Below the pieces are notes generated by a model, which was not told where the DNA came from, made no database searches, and saw only the letters and a program-made list of their open reading frames with translations. Of a stretch of DNA of 64,000 nt, positions 1 through 64,000 are shown piece by piece. The translations under genes were made by a program, and so were the position numbers. Source of the stretch: Hyphomicrobiales bacterium (GTDB lineage: Bacteria > Pseudomonadota > Alphaproteobacteria > Rhizobiales > Beijerinckiaceae); NCBI GenBank assembly GCA_930633495.1, contig CAKNFJ010000001.1, forward strand, positions 4,983,001 to 5,047,000. Direction: 5' to 3'. Position 1 is the stretch's first letter; each line of letters opens with the position of its first letter.

Positions 1-413
1 ACGGTTCACCGTTGGTGCTAGCGGCGTCGTTTGCCCCGTCATCTGTCCTGACCTGCGATGTGTCCGCCGGGAGGCGGGCCCATCGCGTTTGCACGCTCGC
101 AAGACAAGGCTGGGCGCAGAAAAACTCGCAATGCCCATACCAACCGTCTGCGGACGATCCGTTGCGGCTGTCTCGCCGCTGCCGCTCCCGTGAGAGAGGA
201 CAGCGCAACCTGCTCCGGACGCCGACGGATCGCTTGATCCGGATGTGTCCTCTGCGCAGGCCGACGGGCAGCCGGTTTCATTACAGACAGGTGATGGTGA
301 TTTGCAAGTCACATGACGGCCGCATTTCGCCGACCCCGTGCCACGGCGGTTCACCTCTCCGCTTCCAGATGGTAACGCCCCTTTAAGATTTCACCCCCCG
401 TTATGGTTAAGTC
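1..413. other. intergenic region upstream of amiC, no gene recognised
   Basis: Only short overlapping open frames without family resemblance are present on either strand. In many Rhizobiales the amiC-mrcA-prfB block lies next to rne (RNase E), which is transcribed away from it and has a long leader. This stretch could therefore be the rne leader plus the amiC promoter. The RNase E N-terminus is not visible in the window, so this is only a context-based guess. Confidence 0.3.
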
Positions 414-1715
414 TTGGTGTCAGCGAACGGGATTTCTCAGCTGCTTTCGAGCATCGGACATGCTGCGCAATGCTGGCGCGACGGCTTGGGGCGCCGCCTC
501 GCGAGGCGGGCCGCCGTCGTCGCGATCGCTTGCGGATTCGCGGCTGCCTCGGTTCCGGTCCACGGCGAAAACAAGCTGCAGAGCGATTATCCGGTCGCGA
601 CCGACGCCCGCGTCGAGCAGAGCGGCGACAATGTGCGGCTGACGATGATGCTTTCCGCGGCGATGGAGGTGGATGCCTGGGTTCAGGCTTCGCCCGATCG
701 CGTCATCGTCGAGATGCCCTCGACGAATTTCCAGATTCAAGCCAACGCGAAGAAGGCCGCCGGATTTGTCAGCGGTTATCGCTACGGCCTGTTCACGGCC
801 GACAAGGCCCGAATCATCATCGATCTTTCCCAGCCCGCGACGATCGCCAAGGCGGAAGTGAGGCCCGTGCGCGGTGGCTTCGGGGAATTCACGATCGAGC
901 TGAAGAAGGTCGCGCGCGCCGAATTCCTCGCCGAGGCTGGCAAGGTGCGGAAGCCGCAGGAAGCGCCTCCGCCGGTGGCCGCCGTCAAGCCGGATGGCGA
1001 GCGCCGGCGCACCATCGTCATCGATCCCGGCCATGGCGGAATCGACCCCGGCACGATGGTCGCCTCCATTTCGGAGAAGGCTGTCGTCCTCGCTTTCGGC
1101 AAGGCGCTCAAGGAGCAGCTGGAGGCCGCAGGTCGCTACCGGGTCGTGCTGACCCGCGACGATGATCGTTTCGTCTCGCTCTCCGACAGGGTTCAGGCGG
1201 GCCGCAATGAGCAGGCGGATCTGTTCATCTCGATTCATGCCGATTCGTTGATGCAGGCGCAGGATGTGCGCGGTGCCACGGTCTATACGCGCTCCGAGCG
1301 CGCGACCGACGCCGAGGCGGCCAAGCTCGCCGCGAAGGAAAACGAGGCCGATGCCGCGGCCGGCCTGGAAACGCGCGAGGAAGTGCAGGACGTCGCGGGC
1401 ATCCTGATGGATCTGGCGCGGCGCGAGACGCGGACGTTCACGGGCGTGTTTGCACGCAACCTCGTCGACAAGCTCGGCGGTTCGATCAAGATGCACAAGA
1501 TTCCGCTGCGCTCGGCGCGATTCTGGGTGCTGAGCGCCCCGGACGTGCCTTCCGTGCTGATCGAGCTCGGCTATATGTCGAGCCCGAAGGACGCCGAGCT
1601 GTTGAACTCGCCGGAATGGCGGGGCAAGGCCGTGACGGCGGTTTCGGCCGCGATCGAGGACTATTTCTCACGCGAACGTGCTTCCGTCGGCAAGGCGGCC
1701 GAGAACCGGAACTGA
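414..1715 (+). CDS. amiC: N-acetylmuramoyl-L-alanine amidase AmiC type
   Basis: This periplasmic zinc amidase cleaves the amide bond between the muramic acid lactyl group and the L-Ala of the stem peptide, and separates daughter cells. The 433-residue protein has a hydrophobic export segment at about residues 32-50. An AMIN domain (about 60-165) targets it to the septum and envelope, and an Amidase_3 domain covers about 200-425. Zinc ligands are visible as H207 in DPGHGG, E221 in SEKAV and H275 in SIHAD. The catalytic Glu is E384 in LIELGYMSS. The next genes on the same strand are mrcA and prfB, the usual rhizobial order. The start could also lie a few codons downstream. Confidence 0.93.
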   Translation: MVSANGISQLLSSIGHAAQCWRDGLGRRLARRAAVVAIACGFAAASVPVHGENKLQSDYPVATDARVEQSGDNVRLTMMLSAAMEVDAWVQASPDRVIVEMPSTNFQIQANAKKAAGFVSGYRYGLFTADKARIIIDLSQPATIAKAEVRPVRGGFGEFTIELKKVARAEFLAEAGKVRKPQEAPPPVAAVKPDGERRRTIVIDPGHGGIDPGTMVASISEKAVVLAFGKALKEQLEAAGRYRVVLTRDDDRFVSLSDRVQAGRNEQADLFISIHADSLMQAQDVRGATVYTRSERATDAEAAKLAAKENEADAAAGLETREEVQDVAGILMDLARRETRTFTGVFARNLVDKLGGSIKMHKIPLRSARFWVLSAPDVPSVLIELGYMSSPKDAELLNSPEWRGKAVTAVSAAIEDYFSRERASVGKAAENRN

Positions 1716-1875
1716 TATCAGGGCGTGACGGGGCCCTCCCGTATCGTTATCGGATCATGCGAAATGTGGTCGCAAGGCCACGGTTCCGCCATTTACGTCA
1801 TGTTATAGCTCTGAACTGCGACGCGCGCCCCGAATCCGGCGCCCGCCGGGTGGCTGATGGGGTCCAGGGTCTGAA

Positions 1876-4320
1876 ATGCGGTTTGTTCTGCGAATTTTCG
1901 GATGGTTGTTCGCCGCTGGCGCGATCGCCTTCGTGATCGGCGCCGCCGTGGCCGGCGGCCTGATCTGGCATTATTCGCAGGACCTGCCCGACTATGCCCA
2001 GCTGCGGAACTACGAGCCGCCGGTGATGACCCGCGTGCATGCGGGCGACGGCAGCCTGATCGCCGAATATGCGCGCGAACGGCGCCTCTATCTGCCGATT
2101 CAGGCCGTGCCGAAGCTGGTCGTCGACGCCTATATCTCGGCCGAGGACAAGAATTTCTACAAGCATATGGGCGTGGACCCGGAAGGCCTGGTCCGTGCCG
2201 CGATCTCAAACTACCGCAATCGCAGCGCCAATCGCCGCCCGCAGGGCGCTTCGACCATCACGCAGCAGGTCGCGAAGAACTTCTTCCTGAGCCCGGAGCA
2301 GTCGATCGAGCGCAAGATCCGCGAGGCGCTCGTCGCGCTCAAGCTCGAGTCGACCTATTCCAAGGACAAGATCCTCGAGCTCTATCTGAACGAGATCTAT
2401 CTCGGCGCGCCGGCGCCGGGGCAGGGCAGCTACGGCATCGCCGCCGCCGCGCTGAACTATTTCGGCAAGTCCGTGCATGAGCTGAACCTGCAGGAAGCGG
2501 CCTATCTTGCGGCCCTGCCCAAGGCGCCCTCCGACCTGCATCCCTTCCGCAACCGCGACCGCGCGGTCGAGCGCCGCAACTACGTCATCGATCGCATGGT
2601 CGAGAACGGCTATGTGAAGCGCGAAGTTGGCGAGGAGGCGAAGAAGCAGCCGCTCGGCGTCAATCCGCGCACGGTTTCCCCGAACCAGATCGCCGCCGGC
2701 TATTTCGCCGAGGAGATTCGCCGCGAGTTGCAGGACCGCTACGGCGAGAAGAAGCTGCTGGAAGGCGGCCTCTCGGTGCGCTCCACCGTCGATCCCAAGA
2801 CCCAGCTGATGGCCCGCAAGGCGCTCGTCGACGGTCTCGTGCGCTTCGACGAGGCGCGCGGCTGGCGCGGCGCGATCCAGAAGCTCGATGTCGGCAAGGA
2901 CTGGGGCGCTGCCATCGGCGACTTGCCGGTGCTCGGCGACGTCGCGCCCTGGCGGCTTGCCGTGGTGCTCGAATCGAATGGCGACAGCGCCAAGCTCGGC
3001 CTGCATCCGCTGCGTGACAATGCCGGCCATCTCAATAAGGAGCGTCAGACCGTCACGCTTGCCGCCGAGGGCATCAAGTGGACGCGACGGGCAAGGGTGT
3101 CCCAGGCGGTTTCGGTTGGCGACGTCGTCTATGTCGAGCCGATGGATGGCCGGTCGGGCTATGTGCGTCTGCGCCAGTTGCCCGAGGTCAACGGCGCCAT
3201 CACGGTGATGGACCCGTTCTCGGGCCGCGTGCTCGCCATGGTGGGCGGCTTCTCGCATGACCAGTCGGAGTTCAACCGCGCGACCCAGGCGCTGCGCCAG
3301 CCCGGCTCCTCCTTCAAGCCCTTCGTCTACGCAACCGCGCTCGACAACGGCTACACCCCGTCGAGCATCATCCTCGACGCCCCGATCGAGATCGACCAGG
3401 GGCCGGGGCTCGGCATGTGGCGGCCGGAGAACTACGACGGCAAGTCCACGGGCCCGCGCACCCTGCGCTACGGCATTCAGTTCTCGAAGAACCTGATGAC
3501 GGTGCGGCTCGCGAAGGATGTCGGCATGCCGTTGATCGCGGAATATGCCCGCCGCTTCGGCATCTATGACGATCTCCAGCCGGTGCTGTCGATGTCGCTC
3601 GGTGCGGGCGAGACGACGGTGATGCGGATGACGGCGGCCTATTCGATGCTGGTCAATGGCGGCCGGCGCATCCGCCCGACCCTGATCGACCGGATCCAGG
3701 ACCGCACGGGCACGACGATCTACCGGCATGACCAGCGGGTCTGCGAAGGCTGCAACGCCGAGAAATGGGCCAACCAGCCGGAGCCTCGCCTCGTCGATAA
3801 TCGCGAGCAGGTGCTCGATCCGCTGACTGCCTATCAGATGGTCTCGATCCTTGAGGGTGTGGTCAACGCCGGCACCGCGACGGTGGTGAAGTCGGTCGGC
3901 AAGCCGCTCGCCGGCAAGACCGGCACGACCAACGATGCGAAGGACGTCTGGTTCGTCGGGTTCTCGCCGGATCTCGCGGTCGGCGTCTATATGGGCTTCG
4001 ACAAGCCCAAATCGCTCGGCACCTCCGCCACTGCCGGCCAGTATGCCGCGCCGATCTTCCGGGATTTCATGAGCGTGGCGCTGAAGGACAAGCCGGCGAC
4101 CCCGTTCCGCGTGCCGGCCGGCATCAAGCTCATTCGCGTCGATCCGCGTTCGGGCATGCGCGCGGGCGGCGAGGGTGGCATTCTGGAAGCCTTCAAGCCG
4201 GGCACCGCGCCGCCGGACAGCTATTCGGTGAGCGGCGCTGCGGGTGACGGCAGTGCTCCGCTCTCCGTCGGCCCGGGCGGCGGGCGCGCCGTCGGCTCGG
4301 GGACCGGCGGACTCTACTGA
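1876..4320 (+). CDS. mrcA: penicillin-binding protein 1A, bifunctional glycosyltransferase/transpeptidase
   Basis: This class A PBP polymerises lipid II and cross-links peptidoglycan at the inner-membrane face of the periplasm. The 814-residue protein has an N-terminal transmembrane anchor (about 5-30). The GT51 glycosyltransferase domain has its catalytic Glu at E90 (AEDKNFYKHMG) and the conserved GASTITQQ motif. The transpeptidase domain has all three motifs: S478-x-x-K481 (GSSFKP), S537-K-N539 and K681-T-G683. The C-terminal tail is rich in Gly and Ser. The gene lies 160 bp after amiC on the same strand. Length and motif set match rhizobial PBP1A. Confidence 0.96.
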   Translation: MRFVLRIFGWLFAAGAIAFVIGAAVAGGLIWHYSQDLPDYAQLRNYEPPVMTRVHAGDGSLIAEYARERRLYLPIQAVPKLVVDAYISAEDKNFYKHMGVDPEGLVRAAISNYRNRSANRRPQGASTITQQVAKNFFLSPEQSIERKIREALVALKLESTYSKDKILELYLNEIYLGAPAPGQGSYGIAAAALNYFGKSVHELNLQEAAYLAALPKAPSDLHPFRNRDRAVERRNYVIDRMVENGYVKREVGEEAKKQPLGVNPRTVSPNQIAAGYFAEEIRRELQDRYGEKKLLEGGLSVRSTVDPKTQLMARKALVDGLVRFDEARGWRGAIQKLDVGKDWGAAIGDLPVLGDVAPWRLAVVLESNGDSAKLGLHPLRDNAGHLNKERQTVTLAAEGIKWTRRARVSQAVSVGDVVYVEPMDGRSGYVRLRQLPEVNGAITVMDPFSGRVLAMVGGFSHDQSEFNRATQALRQPGSSFKPFVYATALDNGYTPSSIILDAPIEIDQGPGLGMWRPENYDGKSTGPRTLRYGIQFSKNLMTVRLAKDVGMPLIAEYARRFGIYDDLQPVLSMSLGAGETTVMRMTAAYSMLVNGGRRIRPTLIDRIQDRTGTTIYRHDQRVCEGCNAEKWANQPEPRLVDNREQVLDPLTAYQMVSILEGVVNAGTATVVKSVGKPLAGKTGTTNDAKDVWFVGFSPDLAVGVYMGFDKPKSLGTSATAGQYAAPIFRDFMSVALKDKPATPFRVPAGIKLIRVDPRSGMRAGGEGGILEAFKPGTAPPDSYSVSGAAGDGSAPLSVGPGGGRAVGSGTGGLY

Positions 4321-4333
4321 GGTTTTAGACCCG

Positions 4334-4422
4334 CTTGCGTCATGCTCGGGCTTGACCCGAGCATCTCCGGATCGAGATTCTCGGGTCTGCGCTTCGCTTC
4401 GCCCGAGAATGACGGCGCATAT
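4334..4422. repeat. palindromic intergenic repeat, GTCATG-type
   Basis: This lies between mrcA and prfB. The sequence runs GTCATGCTCGGGCTTGACCC, then GAGCATCTCCGG, then a second arm that ends in GAGAATGACGG. Each half is itself a small hairpin (CTCGGG...CCCGAG), and the outer GTCAT/ATGAC ends pair. The same design recurs at 17786-17872 and in shorter form at 11251-11306 and 24114-24145. It looks like a dispersed REP/BIME-like element rather than a gene or an intrinsic terminator. Confidence 0.65.
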
Positions 4423-4517
4423 CGCCCGTCGTTTACAGCAGCGGCTTTCCCCCCTATCAGAACAGCGTCGTCCGGCTCGCCGGATCGAAACCCATCAAGG
4501 AAAGTTCTGCCCGCATC

Positions 4518-5646
4518 ATGCGCCCCGAAATCCAGACGCAACTCGATAACGCCAAGCAGTCGATCGGACTGCTGAGGAGGCATCTTTGACTGGGATCAAG
4601 CCCAGCGCCGCCTAGCGGAACTCAATGCCCTCTCGGAGGGGCCCGATTTCTGGAACGATGCCGAAGCCGCGCAGAAGCTGATGCGCGAGCGCACCTCGCT
4701 GGAAACCCAGATCGAGGGCATCACCAAGCTCGAACGCGAGCTCGACGACGCGCTGACGCTGATCGAGCTCGGGGAGATGGAAGAGGACGACGCCACCGTC
4801 ACCGAGGGTGAGCAGGCGATCAAGGCCGTCCAGGACGAGGCCGCCCGGTTGCAGGTCGAAACCTTGCTTTCGGGCGAGGCCGACATGCTCGATACCTATG
4901 TCGAGATTCATCCCGGCGCCGGTGGCACCGAAAGCCAGGACTGGGCCGAAATGCTGCTGCGCATGTATCGGCGCTGGGGCGAGCGGCGGAAATTCAAGGT
5001 CGAGACGCTCGAATATCAGGACGGCGACACCGCCGGCATCAAGTCGGCGACGCTGCAGTTCAAGGGCCATAACGCCTATGGCTGGCTGAAGACAGAATCC
5101 GGCGTCCACCGCCTCGTCCGCATCTCGCCCTTCGATTCGAACGCCAGAAGGCAGACCTCGTTCGCTTCGGTCTGGGTCTATCCGGTCGTCGACGACCGCA
5201 TCCAGATCGACATCAAGGAATCGGACTGCCGGATCGACACCTATCGCGCTCAGGGAGCGGGTGGGCAGCACATCAACACGACCGATTCGGCGGTGCGCAT
5301 CACGCATATTCCGAGCGGCATCGCGGTGGCCTGCCAGCAGGAACGCTCACAGCACAAGAACCGGGCCAAGGCCTGGGAAATGCTGCGCGCCCGCCTCTAC
5401 GAGGTAGAGCTGAAGAAGCGCGAGGAGAAGGCCAACGCCGAGCAGGCTTCCAAGACCGATATCGGCTGGGGGCACCAGATCCGCTCCTATGTGCTGCAAC
5501 CCTATCAGCTGGTGAAGGACCTGCGCACCGGAGTGAGCTCGACGGCTCCCTCCGACGTTCTCGACGGCGATCTGGACCCATTCATGGAGGCGTCGCTGGC
5601 CCAGCGCGTCTACGGAACCGAGGTCGAGGTCGAGGATATCGACTGA
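4518..5646 (+). CDS. prfB: peptide chain release factor 2, with programmed +1 frameshift
   Basis: RF2 ends translation at UGA and UAA. The gene is in two frames. Zero-frame codons run from ATG 4518 to CTT 4584-4586 and then hit an in-frame TGA at 4587-4589. Skipping T4587 gives GAC (4588) and continues to 5646, a 375-residue product. The recoding signals are textbook: an internal Shine-Dalgarno AGGAGG (4575-4580) three bases before CTT TGA C. The product has the UGA-reading SPF tripeptide (VRISPFDSNA) and the GGQ motif that contacts the peptidyl-transferase centre (GAGGQHINTTD). Low RF2 raises frameshifting, so the gene is autoregulated. A start at 4681 would miss the N-terminal domain. Confidence 0.95.
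4575..4590 (+). promoter_or_regulatory. RF2 programmed frameshift site
   Basis: AGGAGG CAT CTT TGA C reads as an internal anti-SD pairing site, a slippery CTT codon and a slow UGA C stop context. This is the established +1 recoding cassette of bacterial prfB. Ribosomes that fail to terminate at UGA because RF2 is scarce slip forward one base and make full-length RF2. Confidence 0.95.
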
Positions 5647-5668
5647 TCGGTCTGGTGCTCGAAACAAG

Positions 5669-5698
5669 AAAAAGCCGCGCGAGTTGCGCGGCTTTTTT
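5669..5698. terminator. bidirectional intrinsic terminator between prfB and the M23 peptidase gene
   Basis: The stem AAGCCGCGC / GCGCGGCTT has a 5-nt loop, flanked by an A-run on the left and a T-run on the right. It works as a GC-rich hairpin plus U-tract in both directions, which fits two convergent genes that end on either side. Confidence 0.9.
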
Positions 5699-5713
5699 GT
5701 TGAAGGCCATCAA

Positions 5714-7024
5714 TCAGAGCGAGCTGGCAAGGAGCTTGGTGCCGGCTCGCAGGAAGCGTGTCGGATCGACAGGCTCGTCGTTGATACGGGTTTCGTAGTG
5801 CAGATGCGGCCCGGTCGAGCGGCCGGTCGAGCCGACGCGCCCCACGACCGTTCCGGCCTTGACCATCTGGCCGACCGAAACGGAGATCGCGGACATATGG
5901 GCGTAGCGCGTGCTCAGCCCGTTGGCATGCTCGACCTCGACCATATTGCCGTAGCCACCGTTATATTCCGCCGCCACGACCTTGCCCGGCGCCGTCGCCA
6001 GGATCGACGAGCCGGTCTCGGCCCGGAAATCGACGCCGGTATGCATGGCGAGGCCGCGGGTGAAGGGGTCGGTCCGGTAGCCGAAATTCGAGGTGAAGTC
6101 GTGGTCGCCTGCCATCGGCCGGGCGAGGGGTAGCTGATCGATCACGCCGCGCAGGCGCATCACCGAGGCCATGCGCGGCTGCAAGGCGGTCAGCGTCGCT
6201 TCGAAGGGGCCGGCAGAGGGATCGAGCTTGACCGGGACGAAGGGGCCGCCGATACCGCCGGACACGCTCGAGGCCGCGATGCGCTCGGCGTCGAGCCCGG
6301 TTTCGGCGAGCGCGCTGCGCAGCCGCTTCTGCGTCGCGGTCAGCGTGTCGTCCATTTCCTTCAGCGTCGCGAGCTGGGCGTCGGACGTGCTGCCCATGGC
6401 CTTGTCGAGCCGGGTCAGGGCGGCCTCGACGCGCTTGGCCGGAGGTTCCGGCTGGGCCGCCTCGCCCGATTGCCATCCGTTGGCCGGATGCGCGTCGGCG
6501 CCGCGCAGGGACGGAGCATCCGGGGCCGGCATCGGCTTGCCCGGCATGATCGGCGCGAAGCTGGTGACGCCCGAGGCACGGATCGGCTCGCCGGGCTTGA
6601 TGATTTGCGAGCGCAGCGGAAGCTTCGCGGCCGGCACGAGCCCGCTGGACTGCAAGGTGTCGGTGAGGGCGGTGACCAGCGATTGGCGCGATTCGAGTTC
6701 GGCCTGCCGGGTGGCCAGTTCGTCGACACGGGATTCGACGCCGTCCTGATCGAGCAGGGCGCGGCTGGCATAGCGATCGATATCGGCCCGCAAGGAGGCG
6801 ATGCGATCCTCATAGGCGTATTGGCGGGTGGTCTCGCGGGCGATCAGCCTAGCGGCGAGATCGTCACGGCTGAGGATGTACCAGCCCGCGGCGCCGGTGC
6901 AGGCCGTGGAGAGGGCCAGCCACGCAAGGCCCGCGAGCATGGTCGAGCGGCGGATCGTATAGGTCTTGTGGGTGACGAGGCCGGCCGTCGAAAGCGCGGG
7001 GGCCGTTTGGGACGGATGATGCAT
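5714..7024 (-). CDS. membrane-anchored M23 (LytM) family metallopeptidase
   Basis: This is a peptidoglycan endopeptidase or a LytM-type amidase activator. The 436-residue protein has one transmembrane helix (about 29-50), a helical coiled-coil stretch (about 55-125), a Pro-rich linker (about 140-200) and a second helical stretch (about 200-300). The C-terminal M23 domain (about 310-425) keeps the zinc ligands H328 and D332 (MHTGVDF), plus H407 and H409 of PHLHY. With all ligands present it could be a true enzyme rather than an EnvC-like inactive activator. It converges on prfB. The nearby amidase and PBP1A make a role in envelope remodelling likely. Confidence 0.9.
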   Translation of the reverse strand: MHHPSQTAPALSTAGLVTHKTYTIRRSTMLAGLAWLALSTACTGAAGWYILSRDDLAARLIARETTRQYAYEDRIASLRADIDRYASRALLDQDGVESRVDELATRQAELESRQSLVTALTDTLQSSGLVPAAKLPLRSQIIKPGEPIRASGVTSFAPIMPGKPMPAPDAPSLRGADAHPANGWQSGEAAQPEPPAKRVEAALTRLDKAMGSTSDAQLATLKEMDDTLTATQKRLRSALAETGLDAERIAASSVSGGIGGPFVPVKLDPSAGPFEATLTALQPRMASVMRLRGVIDQLPLARPMAGDHDFTSNFGYRTDPFTRGLAMHTGVDFRAETGSSILATAPGKVVAAEYNGGYGNMVEVEHANGLSTRYAHMSAISVSVGQMVKAGTVVGRVGSTGRSTGPHLHYETRINDEPVDPTRFLRAGTKLLASSL

Positions 7025-7106
7025 ACGCGGAACCGGAAAGAACGCTGCCGATGACGCGATTAGAGATTATTAGGGTTAATCTTTCGCAAATCCGGAAGCT
7101 GCCGGC

Positions 7107-7571
7107 TCACAAATCACGAGCGGCGGCGAGCACCTCCTCGGCATGGCCGTCGACCTTGACCTTGCGCCAGATGCGGGCAATGCGTCCCGCCGCATCGATC
7201 AGGAAAGTCGCGCGCTCGATCCCCATGAAGCTGCGCCCATACATGCTCTTCTCGACCCAGATGCCATAGGCTTGGGCAAGCTCCTGTTGCTCGTCGGCCA
7301 GCAGCGCGAAGTCCAGCTCGTATTTGCGCTTGAAATTGTCGTGACGCTTTACGGAATCCGGCGAGATGCCGATGATCTCGGTGCCGCAATCGGCGAAGGC
7401 CTGACGCAGCCCATTGAACGCGATCGCCTCCGCGGTGCAGGCCGGGGTGTTGTCCTTCGGATAGGCGTAGAGAACGATTTTCCGGCCGCGCAGCGAGGCC
7501 AGGCTGATTTCGCCGCCGCCGTCGCGCGCCAAGGTGAAGTCCGGTGCCGGATCGCCTGCCTGCAATGCCAT
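7107..7571 (-). CDS. bcp: thioredoxin-dependent peroxiredoxin, Bcp/PrxQ type
   Basis: This cytoplasmic peroxidase reduces H2O2 and organic hydroperoxides. The 154-residue form starts at the ATG giving MALQAGDPAPDF, preceded by GGAAGG; an upstream ATG at 7619 would add 16 unlikely residues. The peroxidatic cysteine is C45 in NTPACTAEA. The usual second cysteine five residues later in PrxQ proteins is absent (AEAIAFN), so it may act as a 1-Cys form or use the more distant Cys of the FADCG segment. The AhpC/TSA fold covers the whole protein. Confidence 0.92.
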   Translation of the reverse strand: MALQAGDPAPDFTLARDGGGEISLASLRGRKIVLYAYPKDNTPACTAEAIAFNGLRQAFADCGTEIIGISPDSVKRHDNFKRKYELDFALLADEQQELAQAYGIWVEKSMYGRSFMGIERATFLIDAAGRIARIWRKVKVDGHAEEVLAAARDL

Positions 7572-7658
7572 GGTCTTTGCCTTCCTTTCGTCGCCTTCTC
7601 GCTGCATGGACCGCCGCATATTGCACGCTAGGCCGGCGACACCATCGGTCAGCGAAGG

Positions 7659-10600
7659 ATGCGGCCTCGTCCTTTCCGGATTGCCGAATCGCTTCGTCTG
7701 GCCTCATCGACATGCATGCCGTCTGGCAGGATTGCGGCAAGAGGCGAACGGACGCACTCTGTGGCAGGCCGATGCCCGGCGCCGAAAAGGACCATACGGA
7801 TCTTGGCGGACGAGGAAGTACGGGCCACGGCTTCGGGGCAGGCTGATACACCAGCATCGCCCGAGGCCTGTGAGATCGAGATCGTGAAGCGCGGCGCCAA
7901 AGCCGGCCTCGCGACGATCTGCGTCGCTGCCACCGTGGCTATTCTGGTTCTGGCCGGAGCGGCTATCACGCTGCTGGTGACGGGCATCATTCCGCTGTCG
8001 GGACTCGAGGGGCGGATTTCGACGGCGATCGAGGAGCGGCTGGGGCCGGGCTGGACGGTCGATGCCGCTGCGGCCGAGCTCAGCCGGACCGATGGTCACT
8101 CGCAGCTTCGGGTTCGGCAGGTGACTTTCCGCCATACCTCCGGCGCGGTGATCCGCGCTCCCGAAGCCGTGCTCGGCTACGAGCCCATGGCCCTGCTCAA
8201 AGGCGATATTCGGCTGGTCTCGATCGACCTGCGCGGCGTCAATGTTCGCCTCGGCGTCAACAAGGACGGCGCGCTCGTCGTCAACGCCGATTCGGCGCCG
8301 GCTGAGGCGCCGCCGACGCCGACCCTGCCGGATGCCGGGCAATGGAATGCCTTCACCGGAATCATGGGGGCGATCTCGATGCTCGCGCGTGGCGACGGGC
8401 TGCTCGGTTCGCTGGAAACCGCCGGCATCAATGGGGCGCGCCTGTCCCTGGTCGACCCGGACGGCCGGCAGAAGGCCGGGCTCGAGGATGTCGACATCAG
8501 ACTCACCCGCGCGGGAGAACATGGGACGCGGCTGACGATGAAGGGGCGCACGGGCCAGCGCTGGAAAGACATCGCAGTGGACATGTCGACCGAGGCCGAC
8601 GGGACCCAGCGCGCCGACATCGACATCCTGCGCTTCGAACCGGCTGAGATCGTGGCCCTTGCGCTGGGCACCGGGCTGAGCCTGGAGGGCCTGCCGCTTC
8701 AGGGGAAAGCGACGCTCCGCCAGACGCCGGACGGCCGCAGATCGATTACGGCACAGCTCGGGGTCGAAGCAGGCCGCATTCGTTTCCCCGATAGCCCGCT
8801 CCCGCCGCTTGCCGTGGATTCCGTCCGCCTCCAGCTGGCGAGCGGCGCCGACCTGACGCAGCTCGACATCCAGAAGTTTGAATTCAAGGCCGGCGCAACC
8901 CAGCTGGCGGCGACGGGCTCGTTACGCGCCGACAACGGCGCCTGGCAACTTGCCATCGACGCCGGCGGGCAGTTGGCCGGGCTCGATGCGACGGACGTGC
9001 CAGTCCGGATCGACAGCCTCAAGGCGGCGCTCAAGATCGACCCCGTGAATGGCGCGGTGGCGATTGAGCAGGCAGCGATCCGCGGACCGGCAGCGACTGT
9101 CGACATGACGGCCTTGGTACAGAAGCAGGGCGAATCGCCGCTGCAGCGTTTTTCGATCAAAGCCGCCAATTCCGACGTGCGCGCGCTGCTTGCGATCTGG
9201 CCGGAATTCACCTCCACGGATGTGCATCAGACGCTTCATCGCCAATTGGCGGCGGGTCGGATGAAGGCACTGACCGTGGATCTCGATCTGCCGGCTGAAG
9301 ACCACGCACGCCTCGTGCGGGGGCACGGCCTGCCCGACAAGGCACTCCTCGTCACGATCGATGCCGAGCAGGTTCGGTATCTGCCGGATCCGGGTCTGCC
9401 GCCGCTCGCGGACGCCACGGTCACCGGCAAGGTCACGGGCCGGACGGTGCAGCTCGCAATCGGCAAGGCGGCGGCCGAGCTCGGCAACGGGCGGCAGCTC
9501 CAGCTCAGCGAAGGCAGCTTCGCGATGCCGGATTTCGCGCCGCGCCGGCCACAGGCGCGCATCGGCTTCCGCACGCAAGGCCCGATGGATGCGCTCGCCG
9601 CACTTTTCACCTTTCCTGCGCTCAAGGACTTCAATCTGGGGCAGATCGATCCCGGCGCCATCAAGGGAACGAGCGACCTGAAGGTAGCGATCGCTCTCCC
9701 GCTGGCGCCTGACCTGCGGCCCGACGAGATTGCGGTGACGGCGTCCGGCACACTGACAAATCTGAGTTCGGATACCTTGCTTGGCTCCGAGAGGCTCGAT
9801 GGTGGCAACCTGACCGTCAATGTCGACCGCAACGGTCTCAGTCTGCGCGGTGAGGCGCGGATCGGCGGGGACAAGGGAACCGTCGAGCTGAAGCAGAACG
9901 CCAAAGGGCAGGGCGAGGTCAGCCTGCAGCTCAACCTCGACGCCGCCGCGCGCCAGCGGCGCGGCTTCGGCGCCGATTCCGGCATCACGGGCACGCTTCC
10001 GGTGCGGGTCACGAAAACGCTCGGCAAGGGGAGCGACGGGCCTCCGCGGGTCGAGGTCGACCTGACCAAGGTTGGGCTCGATGGCGTGGTGCCGGGCCTC
10101 ACCAAGCCCGCCGGGCGGGCGGGGAAGGTGAGCTTCCTCTATGTTGCCGACGCCGATGGCCCCGATCTGGAGGATTTTACGCTCGACGCTGCGCCTGCGC
10201 TGATCAAGGGGCGTATCGAGTTGAACAAGCAGAACGGGCTCGACAGTGCGAGCTTTTCGCAGTTCCGCATTTCGCCCGGCGACAACCTGAAGGTCGATGT
10301 GAAGCGGGACGGCAACGTCACCAAGCTCACGGTCCGCGGCGCCGTCGCCGATTTGCGCCCCTTCATCAAGGATATCCAGGGCGCCGCGCCGGCCGCCAGA
10401 GGCGACAGGGGCGGCAGCAAAGGCGGGGATTTCGATGTCGATCTCGACGTGCCGATCCTGACCGGGTTCAACAACGAGGCCATCACCAATGGCACGCTCA
10501 AGCTCGCCAAGCGCGGCGGCGAAATCCGCTCCGCGAATTTTCAGGGGCGGATCGGCAAGGCCGATGTGTCGGTGCGGCAGGGTCGGCCGGGCGAGCAGCT

Positions 10601-11225
10601 CGTCGTGCAATCCGAGAATGGTGGCTCGCTCCTGCGCTTCCTCGATCTGTACAACCGGGCCCATGGCGGCGACCTGATCCTGACCATGGGGTCGGGCGAG
10701 AACCAGCGCGGCGATCTGATGTTCCGCAATTTCGTGGTGCGCGACGAGCCGGCCCTGCGGCGCGTTGCCGGCGCCCAACCTTCCGGTGGGGATCGCGCGG
10801 AGGAGCTGCGTATCGACACCACGGAAGTCGCCTTCACCAAGCTCAAGGCGGAGTTCAGCCGCTCGGCCAGCCGGCTCGACATCGCCGACATGGTGATCTG
10901 GGGGCAGCAGGTCGGCTTCACCCTGCAGGGACATGTCGATTACGGCCGCGACCGGGTCGATATCGGCGGAACCTTCGTGCCGGGCTACGCCTTCAACAAC
11001 GCGTTTGCCCAGGTGCCCGTGGTCGGGGCGCTGCTCGGCGGCGGCAGCCAGTATGGCGGCCTTTTTGCCGTGAATTTCCGGATTTCGGGGCCGGCCAGCG
11101 CGCCGACCATGTCGATCAACCCGCTCTCGGCGATCGCGCCGGGCATCCTGCGCCGCTTCGTCGATCCGCTCGGCGGCTCGCCGGTGCAGCGCCCGATCCA
11201 GCCCGGCCAGGCGCCGCTACGCTGA
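7659..11225 (+). CDS. large AsmA-like / DUF3971 membrane protein
   Basis: Up to 1188 residues with one N-terminal transmembrane helix (starting AKAGLATICVAATVAILVLA, about residues 79-110 of the longest form). A very long beta-strand-rich region and an AsmA-type C-terminus (GGTFVPGYAFNNAFAQVP) follow. AsmA/YhdP proteins form hydrophobic bridges across the periplasm and help carry phospholipid to the outer membrane; assignment to that role is by family. The start is unsure. The ATG at 7659 adds about 48 low-complexity Arg/Ser-rich residues, whereas TTG at 7803, 13 nt after AAAGGA, gives a cleaner N-terminus. Confidence 0.82.
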   Translation: MRPRPFRIAESLRLASSTCMPSGRIAARGERTHSVAGRCPAPKRTIRILADEEVRATASGQADTPASPEACEIEIVKRGAKAGLATICVAATVAILVLAGAAITLLVTGIIPLSGLEGRISTAIEERLGPGWTVDAAAAELSRTDGHSQLRVRQVTFRHTSGAVIRAPEAVLGYEPMALLKGDIRLVSIDLRGVNVRLGVNKDGALVVNADSAPAEAPPTPTLPDAGQWNAFTGIMGAISMLARGDGLLGSLETAGINGARLSLVDPDGRQKAGLEDVDIRLTRAGEHGTRLTMKGRTGQRWKDIAVDMSTEADGTQRADIDILRFEPAEIVALALGTGLSLEGLPLQGKATLRQTPDGRRSITAQLGVEAGRIRFPDSPLPPLAVDSVRLQLASGADLTQLDIQKFEFKAGATQLAATGSLRADNGAWQLAIDAGGQLAGLDATDVPVRIDSLKAALKIDPVNGAVAIEQAAIRGPAATVDMTALVQKQGESPLQRFSIKAANSDVRALLAIWPEFTSTDVHQTLHRQLAAGRMKALTVDLDLPAEDHARLVRGHGLPDKALLVTIDAEQVRYLPDPGLPPLADATVTGKVTGRTVQLAIGKAAAELGNGRQLQLSEGSFAMPDFAPRRPQARIGFRTQGPMDALAALFTFPALKDFNLGQIDPGAIKGTSDLKVAIALPLAPDLRPDEIAVTASGTLTNLSSDTLLGSERLDGGNLTVNVDRNGLSLRGEARIGGDKGTVELKQNAKGQGEVSLQLNLDAAARQRRGFGADSGITGTLPVRVTKTLGKGSDGPPRVEVDLTKVGLDGVVPGLTKPAGRAGKVSFLYVADADGPDLEDFTLDAAPALIKGRIELNKQNGLDSASFSQFRISPGDNLKVDVKRDGNVTKLTVRGAVADLRPFIKDIQGAAPAARGDRGGSKGGDFDVDLDVPILTGFNNEAITNGTLKLAKRGGEIRSANFQGRIGKADVSVRQGRPGEQLVVQSENGGSLLRFLDLYNRAHGGDLILTMGSGENQRGDLMFRNFVVRDEPALRRVAGAQPSGGDRAEELRIDTTEVAFTKLKAEFSRSASRLDIADMVIWGQQVGFTLQGHVDYGRDRVDIGGTFVPGYAFNNAFAQVPVVGALLGGGSQYGGLFAVNFRISGPASAPTMSINPLSAIAPGILRRFVDPLGGSPVQRPIQPGQAPLR

Positions 11226-11419
11226 CAACTGTTTGTTGTTGAGAGCCGCTCGTCATCCCGTGCGCGGTGCAGCGCGCAGCGGTGCGCCGCAGACACGGGA
11301 CCGCGTGACGAGAAGGCGCCTTATTATGATGACGGTCCCGCATCTGCGCAGCAGCACTGCGTGCCGCAGCGCGTGCGGGGTGACAGGCGGTTCCTGGTGG
11401 TGGCGAAGCCGTCGTGCCC
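11226..11419. repeat. intergenic GC-rich palindromic repeat region
   Basis: Between two convergent genes (the AsmA-like gene and tyrS), 11251-11306 contains CGTCATCCCGTG, internal hairpins and ACGGGACCGCGTGACGAG, a shorter member of the GTCAT...ATGAC palindrome type seen elsewhere in the window. No coding sequence was recognised. Confidence 0.5.
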
Positions 11420-12673
11420 TTATTCCGGGCGCAGCAGGATGTGCTTCTTCTTGCCGAAGGAGAGCTTGATCGCGCCGTCCGACGAAAGGTCGGCGAGGCC
11501 GAGCGTCGCGCGCTCGTCGGTCACCACCGCATCGTTGACGCGCAGGCCACCGGCCTTGACCTGACGGCGGGCCTCGCCAGTCGAGGGAACCAAGCCCGCC
11601 TTGACGAAGGCGGTGAGCACGCCGAGGCCGGGCTCGATCTCGCCCCGTGCGATCGAGACGCTCGGCAGGTCGGCGGCAAGGCTGCCTTCCTCGAAGGTCT
11701 TGCGCGCCGTCTCGGCGGCGGCCTCGGCCGCTTCGCGCCCATGGACGATCGCGGTGATCTCGGTGGCGAGGATCTTCTTGGCCTCGTTCAGCTCGGCGCC
11801 GCCAAGCGCGGCGAGTCGGGCGATCTCATCCAGCGGCAGGCGCGTGAACACCTTGAGGAAGCGGCCGACATCGGCGTCCTCGGTGTTGCGGAAATATTGC
11901 CAGAAATCATAGGGGCTGAAGACATCGGCATTGAGCCAGACCGCGCCATTGGCGGTCTTGCCCATCTTGGCGCCGGAGGAGGTCGTCAGCAGCGGGGTCG
12001 TCAGGCAGTAGAGCTGCGGCCCGCCCATCCGATGCGAGAGGTCGACGCCGTTGATGATGTTGCCCCACTGGTCGGAGCCGCCCATCTGCAGGCGGCAGCC
12101 ATAGCGGCGGTTGAGCTCCGTGAAGTCGTAGCCCTGCATGATCATGTAGTTGAATTCGAGGAAGGACAGCGACTGCTCGCGGTCGAGCCTGAGCTTCACC
12201 GAATCGAACGACAGCATGCGGTTGACCGAGAAATGCCGGCCGACATCGCGCAGGAACTCGACATAGTTCAGCTTCAGCAGCCAGTCGGCATTGTTGGCCA
12301 TCATTGCGTCGGTCGGTCCGTCGCCATAGCGCAGGATGCGGCCGAAGACCCGCTTGATGCTCTCGATATTGGTCGCGATCTCCTCGACCGTGAGCAGCTT
12401 GCGCTGGTCGTCGCGGAAGGAGGGGTCTCCCACCATGGACGTCCCGCCGCCCATCAGCGTGATCGGGCGGTGGCCGGTCTCCTGGAACCAATAGAGCATC
12501 GTCAACGAGATCAGGTTGCCGATATGGATCGAGGTCGCGGTCGCGTCATAGCCGACATAGGCGGTCTGGGTTCCCTGCCGGCACAAAGCATCGAGGCCCT
12601 CCGCATCGGAGACCTGATGGATGAGGCCGCGCTCGTCGAGCACGCGCAGGAAATCGGACTTGTAGGTGGTCAT
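11420..12673 (-). CDS. tyrS: tyrosyl-tRNA synthetase
   Basis: This enzyme charges tRNA-Tyr with tyrosine. It has 417 residues from ATG 12673 (MTTYKSDF). The class I signature appears as H50-I-G-N in TSIHIGNL, the KMSKS loop as KMGKT ([10 protein letters not shown]), and the tyrosine/tRNA region as [11 protein letters not shown]-terminal S4 RNA-binding domain follows ([18 protein letters not shown]). A longer in-frame extension upstream of 12673 exists but has no family similarity and overlaps the repeat at 12712. Confidence 0.96.
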
Positions 12674-12711
12674 GGCGGCTTGCGATCTGATGGAGGTCGT
12701 TCCGCCGTCGT

Positions 12712-12767
12712 CTAGAGCATCGGACCGAAAAGGGGAAATCGCTTTTGCGGTGAGAGCGCTTCCGGCC
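12712..12767. repeat. half copy of a rhizobial dispersed repeat
   Basis: The segment TCTAGAGCATCGGACCGAAA, followed by AGGGGAAATCGCTTTT, matches from memory the start of a palindromic repeat common in Rhizobiales intergenic DNA, whose usual second arm ends CGGTCCGATGCTCTAGA. Here the second arm is missing, so only half remains. Confidence 0.4.
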
Positions 12768-12995
12768 TCATCCGGGAATGCGGTTGAGCCAGAGGTCGGT
12801 CGTGTCGCGAGGGTGCGGTGGCTCCACGACGTCGCGCGGGAGGCCGAGCTCGCAAAGCGCGCGATCGTCCAGCATTGCGAGGCGACGCTGCGTGCGCAGA
12901 GCGGCGGCGTGACGCTGCCAGAGCGTGAGCAGGCCGTGCAGAAGGGACGAGCCGCCGGATCTCTCCAGCGGCGCCGCATGGGAGGCGCAGGTCAT
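12768..12995 (-). CDS. small DUF1127-family protein (YjiS-like)
   Basis: A 75-residue basic protein. The C-terminal half carries the DUF1127 pattern: [19 protein letters not shown], followed by PRDVVE. Alphaproteobacterial DUF1127 proteins are small Arg-rich proteins, some of which bind RNA and affect phosphate or carbon metabolism. The start at 12995 has GAGAGG eight bases upstream. It is divergent from the LysR regulator gene at 13117, so the two may share a control region. Confidence 0.75.
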
Positions 12996-13116
12996 GATGT
13001 GATCCTCTCGGAGGCAGGCGCTGCCGCCCGCTTTGTGAGCATGAATCTGGGCCAGACGGGGCGTGGCGACAAAGCGGAAGATTGCTACCTGCCATAAAGA
13101 GGCCTTATGCTTCTTC

Positions 13117-14067
13117 ATGCCCTCGCATCCCCCGCCGCCGAAGCTTCCGCCCCTTGCCGCGGTCCGCGTCTTCGAGGCAGCGGCGCGCCACCAGAACTTC
13201 ACCCGCGCTGCCGAGGAACTCGGGATGACCCAGGCGGCGGTCAGCTACCAGATCCGGCTTCTGGAGGATCGCGTGGGGGCGCCGCTCTTCGTGCGCCAGC
13301 CGCGCCAGGTCGTGCTGACCGCGATCGGTCAGCGCTTGGCCGGGCCGGTGAGCAAGGCGCTCGCCGATATCGGGACGGTGTTCCGCGACCTTTGCGAGGA
13401 GAACCAGACGGTCCTGACGATCTCGTCGCTGCAGACGATGGCGATCACCTGGCTGTCGCCGCGGCTGGCGCAGTTCCAGATGGAAAATCCGCAATTCGCG
13501 GTGCGTGTCCGGACCTCGCAGCACCTCGTCGATTTCGCCACCGAGGCCGTCGACCTCGCCGTGCGTTACGGGCCGGGCTCATGGCCGGGCGTGACGGCGG
13601 AGAAGCTGTTCGACTGCCATTATGCGCCGCTCTGTTCGCCGGAGCTGCGCGAGCGGCTGAAATTGCGCGAGCCGGCCGATCTGTTGCGGGCGCCGCTGCT
13701 CAGCGCCGACGAGGCGCCGTGGCGGGACTGGTTCGCCGATCTCGGACTCGACATGCCCCGGCGTAACGCGCGGTCGATGTCGCTGGAGATGCAGGCGATG
13801 AGCGTCCAGGCGGCCATGCGCGGGCATGGCGTCGCGATGGCCGTGCCGGAGCTCTTTGCCTATGACATCGCGGCCGGGCGGCTCGTCTACGCGATCGAGC
13901 ATGTGGTGCGCGACGAATGGGCCTATTGGGTCGTTTATCCGACGGATCGTCAGCGCGAGCGCAAGATCAGGCTGTTTCGCGACTGGATCCTGGCGGAGGC
14001 ACGGGCAGCGCATATGACGCTGCCCGTCATGGCATCGAGCCGGGGACTGATCCACCCGTCTCCTTGA
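13117..14067 (+). CDS. LysR-family transcriptional regulator, GcvA-like
   Basis: A 316-residue regulator. The N-terminal winged HTH (about 10-70) shows LPPLAAVRVFEAAARHQNFT and AAEELGMTQAAVSYQIRLLE, typical of the GcvA branch. The substrate-binding domain follows (about 95-300). GcvA-type regulators usually control a divergent or neighbouring gene; here the divergent neighbour is the DUF1127 gene. The target cannot be read from the sequence. An upstream ATG at 13063 would add 18 residues and overlap the likely promoter. Confidence 0.88.
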   Translation: MPSHPPPPKLPPLAAVRVFEAAARHQNFTRAAEELGMTQAAVSYQIRLLEDRVGAPLFVRQPRQVVLTAIGQRLAGPVSKALADIGTVFRDLCEENQTVLTISSLQTMAITWLSPRLAQFQMENPQFAVRVRTSQHLVDFATEAVDLAVRYGPGSWPGVTAEKLFDCHYAPLCSPELRERLKLREPADLLRAPLLSADEAPWRDWFADLGLDMPRRNARSMSLEMQAMSVQAAMRGHGVAMAVPELFAYDIAAGRLVYAIEHVVRDEWAYWVVYPTDRQRERKIRLFRDWILAEARAAHMTLPVMASSRGLIHPSP

Positions 14068-14077
14068 GCGGGTGGGA

Positions 14078-14749
14078 TCAGGCCTGTTCCCGCTCGGACT
14101 TGAGGATCTCGGGGCCGACCTTGCCGTCAAGATAGACGCCGACCTGCTCCATGAGCTGCTCGACGCGACCGTCGAAGAAGTGGTTGGCGCCCTCGACCAC
14201 GGCATGCTCGATCTGGATGCCCTTCTGGGTCTTCACCTTCTCGATTACCGCCATGACCTCCTTGACCGGCGCAACGCGGTCTTCCGAGCCATGAACGAAC
14301 AGGCCCGAGGATGGGCAGGGCGCCAGGAAGGAGAAGTCGTAGCGGTTCGCCATCGCTGCGATCGAGAGGAAGCCCTCGATCTCCGGGCGGCGCATCAGAA
14401 GCTGCATGCCGATCCAGGCGCCGAAGGAGACGCCGGCGATCCAGCAGCTCTTGGCCTCGGGGTTGAGCGCCTGCATCCAGTCGAGCGCGGCGGCGGCGTC
14501 CGAGAGTTCGCCGGCGCCGTGATCGAACTGGCCCTGGCTGCGGCCGACGCCGCGGAAGTTGAAGCGCAGCGCCGAGAAGCCGCGGTTCACGAAGGTGTAG
14601 AACAGGTTGTAGACGATCTGGTTGTTCATCGTCCCGCCGAATTGCGGGTGCGGATGCAGGATGATCGCGAGTGGCGCGCCGCGCTTCTTGGCGGGCTGGT
14701 AGCGACCCTCGATCCGGCCTGCGGGCCCGTTGAAGATTACCTCTGGCAT
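14078..14749 (-). CDS. alpha/beta hydrolase (serine hydrolase of the dienelactone-like group)
   Basis: 223 residues from ATG 14749 (MPEVIFNGPAG), with a GAGGCGG Shine-Dalgarno. The alpha/beta fold is shown by the oxyanion-side LHPHPQFGGTMNN, the nucleophile elbow GVSFGAW (GxSxG), an acid-bearing HGSEDRVAP loop and a C-terminal ANHFF histidine. Close relatives are annotated as CocE/acetyl-esterase-like hydrolases of unknown substrate. It converges with the LysR gene. Confidence 0.85.
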   Translation of the reverse strand: MPEVIFNGPAGRIEGRYQPAKKRGAPLAIILHPHPQFGGTMNNQIVYNLFYTFVNRGFSALRFNFRGVGRSQGQFDHGAGELSDAAAALDWMQALNPEAKSCWIAGVSFGAWIGMQLLMRRPEIEGFLSIAAMANRYDFSFLAPCPSSGLFVHGSEDRVAPVKEVMAVIEKVKTQKGIQIEHAVVEGANHFFDGRVEQLMEQVGVYLDGKVGPEILKSEREQA

Positions 14750-15043
14750 CGTCTCACCGCCTCTTGCGGCAGCGCCGGTGGAGGCGGGCAGAAAGCGGGC
14801 GCATGCCTGCTCGAAACCCGGCCACCCTTGACGGCGCCACCATGCGCGCCCTAGATGAAGAGCGCTTAGAATAGTTCTAACAGCCGTGAACAAGTCGAGA
14901 ACAAAACGGTGGATCGCCCAAGCGAACCGCGTTTCGACCGTTCCGGCCGGTTCGGATGGGCGGCTATAGCACGGCGCACAGGTGCGATTTCAAGCATTTC
15001 GTATCGGCGTGCAGGCAATGACGAGGATGGAGCAGGCAGGATC

Positions 15044-16246
15044 GTGACGGCGGCGCGCGCCTATCTCGACCATAATGCCACGACCCCGGTGCGGCCGGAG
15101 GTCGTGGAGGCGGTCACGCATGCGCTTTCGCTGCCCGGTAATCCGTCCTCCGTCCATGGCGAGGGGCGGGCCGCGCGCGCGGCGATGGAAAGGGCGCGCG
15201 AGCAGATCGCGAGGCTCGTCGGCGCCAGGGCCTCGAACGTCGTCTTCACCAGCGGTGGCACCGAAGCCAATGTCGCGGTGCTCTCGCCCGGCCTGATGGA
15301 TTGCGATGGCGGACGCGACTGTGTCCGGACGCCGGCCACCCTGCTGCTTCACAGCGCGACCGAGCATGCCTGCGTGCGCGAGGGACATCGTTTCCCCGCC
15401 GGAGCGGTCGAGGCCATCCCGGTCGACGGGAACGGCGTCGTCGATCTGGTCTGGCTGGAAGAGCGTCTGACCCGCTTCGTGGCGGAGAATCCCGGCGCGC
15501 GGGCGCTCGTCTCGATCCATCTCGCCAACAATGAGACCGGTGTCATCCAGCCGATCGCCGAGGCAGCCGCGATCGTGCATCGCCATGGCGGCCTGCTGCA
15601 CAGCGACGCCGTGCAGGCCGCCGGCAAGGTCGCCATCGACATCGCGTCGCTCGGCGCCGACGTGCTGACGCTCTCGGCGCACAAGATCGGTGGGCCGAAG
15701 GGTATTGGCGCCATCGTCTTCCGCACGGGCGCGCTCGAACTGGCCGACAAGCCCATGCGCGGCGGCGGGCAGGAGCGCGGCTGGCGTGCTGGGACCGAAA
15801 ACCTTCCGGGAATCATTGGCTTCGGCGCGGCGGCTGAGACCACTTGCAAGGTCTTGGCCGAGGAAGCCGTCCGGGTTGCGAGCCTCCGCGACCGCCTTGA
15901 ATCCGGGCTCGCGGCCCTCTCGCCCGAGACGGCGATCTTCGGCCGGACGGCGCTGCGCCTCCCCAATACCAGCGCCTTCGCGACGCCGGGCCTCAAGGCC
16001 GAGACCGTTCTGATCAAGCTCGACCTTGCTGGTGCGGCGCTCTCGTCCGGCTCGGCCTGTTCCTCGGGCAAGGTCAAGCGCTCGCATGTGCTCGATGCGA
16101 TGAAAATCGACCCCGCCATGAGCGCAGGGGCCTTGCGGGCCTCGCTCGGATGGACCACCTCCGAGGCGGACATCGATCTCTTTCTCGCAGCCTACGAAAA
16201 GCTCGTGGCCGCGGACACCGATCGGAGCGCTAAGGCTGCCGCCTGA
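15044..16246 (+). CDS. cysteine desulfurase, class I (IscS/NifS type)
   Basis: This PLP enzyme removes sulfur from L-cysteine to make a protein persulfide for Fe-S assembly. The GTG start at 15044, preceded by GGAGCAGG, gives 400 residues that begin at the conserved AYLDHNATTPVRPEV. PLP lysine K214 is in LSAHKIGGPKG. The sulfur-carrying cysteine C339 lies in the SSGSACSSGKV loop, the long-loop pattern of group I enzymes. It is the first gene of the suf operon and is separate from the class II SufS further on. A longer frame to 14909 is possible but has no conserved residues. Confidence 0.92.
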   Translation: MTAARAYLDHNATTPVRPEVVEAVTHALSLPGNPSSVHGEGRAARAAMERAREQIARLVGARASNVVFTSGGTEANVAVLSPGLMDCDGGRDCVRTPATLLLHSATEHACVREGHRFPAGAVEAIPVDGNGVVDLVWLEERLTRFVAENPGARALVSIHLANNETGVIQPIAEAAAIVHRHGGLLHSDAVQAAGKVAIDIASLGADVLTLSAHKIGGPKGIGAIVFRTGALELADKPMRGGGQERGWRAGTENLPGIIGFGAAAETTCKVLAEEAVRVASLRDRLESGLAALSPETAIFGRTALRLPNTSAFATPGLKAETVLIKLDLAGAALSSGSACSSGKVKRSHVLDAMKIDPAMSAGALRASLGWTTSEADIDLFLAAYEKLVAADTDRSAKAAA

Positions 16247-16306
16247 CGCGTTCCGCAACACGAAGACCAAACCGGCGGGCCTTGAACCCGCACTGGAGAC
16301 TGAGAA

Positions 16307-17779
<1,473 letters not shown>

Positions 17780-17785
17780 GACCCG

Positions 17786-17872
17786 TCATGGTCGGGCTTG
17801 TCCCGACCATCCACGTCTTTCTTTCGAACGCTCAAGTCGTGGATGCTCGGCACAAGGCCGAGCATGACGCGG
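17786..17872. repeat. palindromic intergenic repeat, GTCATG-type, inside the suf operon
   Basis: Between sufB and sufC. The left arm is GTCATGGTCGGGCTTGTCCC, then GACCATCCACG. After a 22-nt spacer, the right arm is CGTGGATG, then CTCGGCACAAGGCCGAGCATGAC. Each arm is a hairpin and the arms also pair with each other (CATCCACG with CGTGGATG, GTCATG with CATGAC). This is the clearest copy of the family in the window. It sits within a transcription unit, where such structures can affect mRNA stability. Confidence 0.75.
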
Positions 17873-17891
17873 CGGAACACTGGACACGAAC

Positions 17892-18644
17892 ATGCTCGAA
17901 ATTCGCAATCTGGTCGTCAAGATCGCCGACGAGGACAAGCAGATTCTCAACGGCCTGAACCTCACCGTGAACGACGGCGAGGTCGCCGCCATCATGGGGC
18001 CGAACGGCTCCGGCAAGTCGACGCTGAGCTATGTCATCGCCGGCAAGGAGGACTATGAAGTCCTCGACGGCGAGATCCTGCTCAACGGTGAGAACGTGCT
18101 GGAGATGGAGGCCGATGCCCGCGCCGCCGCCGGCATCTTCCTCGCCTTCCAGTACCCGCTGGAGATTCCCGGCGTCGCCACCATGACCTTCCTGAAGGCC
18201 GCCATGAACGCGCAGCGCAAGGCGCGCGGGCAGGACGAGCTGCTGACACCGGACTTCATCAAGCAGGTCAATGCTGCCGCCGACAAGCTCGGCATCGCCA
18301 AGGACATGCTGCGCCGGCCGCTCAATGTCGGCTTCTCAGGCGGTGAGAAGAAGCGCATGGAAATCCTTCAGATGGCTCTGCTTTCGCCGTCCATGTGCAT
18401 TCTCGACGAGACCGATTCCGGCCTCGACATCGACGCGCTGCGCATCGTCGCCGAGGGCGTCAACGCGCTCCGGGACAAGAACCGCGGCTTCCTCGTCATC
18501 ACCCACTATCAGCGCCTGCTCGACCATATCGTGCCGGACACCGTCCACGTTATGTCGAAGGGCAAGATCGTGAAGACCGGCGGCAAGGAGCTGGCGCTGG
18601 AGCTCGAGAAGAGCGGGTACGCGTCCTATGGGGAGGCCGCGTAA
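17892..18644 (+). CDS. sufC: Fe-S assembly ATPase SufC
   Basis: A 250-residue ABC-type ATPase that drives conformational change in SufBCD. The Walker A motif is at 36-44 (GPNGSGKST), the signature is [16 protein letters not shown], and Walker B is [13 protein letters not shown]. This is the soluble SufC version, in which no membrane partner exists. The stop overlaps the sufD start (TAATG), which indicates translational coupling. Confidence 0.97.
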
Positions 18645-19993
18645 TGGCCATCGTCACCCCGCTGAAGACGGCGGCCGAGCAGACGCTGATCCAGCAATAT
18701 GCGGACAGCAAGGCCGAGCTGCCCGGCGGCCCGGCCGTGCGCAAGCTGCGCGAGGACGCCTTCGCCGGCTTCGAGACCAAGGGTCTCCCGCATCGCCGGC
18801 TTGAATCCTGGCGCTACACCGATCTGCGCACGCTGCTGCGCGAGGCGCGCCCGCTGGCTGGCGCTGCCGCCGTCACCACGGCGGTCGAGGCTCGGCTTGG
18901 CGAGTTGAAGCTCGACGGCCTGCGCCTCGTGCTGGTCGATGGCATCTTCGCGCCGGAGCTGTCCACGCTGGATGCGATCCCCGAGGGCGTCTCGGTGCAG
19001 TCGCTGGCCGATGCGCTGGTGTCTCCGCGCGAGGACCTCACCCGTATCCTGGCCGGCCCCTCGGTCGGTAACGACGATACGGGCCTCGCGCTCAACACGG
19101 CGCTGATGCGCGATGGCGTCTTCGTCGAGATCGCCGAGGGCGTCGAGTTGGAGCAGCCGGTCGTGATCGTCTCGCTGGCATCCGGCGAGGAGGAGCGGGC
19201 GGTGTTCCATCGTTCGGTCGTGCTTGCCGGCAAAGGCGCCAACGGCACGATCGTCGAGGTCAGCGAAGCCGCGGGCACTGCCGCGCAGCAGATCAACGGC
19301 GCGATCGTCTTCGAGACCGGCAATGAGAGCGAGATCCAGCACATCCGGATCGTGACCCGCCAGCGGGCCGCGACGGTCGAGGTGCAGAGCTTACTCGCCA
19401 CGGTCGGTGCTCACGCGAAGTTCGATTCCTTCGCGCTGGTCGCCAATGCGGGTACGGTGCGCCAGCAGCATTTCATCCGCTTCGCGGGCGAGCACAGCGA
19501 GATCGGCCTGCGTGGCGTCAATCTGCTCCGTGGCTCCGAACATTCGGACGTCACGCTGATCGTCGACCACGAGGTGCCGCACGGCACCAGCCGCGAGCTG
19601 TTCAAGACGATTGCGAGCGGCGAGGCCACCGGCGTCTTCCAGGGCAAGGTCATCGTGCGCCAGCATGCGCAGAAGACCGATGGCAGCATGAAGAGCAACG
19701 CGCTGCTGCTCAACGACGGCGCCTCGATGTACAACAAGCCCGAGCTTGAGATCTTTGCCGACGACGTGGTCTGCGGCCATGGCGCGACGGTCGCGCAGAT
19801 CGACGGTGACCAGCTCTTCTACCTGATGGCGCGCGGCCTGCCGCGACCGCAGGCCGAGGCGCTGGTGCTGCAGGCCTTCGCCGGCGAGGCAGTCGAGTTC
19901 GTCGCCGATGACAATGTGCGCGATCTCGTCATGACCGAAGTCGAATCCTGGCTCAAGGCCCGCGAGGCCGCTTCCGAGGTGAGTACCGTCTGA
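18644..19993 (+). CDS. sufD: Fe-S cluster assembly protein SufD
   Basis: A 449-residue beta-helix partner of SufB. The start ATG at 18644 overlaps the sufC stop. The C-terminal core has SMKSNALLLNDGASMYNKPE and LEIFADDVVCGHGATVAQID, which carries the conserved CGH histidine implicated in cluster assembly at the SufB-SufD interface. A longer open frame upstream merely overlaps sufC. The TGA overlaps the following ATG (TGATG). Confidence 0.96.
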   Translation: MAIVTPLKTAAEQTLIQQYADSKAELPGGPAVRKLREDAFAGFETKGLPHRRLESWRYTDLRTLLREARPLAGAAAVTTAVEARLGELKLDGLRLVLVDGIFAPELSTLDAIPEGVSVQSLADALVSPREDLTRILAGPSVGNDDTGLALNTALMRDGVFVEIAEGVELEQPVVIVSLASGEEERAVFHRSVVLAGKGANGTIVEVSEAAGTAAQQINGAIVFETGNESEIQHIRIVTRQRAATVEVQSLLATVGAHAKFDSFALVANAGTVRQQHFIRFAGEHSEIGLRGVNLLRGSEHSDVTLIVDHEVPHGTSRELFKTIASGEATGVFQGKVIVRQHAQKTDGSMKSNALLLNDGASMYNKPELEIFADDVVCGHGATVAQIDGDQLFYLMARGLPRPQAEALVLQAFAGEAVEFVADDNVRDLVMTEVESWLKAREAASEVSTV

Positions 19994-20202
19994 TGCCCTA
20001 CATCAATCTCCAGATCACGAAGGGCGCGTCGCGCCAGCAGAAGGCGCAGATCGTGAAGGAATTCACGGAAACGCTGGTCAAGGTGCTCGGCAAGAACCCG
20101 CAGAACACCCATATCGTGATCCAGGAGATCGAGCGCGAGGATTGGGGCCATGGCGGCGAATTGGTCGCCGACAAGGCCCCGGCCACGCCCGGAAAGGCCT
20201 GA
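19993..20202 (+). CDS. 4-oxalocrotonate tautomerase-family protein within the suf operon
   Basis: A 69-residue protein that begins MPYINLQITKG. After Met removal it exposes the N-terminal Pro that acts as general base in tautomerases. The rest fits the 60-70-residue 4-OT subunit, which forms hexamers by beta-alpha-beta packing. It is coupled to sufD by TGATG and is followed 4 nt later by sufS, so it is made with the SUF machinery. No aromatic degradation gene is nearby; its substrate and any role in Fe-S assembly are unknown. Confidence 0.9.
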   Translation: MPYINLQITKGASRQQKAQIVKEFTETLVKVLGKNPQNTHIVIQEIEREDWGHGGELVADKAPATPGKA

Positions 20203-20206
20203 GCCC

Positions 20207-21445
20207 ATGAACGCGCTGGCGAAGCCCTACGACGTTTCGGCTATCCGCAAGGATTTCCCGATCCTGAGCAGGGAGGTCTATGGCAAGAAGCTGGTCTATC
20301 TCGACAACGCCGCATCGGCCCAGAAGCCGAATGCCGTGATCGACGCGATGACGAAGCTGATGCACGAGGACTATTCCAACGTCCATCGCGGGCTGCACTA
20401 TCTCGCCAACGCTTCGACCGAAGCCTATGAAGCCGCACGCGAAAGTGCGCGGCGCTTCCTCAATGCGAAGCATCTGGAAGAGATCATCTTCACGCGCTCC
20501 TCGACCGGCGCGCTGAACACCGTCGCGTCCTCGCTCGGGCGCCATCTGAACCTCGGCGAGGGCGACGAGATCATCGTCTCGATCCTCGAGCACCATTCCA
20601 ATATCGTGCCGTGGCATTACTGGCGCGAGCGCCACGGTGCCGTGCTGAAATGGGCGCCGATCGACGCGGACGGCAATTTCCTCGTCGAGGCGTTCGAGAA
20701 GCTGATCTCGCCCCGCACCAAGGTCGTGGCGCTGACGCATATGTCGAACGCGACCGGCACCATCGTTCCCATCGCCGAGGTGGCGAAGATCTGCCGGGTG
20801 CATGGCATTCCGCTCGTCGTCGATGGCAGCCAGGGCGCCGTGCATCTGCCGGTCGACGTGCAGGAGCTGGGCTGCGATTTCTACGCCTTCACCGGCCACA
20901 AGACCTATGGACCGACCGGCTCCGGCATCCTCTGGGGCCGCAAGGAATGGCTCGACAAGCTGCCGCCCTACGAAGGCGGCGGCGAGATGATCGTCACCGT
21001 CACCGAGGATACGGTGACCTATAACGACCCGCCGCATCGTTTCGAGGCCGGCACGCCGGCAATCGTCGAGGCGGTGGGGCTTGGCGTCGCGCTCGACTAC
21101 ATGATGGCGCTCGGCCGCGAGAACATCGCCGCGCATGAGGCGAAACTCGGCGCCTATGCGATGGAGCGTCTCGGCGAGATGAATTCCATCCGCATCTTCG
21201 GCAAGGCGCGCGAGAAGGGCGCGATCGTCGCCTTCGAGATGAAGGGCGCGCATGCCCATGATGTCGCGACGGTGATCGACCGCGCCGGGGTCGCCGTTCG
21301 CGCCGGCACCCATTGCGCAATGCCGCTTTTGGCACGATATGGGGTGACATCGACCTGCCGCGCCTCCTTCGGCCTGTACAACACGCTGGAAGAGGTGGAC
21401 GCGCTGGTCGAAGCCCTCCGGAAGGCCGAAAACCTGTTCGCATGA
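20207..21445 (+). CDS. sufS: cysteine desulfurase SufS (class II)
   Basis: A 412-residue PLP enzyme that gives sulfur to the SUF complex. It starts MNALAKPYDVSAIRKDFPIL, 4 nt after the tautomerase stop. PLP lysine K232 is in FTGHKTYGPTG and the catalytic cysteine C370 in RAGTHCAMPLL, the short-loop pattern of SufS/CsdA. No sufE is seen in the window. The stop overlaps the sufT ATG (ATGA). Confidence 0.96.
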   Translation: MNALAKPYDVSAIRKDFPILSREVYGKKLVYLDNAASAQKPNAVIDAMTKLMHEDYSNVHRGLHYLANASTEAYEAARESARRFLNAKHLEEIIFTRSSTGALNTVASSLGRHLNLGEGDEIIVSILEHHSNIVPWHYWRERHGAVLKWAPIDADGNFLVEAFEKLISPRTKVVALTHMSNATGTIVPIAEVAKICRVHGIPLVVDGSQGAVHLPVDVQELGCDFYAFTGHKTYGPTGSGILWGRKEWLDKLPPYEGGGEMIVTVTEDTVTYNDPPHRFEAGTPAIVEAVGLGVALDYMMALGRENIAAHEAKLGAYAMERLGEMNSIRIFGKAREKGAIVAFEMKGAHAHDVATVIDRAGVAVRAGTHCAMPLLARYGVTSTCRASFGLYNTLEEVDALVEALRKAENLFA

Positions 21446-21864
21446 TTGCTTCGAGGATCCCAGCCTTGGCCACATCCGACCCCATCGCGTTGAAGGAAGA
21501 CGGCTTCAAGCCGAACGAGCCGCAGGTCGGCTCCGGCACGTCGCTTCCGCCCGAGGAGATCGACCGCCTGACCGACGACATCGTCGCGGCGCTGAAGACC
21601 GTCTACGATCCCGAGATTCCGGCGGACATCTACGAGCTTGGCCTGATCTACCGCGTCGATATCGCCGATGACCGCCAGGTCACCATCGATATGACGCTGA
21701 CCGCACCGGGCTGCCCCGTTGCCGGCGAGATGCCCGGCTGGGTCGAGAACGCGGTCAGCACCGTCAATGGTGTTGCCGGTGTCACGGTCAACATGACCTT
21801 CGATCCGCCTTGGGATCAGTCGCGCATGTCCGACGAGGCTCGCGTCGCCCTCGACATGTGGTGA
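21442..21864 (+). CDS. sufT: SUF system Fe-S assembly protein SufT (MIP18/PaaD-like)
   Basis: A 140-residue protein with a DUF59/MIP18 fold that helps mature Fe-S proteins. Key segments are VYDPEIPADIYELGLIYRVD and MTLTAPGCPVAGEMPGWVEN, whose cysteine is the conserved reactive residue of the family, then VNMTFDPPWDQSRMSDEARV. The ATG overlaps the sufS stop. It is the last recognisable suf gene; no HesB/SufA-type A-carrier follows. Confidence 0.93.
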   Translation: MIASRIPALATSDPIALKEDGFKPNEPQVGSGTSLPPEEIDRLTDDIVAALKTVYDPEIPADIYELGLIYRVDIADDRQVTIDMTLTAPGCPVAGEMPGWVENAVSTVNGVAGVTVNMTFDPPWDQSRMSDEARVALDMW

Positions 21865-21868
21865 GAAG

Positions 21869-21887
21869 CGCCGGCTTCATGCCGGCG
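21869..21887. terminator. short hairpin after sufT
   Basis: CGCCGGC / GCCGGCG with a TTCAT loop begins 5 nt after the sufT stop. There is no U-run, so termination is unproven. It may be a weak terminator or a processing signal at the end of the suf operon. Confidence 0.35.
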
Positions 21888-21971
21888 TGATGGATCGCAT
21901 TCCATCGCTTCATTGGCAGTCGGCGCGCGTCGCTGGCAGGAATGGGGCGCCATCCGCCTTCGGAGCCTGCC

Positions 21972-22859
21972 ATGCCGAGCTTTCCCTACGAGACCGTCGA
22001 CGTCTTTACCGACGAGCCTTTCGGCGGCAATCAGCTCGCCGTCTTCACCGATGCGCGCGGCCTCTCCGATGCCCAGATGCAGGCGCTGGCGGCGGAGATG
22101 AACTACAGCGAGACGACCTTCGTCCTGCCGCCCGACGATCCGGCCAACGACGCGCGCGTCCGCATTTTCCACCGCACCGCCGAGATGCCCTTCGCCGGCC
22201 ACCCCAATGTCGGCACGGCCTGCGTGCTCGCGCGCCACGGGCGGGATCGCGACGGTGTCCTGCGGTTCGAGCAGTTGGCCGGCCTCGTCGAGATCGCGGT
22301 CGAGCGCAACGCGGCCGGCGCCGTGACGGGCGCTGTCATCGCCGCGCCGCAGGCCCTGTCGCTCGGGATCGAATTGCCGGTCGATGGGATTGCCGCCTGC
22401 GCCGGTCTCCAGCCCGACGATATCCTCACGACCGCGCACAAGCCGGTCCAGGCCTCTCTCGGGGTCAAGTTCGTGCTGGCACAGGTCACGCCTGCCGCGC
22501 TTTCGAAGGCGGGGCCCGATCTTGCCGCCTTCCGCAGGCTCGAAGGGCAGCATGCCGAATTGCAGGGGCGGCTGTCGCTGTTCCTGTACGCCCGCGACGG
22601 CAGCAACATCCGCGCGCGGATGTTCGCACCGCTCGCCGGCACCTGGGAGGATCCGGCGACGGGCAGTGCCAGCGCCACGCTCGGTGCTTTGCTGCTCTCG
22701 CTCGATGGCGGAGACGAGGCGGCTTTCACGATCACGCAGGGCGTCGAGATGGGCCGGCCGAGCCTGCTGAACGTCACCTCGCACCGGGCGAAGGACGGCT
22801 ATCGCTCACGCGTCGGCGGTGCCTCGGCGCCGATGTTCCGTGGCGAAGCGCTGCTTTGA
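21972..22859 (+). CDS. PhzF-family isomerase/epimerase-like protein
   Basis: A 295-residue protein of the PhzF (phenazine biosynthesis) / diaminopimelate-epimerase fold. The start at MPSFPYETVDVFTDEPFGG matches the family N-terminus. The catalytic Glu of PhzF is present as E47 in NYSETTFV, followed by the family motif MPFAGHPNVGTA and, late in the protein, EDPATGSASATLGALLL. Members act on varied substrates and most are uncharacterised; no phenazine genes are nearby. It lies about 110 bp after sufT and may have its own promoter. Confidence 0.9.
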   Translation: MPSFPYETVDVFTDEPFGGNQLAVFTDARGLSDAQMQALAAEMNYSETTFVLPPDDPANDARVRIFHRTAEMPFAGHPNVGTACVLARHGRDRDGVLRFEQLAGLVEIAVERNAAGAVTGAVIAAPQALSLGIELPVDGIAACAGLQPDDILTTAHKPVQASLGVKFVLAQVTPAALSKAGPDLAAFRRLEGQHAELQGRLSLFLYARDGSNIRARMFAPLAGTWEDPATGSASATLGALLLSLDGGDEAAFTITQGVEMGRPSLLNVTSHRAKDGYRSRVGGASAPMFRGEALL

Positions 22860-23185
22860 CACCCGCCGCGCTTTGAAAAGGCGCGGCGTCATTCCGGGGC
22901 GGCCCGCAGGGTCGAGCCCGGAACCCAGAACCGATGCCGTCAAAAATTTGGAACGACCGCCCGGCGGCGCTTTTCCGGGCCTGGCATCGGTTCTGGGTTC
23001 CTGTGTGTCGCCGCTGTGGGATTATTGGGGCGGGCGGGAGATCGTTGGGTTCGCGGTCTTGCAGACCGTTTGCCGGCGCTGATCCCCGCCCTTTTTTGCC
23101 GACCCGAACCTGAACAAGTTGGTCGAGGCCGCTGCCACGGCGGACCTCGCAGCACAGGCGCAGGCGCATGATCCTACATCCTGGA
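22860..23185. repeat. intergenic repeat region with an 18-bp perfect inverted repeat
   Basis: GAACCCAGAACCGATGCC at 22921-22938 is the exact reverse complement of GGCATCGGTTCTGGGTTC at 22983-23000. The 44-nt centre includes an AAAAATTT stretch and a GGCGGCGCTTTT segment. An outer GTCATTCCGGGG lies just to the left. No gene was seen. The block leads directly into the decayed IS110 gene. Confidence 0.7.
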
Positions 23186-24080
23186 TGCACTGGGAATCGA
23201 CGTTTCCAAACACTGGCTCGACACCGGCTTCGGTTCGCGGGGAGCGGTGCGGCGCATCGCCAACGCGATCGAGGCGATCGAGGGCTTGATGAGCGGCCTC
23301 GGCGAGCCGCCCGAGTTGATCGTGTTCGAGGCGATGGGGGCGCTATGACCGGCGCCTGCGCCTGGTGCTTCTGCGTCACGGCCTGCGCTTTGCCCGGACC
23401 GCGCCCGGCCGCGCCCGGGACTTCGTCCGCGCGCTCGGGCAGCATGCCAAGACCGATGCGATCGACGCGCGCATGCTGGCGGCGATGGGCGAGCGGCTCG
23501 ACTTGCCGGCGACGGTCCCGGTCGCGGCGTCGCGGGAAAGACTGGCCCTGCTGCTGCGCCGCCGCGACCAGCTCGTCGCCATGCGCCAGCAGGAACGCTT
23601 GCGCCTGAGCCGGGCCGAACCGGAGGAAGGCGATGGCCTCGCGCGCCATCTCGCCTTCCTCGGCGCCGAGATCGCCGCCATCGAGGGCAGGATCCGGCAG
23701 ATCTTGCGCGACGGCGAGGATCTCGCCCGCCAGGAGCGGCTGCTGCGCTCCGTCCCCGGCATCGGCCCCGTCGCCGCCGCCGTTCTCCTCGGCCTGATGC
23801 CCGAGCTCGGACGCCTCTCGGGCAAGGCAGCAGCCGCCCTGGCCGGTCTGGCCCCTGCAACCACGACAGCGGCAGGAAGCGCGGCCTGCGCTGCATCGGC
23901 GGCGGCAGGAAACGCGGCCGCGACGCCCTCTACATGGCCGCCATCGCCGCCGCCCGATCCGCCTCGCGCTTCGCAAAAGCAGCCCGCGACATGCGCGCCA
24001 GAAACAAGCCGTTCAAGCTCGTCATGATCGCCATCGCCTGAAAAATCCTCGTCACCGCAAACGCCATCATCAGGCAACAG
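23186..24080 (+). pseudogene. decayed IS110-family transposase
   Basis: Three pieces in different frames rebuild one IS110 transposase. The first is LGIDVSKHWLDTGF (from about 23190), ending in FEAMG near 23337. After a frameshift comes YDRRLRLVLLRHGLRF through SVPGIGPVAAAVLLGLMPEL to AGLAP (about 23344-23856). After a second shift comes RKRGLRCIGGGRKRGRDAL to FKLVMIAIA, then TGA at 24039 where an Arg codon is expected, with KILVTANAIIRQQAP beyond it. The start is also missing. The RuvC-like N-terminal Asp and the C-terminal Tnp_20 region are recognisable. It cannot be active. Confidence 0.88.
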
Positions 24081-24113
24081 GCTCCCTTCGAGCGCGCAAG
24101 ATGACACAGTTGC

Positions 24114-24145
24114 CGGGCTCTTCGCTGCGCGAAGCCCCGGAATGA
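24114..24145. repeat. short palindromic repeat, truncated GTCAT-type
   Basis: GGGCTCTTCGCTGCGCGAAGCCC is a hairpin, followed by CGGAATGACGG, the typical end of the dispersed palindrome family. Only one half is present, between the IS110 relic and the M20 peptidase gene. Confidence 0.45.
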
Positions 24146-24166
24146 CGGGGAGTCTCGGGCTGGCGC

Positions 24167-25546
24167 TCAGCCTTCCTTCTGCATCCGCCCGAGTTCGTGC
24201 AGCAGCGCCGCGCCCGTACGGATGCCGCTCTGGAAGCAGTCCAGCGTCATGTTCTCGTTCGGGGCGTGGTTGGCCTCGTCATGATTGGCGTAGGGCGTGA
24301 CGTAAGCCGGGATGCCGAGGATCTTGGTGAAGACGTAGTTCGGCAGGCTGCCGAAGCCGGCCGGGATCAGCAGCGGCTCCTCGCCATGAGCGGCGACGAA
24401 GGCGCGCCGTAGCGGCGCGGTGTAGCGCGAGGCGATCTGCGTCTTGGAAGGCCACATGCCCGTCTCCTCGACGATGAACTCGACCTCCGGCGCGTGCTTT
24501 TCGACATGGGCGCGGACCTTGTCGAGAATGTCCTGCGGGTCCTGTGCCTCGACGAGGCGGATGTCGCATTTCACCAGCGCCTCGTTCGGCAGCACGGTCT
24601 TGGTGCCGGGGCCGCCATAGCCGCCATGGAAGCCGTTGATCGTCAGCGTCGGCTGGAAGCAAAGGCGGTCGTAGAACGGGCGGTCGAGCGGCGCGTCGAG
24701 GCGCTTGAGCCCGAGGCCCTGCTTGAACGCATCAAGGTCGAGCGGCAGGCGGCCGATTGCCTCGATATCCTCGGCGGTCGGCGGTTCGACGGCGTCGTGA
24801 AGCCCGTCGATGGTGATCTCGCCGGCCTCGTTCTTCATGGTGGCGAGCAGGTGGACCAGCGTCCAGATCGGATTCGGTACGACGCCGCCGAAATTGCCGG
24901 AATGGACGTCGCGGCTGGCATGGCGGCAGCGCAGGTCGAAGGAGACCACGCCGCGCGAGCCGAATTTGATCGTCGGCGCGCCGCTGGCATGGCGTGGCCC
25001 GTCGGCCGTGACGGCGAGGTCCGCCTGAAGCATCTCCTTGTTGGCGCGCACGAAGCCGGCGATGCGCGGGCTGCCGATCTCCTCCTCGCCCTCCAGCAGC
25101 AGAATGACGTTGCAGGGCAGTTCGCCATGCACTTTGAGATGGGATTCGATCGCCAGGATCTGGGCGAAGTGCTGGCCCTTGTTGTCGCCGACGCCGCGCG
25201 CATAGAGCCGGCCGTCGCGGATCGTGGGCTCGAAGGGCGGCGAGATCCATTTGTCGAGCGGATCCGGTGGCTGCACGTCGTAATGGCCGTAGAGCAGCAC
25301 CGTCGGCTTGCCCGGCGCCTTCTCCCAGTGCGCGACGACCATGGGGTGGCCTTCGGTCGGCACGAGGCTGGTCTCAAGCCCGATTGCCGTCAGCATCTCG
25401 ACCAGCAGCGCCCCGACTTCGGCGATGCCGACGTTCTCGGCGCTGATGCTCGGATGGCGCAGATAGGCGATCAGCCGTTCGAGGAAGGCGCTGCGGTTGG
25501 CTTCGATGTGATCGAAGACCGGAGCGAGAGCGTCGGAAGAAGCCAT
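24167..25546 (-). CDS. M20 family metallopeptidase (dipeptidase-like)
   Basis: A 459-residue cytosolic di-zinc hydrolase of the M20/ArgE-DapE-carnosinase fold. Metal-binding residues are visible as H88 and D90 (YGHYDVQPPD), D121 (GVGDNKG), the E154-E155 pair (EGEEEIGS) and a late His in ANHDEANHAPNEN. The lid (dimerisation) domain spans about 210-330. It starts at MASSDALAPVF; a 41-residue upstream extension is low-complexity. The substrate is unknown, probably dipeptides. Confidence 0.92.
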   Translation of the reverse strand: MASSDALAPVFDHIEANRSAFLERLIAYLRHPSISAENVGIAEVGALLVEMLTAIGLETSLVPTEGHPMVVAHWEKAPGKPTVLLYGHYDVQPPDPLDKWISPPFEPTIRDGRLYARGVGDNKGQHFAQILAIESHLKVHGELPCNVILLLEGEEEIGSPRIAGFVRANKEMLQADLAVTADGPRHASGAPTIKFGSRGVVSFDLRCRHASRDVHSGNFGGVVPNPIWTLVHLLATMKNEAGEITIDGLHDAVEPPTAEDIEAIGRLPLDLDAFKQGLGLKRLDAPLDRPFYDRLCFQPTLTINGFHGGYGGPGTKTVLPNEALVKCDIRLVEAQDPQDILDKVRAHVEKHAPEVEFIVEETGMWPSKTQIASRYTAPLRRAFVAAHGEEPLLIPAGFGSLPNYVFTKILGIPAYVTPYANHDEANHAPNENMTLDCFQSGIRTGAALLHELGRMQKEG

Positions 25547-25732
25547 TTTGGTGGAGGCCTTTGCGGAGAAACGTTGAGAGTCCGAATCAGAGAGAGGCCG
25601 CCGCGCAAGCGGGCTCCCGGGCGCGGTCAGCCTAGGGGGTGATCCGGTGCCTCTCAACGGCTGTGCCACTTCATTCGCGCCGCAGCGGTCATGCGGCAGG
25701 ATCAGGCCGGCAAGAACGGCGCTGCCGCTGAC

Positions 25733-26749
25733 TCAATGCTTGTACGGGTCGACTTCTGCCTCGCTTTCCTCGCGGCGCTCGCGCGCTTCGTGCCAGCCCA
25801 GCCACTCGGCAAGCCCCGGCGTCTCGGGTGCCGCCACCGAAAGCTGGCGCAGCGCGACGCGCAGGGCATGCCGTTCGAAGCGGGTTTCGGGCACGGCGAA
25901 GGCTTCCGGCGATGCGCCGTTGGTGACGGCTTCGCGAAGCTGCTGTTTGACGGCGTTCAGCGCGGCGTCGCCAAAACGGGCAAGCAGCTCCTCGAACTGC
26001 CGGTAAGCCGCCTCGTCGAAGGGGCGCGGATGGCCCATCGCGTCGCGGACGGGGTGGGCGGGGACGAGATGGGCGCAGGGCACGAAACCCTCCGGCACGG
26101 GCTCGGTCGCGGCATGGGTGCGGCCGCTGCGCAGCAACTGCGGAAGGACATGCGTGTGCGGGCCTTCCGGGCTCTTGCCGCCCGCGGGCGGGATCGGCTG
26201 GTAGACCTCGCAGCGGCCGATCCGGGCGATGAAGACGCGATGCGGCCCCGCCGCGACGATCGCCGGCATCGCCAGATTGCCGGGCTCGAACAACGAACGG
26301 CCAGCCTGGGCACGCAAGAGAGCTATCAGCTCGGGATCATCGGTGCGGATGCAGATGTCGGCCTGCAGCGTGCCGAGCCCCATATCGAACAGGGCCGCGC
26401 CGGTATCCTCGGGGCGCAGCGCATCGGCGTCCGGGCCGAGTTCGGTCAGGGCGGTGCGCCGGCTCATCGCGCAGGCGCCTTCGGGCAGGCAGAGTGCGAC
26501 ACGGTGGCTCCAGCCCGTGCCGACGGCGCTTTCCGAGGCGAAGAGACGAAGACCGTCGAGGCTGCCGAAGCCGATGCCGCCGCGCGCCGTCGTCGCCGAG
26601 AGGCGGTCCGGCCGGTCGATGATCGCGACCCCCTCGCCGGGGTCGCGCATGAATTCGGCGATGGCGCCGAAGGTGCCGAGATTCCACTGGCTCGACGGAT
26701 CGTCGAGATGCCCGCGCAATACGGCGCGGATGGCGGCGTTGTCAGACAT
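25733..26749 (-). CDS. uncharacterised protein, last gene of the B12 uptake operon
   Basis: A 338-residue soluble protein that starts MSDNAAIRAVLRGHLDDP. No catalytic motif was recognised. Conserved-looking blocks include SQWNLGTFGAIAEFMRD, LFDMGLGTLQADICIRTDD and the Cys/His-containing FVPCAHLVPAHPVRDAMGHP. Its start overlaps the end of the ATPase gene by 8 nt, so it is co-translated with the B12 importer. It may be a B12-linked accessory protein or an enzyme of the corrin pathway; the function is not claimed. Confidence 0.7.
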   Translation of the reverse strand: MSDNAAIRAVLRGHLDDPSSQWNLGTFGAIAEFMRDPGEGVAIIDRPDRLSATTARGGIGFGSLDGLRLFASESAVGTGWSHRVALCLPEGACAMSRRTALTELGPDADALRPEDTGAALFDMGLGTLQADICIRTDDPELIALLRAQAGRSLFEPGNLAMPAIVAAGPHRVFIARIGRCEVYQPIPPAGGKSPEGPHTHVLPQLLRSGRTHAATEPVPEGFVPCAHLVPAHPVRDAMGHPRPFDEAAYRQFEELLARFGDAALNAVKQQLREAVTNGASPEAFAVPETRFERHALRVALRQLSVAAPETPGLAEWLGWHEARERREESEAEVDPYKH

Positions 26750-27536
26750 CGTCGATTCGTCCTTGGTTCCGGGCCCGCCAGGGCAGAAGGAAAGGTTCGC
26801 CGGCATGGCTGCCGCGCAGGGCCTCGACTCCGAAGACGCCGGCGAGGCGCGCGTCGTCGAGGACGGCTTCCGGGGCTCCCTCCGCGACCAGCCGGCCGTG
26901 ATCGAGCAGGGCGAGCCGGTCGCAGAAGCGGGTGGCGAGGGTGAGGTCGTGCAACACGACGACGACACCGGCGCCGCGGCGTGCGGTTTGGCGCAGCAGC
27001 TCCATCACCTCGATCTGGTGCAGCGGATCGAGCGCGGCGAGCGGCTCGTCGGCGAGGAGATAGGGGGCTTCGACAGCCAGAGCGCGTGCGAGCAGGACAC
27101 GCCGGCGCTCGCCGCCCGAGAGCGTGCCCATGGTGCGATCGCTGAAGTCCGCGACGTCGCAACGGGCCAGCGCGGCGGCGATCGCTGCGCGGTCGGCTTC
27201 GGTCGGGCCGCCGAAAGGCCGTCGATGTGGCAGGCGGCCGAGCCCGACCACCGCCACGACGGAGAGTGGCCAGGCGGTGTCGCCGCCTTGCGTCAGGAAC
27301 GAAATGCGCCGGGCGAGCGCCTTCCGGCCGAGTGCGCGGGCGCTCTCGCCGTCGTAGCGGATCGTGCCCTGCGCCGGGGCGAGCAGCCCCGCCATGACGC
27401 GCAGCAGGGTCGTCTTGCCGGCGCCGTTGGGGCCGACGAGGCCGAGGAGTTCGCCGGGGCGCAGGGCGAGGCCGACCTTCCGAAGGGTCGTCCTGCCGCC
27501 GAGCGAGACGGTGATGTCGTGCGCTTCGATGGCCAT
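26742..27536 (-). CDS. btuD: cobalamin ABC transporter ATPase BtuD
   Basis: 264 residues with Walker A at 35-42 (GPNGAGKT), signature LSGGERRRVLLARAL and Walker B YLLADEPLAALD. It is of the FecE/BtuD/HmuV group that partners FecCD permeases. The ATG overlaps the permease stop (TGATG). B12 as substrate is inferred from the riboswitch and BtuB upstream; sequence alone would also fit haem or siderophore import. Confidence 0.88.
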   Translation of the reverse strand: MAIEAHDITVSLGGRTTLRKVGLALRPGELLGLVGPNGAGKTTLLRVMAGLLAPAQGTIRYDGESARALGRKALARRISFLTQGGDTAWPLSVVAVVGLGRLPHRRPFGGPTEADRAAIAAALARCDVADFSDRTMGTLSGGERRRVLLARALAVEAPYLLADEPLAALDPLHQIEVMELLRQTARRGAGVVVVLHDLTLATRFCDRLALLDHGRLVAEGAPEAVLDDARLAGVFGVEALRGSHAGEPFLLPWRARNQGRIDDV

Positions 27537-28546
27537 CAGGCGTCCCGCCGCATGCGATTGACGAGGCTGAACAGGAAGGGCGCTCCGATCAATGCCGTGA
27601 CCACGCCGAGCTTCAGCTCCGGCCGGATCGGCGCAAGGCGAAGTGCGGTGTCGGCCAGCAGCACGAGGATCGCGCCGCCGAAGCCGCTGACCAGGAGCAG
27701 CCGGCCCGGGCGGTTGCCGACCAGCGGGCGCAGCAGATGCGGGACGACGAGGCCGACGAAGCCGATCGCGCCTGTGACTGCCACTGCGCTGCCGACGGCA
27801 AGCGCGGTGCCGCCGATCAGCCGGACCCTGAGCCAGGTCAGGTCAAATCCGAGGCTGGCGGCGGTATCTTCGCCCAGCGTCAGGGCGTCGAGCGCGGGTG
27901 CCGTCGAGAGGAGCAGCGCCCAGCCCGCGAGCATCAGGGGCAGCGCGAGCAGAACGTGATTCATGCTGCGGTCGGCGAGCGAGCCCATCAGCCAGAACAC
28001 GATCTCCAGCGCCGCATAGGGGTTGGGCGCGAGATTGAGCGCGAGCGAGGTGGCGGCGCCGGCGAAAGCGTTCAGGGCGACGCCGGCAAGGATCAGCGTG
28101 GTCGTGCCGGCGCCGCGGCCGAGCAGGATGAAGAGCAGGAGCGTGGCCAGGATGGCGCCGGCGATGCCGCCAAGGGGCAGGGCGAGCGAGACGCTGGCGG
28201 AGAGCCCGCTGTAGAAGGCGACGACCGAGCCGAAGGCGGCCGCGCTGGAAATGCCGACGACGCCCGGCTCGGCCAGCGGGTTGCGCAGCAGGCCCTGCAT
28301 TGCGGCGCCCGACAGTCCCAGGCTGAAGCCGACCAGTGCGCCGAGGATGGCACGCGGCAGGCGCAATTCGGCAAAAACGAGCGCCGGTAGGGTCGGGCGC
28401 CCGGCGAGCCAATCGCGGACGGCCGCGCCGAGATCGAGCGGCGCGTAGCCGATCGCGGTGGATAGGGCGAAGACGGCGAAAGTCACGGCGGCGAGCAGTG
28501 CGATCAGGACCGGCAGCGCGGGCGGGCTGAAGGCCGGGGCTCTCAT
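27536..28546 (-). CDS. btuC: cobalamin ABC transporter permease BtuC
   Basis: A 336-residue FecCD-family inner-membrane permease with about ten hydrophobic helices. Typical family segments are ELRLPRAILGALVGFSLGLS, GAAMQGLLRNPLAEPGVVGI and the late GAIGFVGLVVPHLLRPLVG. It overlaps btuF by 4 nt and btuD by 1 nt, so the three importer parts are translationally coupled. Confidence 0.92.
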   Translation of the reverse strand: MRAPAFSPPALPVLIALLAAVTFAVFALSTAIGYAPLDLGAAVRDWLAGRPTLPALVFAELRLPRAILGALVGFSLGLSGAAMQGLLRNPLAEPGVVGISSAAAFGSVVAFYSGLSASVSLALPLGGIAGAILATLLLFILLGRGAGTTTLILAGVALNAFAGAATSLALNLAPNPYAALEIVFWLMGSLADRSMNHVLLALPLMLAGWALLLSTAPALDALTLGEDTAASLGFDLTWLRVRLIGGTALAVGSAVAVTGAIGFVGLVVPHLLRPLVGNRPGRLLLVSGFGGAILVLLADTALRLAPIRPELKLGVVTALIGAPFLFSLVNRMRRDA

Positions 28547-29409
28547 CGTTTTCCCTCGGTCGCCCTGGCCAGAAGCTCGATGGCGTCGAGCACGCTCGGC
28601 CCCGCGCAGGTCCAGAGCCGCGAAGGCAAGGCGACCAGCCTGAGGCGTTCGCCGAGCTTTTCGATCAGCGGGTGGCGCAGCACCTCATGGGCGAGAGATG
28701 GCGGGCCGTCCGGCGTGTCGTTGAGGATCAGCATCTCGGCGCCGCCGAGCGCCACCGTCTCCAGCGCGATCTGGCCGTAGCTGTCGATGCCGAGGCTCGC
28801 CGCGATGTTGTCAAGCCCGGCGAGCGACAGGATCTCGTCGACCAGCGAGCCGCGCCCGACGGTGAAGCCGTTCGGCCGCAGCACGATGGCGCGATGGCGC
28901 TCAGGCGGGCGTTTCGCCGCCAATGCGGCGAGACGCGCGTCGATATCGGCGATCAGCGTAGCACCGCGCGCCTCCTCACCGAGCAAGGCGGCCATCTCCG
29001 CGATCTGTGCCCGCATTTCGGCAATGCTGCGCGGCACGCCGAACTCGCGCACCGGCGCGCCGACGCGCCTGAGCAGCGAGACCGTCGCGCGGGTGGTATA
29101 GGTGCCGGCGATGACGAGGTCCGGCCGGTCGGCGAGGACCTCTTCGGCGAGGCCGTGATTGACCGGGACCGCGCGTGCCGCCTCGGCCATATTGGCGTTG
29201 CGCGGATCGCGCGAGAGCCAGGTGATCGAGGCGATGCGCTCGGGCGGCGCGAGCCGCAGCAGGAGTTCATCCGTGCAGAGGTTCAGCGAGACGATTCGCA
29301 TCGGCTTTGCTGCCCCAGCCGGAGCAATGCCGAGAGCCATGGCGCCGAAAGCCGCCATGGCGAGGGCGCGAAAGCCGCGCGGGGCACGCCGGGTGCGCTC
29401 GTGTCTCAT
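28543..29409 (-). CDS. btuF: periplasmic cobalamin-binding protein BtuF
   Basis: 288 residues with an N-terminal signal peptide (basic start, hydrophobic AMAAFGAMALGIAPAGAA). The two-lobe BtuF/FepB-type fold begins MRIVSLNLCTDELLLRL. A central helix joins the lobes (about 160-180). It delivers corrinoid from BtuB to BtuC/BtuD. The start overlaps the btuB stop by 4 nt. Confidence 0.88.
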   Translation of the reverse strand: MRHERTRRAPRGFRALAMAAFGAMALGIAPAGAAKPMRIVSLNLCTDELLLRLAPPERIASITWLSRDPRNANMAEAARAVPVNHGLAEEVLADRPDLVIAGTYTTRATVSLLRRVGAPVREFGVPRSIAEMRAQIAEMAALLGEEARGATLIADIDARLAALAAKRPPERHRAIVLRPNGFTVGRGSLVDEILSLAGLDNIAASLGIDSYGQIALETVALGGAEMLILNDTPDGPPSLAHEVLRHPLIEKLGERLRLVALPSRLWTCAGPSVLDAIELLARATEGKR

Positions 29410-31349
29410 CCGCCGATGGCCACCTTGATGCCGCCGAAGGCGCCGAAACCCGGGACGAGGAAGCCGACCGGGTTCTCCCAGCGCTTGTCGAACAGGTTAT
29501 CGATGCGCCCGAACACCGTCACCTTGTCGGTCGCCTTGTATTCGGCGGCGAGGTTGACCAGCGCCGCGCCCTTCGCGTTCATGCGCGCGACCGAGAAGTC
29601 GCGATTGCCGTCGACCCAGGAGCCAACATAGAGCAGCGTCGCTGAGACGGTGAGCTTGTCGGTCGGCGTCCATATGGCGGTCGCGCTCGCCTTGTGGCGG
29701 GGGCGGCGCAGCAGCTCCTGATGGGCGACCTCGTCCTTGGCGAGGGTGAAGGTGTAGTCGGCCCGGATGCGGAACTGCGGCGAGACCTCCAGCGCGGCGA
29801 AAGCCTCGACACCCTTGGTCTGCGCCTTGCCGATATTCGCATAGGAGGTGCGCGCCGTATTCTGGACGATCAGGTTGTCGATATCGTTCTGGAACCAGGT
29901 CGCGCCGAACAGGACGCGCTTCTCGAGAAGAGGCTGCTCGAAGCCGATATCCCAGCCGCGGCTCTCTTCCGGGCTCAGATTCGGGTTGCCGTAGAAATTG
30001 AAGCCGGGCCGGTAGTCGATGAAGAGCTCGCTGAGCGTCGGCGCCTTGAAGGCCGTGCCGTAGCTCGCCTTCAGCTTCGTCTCGGTTCCCGGAACGATGA
30101 CGGCCGGCGCGATGCGATAAGTGGTGTGGCCACCATAGCTGTCGTCATTGTCGTGGCGGATGTTGGCGGCCAGGAAATAGCGATCCTGGATATTGCCCTG
30201 ATATTCGAGATAGGCCGCCTTGTTGCCGTTCGAGGCGACGAGGCTCGCCGTATCGAGCCGCTCGCGCTCATATTGCAGTCCCATCAGCAGGTTGTGGCCC
30301 TTGACGATCTCGAGGTTGCCGCGCCAGTCGATCTTGGTGCGCTCGCCCAGGTTTTCGGTGGGCAGCCCGAGGATGCCGGTCGTGCCGTTGGCCGTGCGCG
30401 TCGCCCGGTCCTGGTTGGTGTAGGACACGCCGAAGGTGTTGACGAAGCGCCCGCCGAAGGGGTCCCAGACGACCTCGCCACGCGTGAAGGCCTGGGCGTA
30501 ATTCTGCAGCGAACGATAGGGTGCTGGCCGACTCGGGAAGCCGGTGTCGCCGGTATAGCGCAACTGCCCGTCCTGGTAGCGGCCGACCCAGTTCAAGGTC
30601 AGGGTGTCGTTCAGCGCGACGCCGATGCGGCCGGAATAGCTGTAATTGTCGAAGGCGTTCGGATTGATGCGCCGCCCGGGCGGCACGATATTCGGCGGCG
30701 TCACATCGGTCGAATCCGAGCGGAAATGCGCGACGTTGAAGGCGTAGTTGAAGCGGTCGTCACCGCCGCCGAAGCCGGCCGACTGGTTGAAGGTGCCGTT
30801 GGAGCCGGCCTCGACGCGCGCGGTGGCTTTTGGGGGACCTTCCCCCCGCTTCGTCGTGATCGAGATCACGCCGCCCATGGCGTTGGCGCCGTAGAGGCCG
30901 CTCTGAGGGCCGCGCAGCACTTCGACGCGCTCGATGTCGTCGGTCAGCATCGAGCCGAAGTCGAAGGAGCGGTTGGGCGTCGAGGGATCATTGGCCTCGA
31001 TGCCGTCGATCAGCACCTTGACGTGGTTGGAGTTGGTGCCGCGCATGAAGACCGAGGTCTGGCCACCCGGCCCACCGATCTGCACGATGTTCATGCCCGG
31101 CACCGTGGCGAGCACCTGCGGCAGGGTGCGCCGCTGCTGCTGCTCGATATCTTTCGCCGTGATGACGGTGACGGAGCTCGCGATCTCGCGCGCCGGGGTC
31201 GGCGTGCCGGTGGCGCTGACCACGATCTCGTCGAGGGAGACCGGGCCGGCCTCGCTTTGCGCCAGCGCGGGGGCAGAGCAGGCGAGGGCAAGAAAGGAGG
31301 CGGAGAACAACAGGCGGCCGCATCCTGCGGCCGGGAAAAAGACGTTCAC
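29406..31349 (-). CDS. btuB: TonB-dependent outer-membrane cobalamin receptor BtuB
   Basis: A 647-residue receptor from a GTG start at 31349 (GAGG 9 nt upstream). This gives a signal peptide ending near LACSAPALAQS; an ATG at 31406 would add 19 residues. A TonB-box-like SLDEIVVSATGTP is followed by the plug domain, with RGTNSNHVKVLIDGIEANDP and VEVLRGPQSGLYGANAMGGV. A 22-strand barrel ends in the membrane-insertion-type C-terminus. Control by the cobalamin riboswitch just upstream fits the B12 substrate. Confidence 0.94.
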   Translation of the reverse strand: MNVFFPAAGCGRLLFSASFLALACSAPALAQSEAGPVSLDEIVVSATGTPTPAREIASSVTVITAKDIEQQQRRTLPQVLATVPGMNIVQIGGPGGQTSVFMRGTNSNHVKVLIDGIEANDPSTPNRSFDFGSMLTDDIERVEVLRGPQSGLYGANAMGGVISITTKRGEGPPKATARVEAGSNGTFNQSAGFGGGDDRFNYAFNVAHFRSDSTDVTPPNIVPPGRRINPNAFDNYSYSGRIGVALNDTLTLNWVGRYQDGQLRYTGDTGFPSRPAPYRSLQNYAQAFTRGEVVWDPFGGRFVNTFGVSYTNQDRATRTANGTTGILGLPTENLGERTKIDWRGNLEIVKGHNLLMGLQYERERLDTASLVASNGNKAAYLEYQGNIQDRYFLAANIRHDNDDSYGGHTTYRIAPAVIVPGTETKLKASYGTAFKAPTLSELFIDYRPGFNFYGNPNLSPEESRGWDIGFEQPLLEKRVLFGATWFQNDIDNLIVQNTARTSYANIGKAQTKGVEAFAALEVSPQFRIRADYTFTLAKDEVAHQELLRRPRHKASATAIWTPTDKLTVSATLLYVGSWVDGNRDFSVARMNAKGAALVNLAAEYKATDKVTVFGRIDNLFDKRWENPVGFLVPGFGAFGGIKVAIGG

Positions 31350-31481
31350 GATGGAGACCTCGGGCGTTGACGTCAGTGGCACGTCACCGCGAACGCGATC
31401 TCCCACCAGCCGCGCCTAAAGCGGCCAACAGTCGAATCAGCGATCGGCTCACCCCGTCCGAACGTGTCCGCGTGTGACCAC

Positions 31482-31665
31482 GGCTGACGGCAGGTCTCCT
31501 GGCTCGCGGGTCGGTGCCTTCACGCCGCCTTCCCAGGTCCGAGGCCCCAGTGGCGTATGGCGAAAGGCTCGCCGCTTACAGTTGCGGGGGCAGCCGCGGC
31601 ATGGGGCGGAAATCCGTCCGCACCGCGTTCCCTTTTGATCCCGTGAGGGAACCGTCGCGGCGAGG
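31482..31665 (-). promoter_or_regulatory. cobalamin (AdoCbl) riboswitch upstream of btuB
   Basis: Read on the minus strand, the region contains the class I cobalamin riboswitch landmarks in order. These are a P1/P2-side GGGAACGCGGTGCGGA with AAATCC, the core GCCCCCGCAACTGTAAGCGG, GCCACTGGGG, a GGGAAGG segment, and the B12 box AGCCAGGAGACCTGCCGTC near 31486-31504. The element ends about 130 nt before the btuB start. Bound adenosylcobalamin would reduce expression of the whole uptake operon. Confidence 0.95.
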
Positions 31666-31857
31666 ATTAGGGCGGAAATGCGGCGCCGTCAAATCCGCTT
31701 GCGCCGACGAGAAGAAGAGCAGGCTGCGGATGCCGCCATGCCGATTTTGGAACACTGCCGTGGCGCTTTCGCCGGTTTACGGCCGCGATCCGACGCGGCA
31801 CAACGGGCGGCGGCGGACCGGCTTCATCATCTCCCGGCTGCTTCTGGGGAATAATCA

Positions 31858-33042
31858 ATGTTTAGAACGCCGGATTTCGACGAGCTGATCGACCGCCGCG
31901 GGACCCATTCCGCCAAATGGGACACGATGGAAAAGAACTATGGCGTGTCGGCGTCCGACGGCATCGCCATGTGGGTGGCCGACATGGATTTCCGGCCCCC
32001 GGCCTGCGTCCAGCAGGCGGTCGAGCACATGGCGAGCCACGGCGTCTACGGCTATTTCGGTGACGATCGCAGCTATAGCGACGCCATCCGCTGGTGGATG
32101 AGGACCCGGCATGGCTGGAACGTGGCAGCGGAGACGATCTTCACGACCCACGGCCTCGTCAACGGCACGGCGCTGTGCGTCGACGCCTTCACCCAGCCGG
32201 GCGACGGCGTCGTGCTGATGACGCCGGTCTATCACGCATTCGCCCGCATCGTCCGCTCCGCCGGCCGCGAGGTGGTGGAGTGCAAGCTTGCGATCGAGGA
32301 GGGGCGCTACGTCCTCGATATCGCCGGCTGGGACGCGCAGATGACCGGCCGCGAGCGGATGCTGATCCTGTGCTCGCCGCATAATCCGGGCGGGCGCGTC
32401 TGGACCGTCGAGGAACTGCGCGAGATTGCCGATTTCTGCAAGCGCCACGACCTGATCCTCGTCTCGGACGAGATCCACCACGATCTGGTCATGCCGGGCT
32501 TCAAGCATACGGCCATGCCGCTGGCCGCTCCGGAGGTCGCCGAGCGCCTTGTCATGATGACGGCGACGACCAAGACCTTCAACATCGCCGGTGCCCATAT
32601 CGGCAACGTCATCATCTCCGATGCGGCACTGCGCGAGCGTTTCCGGGCGCGGATGAACGCGCATGGCATCTCGCCCAACTCCTTCGGCATGGCGATGGCG
32701 ACGGCTGCCTACAGCCCGGAGGGCGCCGCCTGGGTGGACCGGCTCGTGGCCTATATCGACGGCAACAGGAAGCTGTTCGACGACGGGGTGAATGCCATCC
32801 CCGGCCTGCGCTCGATGCCGCTCGAGGCGACCTATCTCGCCTGGGTCGATTGCGCAGGCACCGGCATGGAGCGCGAGGAGTTCACCAACCGCGTCGAGAA
32901 GCAGGCGAAGATCGCGGTCAACCACGGCCCGAGCTTCGGCGCGGGCGGCGACAGCTTCCTGCGCTTCAACCTCGCGACGCCGCGTGCCACCGTCGTCGAG
33001 GCCGTCGCGCGCCTGCAGGACGCATTCCGCGATTTGCAGTAA
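31858..33042 (+). CDS. MalY/PatB-family pyridoxal-phosphate C-S lyase / aminotransferase
   Basis: A 394-residue fold-type I PLP enzyme. The N-terminus GIAMWVADMDFRPP is the hallmark of the MalY/PatB group (cystathionine beta-lyase activity). The substrate-binding CSPHNPGGRVW, VSDEIHHDLV and the PLP lysine of ATTKTFNIAGAHIGN are all present. It probably cleaves C-S bonds of cystathionine or related amino acids to pyruvate, ammonia and thiol. It is divergent from btuB and may share the intervening control region. Confidence 0.93.
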   Translation: MFRTPDFDELIDRRGTHSAKWDTMEKNYGVSASDGIAMWVADMDFRPPACVQQAVEHMASHGVYGYFGDDRSYSDAIRWWMRTRHGWNVAAETIFTTHGLVNGTALCVDAFTQPGDGVVLMTPVYHAFARIVRSAGREVVECKLAIEEGRYVLDIAGWDAQMTGRERMLILCSPHNPGGRVWTVEELREIADFCKRHDLILVSDEIHHDLVMPGFKHTAMPLAAPEVAERLVMMTATTKTFNIAGAHIGNVIISDAALRERFRARMNAHGISPNSFGMAMATAAYSPEGAAWVDRLVAYIDGNRKLFDDGVNAIPGLRSMPLEATYLAWVDCAGTGMEREEFTNRVEKQAKIAVNHGPSFGAGGDSFLRFNLATPRATVVEAVARLQDAFRDLQ

Positions 33043-33083
33043 CGCGCGCGGTGCGTGCTTCATCAATAGGTTGGGGTGAGGTT

Positions 33084-33108
33084 CTGCCAGATCGATTCAA
33101 GCTGGCAG
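33084..33108. terminator. hairpin between convergent genes
   Basis: CTGCCAG / CTGGCAG, 7 bp exact with an 11-nt loop, lies in the 72-bp gap between the convergent C-S lyase and monooxygenase genes. There is no clear U-run, so the terminator role is tentative. Confidence 0.35.
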
Positions 33109-33114
33109 GGCCCG

Positions 33115-34596
33115 CTATGCCCTCCGGAAATCCTCGGGCCTGAAGAACGGCGTGTCCTTCAGCTCGGGCTCGTCGAAGGCTTCGAGATCGCGCCGGACCC
33201 TGGCGATGTCCTGCGCGAAAAGGGCTGCGACGAGCGCTTGCGCCACGCGCTCTCCGGCAATTCCGACGCCGGGGATGTCGCTCGCGATCGCGCCATGGCT
33301 GACGCTGGCGCCGTGGTTGACGAGGTGGATGCGTGAGAGCTCGGCCGGCGCGCTGGCGCCGCGCGGCAGCAATTCGAAGCCCGGGCCGAGATAGGGCGCC
33401 CGGGCCAGCGCCGGACGCGCAAGGCCGGCCGGGGGTGCGTAGCGATCGCTCCATCGGGCAATATGCGGCGCGAAATCCGTGAGTTCCGGGATATTGCCTG
33501 CGTCGACCTGAAAGCCGGTGGCGGCGACGATGAAGTCGTGGCGGCGTTCGATCCGGCCCTCGGGCGCGTCGATGTCGAGCACCAGTTCTCCGGCTTCGCG
33601 CCGGACACCTGCCACGCTGTGGCGGAAACGGATGTCGAGCCCATTGGATTTGAGAGCCCTGAGCACGGTTTCATGCGGCGGTGGCGCCAGCATGTCGTCG
33701 AGATAGGCCGAGAGCGCCCAGCGTTCGGCGTCGGGCAGGCTGCTCCAGCCGTGGAAGAAGCCGGGATTGGCCGAGCCGCGGCCTTTGTTGATCTGCGGCA
33801 GATGCGGCCGGCGCAGATACATCGTCGCGCTCGCAGCGCCTTGTTCCAACGCCGTCGCGGCATTGTCCCAGGCCGAGGCGCTGCCGCCGATGACGCCAAC
33901 CGATTTGCCGCGCAGCCTCTCGAAATCGATCGGATCGTTGCTGTGGGCGGCGAAGTCGGGCTTCAGCTCCAGCGGCACGACATCCGGCCAGACATCGCCG
34001 CCCGCGCCGCCGCGCCCTGTCGCCAGAACGACATGGCGGGCGAAGATGGTTCCCGTTCCTTCGGCCGTCTCGATATCGAGCGCGAGCAGGCCGTCATGAG
34101 GCCGCAGCCTCGTCAGCGCCGTGCGGTGCCGGACGGGCAGGGCCAGCACGCGCTGGAGCCAGCCGAGATAATCGACCCAGACGGCGTTGGGGATCTTGTA
34201 GAGCGCCTCCCACGCCGCCTCGCCGAAGTTTGCCGCGTACCAGGCGGCGAAGGTCAGCGAAGGAATGCCGAGCGCCGGCCCGGTCAGCGTCTTGGGCGAG
34301 CGCAGCGTGTCCATCCGCGCATAGCGGTTCCACGGGCCTTCGCGCCCCGGCTCGTTGGCGTCGAACAGGCCGATATTGACGATGCCCTTGGCGAGCAGGG
34401 CCGAGGCGGCTGCGATGCCGTTCATGCCGGCGCCGATGATCGCGACATCGAGGACGGGCTCGCCCACGGCTGTCGTCTGCGGATGGAGCCAGGGCTTGGC
34501 CGGGAAGCCAAGCAGGCCGAGGTCGCGCGTCACCTGCGCCTCATGCCGGGCGAGGCCGCCTGCGACCGGAACAGGCGTCGCGATGCGCTTCATCAT
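33115..34596 (-). CDS. FAD/NAD(P)-dependent monooxygenase-like oxidoreductase
   Basis: 493 residues. The FAD Rossmann motif is DVAIIGAGMNGIAAASALL (about 50-70) and a second dinucleotide motif is VGVIGGSASAWDNAATAL (about 235). A late ATG motif is present in IVAATGFQVD, the layout of flavin-containing or Baeyer-Villiger type monooxygenases. It overlaps the ABC ATPase gene by 4 nt (ATGA) and is last in the importer operon, so it probably oxidises the imported compound. The substrate is unknown. Confidence 0.85.
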   Translation of the reverse strand: MMKRIATPVPVAGGLARHEAQVTRDLGLLGFPAKPWLHPQTTAVGEPVLDVAIIGAGMNGIAAASALLAKGIVNIGLFDANEPGREGPWNRYARMDTLRSPKTLTGPALGIPSLTFAAWYAANFGEAAWEALYKIPNAVWVDYLGWLQRVLALPVRHRTALTRLRPHDGLLALDIETAEGTGTIFARHVVLATGRGGAGGDVWPDVVPLELKPDFAAHSNDPIDFERLRGKSVGVIGGSASAWDNAATALEQGAASATMYLRRPHLPQINKGRGSANPGFFHGWSSLPDAERWALSAYLDDMLAPPPHETVLRALKSNGLDIRFRHSVAGVRREAGELVLDIDAPEGRIERRHDFIVAATGFQVDAGNIPELTDFAPHIARWSDRYAPPAGLARPALARAPYLGPGFELLPRGASAPAELSRIHLVNHGASVSHGAIASDIPGVGIAGERVAQALVAALFAQDIARVRRDLEAFDEPELKDTPFFRPEDFRRA

Positions 34597-36227
34597 GGAA
34601 CCTCCGCCGTTTCGCGGGCGGGCTCGACCGCGCCGAAGCCTTGGCCGGGAATCGAGGCGAGCAGGGCCTGCGTATAGGGGTGCCTGCGCTGACCGAAGAC
34701 CTCGGCCACCGTTCCGGCCTCCACGACGTCACCGTTCTTCATCACCGCGACCAGATCGCAGACCTGTGCCGCGACGCGTAAGTCATGGGTGATGAAGACG
34801 ATGGAGAGCCCCAGCCGCTCGCGCAGATCGGCGAGGAGCTTGAGTACCTGCGCCTGCACGGAAACATCGAGCGCCGAAACCGGTTCGTCGGCGACGAGGA
34901 CATCGGGTTCGAGCGCGAGTGCGCGGGCAAGGCCGATGCGCTGACGCTGGCCGCCGGAGAATTCGTGCGGGTAGCGGTCGATCGCCGCCGGATCGAGCCC
35001 GACGAGGCCGAAAAGCACGCGGGCCCGCTCCAGCGCCTGTTTGCGCGGCATCCCGTCGACGACGAGGCCCTGCGCGACGAGGTCCCCGACCTTGCGGCGG
35101 GGATTGAGCGAGGCGAAGGGGTCCTGGAACACCATCTGGATCTGCCGGCTGCGCGCCCGCATCTCGGCGCGGGTGAGCCGGGTCAGATCCTCGCCCTTCA
35201 GGTGGATCGCGCCGGTGTCGGGGTCGATCAGGCGGATGATGCAGCGGGCCAGCGTCGACTTGCCGGAGCCGGACTCACCGACGATGCCGAGTGTCGCCCC
35301 CTTCGGCAGGATCAGCGAGACATCCTTCACCGCATGGGTGACGCGCTGGCCACGGCCGAGGAAGCCGCCGGTGCGATAGGTCTTCGAGACCTTCTCGATC
35401 GACAGGATCGCCTCGTCGGCGAGCGGGCGCGGCGGCGGCGGTTCGAGCGACGGCACAGCCGCGATGAGCTGGCGGGTATAGGGATGGCTCGGCCGGTTCA
35501 GGACGGTTGCAGGCTCGCCCTGCTCGACGACAAGCCCGTGCTGCATCACCACGACGCGGTCGGCGATCTCGGCGACGACGCCGAAATCATGGGTGATGAA
35601 GAGCACGGCGGTGCCCTTGCGAGCCTGCAATTCGCGGATGAGCTTGAGGATCTGCGCCTGGGTGGTGACGTCGAGCGCGGTCGTCGGCTCGTCGGCGATC
35701 AGTACCTTCGGGTCGAGGGCGAGCGCCATTGCGATCATGGCGCGCTGGCGCTGTCCGCCGGAGAGTTCGTGCGGATAGGCCTTGGCGGCGCGCTCGGGTT
35801 CCGGGATCCGGACTTCCGCCAGCAATTCCCGAACACGGGCCGCGATCGCGCGCTTGTTGAGGTCAGTGTGTATCCCGAGCATCTCGCCGATCTGGTCGCC
35901 GATCGAGCGCAGCGGATTGAGCGCCGTCATCGGTTCCTGAAAGATCATGGCGATGCCGGCGCCACGCACCTTGCGCATCTCGGCTTCACTGACGGCGACG
36001 ATGTCGCGGCCTTCGAAGAGGACGCGGCCGCGTTCGATCGCGACGCCGGTCGGCAGCAGCCGCATGATCGCGTTCGCGGTCATCGACTTGCCGGAGCCGG
36101 ATTCGCCGACCACGCAAACGATCTCGCCCGCCTTCAATTCGAGCGAGACGTCCTGCATCGCATGGGGGCGGTCGGCGCCCTTGGGTAGGGCGACGGTCAG
36201 CCCGTCGAGGGTGAGGATCGCGCTCAT
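34593..36227 (-). CDS. fused double-ATPase of a peptide/nickel-type ABC importer (DppD-DppF fusion)
   Basis: 544 residues with two complete ABC domains in one chain. The first has Walker [10 protein letters not shown] (about 41-49) and signature [10 protein letters not shown]; the second has Walker [10 protein letters not shown] (about 317) and signature [10 protein letters not shown]. Each has an ITHD switch region. Each half ends with an oligopeptide-type HPYT motif. It energises the DppB/DppC-like permeases immediately upstream; the ATG overlaps the permease stop. A longer frame to 37061 is just the permease gene read out of frame. Confidence 0.93.
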
Positions 36228-37054
36228 CGTCCCTTGAGCCTCGGATTGAGGGCGTCGTTCAGCCCCTGGCCGACAAGCGAGACGCCGAGCACGGTGAGCA
36301 GGATCGCGATGCCGGGGATGGCCGAGACGTACCACTGCACGCGTAGCACGTCGCGCCCGAGCCCGATCAGGTTGCCCCAGGAGGCGACGTTGGGATCGGA
36401 GAGCTTGAGGAAGGCGAGCGAGCTTTCGAGCAGGATCGCGACCGCCATCACCACGCTGGCATAGACGATCACCGGCGGCAGGGCGTTGGGCAGGATCTCG
36501 CCGAAGATCAGCTTGAGATCGGAGAGGCCGATGGTGCGGCCGGCCTGCACGAATTCGCGGTTGCGCAGCGACAGGAACTCGGCGCGGGTGAGGCGGGCTG
36601 GCGCCGGCCAGGAGACGATGCCGATCGCGACCATCACGGTCGGCAGGGTCGAGCCGAAGACGACGACGAGCACCAGCAGCAGCAGGAAGTTCGGCAGGGT
36701 CTGGAACGCCTCGGTGATGCGCATCAGCACGGTGTCGACCTTGCCGCCATAGAAGCCGGCGAGCGCGCCGATGACGATGCCGATCGCGACCGCGATCACC
36801 GTGGCGACGACGCCGATCAGCAGCGAGATGCGGGCGCCGTAGAAGATCTGGGCGGCGATGTCGCGGCCGGAATTGTCGGTGCCGAGCAGGAAGCGCGGAT
36901 TGGCGAGCGGCCATTGCAGCGGCCGGCCGGCCAGTGCGAGCGGGTCGCGCGGGAAGAGCCAGCCGGCGCTCGCCGCCATGGCGATCACGAGCAACAGGAG
37001 GATGAGGCCGATCACGGCGGCGGGACTGCGGAAATAGCGCTTGAAGGCGTCCAT
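36224..37054 (-). CDS. ABC importer permease, DppC type
   Basis: A 276-residue inner-membrane permease with an N-terminal helix (PAAVIGLILLLLVIAMAASA), the OppC_N segment with NPRFLLGTDNSGRDIAAQIF, and the EAA-loop-containing core. It lies 3 nt after the DppB-like gene and overlaps the ATPase gene by 4 nt. Confidence 0.92.
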   Translation of the reverse strand: MDAFKRYFRSPAAVIGLILLLLVIAMAASAGWLFPRDPLALAGRPLQWPLANPRFLLGTDNSGRDIAAQIFYGARISLLIGVVATVIAVAIGIVIGALAGFYGGKVDTVLMRITEAFQTLPNFLLLLVLVVVFGSTLPTVMVAIGIVSWPAPARLTRAEFLSLRNREFVQAGRTIGLSDLKLIFGEILPNALPPVIVYASVVMAVAILLESSLAFLKLSDPNVASWGNLIGLGRDVLRVQWYVSAIPGIAILLTVLGVSLVGQGLNDALNPRLKGR

Positions 37055-37057
37055 CGC

Positions 37058-38035
37058 TCAACCCTCCGGCGCGATGCGCGGATCGAGGCGCGCATAGAGC
37101 AGATCGACGATGAAATTCACGACGATGACCAGCAGCGCCGAGACGAAGACGATGCCGAGCAGCGTGTTGAGATCGCGCTGGATCACCGATTCATAGGCGA
37201 GGCGACCGAGACCCGGCAGCGAGAACACGCTTTCGACCACGACCGAGCCGCCGAGCATCGTGCCGGCCTGCAAGCCGATCAGCGTCACCATCGGCAGCAG
37301 CGCGTTGCGCAGGACGTGGCGGGTGACGACACGGGTCTCGTCCAGGCCCTTCGAGCGGGCGGTGCGGACGAAGTCGAGGTTCAGCACCTCCAGCATCGCG
37401 CCGCGCATCAGCCGCAGATAGATGGCGAGATAGATCAGCCCGAGTGTCAGCGTCGGCAGGACCAGATGGCGCGCGATGTCGAGCGTGCGGGCGAAGCCGG
37501 TGAGACCGGCGCCGACATCCTCGAAATCGCCGGCCGGCAGCCATTGCAGATGCACCGAGAAGACGACGATCGCCATCAGCCCGAACCAGAAGGAGGGCGT
37601 GGCGTAGAAGATCAGGCCGAGCGTCGAGATCAGCGTGTCCTGCCAGCGATTGACGTCGCGCGCGGCGAGGACGCCGAACACGATGCCGGCAAAGAAGGCG
37701 AAGGAGAGGGCCGAGATCATCAGCAGCAGCGTCGCCGGCAGGCGCTCGACGATGACGCTCGCGACCGGCTTGCCGTAGATGGCGGAATGGCCGAGATCGA
37801 AGCGCACCAGCCGCCAGAGATACTGGCCGAGCCGTTCGGCCGTGGAGAGATCGAGCCCGTAGAAGCGGCGCAGCTCTTCGGCGAGCTTCGCGTCGCCGCC
37901 GCCCATCTGCGCCATCATGGCGTCGACGGTGTCGCCGGGCGCGAATTGCAGCAGCAGGAAGATGCCGATCAGGATCAGCAACAGGGTCGGGATCGAGGCG
38001 GCGAGCCGCCGCCCCGCGAGGGTGAGGATACGCAT
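37058..38035 (-). CDS. ABC importer permease, DppB type
   Basis: 325 residues, about six helices, with the usual ILLQFAPGDTVDAMM region (family pattern PGDP) and the EAA-type loop RTARSKGLDETRVVTRHVLR. The first ATG (38033-38035) is only about six bases from the end of an inserted MITE (38042-38302). The native Shine-Dalgarno is missing: the bases before ATG read GCCTCTAGACC, with no purine-rich site. Translation may therefore be weakened in this strain. Confidence 0.92.
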   Translation of the reverse strand: MRILTLAGRRLAASIPTLLLILIGIFLLLQFAPGDTVDAMMAQMGGGDAKLAEELRRFYGLDLSTAERLGQYLWRLVRFDLGHSAIYGKPVASVIVERLPATLLLMISALSFAFFAGIVFGVLAARDVNRWQDTLISTLGLIFYATPSFWFGLMAIVVFSVHLQWLPAGDFEDVGAGLTGFARTLDIARHLVLPTLTLGLIYLAIYLRLMRGAMLEVLNLDFVRTARSKGLDETRVVTRHVLRNALLPMVTLIGLQAGTMLGGSVVVESVFSLPGLGRLAYESVIQRDLNTLLGIVFVSALLVIVVNFIVDLLYARLDPRIAPEG

Positions 38036-38041
38036 GGTCTA

Positions 38042-38302
38042 GAGGCTGTTGTGAACCCAGGGAGCGATTTGACGCTGGCGATTTTGTACGAATGCCAGGA
38101 GTTCGAGGACGCAAACCTTTCGGTTTGCTACGAAGAACGACACAGCAGTCGTACAAAAGCGCCGCGCCCAGCGGGTGAGGTGAAAACGGCAAAGCTGCAG
38201 CGTCGCATCGCTTGCCGATACCGATGTATCGGCGGCGCAATGCTCCTCCCATCTTTGCCGTTTTGACCTCATCAAATCGTTCCCTGGGTTCGCAACAGCC
38301 TC
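38042..38302. mobile_element. MITE-like element with ~31-bp terminal inverted repeats, no transposase
   Basis: The ends are GAGGCTGTTGTGAACCCAGG (with GAGCGATTTGA after it) and the reverse complement of ...GTTCCCTGGGTTCGCAACAGCCTC. They differ at two positions over 31 bases and are flanked on both sides by TA, as expected for a TA target duplication. The 261-bp body holds further nested palindromes: TTTTGTACGA/TCGTACAAAA, GCAAACC/GGTTTGC, and AAAACGGCAAAG/CTTTGCCGTTTT. An open frame across it has no resemblance to a protein. It sits between the binding-protein and first permease genes. Confidence 0.8.
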
Positions 38303-38354
38303 TAAGCGCCGTGTCGTCGCGGGCCGCGCGAGGGGGCGGTCCGCTCTCCTGTTC

Positions 38355-39959
38355 TTACTCGGCCAACCAAAGGTCGTGCCAGCTCGACGAGCCCCAGCGC
38401 GGGGTGTTCGAGTGGTTGCGGGCCTTGGCGCTGATCGTGGTGACGAAGATCTGCTCGACCGGCGTCCAGATCGGTATTTCCGTGTTCACCTTGCGAACGA
38501 ACTCGCCATAGAGCGCCTTGCGCTTCACCGGATCGACCTCGGTCGCCGCGTCGTCGATGATCTTGTCGACGGCTTCGTCCTTCCAGTCCCACTGGTTGGT
38601 CCAGGGTGCGCCCTTGGGCTGGCCGGAACGGTACCAGACCGTGGTCGAGACGGCCGGATCGTTGCGGTACTGGTGCCAACCGGTGGCGAGGTCGAAATCC
38701 CAGTCGTTGTAGACGCTCTTCAGGAAGCCGCCGCCATCGAGCCGGACGATGTCGACCTTGATGCCGATTTGCGCCAGCGACTGCTGGATGAAGGTGGAGA
38801 ACAAGGAGATGTCCTCGCCCCAGGGCGCGGGCGTCAGGCGCAGCGAGAAGCGCGTGCCCCCGGTGCCGGGCTTGTAGCCGGCTTCGTCGAGCAGCTTGAT
38901 CGCCAGCGCCTTGTCGAAGGGATATTGCGGGCCGTTGTCGGCCGGGTAGAAGTCGGTCGAAACCGAGGGGATCGGCCCGGTGCCGCGCTTGGCGAAGTCG
39001 CCGAGGAAGTTCTCGATGAAGAAGGGAATGTCGAGCGCATGCGCGATGGCGCGGCGCACGCGGATATCGGCGAGCTCCTTGCGGCGGAAATTGAACTCGA
39101 TCGTGTTGGTGCGGGCGTTGCCCTCGTTGCCCTTGGTCGAGACGATGAAGCGCTTGTCCTTCGACAGGCGGGCCAGGTCCGAGATGGTGAGCCCCGAGAA
39201 CGGGCTGTAATGCAGCTGGCCGGCCTCGAGCTGGGCGGCTGCCGCCGAGCGATCGGTGATGACGCGCCAGATGATGCGGTCGAGATAGGGGGCGTTCTCG
39301 CGCCAGTAATTCGGGTTGCGGTCGGCGATGACGTGCTGGCCGCGCTCGTAGGAGACGAATTTGAACGGGCCGGTGCCAACCGGCGCGAGGTTGACCGGGT
39401 TGCTCCGGATGTCGCCTTTGCCCTCGTAGAGATGGCGCGGCGAGACATAGCCGAGATCGGGTAGGGCGCGCAGCAGCAGGTTGAGCGGCATCGGCCGCTC
39501 GTAGCGGAAGATCGCCGTATGCGGGTCGGGCGTGTCGACGGCGGTGAGGAAGAGCTGCAGCGTCGTGCCGTAGTTCAGGATCTTCTTCCACATCTCCATC
39601 GCGGTGAATTGCACGTCCGCCGCGGTGAAGGGCTGGCCGTCATGCCAGGTCACGCCCTTGCGCAGCTTGAAGGTGATGGTCTTGCCGTCGGGCGTGCTTT
39701 CCCAGCTCTCGGCGAGCACGCCGACGGGATTGCCGTTGGCGTCGAGATCGACCAGCGGCTCCTGAATCTTGCCGCCGATGATGTAGACGCCGGTCGAGGC
39801 CTGGAGGCTCGGATTGAGCTGGCGCTGCTCGGCGCCGTAATGCACGCCGAAGACGCCGCCCTTGCGCGGCGTTTCCTGCGCGAAGGCCTTGAACGGGTTG
39901 GCGACGTTGGCCGCGATCGCGGCGGAGGTCATCAGGATTGAGCGACGCGTAAAGTCCAT
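38355..39959 (-). CDS. extracellular substrate-binding protein of a peptide/opine-type ABC importer
   Basis: A 534-residue SBP_bac_5 family protein. The N-terminus MDFTRRSILMTSAAIAANVA resembles a Tat-type signal (RR followed by a hydrophobic stretch). The family signature region is LRKGVTWHDGQPFTAADVQF. It binds the ligand in the periplasm for the DppB/C and ATPase proteins downstream. Peptides, opines, nickel chelates or glycosides are all possible ligands; the flanking VOC and monooxygenase genes favour a small organic nutrient over a peptide (inference). Confidence 0.92.
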   Translation of the reverse strand: MDFTRRSILMTSAAIAANVANPFKAFAQETPRKGGVFGVHYGAEQRQLNPSLQASTGVYIIGGKIQEPLVDLDANGNPVGVLAESWESTPDGKTITFKLRKGVTWHDGQPFTAADVQFTAMEMWKKILNYGTTLQLFLTAVDTPDPHTAIFRYERPMPLNLLLRALPDLGYVSPRHLYEGKGDIRSNPVNLAPVGTGPFKFVSYERGQHVIADRNPNYWRENAPYLDRIIWRVITDRSAAAAQLEAGQLHYSPFSGLTISDLARLSKDKRFIVSTKGNEGNARTNTIEFNFRRKELADIRVRRAIAHALDIPFFIENFLGDFAKRGTGPIPSVSTDFYPADNGPQYPFDKALAIKLLDEAGYKPGTGGTRFSLRLTPAPWGEDISLFSTFIQQSLAQIGIKVDIVRLDGGGFLKSVYNDWDFDLATGWHQYRNDPAVSTTVWYRSGQPKGAPWTNQWDWKDEAVDKIIDDAATEVDPVKRKALYGEFVRKVNTEIPIWTPVEQIFVTTISAKARNHSNTPRWGSSSWHDLWLAE

Positions 39960-40019
39960 CGGGTTCCTCGACGATTCTGAGCTCGGAGGCTGAAAGGCGG
40001 AATGCAGGAGCCGTGCCGG

Positions 40020-40865
40020 TCAGGCCGGCACGAAGCTGAGCACGGAGCCGGAGGCGCGGGCGGCGGGCACGCTGGCTGCATCGCCGTGGCGGATCGCTCC
40101 CGATGCCGCTGCGGCCGCGTCGAGATCGCGCGTGGCCAGGACGAGCACGGCGACGCCGCTGCTCGCCGCGCCGTCCCGCACGGCGTCGGGATAGCGCTCG
40201 GCAAATGTCGCGGCCGTGTAGAACAGGATGTCGGCGCGGGAACGGCCGGAGGCAACGCGCCAGATCGCGCCTTCCTGCCGGGCGGGTTCGTCGATCAGCC
40301 GCGAGAGATGCGCCGCGGCGGCCTGCGGATCGGCCGACAGGATCTCGATGCGCCGGAGGGCGATGGCACCGTTGGCATGCTGCTGGAGGACCGGCAACCA
40401 GACATTCTCGCGCGTCAGGTGCTGGCAGGCGAAGATGCGGATGCCGCCGGGTTGCTGGTCGAGCGGCCAACGGAAGACGTTGAACTTGGCATCGGCCTCG
40501 CCGCCGCCGGGCAGGGGGACCGGCCGGCCGAAATGCACCGGGCCGATCGCCTGGAAGCCGCGTGCCGTGATCTCGGCTGCGCCGGCTGCGGCATCGTCGG
40601 TGGTGAAGGCGATGCGCTCGATGCCTTCATGCCTGGCCAGGAAGTCGCGCGTGGGCTTGTTCTGGTCCGTGTCGGAGACGATCCCGAGCAGTTCGAGATA
40701 GTCCTCCTGCAGCATGATCGTGTGATTGGCCGAGCCCATATGCGGCGAGTGCAGGCCGCGCGGCGAGACGGTGAAGCCGAGCCCTTCCCAGGTCTTGGCC
40801 GAGAGAGCGAGGTCGCGAACGGCGATGACCACATGGTCGACGCCGAGAACATGATCGAGAGACAT
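40020..40865 (-). CDS. VOC (glyoxalase-like) superfamily protein
   Basis: 281 residues from ATG 40865 (MSLDHVLGVDHVVIAVRDLA), with two VOC-type halves: the first to about residue 150, and the second with LRRIEILSADPQAAAAHLSR. The first-half His of GVDHVVIAV and the Glu of DYLELLGIV are typical metal-ligand positions. Such proteins include dioxygenases, isomerases and lyases. It lies 60 nt upstream of the binding-protein gene and heads the operon, so it probably processes the imported compound. Confidence 0.82.
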   Translation of the reverse strand: MSLDHVLGVDHVVIAVRDLALSAKTWEGLGFTVSPRGLHSPHMGSANHTIMLQEDYLELLGIVSDTDQNKPTRDFLARHEGIERIAFTTDDAAAGAAEITARGFQAIGPVHFGRPVPLPGGGEADAKFNVFRWPLDQQPGGIRIFACQHLTRENVWLPVLQQHANGAIALRRIEILSADPQAAAAHLSRLIDEPARQEGAIWRVASGRSRADILFYTAATFAERYPDAVRDGAASSGVAVLVLATRDLDAAAAASGAIRHGDAASVPAARASGSVLSFVPA

Positions 40866-41147
40866 CCAGCTGGTCCGAGATAAGGCCGCCCGTGGCAGCG
40901 CAAGCGAAGAATTTCCTTCTTCGGTAGGCAATCTAATCGGGCGATACGGAGAATGTCCTTATCGTTGTTTTCCAGTTTTATGGATTGATATTCTCCATTT
41001 TGCCGACGGCGCCATGGCCGTCAGCTCTTTCCGATGCAGTGACGGGTCCAGGCGTGGAATCGTCGAGCAGGTGTCTTGGCTCATGACTGAGGTCGTCCCG
41101 TTAAAAGCCCGCTTTGCATCGGGCGTGCGGGGACATATCTAAGGTTG
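40866..41147. promoter_or_regulatory. divergent control region between the VOC operon and selO
   Basis: A 280-bp gap between divergent genes with the lowest GC of the area (TTATCGTTGTTTTCCAGTTT near 40957 and GGATTGATATTCTCC near 40983). It probably holds both promoters. No exact operator or -35/-10 pair is asserted. Confidence 0.4.
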
Positions 41148-42623
41148 ATGACGGCGATCGCGTTCGACAACTCCTATGCGCGCCTGCCGGAGCGGTTCTA
41201 CGCCGTGGTCAATCCGACCGCGGTCGCGGCGCCCCGGCTGGTCAAGCTGAACGAAGCCTTGGCGCGGCAGCTCGGCCTCGATGCGGACTGGCTCAAGGGG
41301 GCGGACGGCATTGCGATGCTCGCCGGCAATCGCCTCGTGGATGGGGCGCTTCCGATCGCGACCGCCTATGCCGGCCATCAGTTCGGCGGCTTCAGCCCGC
41401 AACTCGGCGATGGCCGGGCGATCCTGCTCGGCGAGGTGGTCGGCCGCGACGGCGAGCGCCGGGATATCCAGCTCAAGGGGGCAGGGCCGACGCCGTTCTC
41501 GCGGCGCGGAGACGGGCGGGCTGCCTTGGGGCCTGTCCTGCGCGAGTACATCGTCAGCGAGGCGATGGCGGCGCTCGGCGTGCCGACGACGCGCTCGCTT
41601 GCCGCCGTGCTGACGGGCGAGAGCGTTCGGCGCGAGACGCTGCTGCCCGGCGCCGTCCTGACCCGCGTCGCAGCCAGCCATATCCGGATCGGGACCTTCC
41701 AGTTCTTCGCCGCCCGGCGCGACGCCGAGGCCTTGCGGCTCCTCGCCGACCATGTGATCGCCCGGCATTATCCGGAAGCGGCCCGCAGCGAGGCGCCGCC
41801 TCTCGCCTTGCTGGAAGCCGTCGTGGCCGCTCAGGCCGATCTCGTCGCGCGCTGGATGCTGATCGGCTTCATCCACGGCGTGATGAACACCGACAACATG
41901 TCGATTGCCGGCGAGACGATCGATTACGGCCCCTGCGCCTTCATGGACAGCTACGATCCGGCCACCGTCTTCAGTTCGATCGATGAGCAAGGCCGCTACG
42001 CCTATGGCAACCAGCCCCCGATCGCGCTCTGGAACCTGACCCGCCTCGCCGAGGCGCTGCTGCCGCTCCTTGCCGAGGATCAGGACCAGGCGGTCGCGCT
42101 GGCGCAGGAGGCGGTCAACCGCTTCAACGGGCTGTTCCAGGGCCATCTGATCGACGGGTTCCGCCGCAAGCTCGGCCTGGCCACCGAAGCGCCGGACGAT
42201 GTCCTGCTCGTCAAAGCCCTGCTCGACGCGATGCAGCGCGGCCAAGCTGATTTCACCCTGGTCTTCCGGCGCCTGAGCGACGACGCCGGGCATGCCCCGG
42301 AAGCGGGGACCTGTCGCGACCTGTTCGCGGACCCTGCCGCGTTCGACGACTGGCACCGCCGCTGGCGCGATCGCCTGGCGGCCGAGAGCCTGTCCCCTGA
42401 GGAGCGGCAGCGCCGGATGCGCGCCGTGAATCCGCTCTACATTCCGCGCAACCATCGGGTCGAGGCGGTGATCGAGGCGGCCGTCGAGCGGAACGATCTG
42501 GCGCCGTTCGAGGAGCTGCTGACCGTATTGGCGCGACCATTCGAGGAGCAGCCGGGCCGCGAACTCTACACGCAGCCGCCCGCCATGCATGAACGGGTAT
42601 TGGCGACGTTCTGCGGCACATAG
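41148..42623 (+). CDS. selO: SelO/YdiU family protein adenylyltransferase (pseudokinase)
   Basis: A 491-residue pseudokinase of the UPF0061 family that transfers AMP to Ser/Thr/Tyr residues of target proteins and takes part in redox control (established for E. coli and human SelO). Family motifs are present: [19 protein letters not shown], the nucleotide-binding [20 protein letters not shown], and the metal-binding [11 protein letters not shown] with DYGPCAFMD. The last residues are FCGT, so the cysteine that is often found near the C-terminus is present. It starts at ATG 41148; TTG 41145 would add one residue. Confidence 0.95.
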
Positions 42624-42983
42624 AGCGCTTGTCTCCCTGCATTCCGGAAGGCGTTGATCGAGCGCTTGGCCTTTGCTCGCTCGCGCCCGGCCGGACAGGT
42701 AGCCAGAAGAGAAGCGCTAATGAGAGGCACCGACACAGGCGACCACGCGTGCGCGATCGAACTGCGGCTGAAGCGACTTCGGCACCTGATGCCAAGCTTA
42801 GCGAAGGTGTGGATCGCCTTTTGGTCCAGCCTCTGTTCCGCCTACGGTATGAGATCTATTGGAAAACGATTTATTGTCAATGAGTTGGATGGGGAAAATG
42901 GCGCGCCGGAGGGGATGAGTCTGGGCGGCGTCATGTCATTGTGGGAGTCGTATGATTCCTGCCCCGGTCGAGTTCGAGGCACC
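42624..42983. other. intergenic region between selO and the nitrilase gene
   Basis: 360 bp between genes that face each other. The right part (42840-42960) is lower in GC than its surroundings. A short plus-strand frame starting at 42654 has no recognisable features. No terminator with a U-run was found. Nothing else can be supported. Confidence 0.4.
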
Positions 42984-44021
42984 TCAGGCGACGGCCGGCG
43001 GCGTTTGCTGTTCCGGCGGTGCAAGGATCTCCGCGTCCAAGCACCCAGATGATGGGCGATCCGCACCGCGCCGATCGACGAAGCCGAGGCCCGTTGGGAC
43101 GCCTCGGTCGACGACGAGGCGCAGGAGATCGGGCCGTGAATAATGCCCGCCTGCGTCTACAGCGGACTTCGCCGCAAGCACCGCTTCCATCGACCCTTCC
43201 GCTAGGAGGATGGTTTCGCCGTCTGCCGGCCCGGCAATGATCTCGCCACGCGGATCAATGATGCAGCTTTGCCCGGTGTGCTCATAGATGGCGAGCTCCT
43301 GGTAACGCTCGGGCACGTCACTGGTCAGGCGGATTCCGGCGGCACAGATCACATAGCACGCAGCCTGCGACGCGAAGGCGCGCGATAACAGTAGCTGGCG
43401 GGGCCAGATGATGTCCGGATAGTCCGGCGGGTGATCGGGCTCCCGTCCCGGCCATGCCGCGACGTGGATCTGGGTTCCCTGCGCCGCGAGCGCATAGGTC
43501 GGCAGAATGATGTTGTGCTCCCAGCAGTTGAGCCCACTGATTCGGCCATAGGGCCTTTGGTAGACTCTCAGTCCGCTGGCGTCGCCATCGCCCCAGATGG
43601 CGCGTTCCGCATGCGTGCCTTTCAGCTTGCGGTGCCTGCCAAGTATCCTTCCTTCCTTTCCGATAAACAGCAGCGTGCAATAGACGGTCCCGAAGGTGTC
43701 GGTATCGCGCTCGACAACGCCGATGACGACATCGATGCCGCCCTTCTTCGCTGCGGCGCACAAGCGTTTCGTCGTCGGGCTCGGCACTTCAACCGCGTTG
43801 GCGTGATACTCCGCCATGGCCCGCCAGCTCAGCGGCTGGAAGGTCACATCGGCGAAGAACGGATAGCCATGGAGCCATGCCTCGCCGAAGGCCGCGATGG
43901 TGGCCCCCGCCGCTGCCGCGTCGCCGATCAAGCGGCAGGCCTTGTCCGTCGCGCCGTCCCGATCGAACATGACATGGTTCGCCTGAATAGCAGCCAGCGT
44001 GAAACGTTGCTCGACGGACAT
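42984..44021 (-). CDS. nitrilase (arylacetonitrilase-like C-N hydrolase)
   Basis: A 345-residue enzyme of the nitrilase branch of the CN-hydrolase superfamily, converting organic nitriles to carboxylic acids and ammonia. The Glu-Lys-Cys triad is visible: E47 (AAFGEAWLHGYP), K132 (GRHRKLKGTH) and C166 (ISGLNCWEHN). The 345-residue length and the HVAAWPG block are typical of spiral-forming microbial nitrilases. Start MSVEQRFTLAA is preferred over an ATG at 44042. It is transcribed divergently from a LysR gene that probably regulates it. Confidence 0.93.
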   Translation of the reverse strand: MSVEQRFTLAAIQANHVMFDRDGATDKACRLIGDAAAAGATIAAFGEAWLHGYPFFADVTFQPLSWRAMAEYHANAVEVPSPTTKRLCAAAKKGGIDVVIGVVERDTDTFGTVYCTLLFIGKEGRILGRHRKLKGTHAERAIWGDGDASGLRVYQRPYGRISGLNCWEHNIILPTYALAAQGTQIHVAAWPGREPDHPPDYPDIIWPRQLLLSRAFASQAACYVICAAGIRLTSDVPERYQELAIYEHTGQSCIIDPRGEIIAGPADGETILLAEGSMEAVLAAKSAVDAGGHYSRPDLLRLVVDRGVPTGLGFVDRRGADRPSSGCLDAEILAPPEQQTPPAVA

Positions 44022-44149
44022 TGGCGTCCTCGCGTCCCTCATGTGCAGCGGGCAGACCGGGCTACGCACCAACAATCTAGATTGCAGTTCACATAAGGAA
44101 ACAAAAACTATATTATGCTATCCATTAGCACTCGTTATTCAATGGATGC
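44022..44149. promoter_or_regulatory. divergent promoter region, nitrilase / LysR regulator
   Basis: A 128-bp AT-rich gap between divergent genes, including AACAATCTAGATTGCAG (an imperfect inverted repeat CAATCTAGATTG at 44072-44083, with dyad symmetry) and ACTATATTATGCTATCC. The dyad CAATCTAGATTG is a reasonable LysR operator candidate by position. No experiment or consensus supports it further. Confidence 0.45.
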
Positions 44150-45004
44150 ATGCCCCGGAACATCGATATCGCCTTGTTGCGAGCGTTCGACGCGGTGGTG
44201 GAGGCCGGTAGCATCACCGCAGCGTCCCGGCTTCTCAACCTGACGCAAGCTGCCGTCAGCCTGCAACTGAAACGGCTCGAAGAAATGTTCGGTTGCCGCG
44301 TCGTCGAGCGCGACCGTAACGGAATTCGCCTCACCCCGCAGGGCGAACGTCTGATCGCGCAGGCGCGTCGCCTGTTGAGGGCTAATGACGAGGTGTGGGC
44401 GCTGATGAGTGCGCCAGAGTTCGAGGGCGAAGTTCGCCTTGGCATGCCCTCCGATCTCGTCCGCCCTTTTGGAACGCCGGTCCTGCGTCGTTTTGATCAG
44501 GCATGGCCACGCGTGCGCGTGACGATCGTCTGCGATACCAGCGGTCGGTTGCTTGAACAGCTCGATCGCGGAGAGGTGGACGTGGCGATGGTGGTGCAGC
44601 CGGAGCGCGGCGTGTGTAGCGAGACGTTGCGCGTCGATCCCCTGGTCTGGGTGGGCGCGCGCAACGGTACCGCCTATGAGCGCAATCCCTTGCCGCTTTC
44701 GACGGGTGACGAGACCTGCCCGCATCGTCCTGTTGCGCTGAAAGCGTTGGCGAAGGCGGGCCGCGACTGGCGCTTTGTCTGTGAGGTGGCCAGTTTCGAG
44801 GCGATCTGCGCGCCGGTCGAGGCGGACATCGCCGTGTCGCCTTTGCTGACCTCGACAGTGCCGGACAATCTGGAAATTCTGAAGGATGTAGCCGGCCTTC
44901 CTCGCCTCACCGATTTCCTGATCAATCTCCATCTGCCGCGGGCCGGTGCTTCCGACGCGGCGGTCGAACTGGCCCGACACATCTACGAGATACACGCCCG
45001 ATGA
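44150..45004 (+). CDS. LysR-family transcriptional regulator of the nitrilase gene
   Basis: 284 residues. The N-terminal HTH (about 5-65) reads LLRAFDAVVEAGSITAASRL, then NLTQAAVSLQLKRLEEMFG. The ligand-binding domain is about 92-284. The divergent arrangement with the nitrilase gene and the short shared promoter make it the probable nitrilase regulator, with a nitrile or the acid product as possible inducer (inference). Confidence 0.88.
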   Translation: MPRNIDIALLRAFDAVVEAGSITAASRLLNLTQAAVSLQLKRLEEMFGCRVVERDRNGIRLTPQGERLIAQARRLLRANDEVWALMSAPEFEGEVRLGMPSDLVRPFGTPVLRRFDQAWPRVRVTIVCDTSGRLLEQLDRGEVDVAMVVQPERGVCSETLRVDPLVWVGARNGTAYERNPLPLSTGDETCPHRPVALKALAKAGRDWRFVCEVASFEAICAPVEADIAVSPLLTSTVPDNLEILKDVAGLPRLTDFLINLHLPRAGASDAAVELARHIYEIHAR

Positions 45005-45180
45005 GAAGAGGGAGGCAGTCGCTTAGGCCGCGCTCCGCACCTCTTCCGAGTTCCTGCCCGCCTTGCTCCAAAACGGTAGAAATTTGGCGCACCAGCCGGG
45101 ATCAGCGGGGCGCTATGCTGCTATAGGTGCGGTCTAATTCAGGTCGGCCATCCTCGACCCGTGGGAAAGGGCTCGCGCTT

Positions 45181-46374
45181 TCAGGCGCCTTGCGGCGGCA
45201 GCGTGACCTCGAGCCAGCGGCGCCTGGTCGACGAGGCGACGGCCGCCTCGATGAAGTGGACGCCGCGGGCGCCGTCGATCACGGTCGGGTAGTTGGTATC
45301 GAGCGGATCGGCCTGTACTCCTTGCCGGTGCGCGCGGATATCGGCGAAGACGCCGCGATAGATGTTGGCGAAGGCCTCGATGAAGCCCTCCGGATGTCCG
45401 GGCGGAATCCGGCCGGCCCGCAAGGCGGATTCGCAGAGCCAGGGCGTTCCCCGTGTCAGAATCTGCATCGGGCCGTCATGGCGATGGTGGGCCAGGCGGT
45501 TCGGCTCCTCCTGGCGCCATTCCAGCGTTCCGACTTCGCCCGAGACGCGCAGCCGCAGGTCGTTTTCGAGGCCGGTATTGATCTGCGAGGCGATGAGAAC
45601 GCCGCGCGCCCCGCCCTTGAAGCGCAGGAGGATGCTGGCGTCGTCGTCGAGCGCGCGGCCGGGTACGAGCGCTCCCAGATCGGCGACGAGTTCCTCGATC
45701 GCGAGCCCCGTTACGGTCGAGACGAGGTTTTCGGCATGCGAGCCGATATCGCCCAGTGCTCCGGCAATGCCGCTGCGGGCCGGATCGGTACGCCAGCCAG
45801 CCTGCTTGTTGCCGGTCTTTTCGAGTGCCGTGGCGAGCCAGCCCTGATTGTACTCGACCACGACCTTGCGGATGGCACCGAGCGCGCCGGAGCGGACCAT
45901 CTCGCGCGCCTGCCGCACCATCGGATAGCCGGTGTAGTTGTAGGTCACGCCGAAGACGTCGCCGCGTGCCTGGACTGTCGCGACCAGCGCATCGGCCTGG
46001 GCGCTCGTGTGAACCAGCGGCTTGTCGCAGACGACGTTGAAGCCGGCATCGGCGAAGGCCTGCGCGATCGGGAAATGGCTGTCGGTCGGCGTGACGATCA
46101 CGACCGCATCGACGCGATCCTCGGCGGGACGCTTCAGTTCCGCTTCGAGCAGCGCCTGCCAACTCGGGTGGTTGCCCGCGTCGCTCAGGCCGAGCGCCCG
46201 TCCGGAGGCCAGCGCCTTCTCCGGCGTCGAGGACAGCGCGCCGGCCGTCAGTTCCGCCTGTCCGTCGAGGGCGATGGCGTGGCGATGCACGGCGCCGATG
46301 AAAGCGCCATGGCCGCCGCCGATCATGGCGTAGCGCATCCGGGGCAGGTTTGCGTCGGTCATCGGCTTGTCCAT
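45181..46374 (-). CDS. Gfo/Idh/MocA-family NAD(P)-dependent sugar dehydrogenase
   Basis: A 397-residue oxidoreductase. The N-terminal Rossmann domain carries [19 protein letters not shown], the motif [10 protein letters not shown] (family EKP-type lysine) and a substrate-side [13 protein letters not shown] with the catalytic-region His. It is the last gene of the sugar importer operon, so it probably oxidises the imported sugar or polyol (inositol, levoglucosan and similar are known for relatives). The exact substrate is unknown. Confidence 0.9.
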
Positions 46375-46424
46375 GCGTGAAAGGACGGCCGCCCCGTCGG
46401 GGCGGCCGGAAGAGCGTCCGCGCC

Positions 46425-47390
46425 TCAGAACGGCGAGTCGGGGAAGTAGAAGTCCTTGGCGTTGCCCTTGTCGATCAGCACCGAGGGAATGATCGTGGTC
46501 GCCGGCAGCTTTTCGCCCTTGAGCCGGGCTTCCGCCGTCAGCTTGATCGCGTCGTAGATGAACTTCGGCGAATAGCTGACATTGGCCTGGATGCGCGGGT
46601 CCTTGTTGTCGAGGATGACCTTGACCATGTCCTTGGCGCCGGCGCCGCCGAAGATGACCTTGATGTCCTTGCGGCCGGCCTGGTCGATCGCGCGGATCGC
46701 GCCGAAGGCCATGTCGTCATCGGCCGCCCAGAAGGCGTCGATGTCCTTGAAGCGCGTCAGGAAATCCTGCGTGACCTTGTAGGCGTCGTCGCGGTTCCAG
46801 TTGGCGAACTTGGCGTCGAGCAGCTTGATGTCGGGGTAGTTCTTCAGCACGCTGTTGAAGGCGTCCATGCGCTCGGTGTCGAGCGTGGTCGGGATGCCGC
46901 GCAGCGCGACGACCGTGCCTTTCCCACCCAGCGTCTTGGCGATGTACTCGGCCGGGATCTTGCCGAAGGCGGTGTTGTCGCCGGCGACATAGGCATCCTG
47001 CGCCGAGGTGTCGGTGAGGCCGCGGTCGACCACCGTCACATAGGCGCCCTTGGCCTTCACATTGGCGACCGGCCGGGTCAGCGCCGCGGACTCGAAGGGG
47101 AAGACGACGAGCGCGTTGATCTTGTTGACCGTGCTCAGATCCTGGAGCTGATTGGCCTGCTCGGTCGCATTGGCGGCCGTGCGGATGGTGATCTTGAGGT
47201 CCTTGTGCTTGGCCTCAAGATCCTTCTTGGCCTGGTTCGCCCAGTAGTTGATGCCGCCCATGAAGCTGTGCGTCGCGGCGGGGATCGAGACGCCGAGATT
47301 GACGGGTTCGGCGGCCGCACTCGTCGCCGCGAAGGCGAGGCCCGCGGCCGTAGCGGCGAGCAAGAGGCTGCGTCTGGTCTGCATGAACAT
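46425..47390 (-). CDS. periplasmic sugar-binding protein, RbsB-like
   Basis: A 321-residue Peripla_BP_4 protein with a signal peptide ([20 protein letters not shown], then AATSAAA). The mature start [20 protein letters not shown] matches the ribose/galactose-binding family. It feeds the RbsC/RbsA-like proteins coded upstream in the same operon. It is separated from rbsC by 135 nt that hold three hairpins. Confidence 0.92.
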
Positions 47391-47427
47391 CGCTTCTCTC
47401 CCTATTTGGCCGCCTGGAGCACGCGCC

Positions 47428-47517
47428 GATCAGTTTGCGACGCAATCTGATCGGATCACGCGTTCTCTCTTTTGGTGAGAGACGGATTCACCGATCAGGT
47501 CAGAATGACCTGATCGG
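47428..47517. repeat. three consecutive hairpins between permease and binding-protein genes
   Basis: The exact palindrome CCGATCAGGTCA GAA TGACCTGATCGG lies at 47491-47517. Before it are TCTCTC...GAGAGA (about 47465-47482) and GATCAGTTTGCG/CGCAATCTGATC (about 47429-47453, one mismatch). GATCAG/CTGATC is common to the outer two. Stable structures here could block 3' decay of the permease message or alter relative expression of the two genes; alternatively they are copies of a repeat or an operator. Confidence 0.6.
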
Positions 47518-47525
47518 ATCCGGCT

Positions 47526-48542
47526 CTAGCGGCGGCCTTTCTGCAAAAACGCGACTGTGATGATGACGAAACCCTGCACGGCGGCGTTGAGATAGACGCT
47601 GATCAGGCTCGTTAGATTGAGGATGTTGCTGATCACCGAGAGCAGGATCGCGCCGATGACCGTGCCGGTGATGCTGCCTTGCCCGCCCTTGAGCGCGGCG
47701 CCGCCGACGATGACCGAGGCGATGGCCTCCAGCTCCCAGAGCAGTCCGGTCGTCGGCGAGGCGGAGCCGAGGCGTGGCACATAGAGCAGCGTGGCGATGC
47801 CGACGCAGATGCCGAGCAGCATGTAGGTGAGGATCTTGACCCGCTCGACGTCGACCGCCGCATAGCGGGCCACCGTCTCGTTGGAGCCGATCGCCTGGAC
47901 ATGGCGGCCATAGGCCGTCTTGTTCAGGATCAGCGCGCCGATGACAGCGACCAGCAGGAAGACGATGACCGGCACCGGCACACCGGCGAGGCTGCCGTAA
48001 TAGACCGGGGCGTAGATGTCGGCGAGGCTGTTTTCCAGCGTCAGCGCGCCACCATCGGCGAAATAGGTCAGGTAGGCCCGGAAGATGCCGAGCGTGCCGA
48101 GCGTGACGATGAAGGGCTCGATGCGCCCCTTCGCGATCAGCAGGCCATGGATCAGGCCGAAGGCGGCGCCGAGCAGCACGGCGAGCAGGGCGCCGCAGAT
48201 GACGGCGAGCAGGGGCGAGCCGAGCGCGCCCGCCGCCCAGTTGATGAACATGATGACGCAGCCGGCGATCAGCGCCGCCATCGACCCGACCGAAAGATCG
48301 ATGCCGCCGAGGATGATGACGAAGCACATGCCCACCGCGATGATGCCGATGAAGGCCGTGCGGGTGAGTACGTTCAGGGCGTTGTCGAGCGTGGCGAAGT
48401 CGCCGTTGAGCAGCGCGCCGAAGCCGCAGAGCAGGATCAGGCCGACGACTGGCCCGACGCTGGCGATGCGCTCCGCCAGCGGCGTTCCGCTCTCGCGCCG
48501 GCCGCCGGCGGCTGGGCCCTGCAAGGTCTCAGGCTGCGACAT
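47526..48542 (-). CDS. sugar ABC transporter permease, RbsC-like
   Basis: A 338-residue BPD_transp_2 permease with about eight to ten helices. Recognised segments are [20 protein letters not shown] and [21 protein letters not shown]. The start overlaps the ATPase gene by 14 nt. Confidence 0.93.
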
Positions 48543-50049
48543 GGCGCGCTCCCGTTGCGTAGGCGATCATCGTTTCCTCCGTCATCGCATCGCCTTCGAC
48601 GGTGGTGACGAGCCGGCCCTCGCGCATGATCGCGACGCGATGGGCGAGGCCGATCAGCTCGATGAGCTCGGAGGAGATGACGATGACGGCGAGCCCCTGG
48701 GCCGCCAGCTTCTGGATCAGGAAGTAGATCTCGCGCTTGGCGCCGACATCGACGCCGCGCGTCGGCTCGTCGAGCACCAGCACCTTCGGCTGCGGATGCA
48801 GCACCTTGGCGAGCGCGAGCTTCTGCTGGTTGCCGCCGGACAACGAGGCGGCGCGCGCTTCCAGCGAGCCGGTGCGGATGCCGAACTCCGCGACGGCGCC
48901 CTTCAGTGCCTCGCGCTCGGCGCCCTGGTCGAGCCAGGGCCGAGCATAACGCTCCAGGGCCATGAGCGTCAGGTTGGGGCGCAGCGGAAAGGCGGTGTGC
49001 AGCCCCTTTCCCTTGCGGTCCTCGCTGAGATAGGTGAGGCCGTTGCGGGCGGCGTCGCGCGGCGAGCGCAGCACGATCGGCTTGCCGTCGAGCCGGACCG
49101 TGCCGCTGCCGGGCCTGAGCCCCATGATGCCTTCGAACAGTTCGGTGCGGCCGGCCCCGACGAGCCCGGCGAAGCCGAGGATTTCGCCCGGCCGCACGGC
49201 AAAGGAGATATCCTGCGCCCAGCCGGGAACCGAGAAGCCCTCGACCTGCAAGGCCGGCGTGGTGCCGGCTTCGGCTTCCACCTTGTCGGGGAAGAGGTCG
49301 GCGATCTCGCGCCCGACCATCATCGTGGCCATGTCGTGACGGGTGAGCGAGGCGGTGGGCGCGCGGCCGACCAGCTTGCCGTCCCGCATCACCACGACCT
49401 CGTCGGTGATGCGCTCCACCTCGTCGAGCTTGTGCGAGATGTAGACGACGGTGACGCCCTGCGCCTTCATCCGCTCGATCAGCCCGAAGAGGCGGGCGAC
49501 CTCGGAGGGCGTCAGCGTCGCCGTCGGCTCGTCCATGATGAGCAGGCGCGCCTTGCGCGACAGGGCCTTGGCGATCTCGACCAGCTGCTTCTCGGCGACG
49601 ATCAGGCGGCGTACCGGCTCGTCGGGGTCACGGGCGAGGCCGACCTCCGCGAGTGCGACCTGGGCTTCGCGGCGCATGGCGCGCTCGTCGAGGAACCAGC
49701 CCTTGCGGCGCTCATGCCCGAGGAAGATGTTGCCGGCGATCGTCAGATCCTCGGCGAGGTTGAACTCCTGATGGATCAGGACGATGCCGCGCGCCTCGGC
49801 ATCGCGGGAACCCGGGAAGGAAACGGGCTCGCCGTTGACCAAAAGCCGGCCCTCGCTCGGCTGCTCATAGCCGGCGAGGATCTTCATCAGGGTCGACTTG
49901 CCGGCGCCGTTCTCGCCGAGCAGCCCGTAGACCCGGCCGGGCTCCAGCGCGAAGGAGACGCCGTGCAGGACTTGCACCGGGCCGAAGCGCTTGACGATGC
50001 CGTCGAAGGCCACGGAGAGGCCCGCCTGCTCCTGCCGCTCCGCGCTCAT
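48529..50049 (-). CDS. sugar ABC transporter ATPase, RbsA-like (two ABC domains)
   Basis: 506 residues. The first domain has Walker [10 protein letters not shown] and Walker [12 protein letters not shown]; the second has a degenerate Walker A ([13 protein letters not shown]), signature [15 protein letters not shown] and [15 protein letters not shown], the normal RbsA/MglA layout. It overlaps the ROK gene stop region by 4 nt and the permease start by 14 nt. Confidence 0.95.
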
Positions 50050-51254
50050 GCCGGGCTCCCGCTGCGCAGCGCTTCACGCATGGCGAGCACGCCTGCGCCG
50101 ATCAGGCCGGTCTCAGAGCCGAGCGGGGCGGCGGTGATCTCGAGATGGCGGGTCGAGAGGGCGAGAGAGCGCCGGCTCACGCTCTGGCGGATCGCGGCCA
50201 GGAACATCGGCCCGATCGCGGAGACGCCGCCGCCGATGAAGATGTGGGACGGGTTGTAGAAATTGACGAGCGCCGCCAGCACCTGGCCGATGAGCTGGCC
50301 GGAACGGCGTATGATCGCGTCGGCCTCGGCGTCACCGGCGCGGCAGGCGGCGCCGACATCGACGGCATCCAGCCGGCCTTTCTCGGCCAACGTCGCGGCA
50401 AGGGCGGGGCTACGCCCGCTGCGCGCGGCCTCCAATCCCATCGCCACGATGGCGGGAGCAGCCGCCATGGCCTCGACGCAGCCGCGATTGCCGCAGCGGC
50501 AGAGCGGCCCCTCGGGGTCGGCGCAGATATGGCCGATGTCGCCGGCCGAGCCGGTGGAGCCGCGATAGAGCTCGCCATGGCAGACGATGCCGCAGCCGAT
50601 GCCGGTGCCGACCTTGATGACGAGGAAGTCGTCGATCTGCCTGCGCTGGCGCCAGAGCACGCCGAGCGCCATCAGATTCACATCGTTGTCGACGAAGACC
50701 GGGGCGTCGCTGATCTCGCGCAAATCGTCGCGGATCGCGTAGCTGTCCCAGCCGGGCATCAGCGGCGGGTTGACGAGCTGGCCAATGGCGAAGTTGACGG
50801 GGCCGGGCACGCCGATGCCGATGGCGAGGACGCGGTCCGGCGCGATGCCGTTCTGGGCCAGCATCGCGGGCAACAGCTTGCGCAGCCGGGCCATGATCGG
50901 CCCAGGACCGGCGCCGACATCGGCGTCCTGCGAATGGCGCGCGATGATCGAGAGGTCCGGCTGGAGCAGGGCGATGTCGAGGCTGGTCGCGCCGATGTCG
51001 ACGCCGACGAGGACGCCGATCCGGCCATGGACCCGCAGCGTCTCCGGGCGCCGCCCGCCGGTGGAATGCTGGACGCCGGCCTCGTCGAGCAGGCCCTGAT
51101 CGAGAAGCCCCGCGGCGAGCGCATTGGTCTTGCTGCGCGAGAATTGCAGCGCATCGGCCAGCGCGTGGCGCGCGACGCCGCCGGACCAGAAGGTCGCTTC
51201 GAGCAGCGCGAGCTCATCCGGGCTCAACCTGTGCCAGGGCAAGGCGATGGCCAA
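50046..51254 (-). CDS. ROK-family transcriptional regulator (NagC/XylR-like)
   Basis: 402 residues: an N-terminal winged HTH (about 10-75, LADALQFSRSKTNALAAGLLDQ) fused to a ROK sugar-kinase-like domain with LVGVDIGATSLDIALL and VFVDNDVNLMALG. The ROK zinc motif is GHICADPEGPLCRCGNRGC. As the first gene of the operon it probably represses the importer and dehydrogenase genes until the sugar binds. Whether it also has kinase activity cannot be said. Confidence 0.9.
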   Translation of the reverse strand: MAIALPWHRLSPDELALLEATFWSGGVARHALADALQFSRSKTNALAAGLLDQGLLDEAGVQHSTGGRRPETLRVHGRIGVLVGVDIGATSLDIALLQPDLSIIARHSQDADVGAGPGPIMARLRKLLPAMLAQNGIAPDRVLAIGIGVPGPVNFAIGQLVNPPLMPGWDSYAIRDDLREISDAPVFVDNDVNLMALGVLWRQRRQIDDFLVIKVGTGIGCGIVCHGELYRGSTGSAGDIGHICADPEGPLCRCGNRGCVEAMAAAPAIVAMGLEAARSGRSPALAATLAEKGRLDAVDVGAACRAGDAEADAIIRRSGQLIGQVLAALVNFYNPSHIFIGGGVSAIGPMFLAAIRQSVSRRSLALSTRHLEITAAPLGSETGLIGAGVLAMREALRSGSPA

Positions 51255-51439
51255 CCTCCCGATCCGTTCGACCTTGTCGCGGCCGATTGAGGGAGAGGCT
51301 AGGAAAGCCCGGGGATAGGCTCAAGACCGAACTTCAGCCAAATTCTGGCAGAAGATCGATAGAAGCTTGCGCTGGTGGAAACCCGTTCAGCCGTGTGGTC
51401 GGCGGCGAGGGTTGCGAGGCGGCGCATCCCAGGGGGCGA

Positions 51440-51685
51440 TCAATCCAACTTGCGCCAGTCCCTGACCATCAGCAGGTTGCCGATGGCGATACCGCTCACC
51501 GTGACGTCGCCACCGACGAGCGGGTCGAGGCTCTGGTCTCCGAAGGCCGGAGCGCCTTCTTTCCGGAGCTCGTAGGTCGTGCCGTCCTGCGTCGTCAGCG
51601 TGACAGCGCCGCGCTCGCTTTTCGAGCCCGCATCGAGGGTTCCGAAGCTCACCCGCCCCGACAGTTCGACTTTCCTGGGATCCAT
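51440..51685 (-). CDS. 81-residue beta-rich hypothetical protein next to the caspase-like gene
   Basis: Short strands with alternating hydrophobic residues (KVELSGRVSFGTLD, GAVTLTTQDGTTYELR, DVTVSGIAIGNLLMVRDW) suggest a small OB-fold or beta-barrel; this is a guess from pattern only. No signal peptide. The ATG follows the TAG stop of the peptidase gene with no gap, so it is co-translated. It may be a partner or inhibitor of the peptidase. Confidence 0.55.
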   Translation of the reverse strand: MDPRKVELSGRVSFGTLDAGSKSERGAVTLTTQDGTTYELRKEGAPAFGDQSLDPLVGGDVTVSGIAIGNLLMVRDWRKLD

Positions 51686-53239
51686 CTACCGGCTTTCGGA
51701 AATGTCTATCCTCGTCACTCCATCATCCATGATATGGGCAACAAAAACACGATATGAAGGCAACTCGACTTCCGTCGTCGTCTTCGCGGGCTGCTTCGCC
51801 CTTTCGACCGCAATCGCGATGGTCTGGGATCGGCCGATCCGCTTCGACGCAGCCTTGAACTTCGCGCCGCCGGTCACCGCATAGGCCTTGGGCGTGGTCG
51901 AGAAGCCGTTCATCTGTGCGGCGCTCTGAAGCCTTTTCTCGACATCGGCGGAAAGCTCGACGGGGCGTCCCGGGAAGGTTGCGGCGGCGGCAAAGGCCAT
52001 GCCGTCGCTTTCAAGAAACACGCGCCGGGTCTTGCGGGCGCTTTGCAGGTCCTTGGCGCTCGACACGGAGGCGACCGCCAAGGCGGGATCGGCGCCAGCC
52101 GGCGACGCTGCGACCGGCTCGACCGTGGGAACGAGCGACGGATCGCCATAGAGCACGAACTGGGCGATCGTCTTCAGGTTCGTCGCCACCGACATGACCT
52201 GGCCGGCGACGAAGCGCTGGCGGGCCTGCAGCATGGCCCGTCCGGTCGAGGCGCCCTTGAGGGCCTCTTCCAAGAAGTACTGGCATATCAGATCGGCTTC
52301 GCCATTGGCCGCGGGCGGGCCGTAGGCGATGTTCGTGCTGCCGACGAAAGCCGCGGCGCCTCCCAGAAGATAGGTCATGCAGATCGGCTGGGGCCAGCCG
52401 GCGAGGGCGTGGTTGTAGAGCTGCGCGCCATAGCAGCATTCCGCCGCGACGATGACGCCAGGGGCGAGATGGCCGGCCACGCGGTTGCTTTCCATGGCGA
52501 CCGGGTACTGCACTCCGCCTTGGCCATAGAAGCGCCAGTCGTTGTTCGCGCCATGGCAATTGATGAAATGCGTCAGCCGCGTCAGATTCGGATCGATGCG
52601 CGTATGGGCCGCGTTCGGGGCGATATGCATCCCGGCATGGGTGCCGAACAGATTGCTCAGGCTGAGCTGCGTCGACACGCGCCAGACATCGCAACTGATC
52701 GCGAAGAATGGAGCGTGGTTCTCGGCCGACCGGCTCTCATGAGCGATGCTGATATCGAGGAGCCGGATCAGCACCTCCTCGTCCGACGTCCCCGGCGGAA
52801 CCGGCAGCCTGCCGACGACGCGCGTCACGGCAAGATAAGCATTGACCGTCCGGCTGAACGGGGCGGCGGATGCGTAGGGCAGGTCGCTCGGGATCGAGGC
52901 GTCGCTGTCGGTGATGCCCGTAATCCGGTTCAGCTCGATATGCGGGATGACATCCGGACCATCCAGAAGCATGACGTAGTCGGGCAGAAGCGTCTTGCAG
53001 ATCGCGTCGACCGCGGTCTTCGCGCCGCGTTCATCCTTCTCGCTGATGACCGCGGTAGCGCCGAACGGTGCCATCTGGACGAGATCATCGATCTCGACGA
53101 CCTGTGTCTGCAAGCCGCGCGCGAGATCGGCCGCGATGAGCCGGGTGAGGGCGGCTTTGATCGCCGTTGCGCCGGGAGCGCCGTACTTCTTCTGCAGCGC
53201 TGATAGGTTGGAGATGACGACCTTGTCGACGGTGGGCAT
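51686..53239 (-). CDS. clan-CD peptidase-like protein (C25 gingipain / caspase-like fold)
   Basis: 517 residues without a signal peptide. Clan CD features are visible: a core strand LPDYVMLLDGPDVIPHIELN (about 86-104), His229-Gly230 at the end of a hydrophobic strand (LTHFINCHGANND), and the Cys pair C268-C269 after another (GVIVAAECCYGA). FVLYGDPSLVPT (361-372) follows, a segment typical of C25 peptidases. About 140 further C-terminal residues form an unrecognised domain. His and Cys are in the order and spacing of gingipain/caspase enzymes, so it is probably active. Target unknown. Confidence 0.75.
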   Translation of the reverse strand: MPTVDKVVISNLSALQKKYGAPGATAIKAALTRLIAADLARGLQTQVVEIDDLVQMAPFGATAVISEKDERGAKTAVDAICKTLLPDYVMLLDGPDVIPHIELNRITGITDSDASIPSDLPYASAAPFSRTVNAYLAVTRVVGRLPVPPGTSDEEVLIRLLDISIAHESRSAENHAPFFAISCDVWRVSTQLSLSNLFGTHAGMHIAPNAAHTRIDPNLTRLTHFINCHGANNDWRFYGQGGVQYPVAMESNRVAGHLAPGVIVAAECCYGAQLYNHALAGWPQPICMTYLLGGAAAFVGSTNIAYGPPAANGEADLICQYFLEEALKGASTGRAMLQARQRFVAGQVMSVATNLKTIAQFVLYGDPSLVPTVEPVAASPAGADPALAVASVSSAKDLQSARKTRRVFLESDGMAFAAAATFPGRPVELSADVEKRLQSAAQMNGFSTTPKAYAVTGGAKFKAASKRIGRSQTIAIAVERAKQPAKTTTEVELPSYRVFVAHIMDDGVTRIDISESR

Positions 53240-53251
53240 CGGACAGCTCCC

Positions 53252-53554
53252 TTACGACTTCAGTTTCTGCAAGGTCGAATCCCAGGCATATCCCGCGAGC
53301 AGAGCCGCGCGCGGGTCGGTCAGCGTTTCACCGGCGAAGGCGAGGACAAGGAAGGCTGTGCAAGCGGACGCCGCGCCCAGCACGAGATAAGGCCTCATCA
53401 CATCGAGAATGCCTTGCGTCTCTATAAGACCCTTCTGGTTGCCGGGCGCGTTCGGGAAATGCTGCCTCACCGAAGCCCACAGGCCGGGCAGGAGCACGCT
53501 GATGACGATGCCGAGCAGGCACCAGCCAAAGATCGAGGGACTAGCCATCGCCAT
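53252..53554 (-). CDS. small two-helix membrane protein
   Basis: 100 residues with two likely transmembrane segments: about 7-27 (SIFGWCLLGIVISVLLPGLW) and about 54-75 (LVLGAASACTAFLVLAFAG). It lies 12 nt before the peptidase gene and 37 nt after the peroxidase gene. No family was recognised. It may anchor or be the target of the peptidase. Two adjacent ATG codons (M1, M3) are possible starts. Confidence 0.6.
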   Translation of the reverse strand: MAMASPSIFGWCLLGIVISVLLPGLWASVRQHFPNAPGNQKGLIETQGILDVMRPYLVLGAASACTAFLVLAFAGETLTDPRAALLAGYAWDSTLQKLKS

Positions 53555-53591
53555 GCCTCGTATTGTCGCGATGCGAGAGGGAGTGGGGCGG

Positions 53592-54569
53592 TCAGCTGCT
53601 CGTCGCCGGGGCTGAATCCGGCGGCAAGGGCTCCATGCCGGTGTCCTGACCGATCCTGATCAGGCCCTTCAGCGTGAATTCTCCCGACTGCAGCTCATTT
53701 TCCGTCGGCGGATCGGCGATCACGCTGTCCCGGGCATGCCTGATCAGGTTCCAGAAGGTTTCGGCGACGATCCGGCTGCCGACGGGGCCGAGATGCTGGC
53801 CGTTCGGGCCTGAGGTATCTCCCGCTTCGGCAAGGATATAGAACCAGAGCGGCGTCTGCTGGAGCAGGCCCGCCTGCTCGATCTCGGCCCGGGCGCCGGG
53901 CGGGATAGCGGCGGCAAGGGTGTTGACGCTCAGCGGCGTCACGCCGATTTCCCGGGCGATCGCCTGCCCGGTCGGCAGGCCGAGCAGGTAGCCGCGCAGC
54001 AGGTTGCGCGCCGCGAGCTGGCCGAGCACACCTTCGATCGGTCGTCCGACGATGTCACGCAGCGTGCCGAGATCGGGCGTCAGGCGGGTGTCGATGCGAC
54101 GGGCGGGATTCAGGCCGGGATCGCCCGGTGCGCCCTTCGTGCTGAAGAAGCGCGGCCATTCGATGATCCAGTTGTCCGGCAGGGTGGGGAACTGCGTGCT
54201 CGGGCCTTCATCCGGAGCGATATCACCCGACAGGGCTGTGAACGTGAAAAGGAAGTTGAACGTGGCGCGCGCGCGGCCTTCCGGACTGAAGGTCGCGTTG
54301 TGTGAATATTCGGCGCGGATCATCGAATGTCCGAAGCGATAGGCGGCCGCGGAAAATTCGAGGGGCATGAAGAGCTGCCCGGCCGTGTCGGCTTTCCAGA
54401 AGCGCGGCCCGTTGCGGACGACGTCGCCAACCACCGCGGGGTCGCAGATGCGGGGGAGGAAGTCGTGCAGCGCCGCCCATTGGTAGCGGCGGCGTATCGC
54501 GGTGCGGGCCGCCTCCTTGTCGAGTCCGCGCCGCATCAGCACATTGTGCGAGCGCAGGATGCCGACATT
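53592..54569 (-). pseudogene. animal-type haem peroxidase, N-terminus lost at IS21
   Basis: About 325 residues of the C-terminal two-thirds of an animal haem peroxidase-like protein: GILRSHNVLMRRGLDKEAAR, YQWAALHDFLPRICD, and AYRFGHSMIRAEYSHN with the probable proximal haem His. The region that should hold the distal His is missing because homology stops at the IS21 end (54570). The open frame runs about 24 codons further into the IS, but those residues are IS-derived. In relatives the protein is about 500-600 residues, so this copy is truncated and probably inactive. Confidence 0.8.
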
Positions 54570-54681
54570 GTTGATTTCCGTCGAGAATTGACCCGTTAGG
54601 CGGGGATTTTTCCATCGAGAATTGACCCATGTTTTGACCACGTCTCACGCGGGCTATGCGGGGGACCTCGGAGTGATCGAC

Positions 54682-56211
54682 ATGGAGTTATTGAGTGTCA
54701 TCCGCCGCTGGCATGGGCGGAATCATCTTTCGATCCGGGAGATTTCCCGGCGCACGGGGCTCTCGCGGAATACGGTTCGCAAGTATCTGCGTGCGGATAG
54801 CGTCGAGCCCCGGTTTCATGTTCCCGACCGGCCGAGCAAACTCGATCCCTATGCCGACAAGCTCTCGGCGATGCTTCGGATCGAAGGCGGCAAGTCGCGC
54901 AAGCACAAGCGCACGGTCCGCCAGTTGCATGCCGATCTGATTTTGCTCGGTTATGAGGGCTCCTACAATCGGGTCGCGGCCTTTGCCCGGGACTGGAAGG
55001 CAGCCCGCCTGCGCGAGCAGCAGACCAGCGGCCGTGGCACCTTCGTCCCCCTGGCCTTTGTGCCGGGTGAAGCGTTCCAGTTCGACTGGTCGGAGGACTG
55101 GGCGATCATCGCTGGCGAGCGCACCAAGCTGCAGGTGGCGCATGTGAAGCTGTCCTACAGCCGCGCCTTCACACTGCGAGCCTACCCGCTGCAGACCCAT
55201 GAGATGCTGTTCGACGCCCATAACCACGCCTTCCGGGCGCTGGGCGGCGTGCCGCGGCGGGGCATTTACGACAATATGAAAACGGCCGTAGACAAGGTCG
55301 GCCGCGGCAAGGACCGCCAGGTCAATATCCGCTTCTCGGCCATGGTCAGCCACTTCCTGTTCGAAGCCGAGTTCTGCAATCCGGCATCAGGCTGGGAGAA
55401 GGGGCAGATCGAGAAGAACGTCCAGGATGCCAGGCATCGACTCTGGCAGCCTCTGCCGAACTTCCCGTCGCTGGAGGCACTGAACGACTGGCTGGAGACC
55501 CGGTGTCGGGAGTTATGGTCGCAGACCGCGCACGGCACCCAACCTGGAACGGTTGCCGATGTCTGGACTGAAGAGATCCGGCACCTGATGGCGATGCCGC
55601 GCCCCTTCGATGGCTTCGTCGAGTACGCCAAGCGCGTCTCCCCAACCTGCCTGGTCCATCTGGAACGCAATCGTTACAGCGTGCCGGCGTCCTTCGCGAA
55701 CCGCCCGGTCAGCTTGCGCGTCTATCCCGATCGCATCCTCATTGTCGCTGAGGGACAGGTGATCTGCGAACATCGCCGGGTCTTCACCCGCTCGCATGAT
55801 CGTCTCAGCCGGACAGTCTACGACTGGCGACATTATCTGGCGGTCCTCCAGCGCAAACCCGGGGCTCTGCGTAACGGTGCTCCCTTTGCCGAGATGCCGC
55901 CAGCCTTCCGATCCCTGCAGCAGCATCTGCTCAAGAGCCCGGGTGGCGAGCGGGAGGTGGTCGAGATCCTGGCTCTGGTCCTGCAGCATGACGAACACAT
56001 CGTGCTGACGGCGGTCGAACTGGCCCTGAAGGCCGGCGTGCCGACCAAGACCCACATCATCAACCTCCTTCACCGGCTGGTCGACGGCACGCCGTTGACC
56101 ACGCCGACGGTCGACACCCCTTCGGTCCTTGCGTTGACCACCGAGCCGCGCGCCAATGTCGAACGCTATGACGCCCTGCGCCAAGCCGAGGACGTGCGCC
56201 ATGCGTCATAA
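54682..56211 (+). CDS. istA: IS21 transposase IstA
   Basis: 509 residues from ATG 54682 ([13 protein letters not shown]). An N-terminal HTH is at [20 protein letters not shown]. The DDE integrase core has probable catalytic residues D135 (FQFDWSED), D197 (RGIYDNMKT) and E239 ([10 protein letters not shown]). The C-terminal domain is of the Mu/IS21 type. A TTG start 20 codons earlier is less likely. Confidence 0.94.
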
Positions 56212-56995
56212 CCCTGCGAGCGGCGCCATCGCCATCATGCTGCGTAGCCTCAAGATGCACGGCATGGCCCAGGCCGTCGGCGAACTGACGGAGCAGGGAT
56301 CGCCGGCCTTCGAGGCCGCCGTGCCGATCCTCTCGCAACTCCTGAAGGCGGAGATGGCCGAAAGAGAGGTCCGATCAACGGCCTACCAACTCAAGGCCGC
56401 GCGCTTCCCGGCCTATCGCGACCTCAACGGCTTCGACTTCGCCAGCAGTGAGATCAACGAGGCGCTCGTTCGCCAACTGCATTGTTGCGAGTTCCTCCAG
56501 GACGCCGACAACGTCGTCCTGGTGGGAGGGCCGGGCACCGGCAAGACCCACGTCGCCACGGCTCTCGGCGTCCAGGCCATCGAGCACCATCACAAGCGGG
56601 TCCGCTTCTTCTCCACGGTCGAACTCGTCAATGCCCTCGAGCAGGAAAAGGCCCAGGGCAAGGCTGGACAGATGGCCGCCGGGCTCGCTTACGCCGATCT
56701 CGTCATCCTCGATGAGCTCGGATACCTGCCCTTCAGCGCGTCGGGTGGTGCCTTGCTCTTCCACTTGCTGAGCAAGCTCTACGAGCGCACCAGCGTCGTC
56801 ATCACCACCAATCTCAGCTTCTCCGAATGGGCCACCGTCTTCGGCGATGCCAAGATGACCACCGCCTTGCTCGATCGGCTCACGCACCACTGCCACATCA
56901 TCGAAACCGGAAACGACAGCTTCCGCTTCAAGAACAGCTCCGCGAAACCCGACAAGCCAGCCAGGGAGAAAGCCAAAAACTTGACCGCAACCTGA
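56201..56995 (+). CDS. istB: IS21 transposition helper ATPase IstB
   Basis: A 264-residue AAA+ protein with Walker [10 protein letters not shown] (about 107-116) and Walker [12 protein letters not shown]. It forms ATP-dependent complexes on target DNA and directs IstA. The ATG at 56201 overlaps the istA end by 11 nt, the normal arrangement in IS21. Confidence 0.95.
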
Positions 56996-57223
56996 ACCAC
57001 AAACACCATCTGGGCGGGTCACTTCTCAGTGGAAACCCCGGGTCACTTCTCGGCGGAAATCAACATTTCGGTAGTAATCGGTGTTTTTGCCGACCTGCGC
57101 CAATTCTTGTTGCTCGTTTCCGGCGCACGAGAAGAGCGATTGTGGTTGCTTCGACCCCGACAGCTTCCTCCGTTCAATGGCCTGTGTCCGCTTGAGGTGC
57201 TTTGCGGATCATTCGAAGATCAG

Positions 57224-57967
57224 ATGACCGTACGGCGGCATATTGCTGCTGTCGTCGAGGGCGCATCGGCTCGCCGTGACATAGATTTGAGCGATCCAGC
57301 CAGTACCGCCAACGAGGAGATTTGGACAGGTGCCACGTCGCGTGAGATTCAGGCAGTTTGCTTTGATGCATTCGGGACCGTTGTAGAAATCGTCGACAAG
57401 CGTCGTCCATTCCACGCGCTTCTCCGCGATGAACCGTCGGGCGCGCTGGCGGTGATGGCAATCACGCGCCCGACCGGCTTGCGACAACTGTCGCGAGAGA
57501 TGGCCAACCCCGTAACTGAAGACGAGCTGGCACGGCTAGAAGCAGACGTTGAAGCGGAGTGTGCATCGACGCGGTTGCGACCGGGCGTGAGCGAGATGTG
57601 GTCCGCGTTGCGTCGAGCCGGGCTGAAGATCGCGATCTGTTCGAACCTCGCTTACTCCTACGAGCAGACCTTGATCGATCAGCTTCCCGATTCACCTGAC
57701 GCGCTCGTGCTGTCGTTTCGTGCGGGCCTGATGAAGCCCCAGCATGAGATTTACCGGTTGGTATGCAGGGAGCTACGACTGCAGCCCTCTGAAGTCCTGT
57801 TCACCGGCGACGATCTGGAGGCAGACGTCTTCGGACCGGGCGCCATCGATGCGCTGGCCATGCCTATCGAGGAGTTCGAGAGCTCGTACTCGGGGCGCGT
57901 ATCCTTCTTTGCGCCGAGCGAGGTTGTCGACCTCTTCGCGCGAATTGCCGCTGCGAAGGCGCGGTAG
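57224..57967 (+). CDS. HAD-superfamily hydrolase (HAD-IA type)
   Basis: 247 residues from ATG 57224; the true start is unsure because the frame is open into the IS and no strong Shine-Dalgarno was seen. HAD motifs: I = D48-A-F-G-T (CFDAFGTVVEI), II = ICSNLAYSY, III = Lys of GLMKPQHEIY, IV = FTGDDLEADV. A cap domain is inserted after motif I (about 55-130). Motif I DxFGT fits dehalogenase or phosphatase members. GC and codon use are lower than in the core genes, which suggests transfer. It lies 51 bp before the metallophosphoesterase gene. Confidence 0.85.
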   Translation: MTVRRHIAAVVEGASARRDIDLSDPASTANEEIWTGATSREIQAVCFDAFGTVVEIVDKRRPFHALLRDEPSGALAVMAITRPTGLRQLSREMANPVTEDELARLEADVEAECASTRLRPGVSEMWSALRRAGLKIAICSNLAYSYEQTLIDQLPDSPDALVLSFRAGLMKPQHEIYRLVCRELRLQPSEVLFTGDDLEADVFGPGAIDALAMPIEEFESSYSGRVSFFAPSEVVDLFARIAAAKAR

Positions 57968-58018
57968 TTCCGCCCCCAACTTCGACCCTTCCGTCAGTTC
58001 AAACGACTTGGAGGCAGA

Positions 58019-58813
58019 ATGCGCTTGCTGGTGATCTCCGATCTGCATCTTGAATTTGGCCCCTTCAAGTTTCCTGCGCCTATGCCGGAGTTTGACGTGG
58101 CGGTGTTCGCCGGCGACATGGGGCAGCCAATTACGGCGGCTGTGGCGTGGATGGTGCAGCAAGAGCAGCACCTGGGCCCGCTCTCTGGGCGCCCAGTCGT
58201 TTATGTACCTGGGAATCACGAATTCTACGGCAGCGAGATGAAGTCGAGCCTCGCCGATGGCAGAGAAGCAGCGAGGGCAGCGGGGATCGAGCTGCTCGCC
58301 CGTCGCAGCGTCGTCATTGATGGCGTCCGCTTTATCGGCTGCGTATTATGGACCGATTATCGCCTCCTCGGGACACCTAAGCCGTCGATGGTGTTTGCCG
58401 GGCAGGAGCTGAACGATCACAGACTCATTCGCTATCGCGAGGACAGCGGTCATTATAGCCGCTTCATGCCCTGGCATGCAGCGGCCGAACACCGGCTCGA
58501 TCTTGCTTTCATTCGCAGCGAGCTTGCAAAGACGCACGAGGGGCCAACCGTTGTGGTCACGCACCACGCGCCACACCCGCAATCGGTCCAGCCAAGACAC
58601 CAGGGCAGCGCGCTGTCCCCGGCTTTCGTCTCGGATCTGAGTGTCCTAATCGAGGACTACCAGCCAGACCTCTGGATCCATGGCCATGATCACGGATCGC
58701 ACGACTACAGGGTGGGACGCACGCGCGTTTTGGCCAACCAGGCTGGTTACCCAAATCTGCACGGCGATCGAGAGAATCGACGGTTCGACCCTCTTTGCGT
58801 CGTTGAGGTCTGA
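58019..58813 (+). CDS. calcineurin-like metallophosphoesterase
   Basis: 264 residues; GGAGG precedes the ATG. The di-metal motifs are all present: D8-L-H10 (ISDLH), G-D33 (FAGDM), G-N66-H67-E (PGNHE), the His of VVTHHAPH, and GHDH late in the protein (DLWIHGHDHGSHDY). It hydrolyses a phosphomonoester or phosphodiester; the substrate is unknown. It probably forms an operon with the HAD gene and shares its lower GC. Confidence 0.9.
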   Translation: MRLLVISDLHLEFGPFKFPAPMPEFDVAVFAGDMGQPITAAVAWMVQQEQHLGPLSGRPVVYVPGNHEFYGSEMKSSLADGREAARAAGIELLARRSVVIDGVRFIGCVLWTDYRLLGTPKPSMVFAGQELNDHRLIRYREDSGHYSRFMPWHAAAEHRLDLAFIRSELAKTHEGPTVVVTHHAPHPQSVQPRHQGSALSPAFVSDLSVLIEDYQPDLWIHGHDHGSHDYRVGRTRVLANQAGYPNLHGDRENRRFDPLCVVEV

Positions 58814-58877
58814 TCAGTCGATCAACGCATGTCACAGGTGATCTGTGAAGCGAGATCAGCCTATCCGTCCCAGCCCA

Positions 58878-59436
58878 TCAATTGGCCCTCGAGGGCCAGC
58901 GGGTGTGCAGGTCATCGATCACGAAGGCGTGGTCATGACGATGGCCATCGGCCTCGACCAAGTGGGGATGATCCGGCGGTAGATCGTCATGGCTGTGAAC
59001 CTGGGTCTCGGCGTCGGCCGCGGGCCAGACCTGTGCGGCAACGACGAGTGCGGCAAAGGTGAGGGCGGAGAAGGCCAAGGCGGTGACGGCGAGCGGAAGC
59101 GTAGCACCGAGCCATCCAGCGAGCGGATAGGTCACCAGCCAGCAGGCATGCGATAGCGCAAATTGCGCGGCAAACACGGCCGGACGGTCGGCTGCCTGGG
59201 CGGAACGCCGCAGCAGCCTGCCCGATGGTGTCTGCACGGCTGAGTAGCCGATGCCGAGCAGCAGCCAGGTCAACAGGAGCAAAGACCAAACCTGGCTTCC
59301 CGCCGGCAAGGTCGCGTTCGTGGTGCCGGTCCCGGAAGCGGCGAACAGCGACGCGCTGAAGAACGTCAGGATGAGGCCGAGCCAGAACGCCGCAGACAGC
59401 ATCACGCGCCGGTCGGGAAGCTTGTCGAGAATGGCC
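58878..59436 (-). pseudogene. MFS transporter remnant with His-rich tail, interrupted by IS3
   Basis: Codes for the C-terminal part of an MFS permease (about four helices; AILDKLPDRRVMLSAAFWLG, GIGYSAVQTPSGRLLRRSAQ). A metal-like tail with many His and Asp follows (HSHDDLPPDHPHLVEADGHR, then HDH). The IS3 element (59437-60658) cuts it near its start: joining across the 4-bp duplication GGCC restores ATG CTG GCC ATT, with AAGGAGAA before it at 60667, giving 187 residues. It lacks the N-terminal half of normal MFS proteins, so it was probably already a relic. Confidence 0.7.
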
Positions 59437-59464
59437 TGCCCCGATTGAGTGGTCCGGTTTCAAT

Positions 59465-60286
59465 CTAATGCATGGTCGGCTTCACGGCCACGCTCGGCGT
59501 CGGCATGATAGTCGCAGGCGCTGGCGGCTTGTAGCCGAGCGAAGAGTGCGGGCGCCTGGTGTTGTAGTGCTGGCGCCAGCTCTCGATGACGATCTTCGCC
59601 TCCGAGAGGCTGTAGAAGATCTCTCCGTCCAGGAGCTCGTCACGGAGCTTCGCGTTGAAGCTCTCGCAATAGCCATTTTCCCACGGCGAGCCCGGCTCGA
59701 TGAAGGCCGTCTTCGCTCCGACGGCTGCGATCCAGTCCCTAACCGCTTTGGCGACGAACTCCGGACCATTGTCTGAACGCACATGACCCGGCACGCCGCG
59801 CATGATGAAGAGGTCGGAGAGAACGTCGATCACATCGGTCGACCTGAGCCGCCGATCGATGCGGATCGCCAGGCATTCCCGGGTGAACTCGTCGATCACG
59901 TTCAACATGCGGAACTTCCGGCCGTTATGGGTACGGTCCTCGACAAAGTCATAGGACCAGACGTGGTTGGGGTGCTCTGGTCGGAGCCGCACGCAGGATC
60001 CGTCGTTCAGCCAGAGGCGTCCCTTCTTCGGCTGCCGCCGAGGCACTTTGAGTCCCTCTCGCCGCCAGATCCGCTCGACGCGCTTGACGTTCACTGCCCA
60101 GCCGGCGGCATGCAGCAACGCTGTGATCCGCCGATAGCCGTAGCGCCCATACCGGGTGGCGAGCTCAACAATGTCGGCCGTTAAGACCGCCTCGTCGGCG
60201 CGACCCAGCGGCTGCTTTCGCTGCGTCGAACGATGCTGCCCCAGGACCCGGCACGCCAGTCGCTCCGAAACCCGGAGCTTCACCAC
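59465..60286 (-). CDS. IS3-family transposase OrfB (DDE domain)
   Basis: 273 residues as a separate frame; the native product is a fusion with OrfA made by -1 frameshifting. rve-type integrase core: D113 (SYDFVED), D172 (RSDNGPEF) and E208 (ENGYCESFN), the last two spaced exactly 35 residues apart as in IS3 D,D(35)E enzymes. The frame is open upstream to the shift site through KLLSPARRRRCVEHVV. Confidence 0.95.
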   Translation of the reverse strand: MVKLRVSERLACRVLGQHRSTQRKQPLGRADEAVLTADIVELATRYGRYGYRRITALLHAAGWAVNVKRVERIWRREGLKVPRRQPKKGRLWLNDGSCVRLRPEHPNHVWSYDFVEDRTHNGRKFRMLNVIDEFTRECLAIRIDRRLRSTDVIDVLSDLFIMRGVPGHVRSDNGPEFVAKAVRDWIAAVGAKTAFIEPGSPWENGYCESFNAKLRDELLDGEIFYSLSEAKIVIESWRQHYNTRRPHSSLGYKPPAPATIMPTPSVAVKPTMH

Positions 60287-60321
60287 GACATGCTCGACAC
60301 AGCGACGACGCCGGGCGGGGC

Positions 60322-60600
60322 TCAGAAGTTTCCCGAGGCGGCCTCTTTGAGAATGAGCTTCTCAAGCGTGAGGTCCGAGACCGCCTTGCGAAGCCGCTCG
60401 TTCTCCTTCTCGAGGTCCTTCAACCGCTTCACCTGATCACTCTTCAGGCCGCCGAACTCCTTGCGCCAACGATAATAGGTGAAGGCCGTCACACCGATCG
60501 TGCGGATCGCCTCGGCAACCGGCCGGCCCTGAGACAACAACACATCGACCTGTCGCAGCTTCGCGACAATCTCTTCAGGCTTATGCTTCTTCTGCGCCAT
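60322..60600 (-). CDS. IS3-family OrfA (HTH protein)
   Basis: 92 residues from the second ATG (MAQKKHKPEEIVAKLRQVDV); an upstream ATG would add five. HTH_Tnp_1 type helix-turn-helix (about 15-50) and a Leu-rich coiled coil (LKDLEKENERLRKAVSDL). It ends in SGNF and binds the IS ends. Confidence 0.93.
   Translation of the reverse strand: MAQKKHKPEEIVAKLRQVDVLLSQGRPVAEAIRTIGVTAFTYYRWRKEFGGLKSDQVKRLKDLEKENERLRKAVSDLTLEKLILKEAASGNF
60328..60334 (-). promoter_or_regulatory. -1 frameshift slippery heptamer G GGA AAC of the IS3 element
   Basis: On the minus strand G GGA AAC fits the X XXY YYZ rule and lies just before the orfA stop (60322-60324). Slipping back by one base moves ribosomes into the orfB frame and gives the OrfAB transposase. 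This is the normal IS3 strategy. Confidence 0.75.
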
Positions 60601-60697
60601 AGCGGCTTCCTCCAAGGCTCAAAAGCCTACTTCACGGAGGACCACTTTTCAGGGGGCAGGCCAGCATGAGGGTTCTCCTTGATATCCGGAACAGAGC

Positions 60698-61921
60698 TCA
60701 GCGCAGCTTGCGCGCCAGAGCATACATTGCAGCCGCTGCCAGCCCGGACAGGGCGACCAGGAGCAGCGTGCTCGGCATCAATCCGGCACGTTCGAGCAGC
60801 ATGGCGAAGAGGAGCGGCGCGGCAGCCTTTACGACGAGTCCGGGTGCGGAGAGCTTGCCCAACATCGCCCCATAGCCGGCTGGGCCGAAGAGCTTCAGGG
60901 GGACCGTGCCGCGTACGATCGAGCTCAGTCCCATGCTGATGCCATAGGCAATCGCGAACAGACCCGCGAGGCCGGCCGCGGAACCGCCGATTGTCAGCAG
61001 AACGAATCCGACTGGCATCAATGCGGCGGAGGTCCAGGCGGTCGTGACGGGGTCGATCGAGGTTCCGAAGAGCATTTCGATCAGGCGCCCCGCAACCTGG
61101 GAGGGACCGACCATGGCGCCGATGCCGACAGCGACAGCCGCGCTCAGCCCCAGCCCTTGCAGCATCGTCAGCATGTGGACCGACATTGCCGATACCACGA
61201 AGCCTTGAAGCGAGAATGCCAATGCCAGCAGGGCGAAGGCGCTCCGCCGATCGTTCCCTTCAAGATACCTGACCTGCGAGGCATCTGCGGCGTCGGCGCT
61301 GGGCACGGAACTCGCCGTGCGATGGATCGGACCCGGCAGCAGCAACAGATGCAGCGGCGCGCACAGAGCGATCTGGACGACCGCATAGACCCGGTAGATG
61401 TCGCGCCAGTCAAAGGAGTTGAGCAGGGCAGTCGTCAACGGCCAGAACAGCGTCGATGCGAAGCCCCCGATCAAGGTGAGCTGGCTGATCGCGCGCCTTG
61501 CGCCCGGGCCGCGTGCCTGCGTCAGCGCCGTGAACGCTGCATCATGGAGGACGAGGGTCGAAACGATCTCCAGAGCGATCATGGCCGCGAAATAGCCAAC
61601 CGGACCGCGCGCTTCCGCCAAGCCGAGAAGCGAGAGGCCGGCAAGCACCGACCCGAGGGTCATCATCAGACGGGTGCCGTAATGATCAATCAATCGCCCA
61701 GCGACGGGCGCGATAAGTCCGCCGATCAGCAGCACGGCCGCGAACCCGCCATATGTCCACTCCGGAGACCAGCCGAAGCTTTCGGTCATCTTCGGAGCCA
61801 GTACGGCGAAGGCGTAGTACAGGCCGCCATAGCCAGCGACCTGAGTGACGCCGAGCGCCGTGATCAACGCGAGACCACGCCCTCCGGTGGGAGCGGGTAT
61901 AGGCAGCGACAGACTGGACAT
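60698..61921 (-). CDS. MFS transporter in an ArsR-linked operon
   Basis: 407 residues, about 12 helices, with the loop 2-3 type motif GRLIDHYGTRLMM. The ATG overlaps the oxidoreductase stop (TGATG), so the two are co-translated. In Rhizobiales such genes downstream of arsR are associated with arsenic or antimony efflux (ArsK/ArsJ-type and others). That substrate is an inference from context; nothing in the transporter itself proves it. Confidence 0.82.
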   Translation of the reverse strand: MSSLSLPIPAPTGGRGLALITALGVTQVAGYGGLYYAFAVLAPKMTESFGWSPEWTYGGFAAVLLIGGLIAPVAGRLIDHYGTRLMMTLGSVLAGLSLLGLAEARGPVGYFAAMIALEIVSTLVLHDAAFTALTQARGPGARRAISQLTLIGGFASTLFWPLTTALLNSFDWRDIYRVYAVVQIALCAPLHLLLLPGPIHRTASSVPSADAADASQVRYLEGNDRRSAFALLALAFSLQGFVVSAMSVHMLTMLQGLGLSAAVAVGIGAMVGPSQVAGRLIEMLFGTSIDPVTTAWTSAALMPVGFVLLTIGGSAAGLAGLFAIAYGISMGLSSIVRGTVPLKLFGPAGYGAMLGKLSAPGLVVKAAAPLLFAMLLERAGLMPSTLLLVALSGLAAAAMYALARKLR

Positions 61922-63318
61922 CAGACTTCGGCCGTCTCACGGGTGGTTTCGCGGGAGCTGGACGAGCATCCGCATCCTGCCTTCCCGGATTGCTTGGCAA
62001 CCGCGTCATCGGCGCAGCAGGCATCGACGGCCACAGGCGCGGGCCCTCCGCAGCAGCTCGACGTCGAAGCCGACGGTCCGCCGGGCGTCGCGCTGCAAAC
62101 GCCAGTCTCCGGCAAGACGAGCTCGACGCGCCGGGCCGCGGCGTGATCGCCGGCGAGTTCAGCCACGATCGAGCGGACTTGTTCATGCCCCGTCGCGAGC
62201 AGGAAGGTGGGCGCTCGGCCATAGGACTTCATGCCTGCGATGTAGAAGCCAGGTTCCGGATGGGCGAGATCGGCGGCACCGTGCGGACGCACCGTTCCGC
62301 AGGAGTGGACGTTGGGGTCGATCAACGGCGCCAGGCTCGGCGGGCATTCGAGCGCCGGATCGAGCTCGACGCGCAGCTCGCGCAGGAGAGCCAGTTCCGG
62401 GCGGAAGCCGGTCGCGACGATGAGTTCGTCGACGGTGACGGCCTGCTTGCGTTCGTCGTTTGAGATCAAGCGCAGACCGGAGGCATCGCGCTCGATCTGT
62501 TCCAGACGAAAGCCGGTGTGGGTCCTGATGCGGCCTTGCTTGACGAGATCCGCGATCTGGAGACCGAGTTCGCCGCGGGCGGAGAGCTGGTCGGCGGCGC
62601 CGCCACCGAATGCCTTCGCCAGGATCGGACCCCGATAGAGCCAGGTGATCTTGGTTGCGGGATTCTCGGCCTGAAGCTCGGATAGCGCGATGAGGGTGCC
62701 GATGGCCGAATGGCCTCCGCCGAGCACCGCGACCTGTTTCCCGGCATAACGCGATCGGGCCTCCCCGGAGATGTCCGGCATCCCGTAGGCAATATGCTCG
62801 GTCGCTTCGATCTCGCCGATTGCCGGCAAGCCGCCGACCCCAGCCGGGTTCGGCGAGAACCAGGTGCCGGAAGCGTCGATGACGGCATCGACGGCCAAGC
62901 TCGCCGGCGTACCGCCGTCGCGATAGCGCACCAGCAGCGGCACTGCCTCGCGGCCATCCGTCTTGACCTTGTCGAAGCCAGCCCGGGAAACCGAGATCAC
63001 CTCGGCATTGAGCTTGATCCGATCCCGTAGCCGTTCGGCAAGAGGGGCGACGTAATGCGAAATCAGGTCACCGCCAGTTGGGTAACGATCCGGGTCGGGG
63101 CGCGTCCAACCCGACGCTTCGAGGAGGCGCTCCGCCGCCTTATCGATGTTGAAGGCCCAGGGTGAGAACATCGGAACATGAGCCCATTGCCGGATGGCAT
63201 GTCCGGCCGCCGGGCCGCGCTCCAGAACAATCGGGATGAGGCCGCGTTCCGTGGCGTGGGCTGCCGCGGCGAGACCCACCGGGCCGGCTCCAATGATCGC
63301 GATCGTCTTGGTTGCCAC
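61921..63318 (-). CDS. FAD/NAD(P)-binding oxidoreductase with a cysteine-rich tail
   Basis: 465 residues from GTG 63318 (the next codons read ATKTIAIIGAGPVGLAA). An N-terminal FAD motif GAGPVG, a second dinucleotide motif VAVLGGGHSAIGTL (about 215) and ATGFRPEL are typical of flavin monooxygenase/thioredoxin-reductase-like proteins. The last ~60 residues are unusual: TGVCSATPGG, SSCCGGPAP, DACCADDA and AGCGCSS, seven cysteines in all, which suggests binding of a soft metal or metalloid such as As(III). Cotranscribed with the MFS gene and the ArsR gene. Confidence 0.85.
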   Translation of the reverse strand: MATKTIAIIGAGPVGLAAAAHATERGLIPIVLERGPAAGHAIRQWAHVPMFSPWAFNIDKAAERLLEASGWTRPDPDRYPTGGDLISHYVAPLAERLRDRIKLNAEVISVSRAGFDKVKTDGREAVPLLVRYRDGGTPASLAVDAVIDASGTWFSPNPAGVGGLPAIGEIEATEHIAYGMPDISGEARSRYAGKQVAVLGGGHSAIGTLIALSELQAENPATKITWLYRGPILAKAFGGGAADQLSARGELGLQIADLVKQGRIRTHTGFRLEQIERDASGLRLISNDERKQAVTVDELIVATGFRPELALLRELRVELDPALECPPSLAPLIDPNVHSCGTVRPHGAADLAHPEPGFYIAGMKSYGRAPTFLLATGHEQVRSIVAELAGDHAAARRVELVLPETGVCSATPGGPSASTSSCCGGPAPVAVDACCADDAVAKQSGKAGCGCSSSSRETTRETAEV

Positions 63319-63368
63319 CTTCGCATCCTCCCGTGAAACCGGAAATACTGAAATATGGTCGAAAAAAT

Positions 63369-63686
63369 TTATGCGGCAGTCTGCTCGGAGCCACCCCCGG
63401 CGTCGGCGCAGCATTCGGCGATGAGGAACTGGACCAGTTCGTTCATGCGGTCGAAGTTCGCCCGGCAGATCAGCGTGGTGCCATCGCGTTCCTGACTGAC
63501 CAGCCCTACGATGATCAGCGTCTTCAGGTGGTGCGATAGCGTGGACGCTGCGATCTCAAGGCGCTGCTGGCACTGCCCCACTGACAAGCCGGGATGTCCC
63601 GCCCTCACCAGGAGGCGGTAGAGCGACAACCGGGTTGGGTTGCCGAGGGCCTCCAGCTGAGGGGCGGCGTTTTGAGTGTTTAGCAT
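63369..63686 (-). CDS. ArsR/SmtB-family metalloregulator
   Basis: A 105-residue winged-helix repressor from ATG 63686 (MLNTQNAAPQLEALGNPTRL). The recognition helix region is CQQRLEIAASTLSHHLKTL. Candidate metal or metalloid ligands are C39 and the C92-C93 pair in the C-terminal ECCADAGGG. No ELCVCDL motif is present, so the sensing site differs from classical ArsR. It heads the operon with the Cys-tailed oxidoreductase and the MFS gene. Confidence 0.9.
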   Translation of the reverse strand: MLNTQNAAPQLEALGNPTRLSLYRLLVRAGHPGLSVGQCQQRLEIAASTLSHHLKTLIIVGLVSQERDGTTLICRANFDRMNELVQFLIAECCADAGGGSEQTAA

Positions 63687-63723
63687 AGACGGAGCTTGCC
63701 CCAAGCACGCGCGGAAGGCAATT

Positions 63724-63750
63724 CGTACTTCTAGAAATATAGAACACTGT
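63724..63750. promoter_or_regulatory. candidate ArsR operator/promoter
   Basis: An AT-rich segment just upstream of the regulator start, with the dyad TTCTAGAA (63729-63736) and a partial repeat (ATATAGAAC) directly after it. Position and symmetry suit an ArsR-family operator overlapping the promoter. Confidence 0.45.
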
Positions 63751-63761
63751 CTTGGCGGCAA

Positions 63762-64000
63762 GAAGCGCTCGCGAACCGCCGCTGACGCTGGGGGTTATGG
63801 GCGTCGCTGGCGGCTCGTCGTCTCCCGCCGCAGCCCAGGCCGGCATCCGAACGAGTTGGAGATCGCCGAGCTGATAGCCTTCCTCAAGCAGTTTGGCAGA
63901 GACGATCGTTCAGTAGCGATTGGAGATCAATCATACGGAGCTGAGCGCGATGGCGCTCAGCTCCAGAGTACCCGTGATAACGCTGGCGCCTGGCCGGCGT
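63762..64000. other. end of window, no gene recognised; contains a perfect 12-bp hairpin
   Basis: 63937-63964 reads GGAGCTGAGCGC GATG GCGCTCAGCTCC, a perfect 12-bp stem with a 4-nt loop and no U-run. No protein-coding feature was recognised in this stretch; a gene may continue past the edge. Confidence 0.5.

Follow-up and report, generated by a model that had tools for sequence, protein, structure and literature searches.

In this work, we describe a compact minus-strand gene cluster of a Hyphomicrobiales bacterium, located at 51440..54569 of the analysed window (the whole stretch of 64,000 nucleotides), and we read its core as a two-gene protease-inhibitor cassette, in which a cytosolic peptidase of family C25 would be held off by a small OB-fold protein; we put the probability of this reading at about 0.5. 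The cluster consists of four genes separated by gaps of 37, 12 and 0 nt, and re-checking of the coordinates bore out the four-gene operon reported in the first-pass annotation. In this genome the frames of the protease, the OB-fold partner and a two-helix membrane protein are intact; an insertion sequence (IS) has destroyed the haem peroxidase gene along with the operon's 5' end. As a single system the grouping held only in part: the protease and the small beta protein are kept together almost everywhere, whereas the peroxidase and the membrane protein accompany this pair only in particular lineages.

The 517-aa protein (51686..53239, minus strand) is classified by profile and fold as a member of peptidase family C25, and proteolysis is its predicted activity. 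Most of what is known of C25 peptidases concerns the secreted gingipains and PorU of Bacteroidota. The protein scores 37.3 bits against the C25 profile, above the curated cut-off of 23, and its predicted structure has the gingipain fold with His-Gly and Cys in place, the catalytic residues H229 and C269 (or C268) being intact; a C-terminal alpha/beta domain follows after about residue 393. Fold alignment to gingipains gave 15-16% identity, and a PDB sequence search with the protease returned no match at E ≤ 0.01. A residue of the specificity pocket was considered as an indicator of Lys/Arg preference, and this reasoning was dropped when no residue-level alignment to gingipains could be obtained. 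The enzyme has no signal peptide and no room for an N-terminal propeptide, since its first core strand begins at residue 6, which agrees with the earlier description of a leaderless clan CD enzyme of C25 type. Among 89 protease homologues, the nearest Met lies 2-8 residues ahead of residue 7 in 82. Leaderless C25 loci are found in Proteobacteria, Bacteroidota, Streptomyces and its kin, Acidobacteria, Nitrospira, Planctomycetes and others, with taxa taken from the records, many of which are metagenome bins.

The constant part of the pair is the small beta protein of 81 aa (51440..51685, minus strand), kept almost everywhere beside the protease; the first-pass annotation had assigned it no role. 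Its gene starts immediately after the stop codon of the protease gene. An OB fold is predicted for it, with the first strand running from residue 4, so that a lipoprotein leader is absent. A Lys-Ser pair (K22-S23, in the loop GSKSE between beta1 and beta2) is kept in 52 of 52 aligned OB proteins. Against DUF5818 (PF19135) the protein scores 22.7 bits, below the curated cut-off of 27, and five members of the 52-sequence alignment match this family at E ≤ 0.01. Comparison with solved potempins yielded six matches at E ≤ 10, none of them a potempin. Among the open-licence papers searched, none names DUF5818, and titles and abstracts around C25 contained no leaderless protease-OB pair among the matches listed. 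A small beta protein that is inherited together with a leaderless protease and encoded, closely coupled, directly after it has the layout of known protease-inhibitor operons, and for this reason we propose that it acts as an inhibitor.

The proposed cassette would work as follows. With its catalytic residues intact and neither a signal peptide nor a propeptide, a C25 protease in the cytosol would need restraint, and the OB gene lies close enough to be translationally coupled to the protease gene. The OB protein would bind the protease and keep it off, and we propose that the invariant Lys-Ser loop occupies the active-site cleft in a substrate-like manner. Loss, dilution or displacement of the inhibitor could release the protease, for example upon lysis or envelope breach; in the alphaproteobacterial version displacement might take place at the membrane via the two-helix protein. 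The freed protease may then cut nearby targets, and the enzymes encoded beside the pair are the obvious candidates for its substrates. Extended to a circuit spread over many phyla, in which a ready cytosolic protease of gingipain/caspase fold, restrained by an OB inhibitor with its Lys-Ser loop, would be released by damage and aimed at stored peroxidases, quinone oxidases and proteases, partly through a membrane-anchored micro-protein, the model is one that we consider rather unlikely in this full form.

The two-helix membrane protein (53252..53554, minus strand; 100 aa) shows two hydropathy peaks, in 19-residue windows starting at residues 7 and 57, and its C-terminal LAGYAWDSTLQKL is invariant in all five sequences compared. 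Homologues stand directly upstream of the protease in five loci (the window, L003, L086, L088 and L120); a profile built from these five proteins found no further locus and, among 29 protease-bearing records, recovered the same five (5/29). The family comprises 642 database proteins. When its clusters on contigs of at least 2 kb were compared with the 120 C25 clusters listed, 24 of 70 stood on a contig of exactly the same length as that of a C25 cluster, against 0.36 expected (mean of a control with shifted lengths, whose maximum was 3). On contigs of at least 20 kb, 8 of 17 clusters were unmatched to those 120, so some members of the family may stand without the protease. It matched no Pfam family at E ≤ 1 and no PHROG at E ≤ 0.1. 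Both LAGYAWDSTLQKL and the OB Lys-Ser loop contain Lys residues, which a gingipain-like enzyme might recognise.

The fourth gene (53592..54569, minus strand) is what is left of an animal-type haem peroxidase gene, about 60% at the C-terminal side. When three intact relatives were used as tblastn queries, the homology of two of them ended at 54569 and that of the third at 54608; from the 527-aa intact relative (L002) only residues 212-525 match, and the first ~211 are missing. An IS21-type element (54569..57065, plus strand) begins exactly at position 54569, the end of the cluster as first described, and carries a transposase (54622-56211) and IstB (56156-56995; IstB_IS21 profile, 3.3e-78) between terminal inverted repeats of 27 nt with 93% complementarity. 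The N-terminal part of a relative's peroxidase found no match in the genome, in a search run without a positive control, and tblastn with the intact relatives revealed no peroxidase N-terminus on the far side of the element. Since homology ends at the IS and the N-terminal part was not found elsewhere, we regard the peroxidase as a remnant and take the operon to be missing its 5' end; the distal His of animal haem peroxidases lies in this N-terminal part. The genome carries 19 full-length copies of the element, 18 at ~100% identity and one at 92%, and the near identity of the 18 indicates recent activity. Beyond the IS lie a HAD-type hydrolase frame (57029-57967), which opens at the border of the element, and a calcineurin-like phosphoesterase (58019-58813).

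The haem peroxidase named by the first-pass annotation as a cluster member thus stands as a recurrent neighbour of the protease and fails as an intact gene in the window. In 29 non-repeat records, hand-chosen (30 handles of ~90 loci), 18 peroxidase genes were counted outside the window, and 6 of them are no more than 20 kb away from the protease, against 0.2 expected with kinship ignored. Three of the records (L002, L003, L087) were picked because their peroxidase was already known; without them the count is 3 of 13 against 0.12 expected (P 3e-4, kinship ignored). Calculated per DNA of 88 loci (1.5 Mb), four have a peroxidase (L002, L003, L085, L087) against 0.22 expected (P 8e-5, kinship likewise ignored). 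A Nitrospira peroxidase (G800) considered as linked stands on a contig of 171,212 bases, the protease being on one of 99,791, and was counted as unlinked. Together with the upstream membrane-protein homologues, these counts substantiate the earlier expectation of recurrent neighbours in homologues, which do share genes of this cluster. Of the two outcomes that the first-pass annotation had named as refuting, a fold lacking the clan CD core and homologues with none of these neighbours, neither was obtained.

Other enzymes also occur near the pair. Neighbours at many loci were identified by a simple gene caller (coding fraction 0.76) with BLAST/phmmer labels, Pfam being run on 38 proteins, a few of them non-neighbours or repeats; the poorly called L123 was excluded and L126 repeats L021. 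Seven of the 80 mapped loci have a subtilase (S8) gene immediately upstream of the protease (L029, L036, L039, L049, L053, L065, L076; Pfam was run for L053 only). Trypsin-like (S1) proteases (L005, L087, L089/L121), M14 carboxypeptidases (L063, L067), GDSL hydrolases (L009, L021, L124), a galactose-oxidase-like protein (L120), DyP and tyrosinase were likewise found. Clusters of a ferritin-like protein (PF12902), a split LodA-like oxidase, a radical SAM protein and a flavoprotein annotated as tryptophan 7-halogenase lie near the protease in L022 (11944-18367), L089/L121 (11127-17488 in L089), L090 (980-7475) and L091 (9904-16428), from Sphingomonas, Bradyrhizobium, Rhizobium and Novosphingobium records, with labels partly from annotation and phmmer, and LodA_N and LodA_C Pfam matches below cut-offs. 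Ferritin-like genes near fungal lodA genes are described in part of one paper (PMC4417212). In 14 of 16 Chitinophaga loci the same neighbour family is found, and a second one accompanies the pair in 12 loci of the Roseateles group; inspection by eye places both among metabolic or signalling genes, so that the pair has a fixed chromosomal position there. A ~340-aa protein without Pfam match lies near the pair in L120 (7659-8669, genus Bradyrhizobium) and L085 (10034-11068, a Sinorhizobium meliloti plasmid), the two being 55% identical over 343 columns. On Rhizobium plasmids, a fusion protein joining a GDSL-like hydrolase domain to a C14 caspase domain is encoded at a distance of a few kb from the pair (L086 13770-15680, minus strand; L088 2602-4512); in the Pfam scan of the L086 protein the GDSL part was just under cut-off.

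These neighbours bear directly on the competing explanations. The protease could be a dedicated processor of neighbouring oxidoreductases and proteases (peroxidase, LodA-like oxidase, tyrosinase, DyP, S8, S1), with the OB protein as a substrate chaperone; the peroxidase counts, with or without the pre-chosen records, the LodA-like clusters and the upstream subtilases all speak for it, but only 31 of 89 loci have a same-strand gene within 150 nt upstream of the protease, and these belong to unrelated families, so we consider it quite unlikely. Alternatively, IS traffic could have brought the four genes together by chance, without any joint function. The truncated peroxidase adjoining a 19-copy element might suggest this, but the same neighbours recur in other genera above chance, which makes it highly improbable. 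An appreciable minority chance is left to the OB protein being a sensor or adaptor, for nucleic acid or another ligand, that activates the caspase-like protease for regulated cell death or a stress response, since nucleic acid is a frequent ligand of OB folds and partners act as switches of CHAT proteases. The inhibitor reading stays our preferred one.

A defence-type role, entertained in the first-pass annotation, was set aside: in the PADLOC scan of the four proteins the sole match at E ≤ 1 was ZorB, at E 0.071. Viral origin was rejected as well, relatives being absent from 50,697 phage records and from viral contigs, where patterns from one protein reach close relatives only; these absences likewise lend the defence reading no support. 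The texts of two conflict-system papers (PMC7159879, PMC8195603) contain gingipain, C25 and peroxidase zero times; in a third (PMC12419801), an OB-fold immunity protein is named for toxins of other kinds, and gingipains appear in a reference only.

The locus ties a leaderless C25 branch to one small protein without described function. If the OB protein is an inhibitor, the pair would be a cytosolic C25-inhibitor couple, which would make it easy to test how non-pathogens control such proteases and might yield inhibitors of gingipain type; if the damage-released circuit is true, it would represent a bacterial equivalent of innate protease cascades. The gingipains RgpB and Kgp share the C25 fold with our protease, which differs from them in lacking a signal peptide and propeptide room, in its 15-16% identity and in its encoded OB-fold partner. 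Gingipains depend on type IX secretion and have a domain order of their own. The CHAT proteases (Craspase, SAVED-CHAT), switched in CRISPR and CBASS-type systems, combine a cytosolic clan CD core with a controlling partner, as here. In staphopain-staphostatin, SpeB-Spi and Bacteroides Bfp-Bfi, a cysteine protease gene likewise stands beside a small inhibitor (or inhibitor-like) gene, but these proteases are exported and papain-like and their inhibitors fall outside this OB family. The passages of PMC3462683 on the staphopain-staphostatin, SpeB-Spi and Bacteroides C10 operons describe this protease-inhibitor layout, and Spi and staphostatins are thought there to guard the cytoplasm. The potempins of the KLIKK proteases of Tannerella forsythia share the OB fold, but they are lipoproteins whose genes, in the part of PMC7296668 that concerns them, directly precede those of their proteases, whereas the 81-aa protein is leaderless, encoded after the protease and without detectable sequence similarity to them. 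We propose that the protease-OB pair may resemble the potempin and staphostatin systems in action, and on account of the missing lipoprotein leader, a gene order unlike that of potempins and the lack of sequence similarity we assign it to neither.
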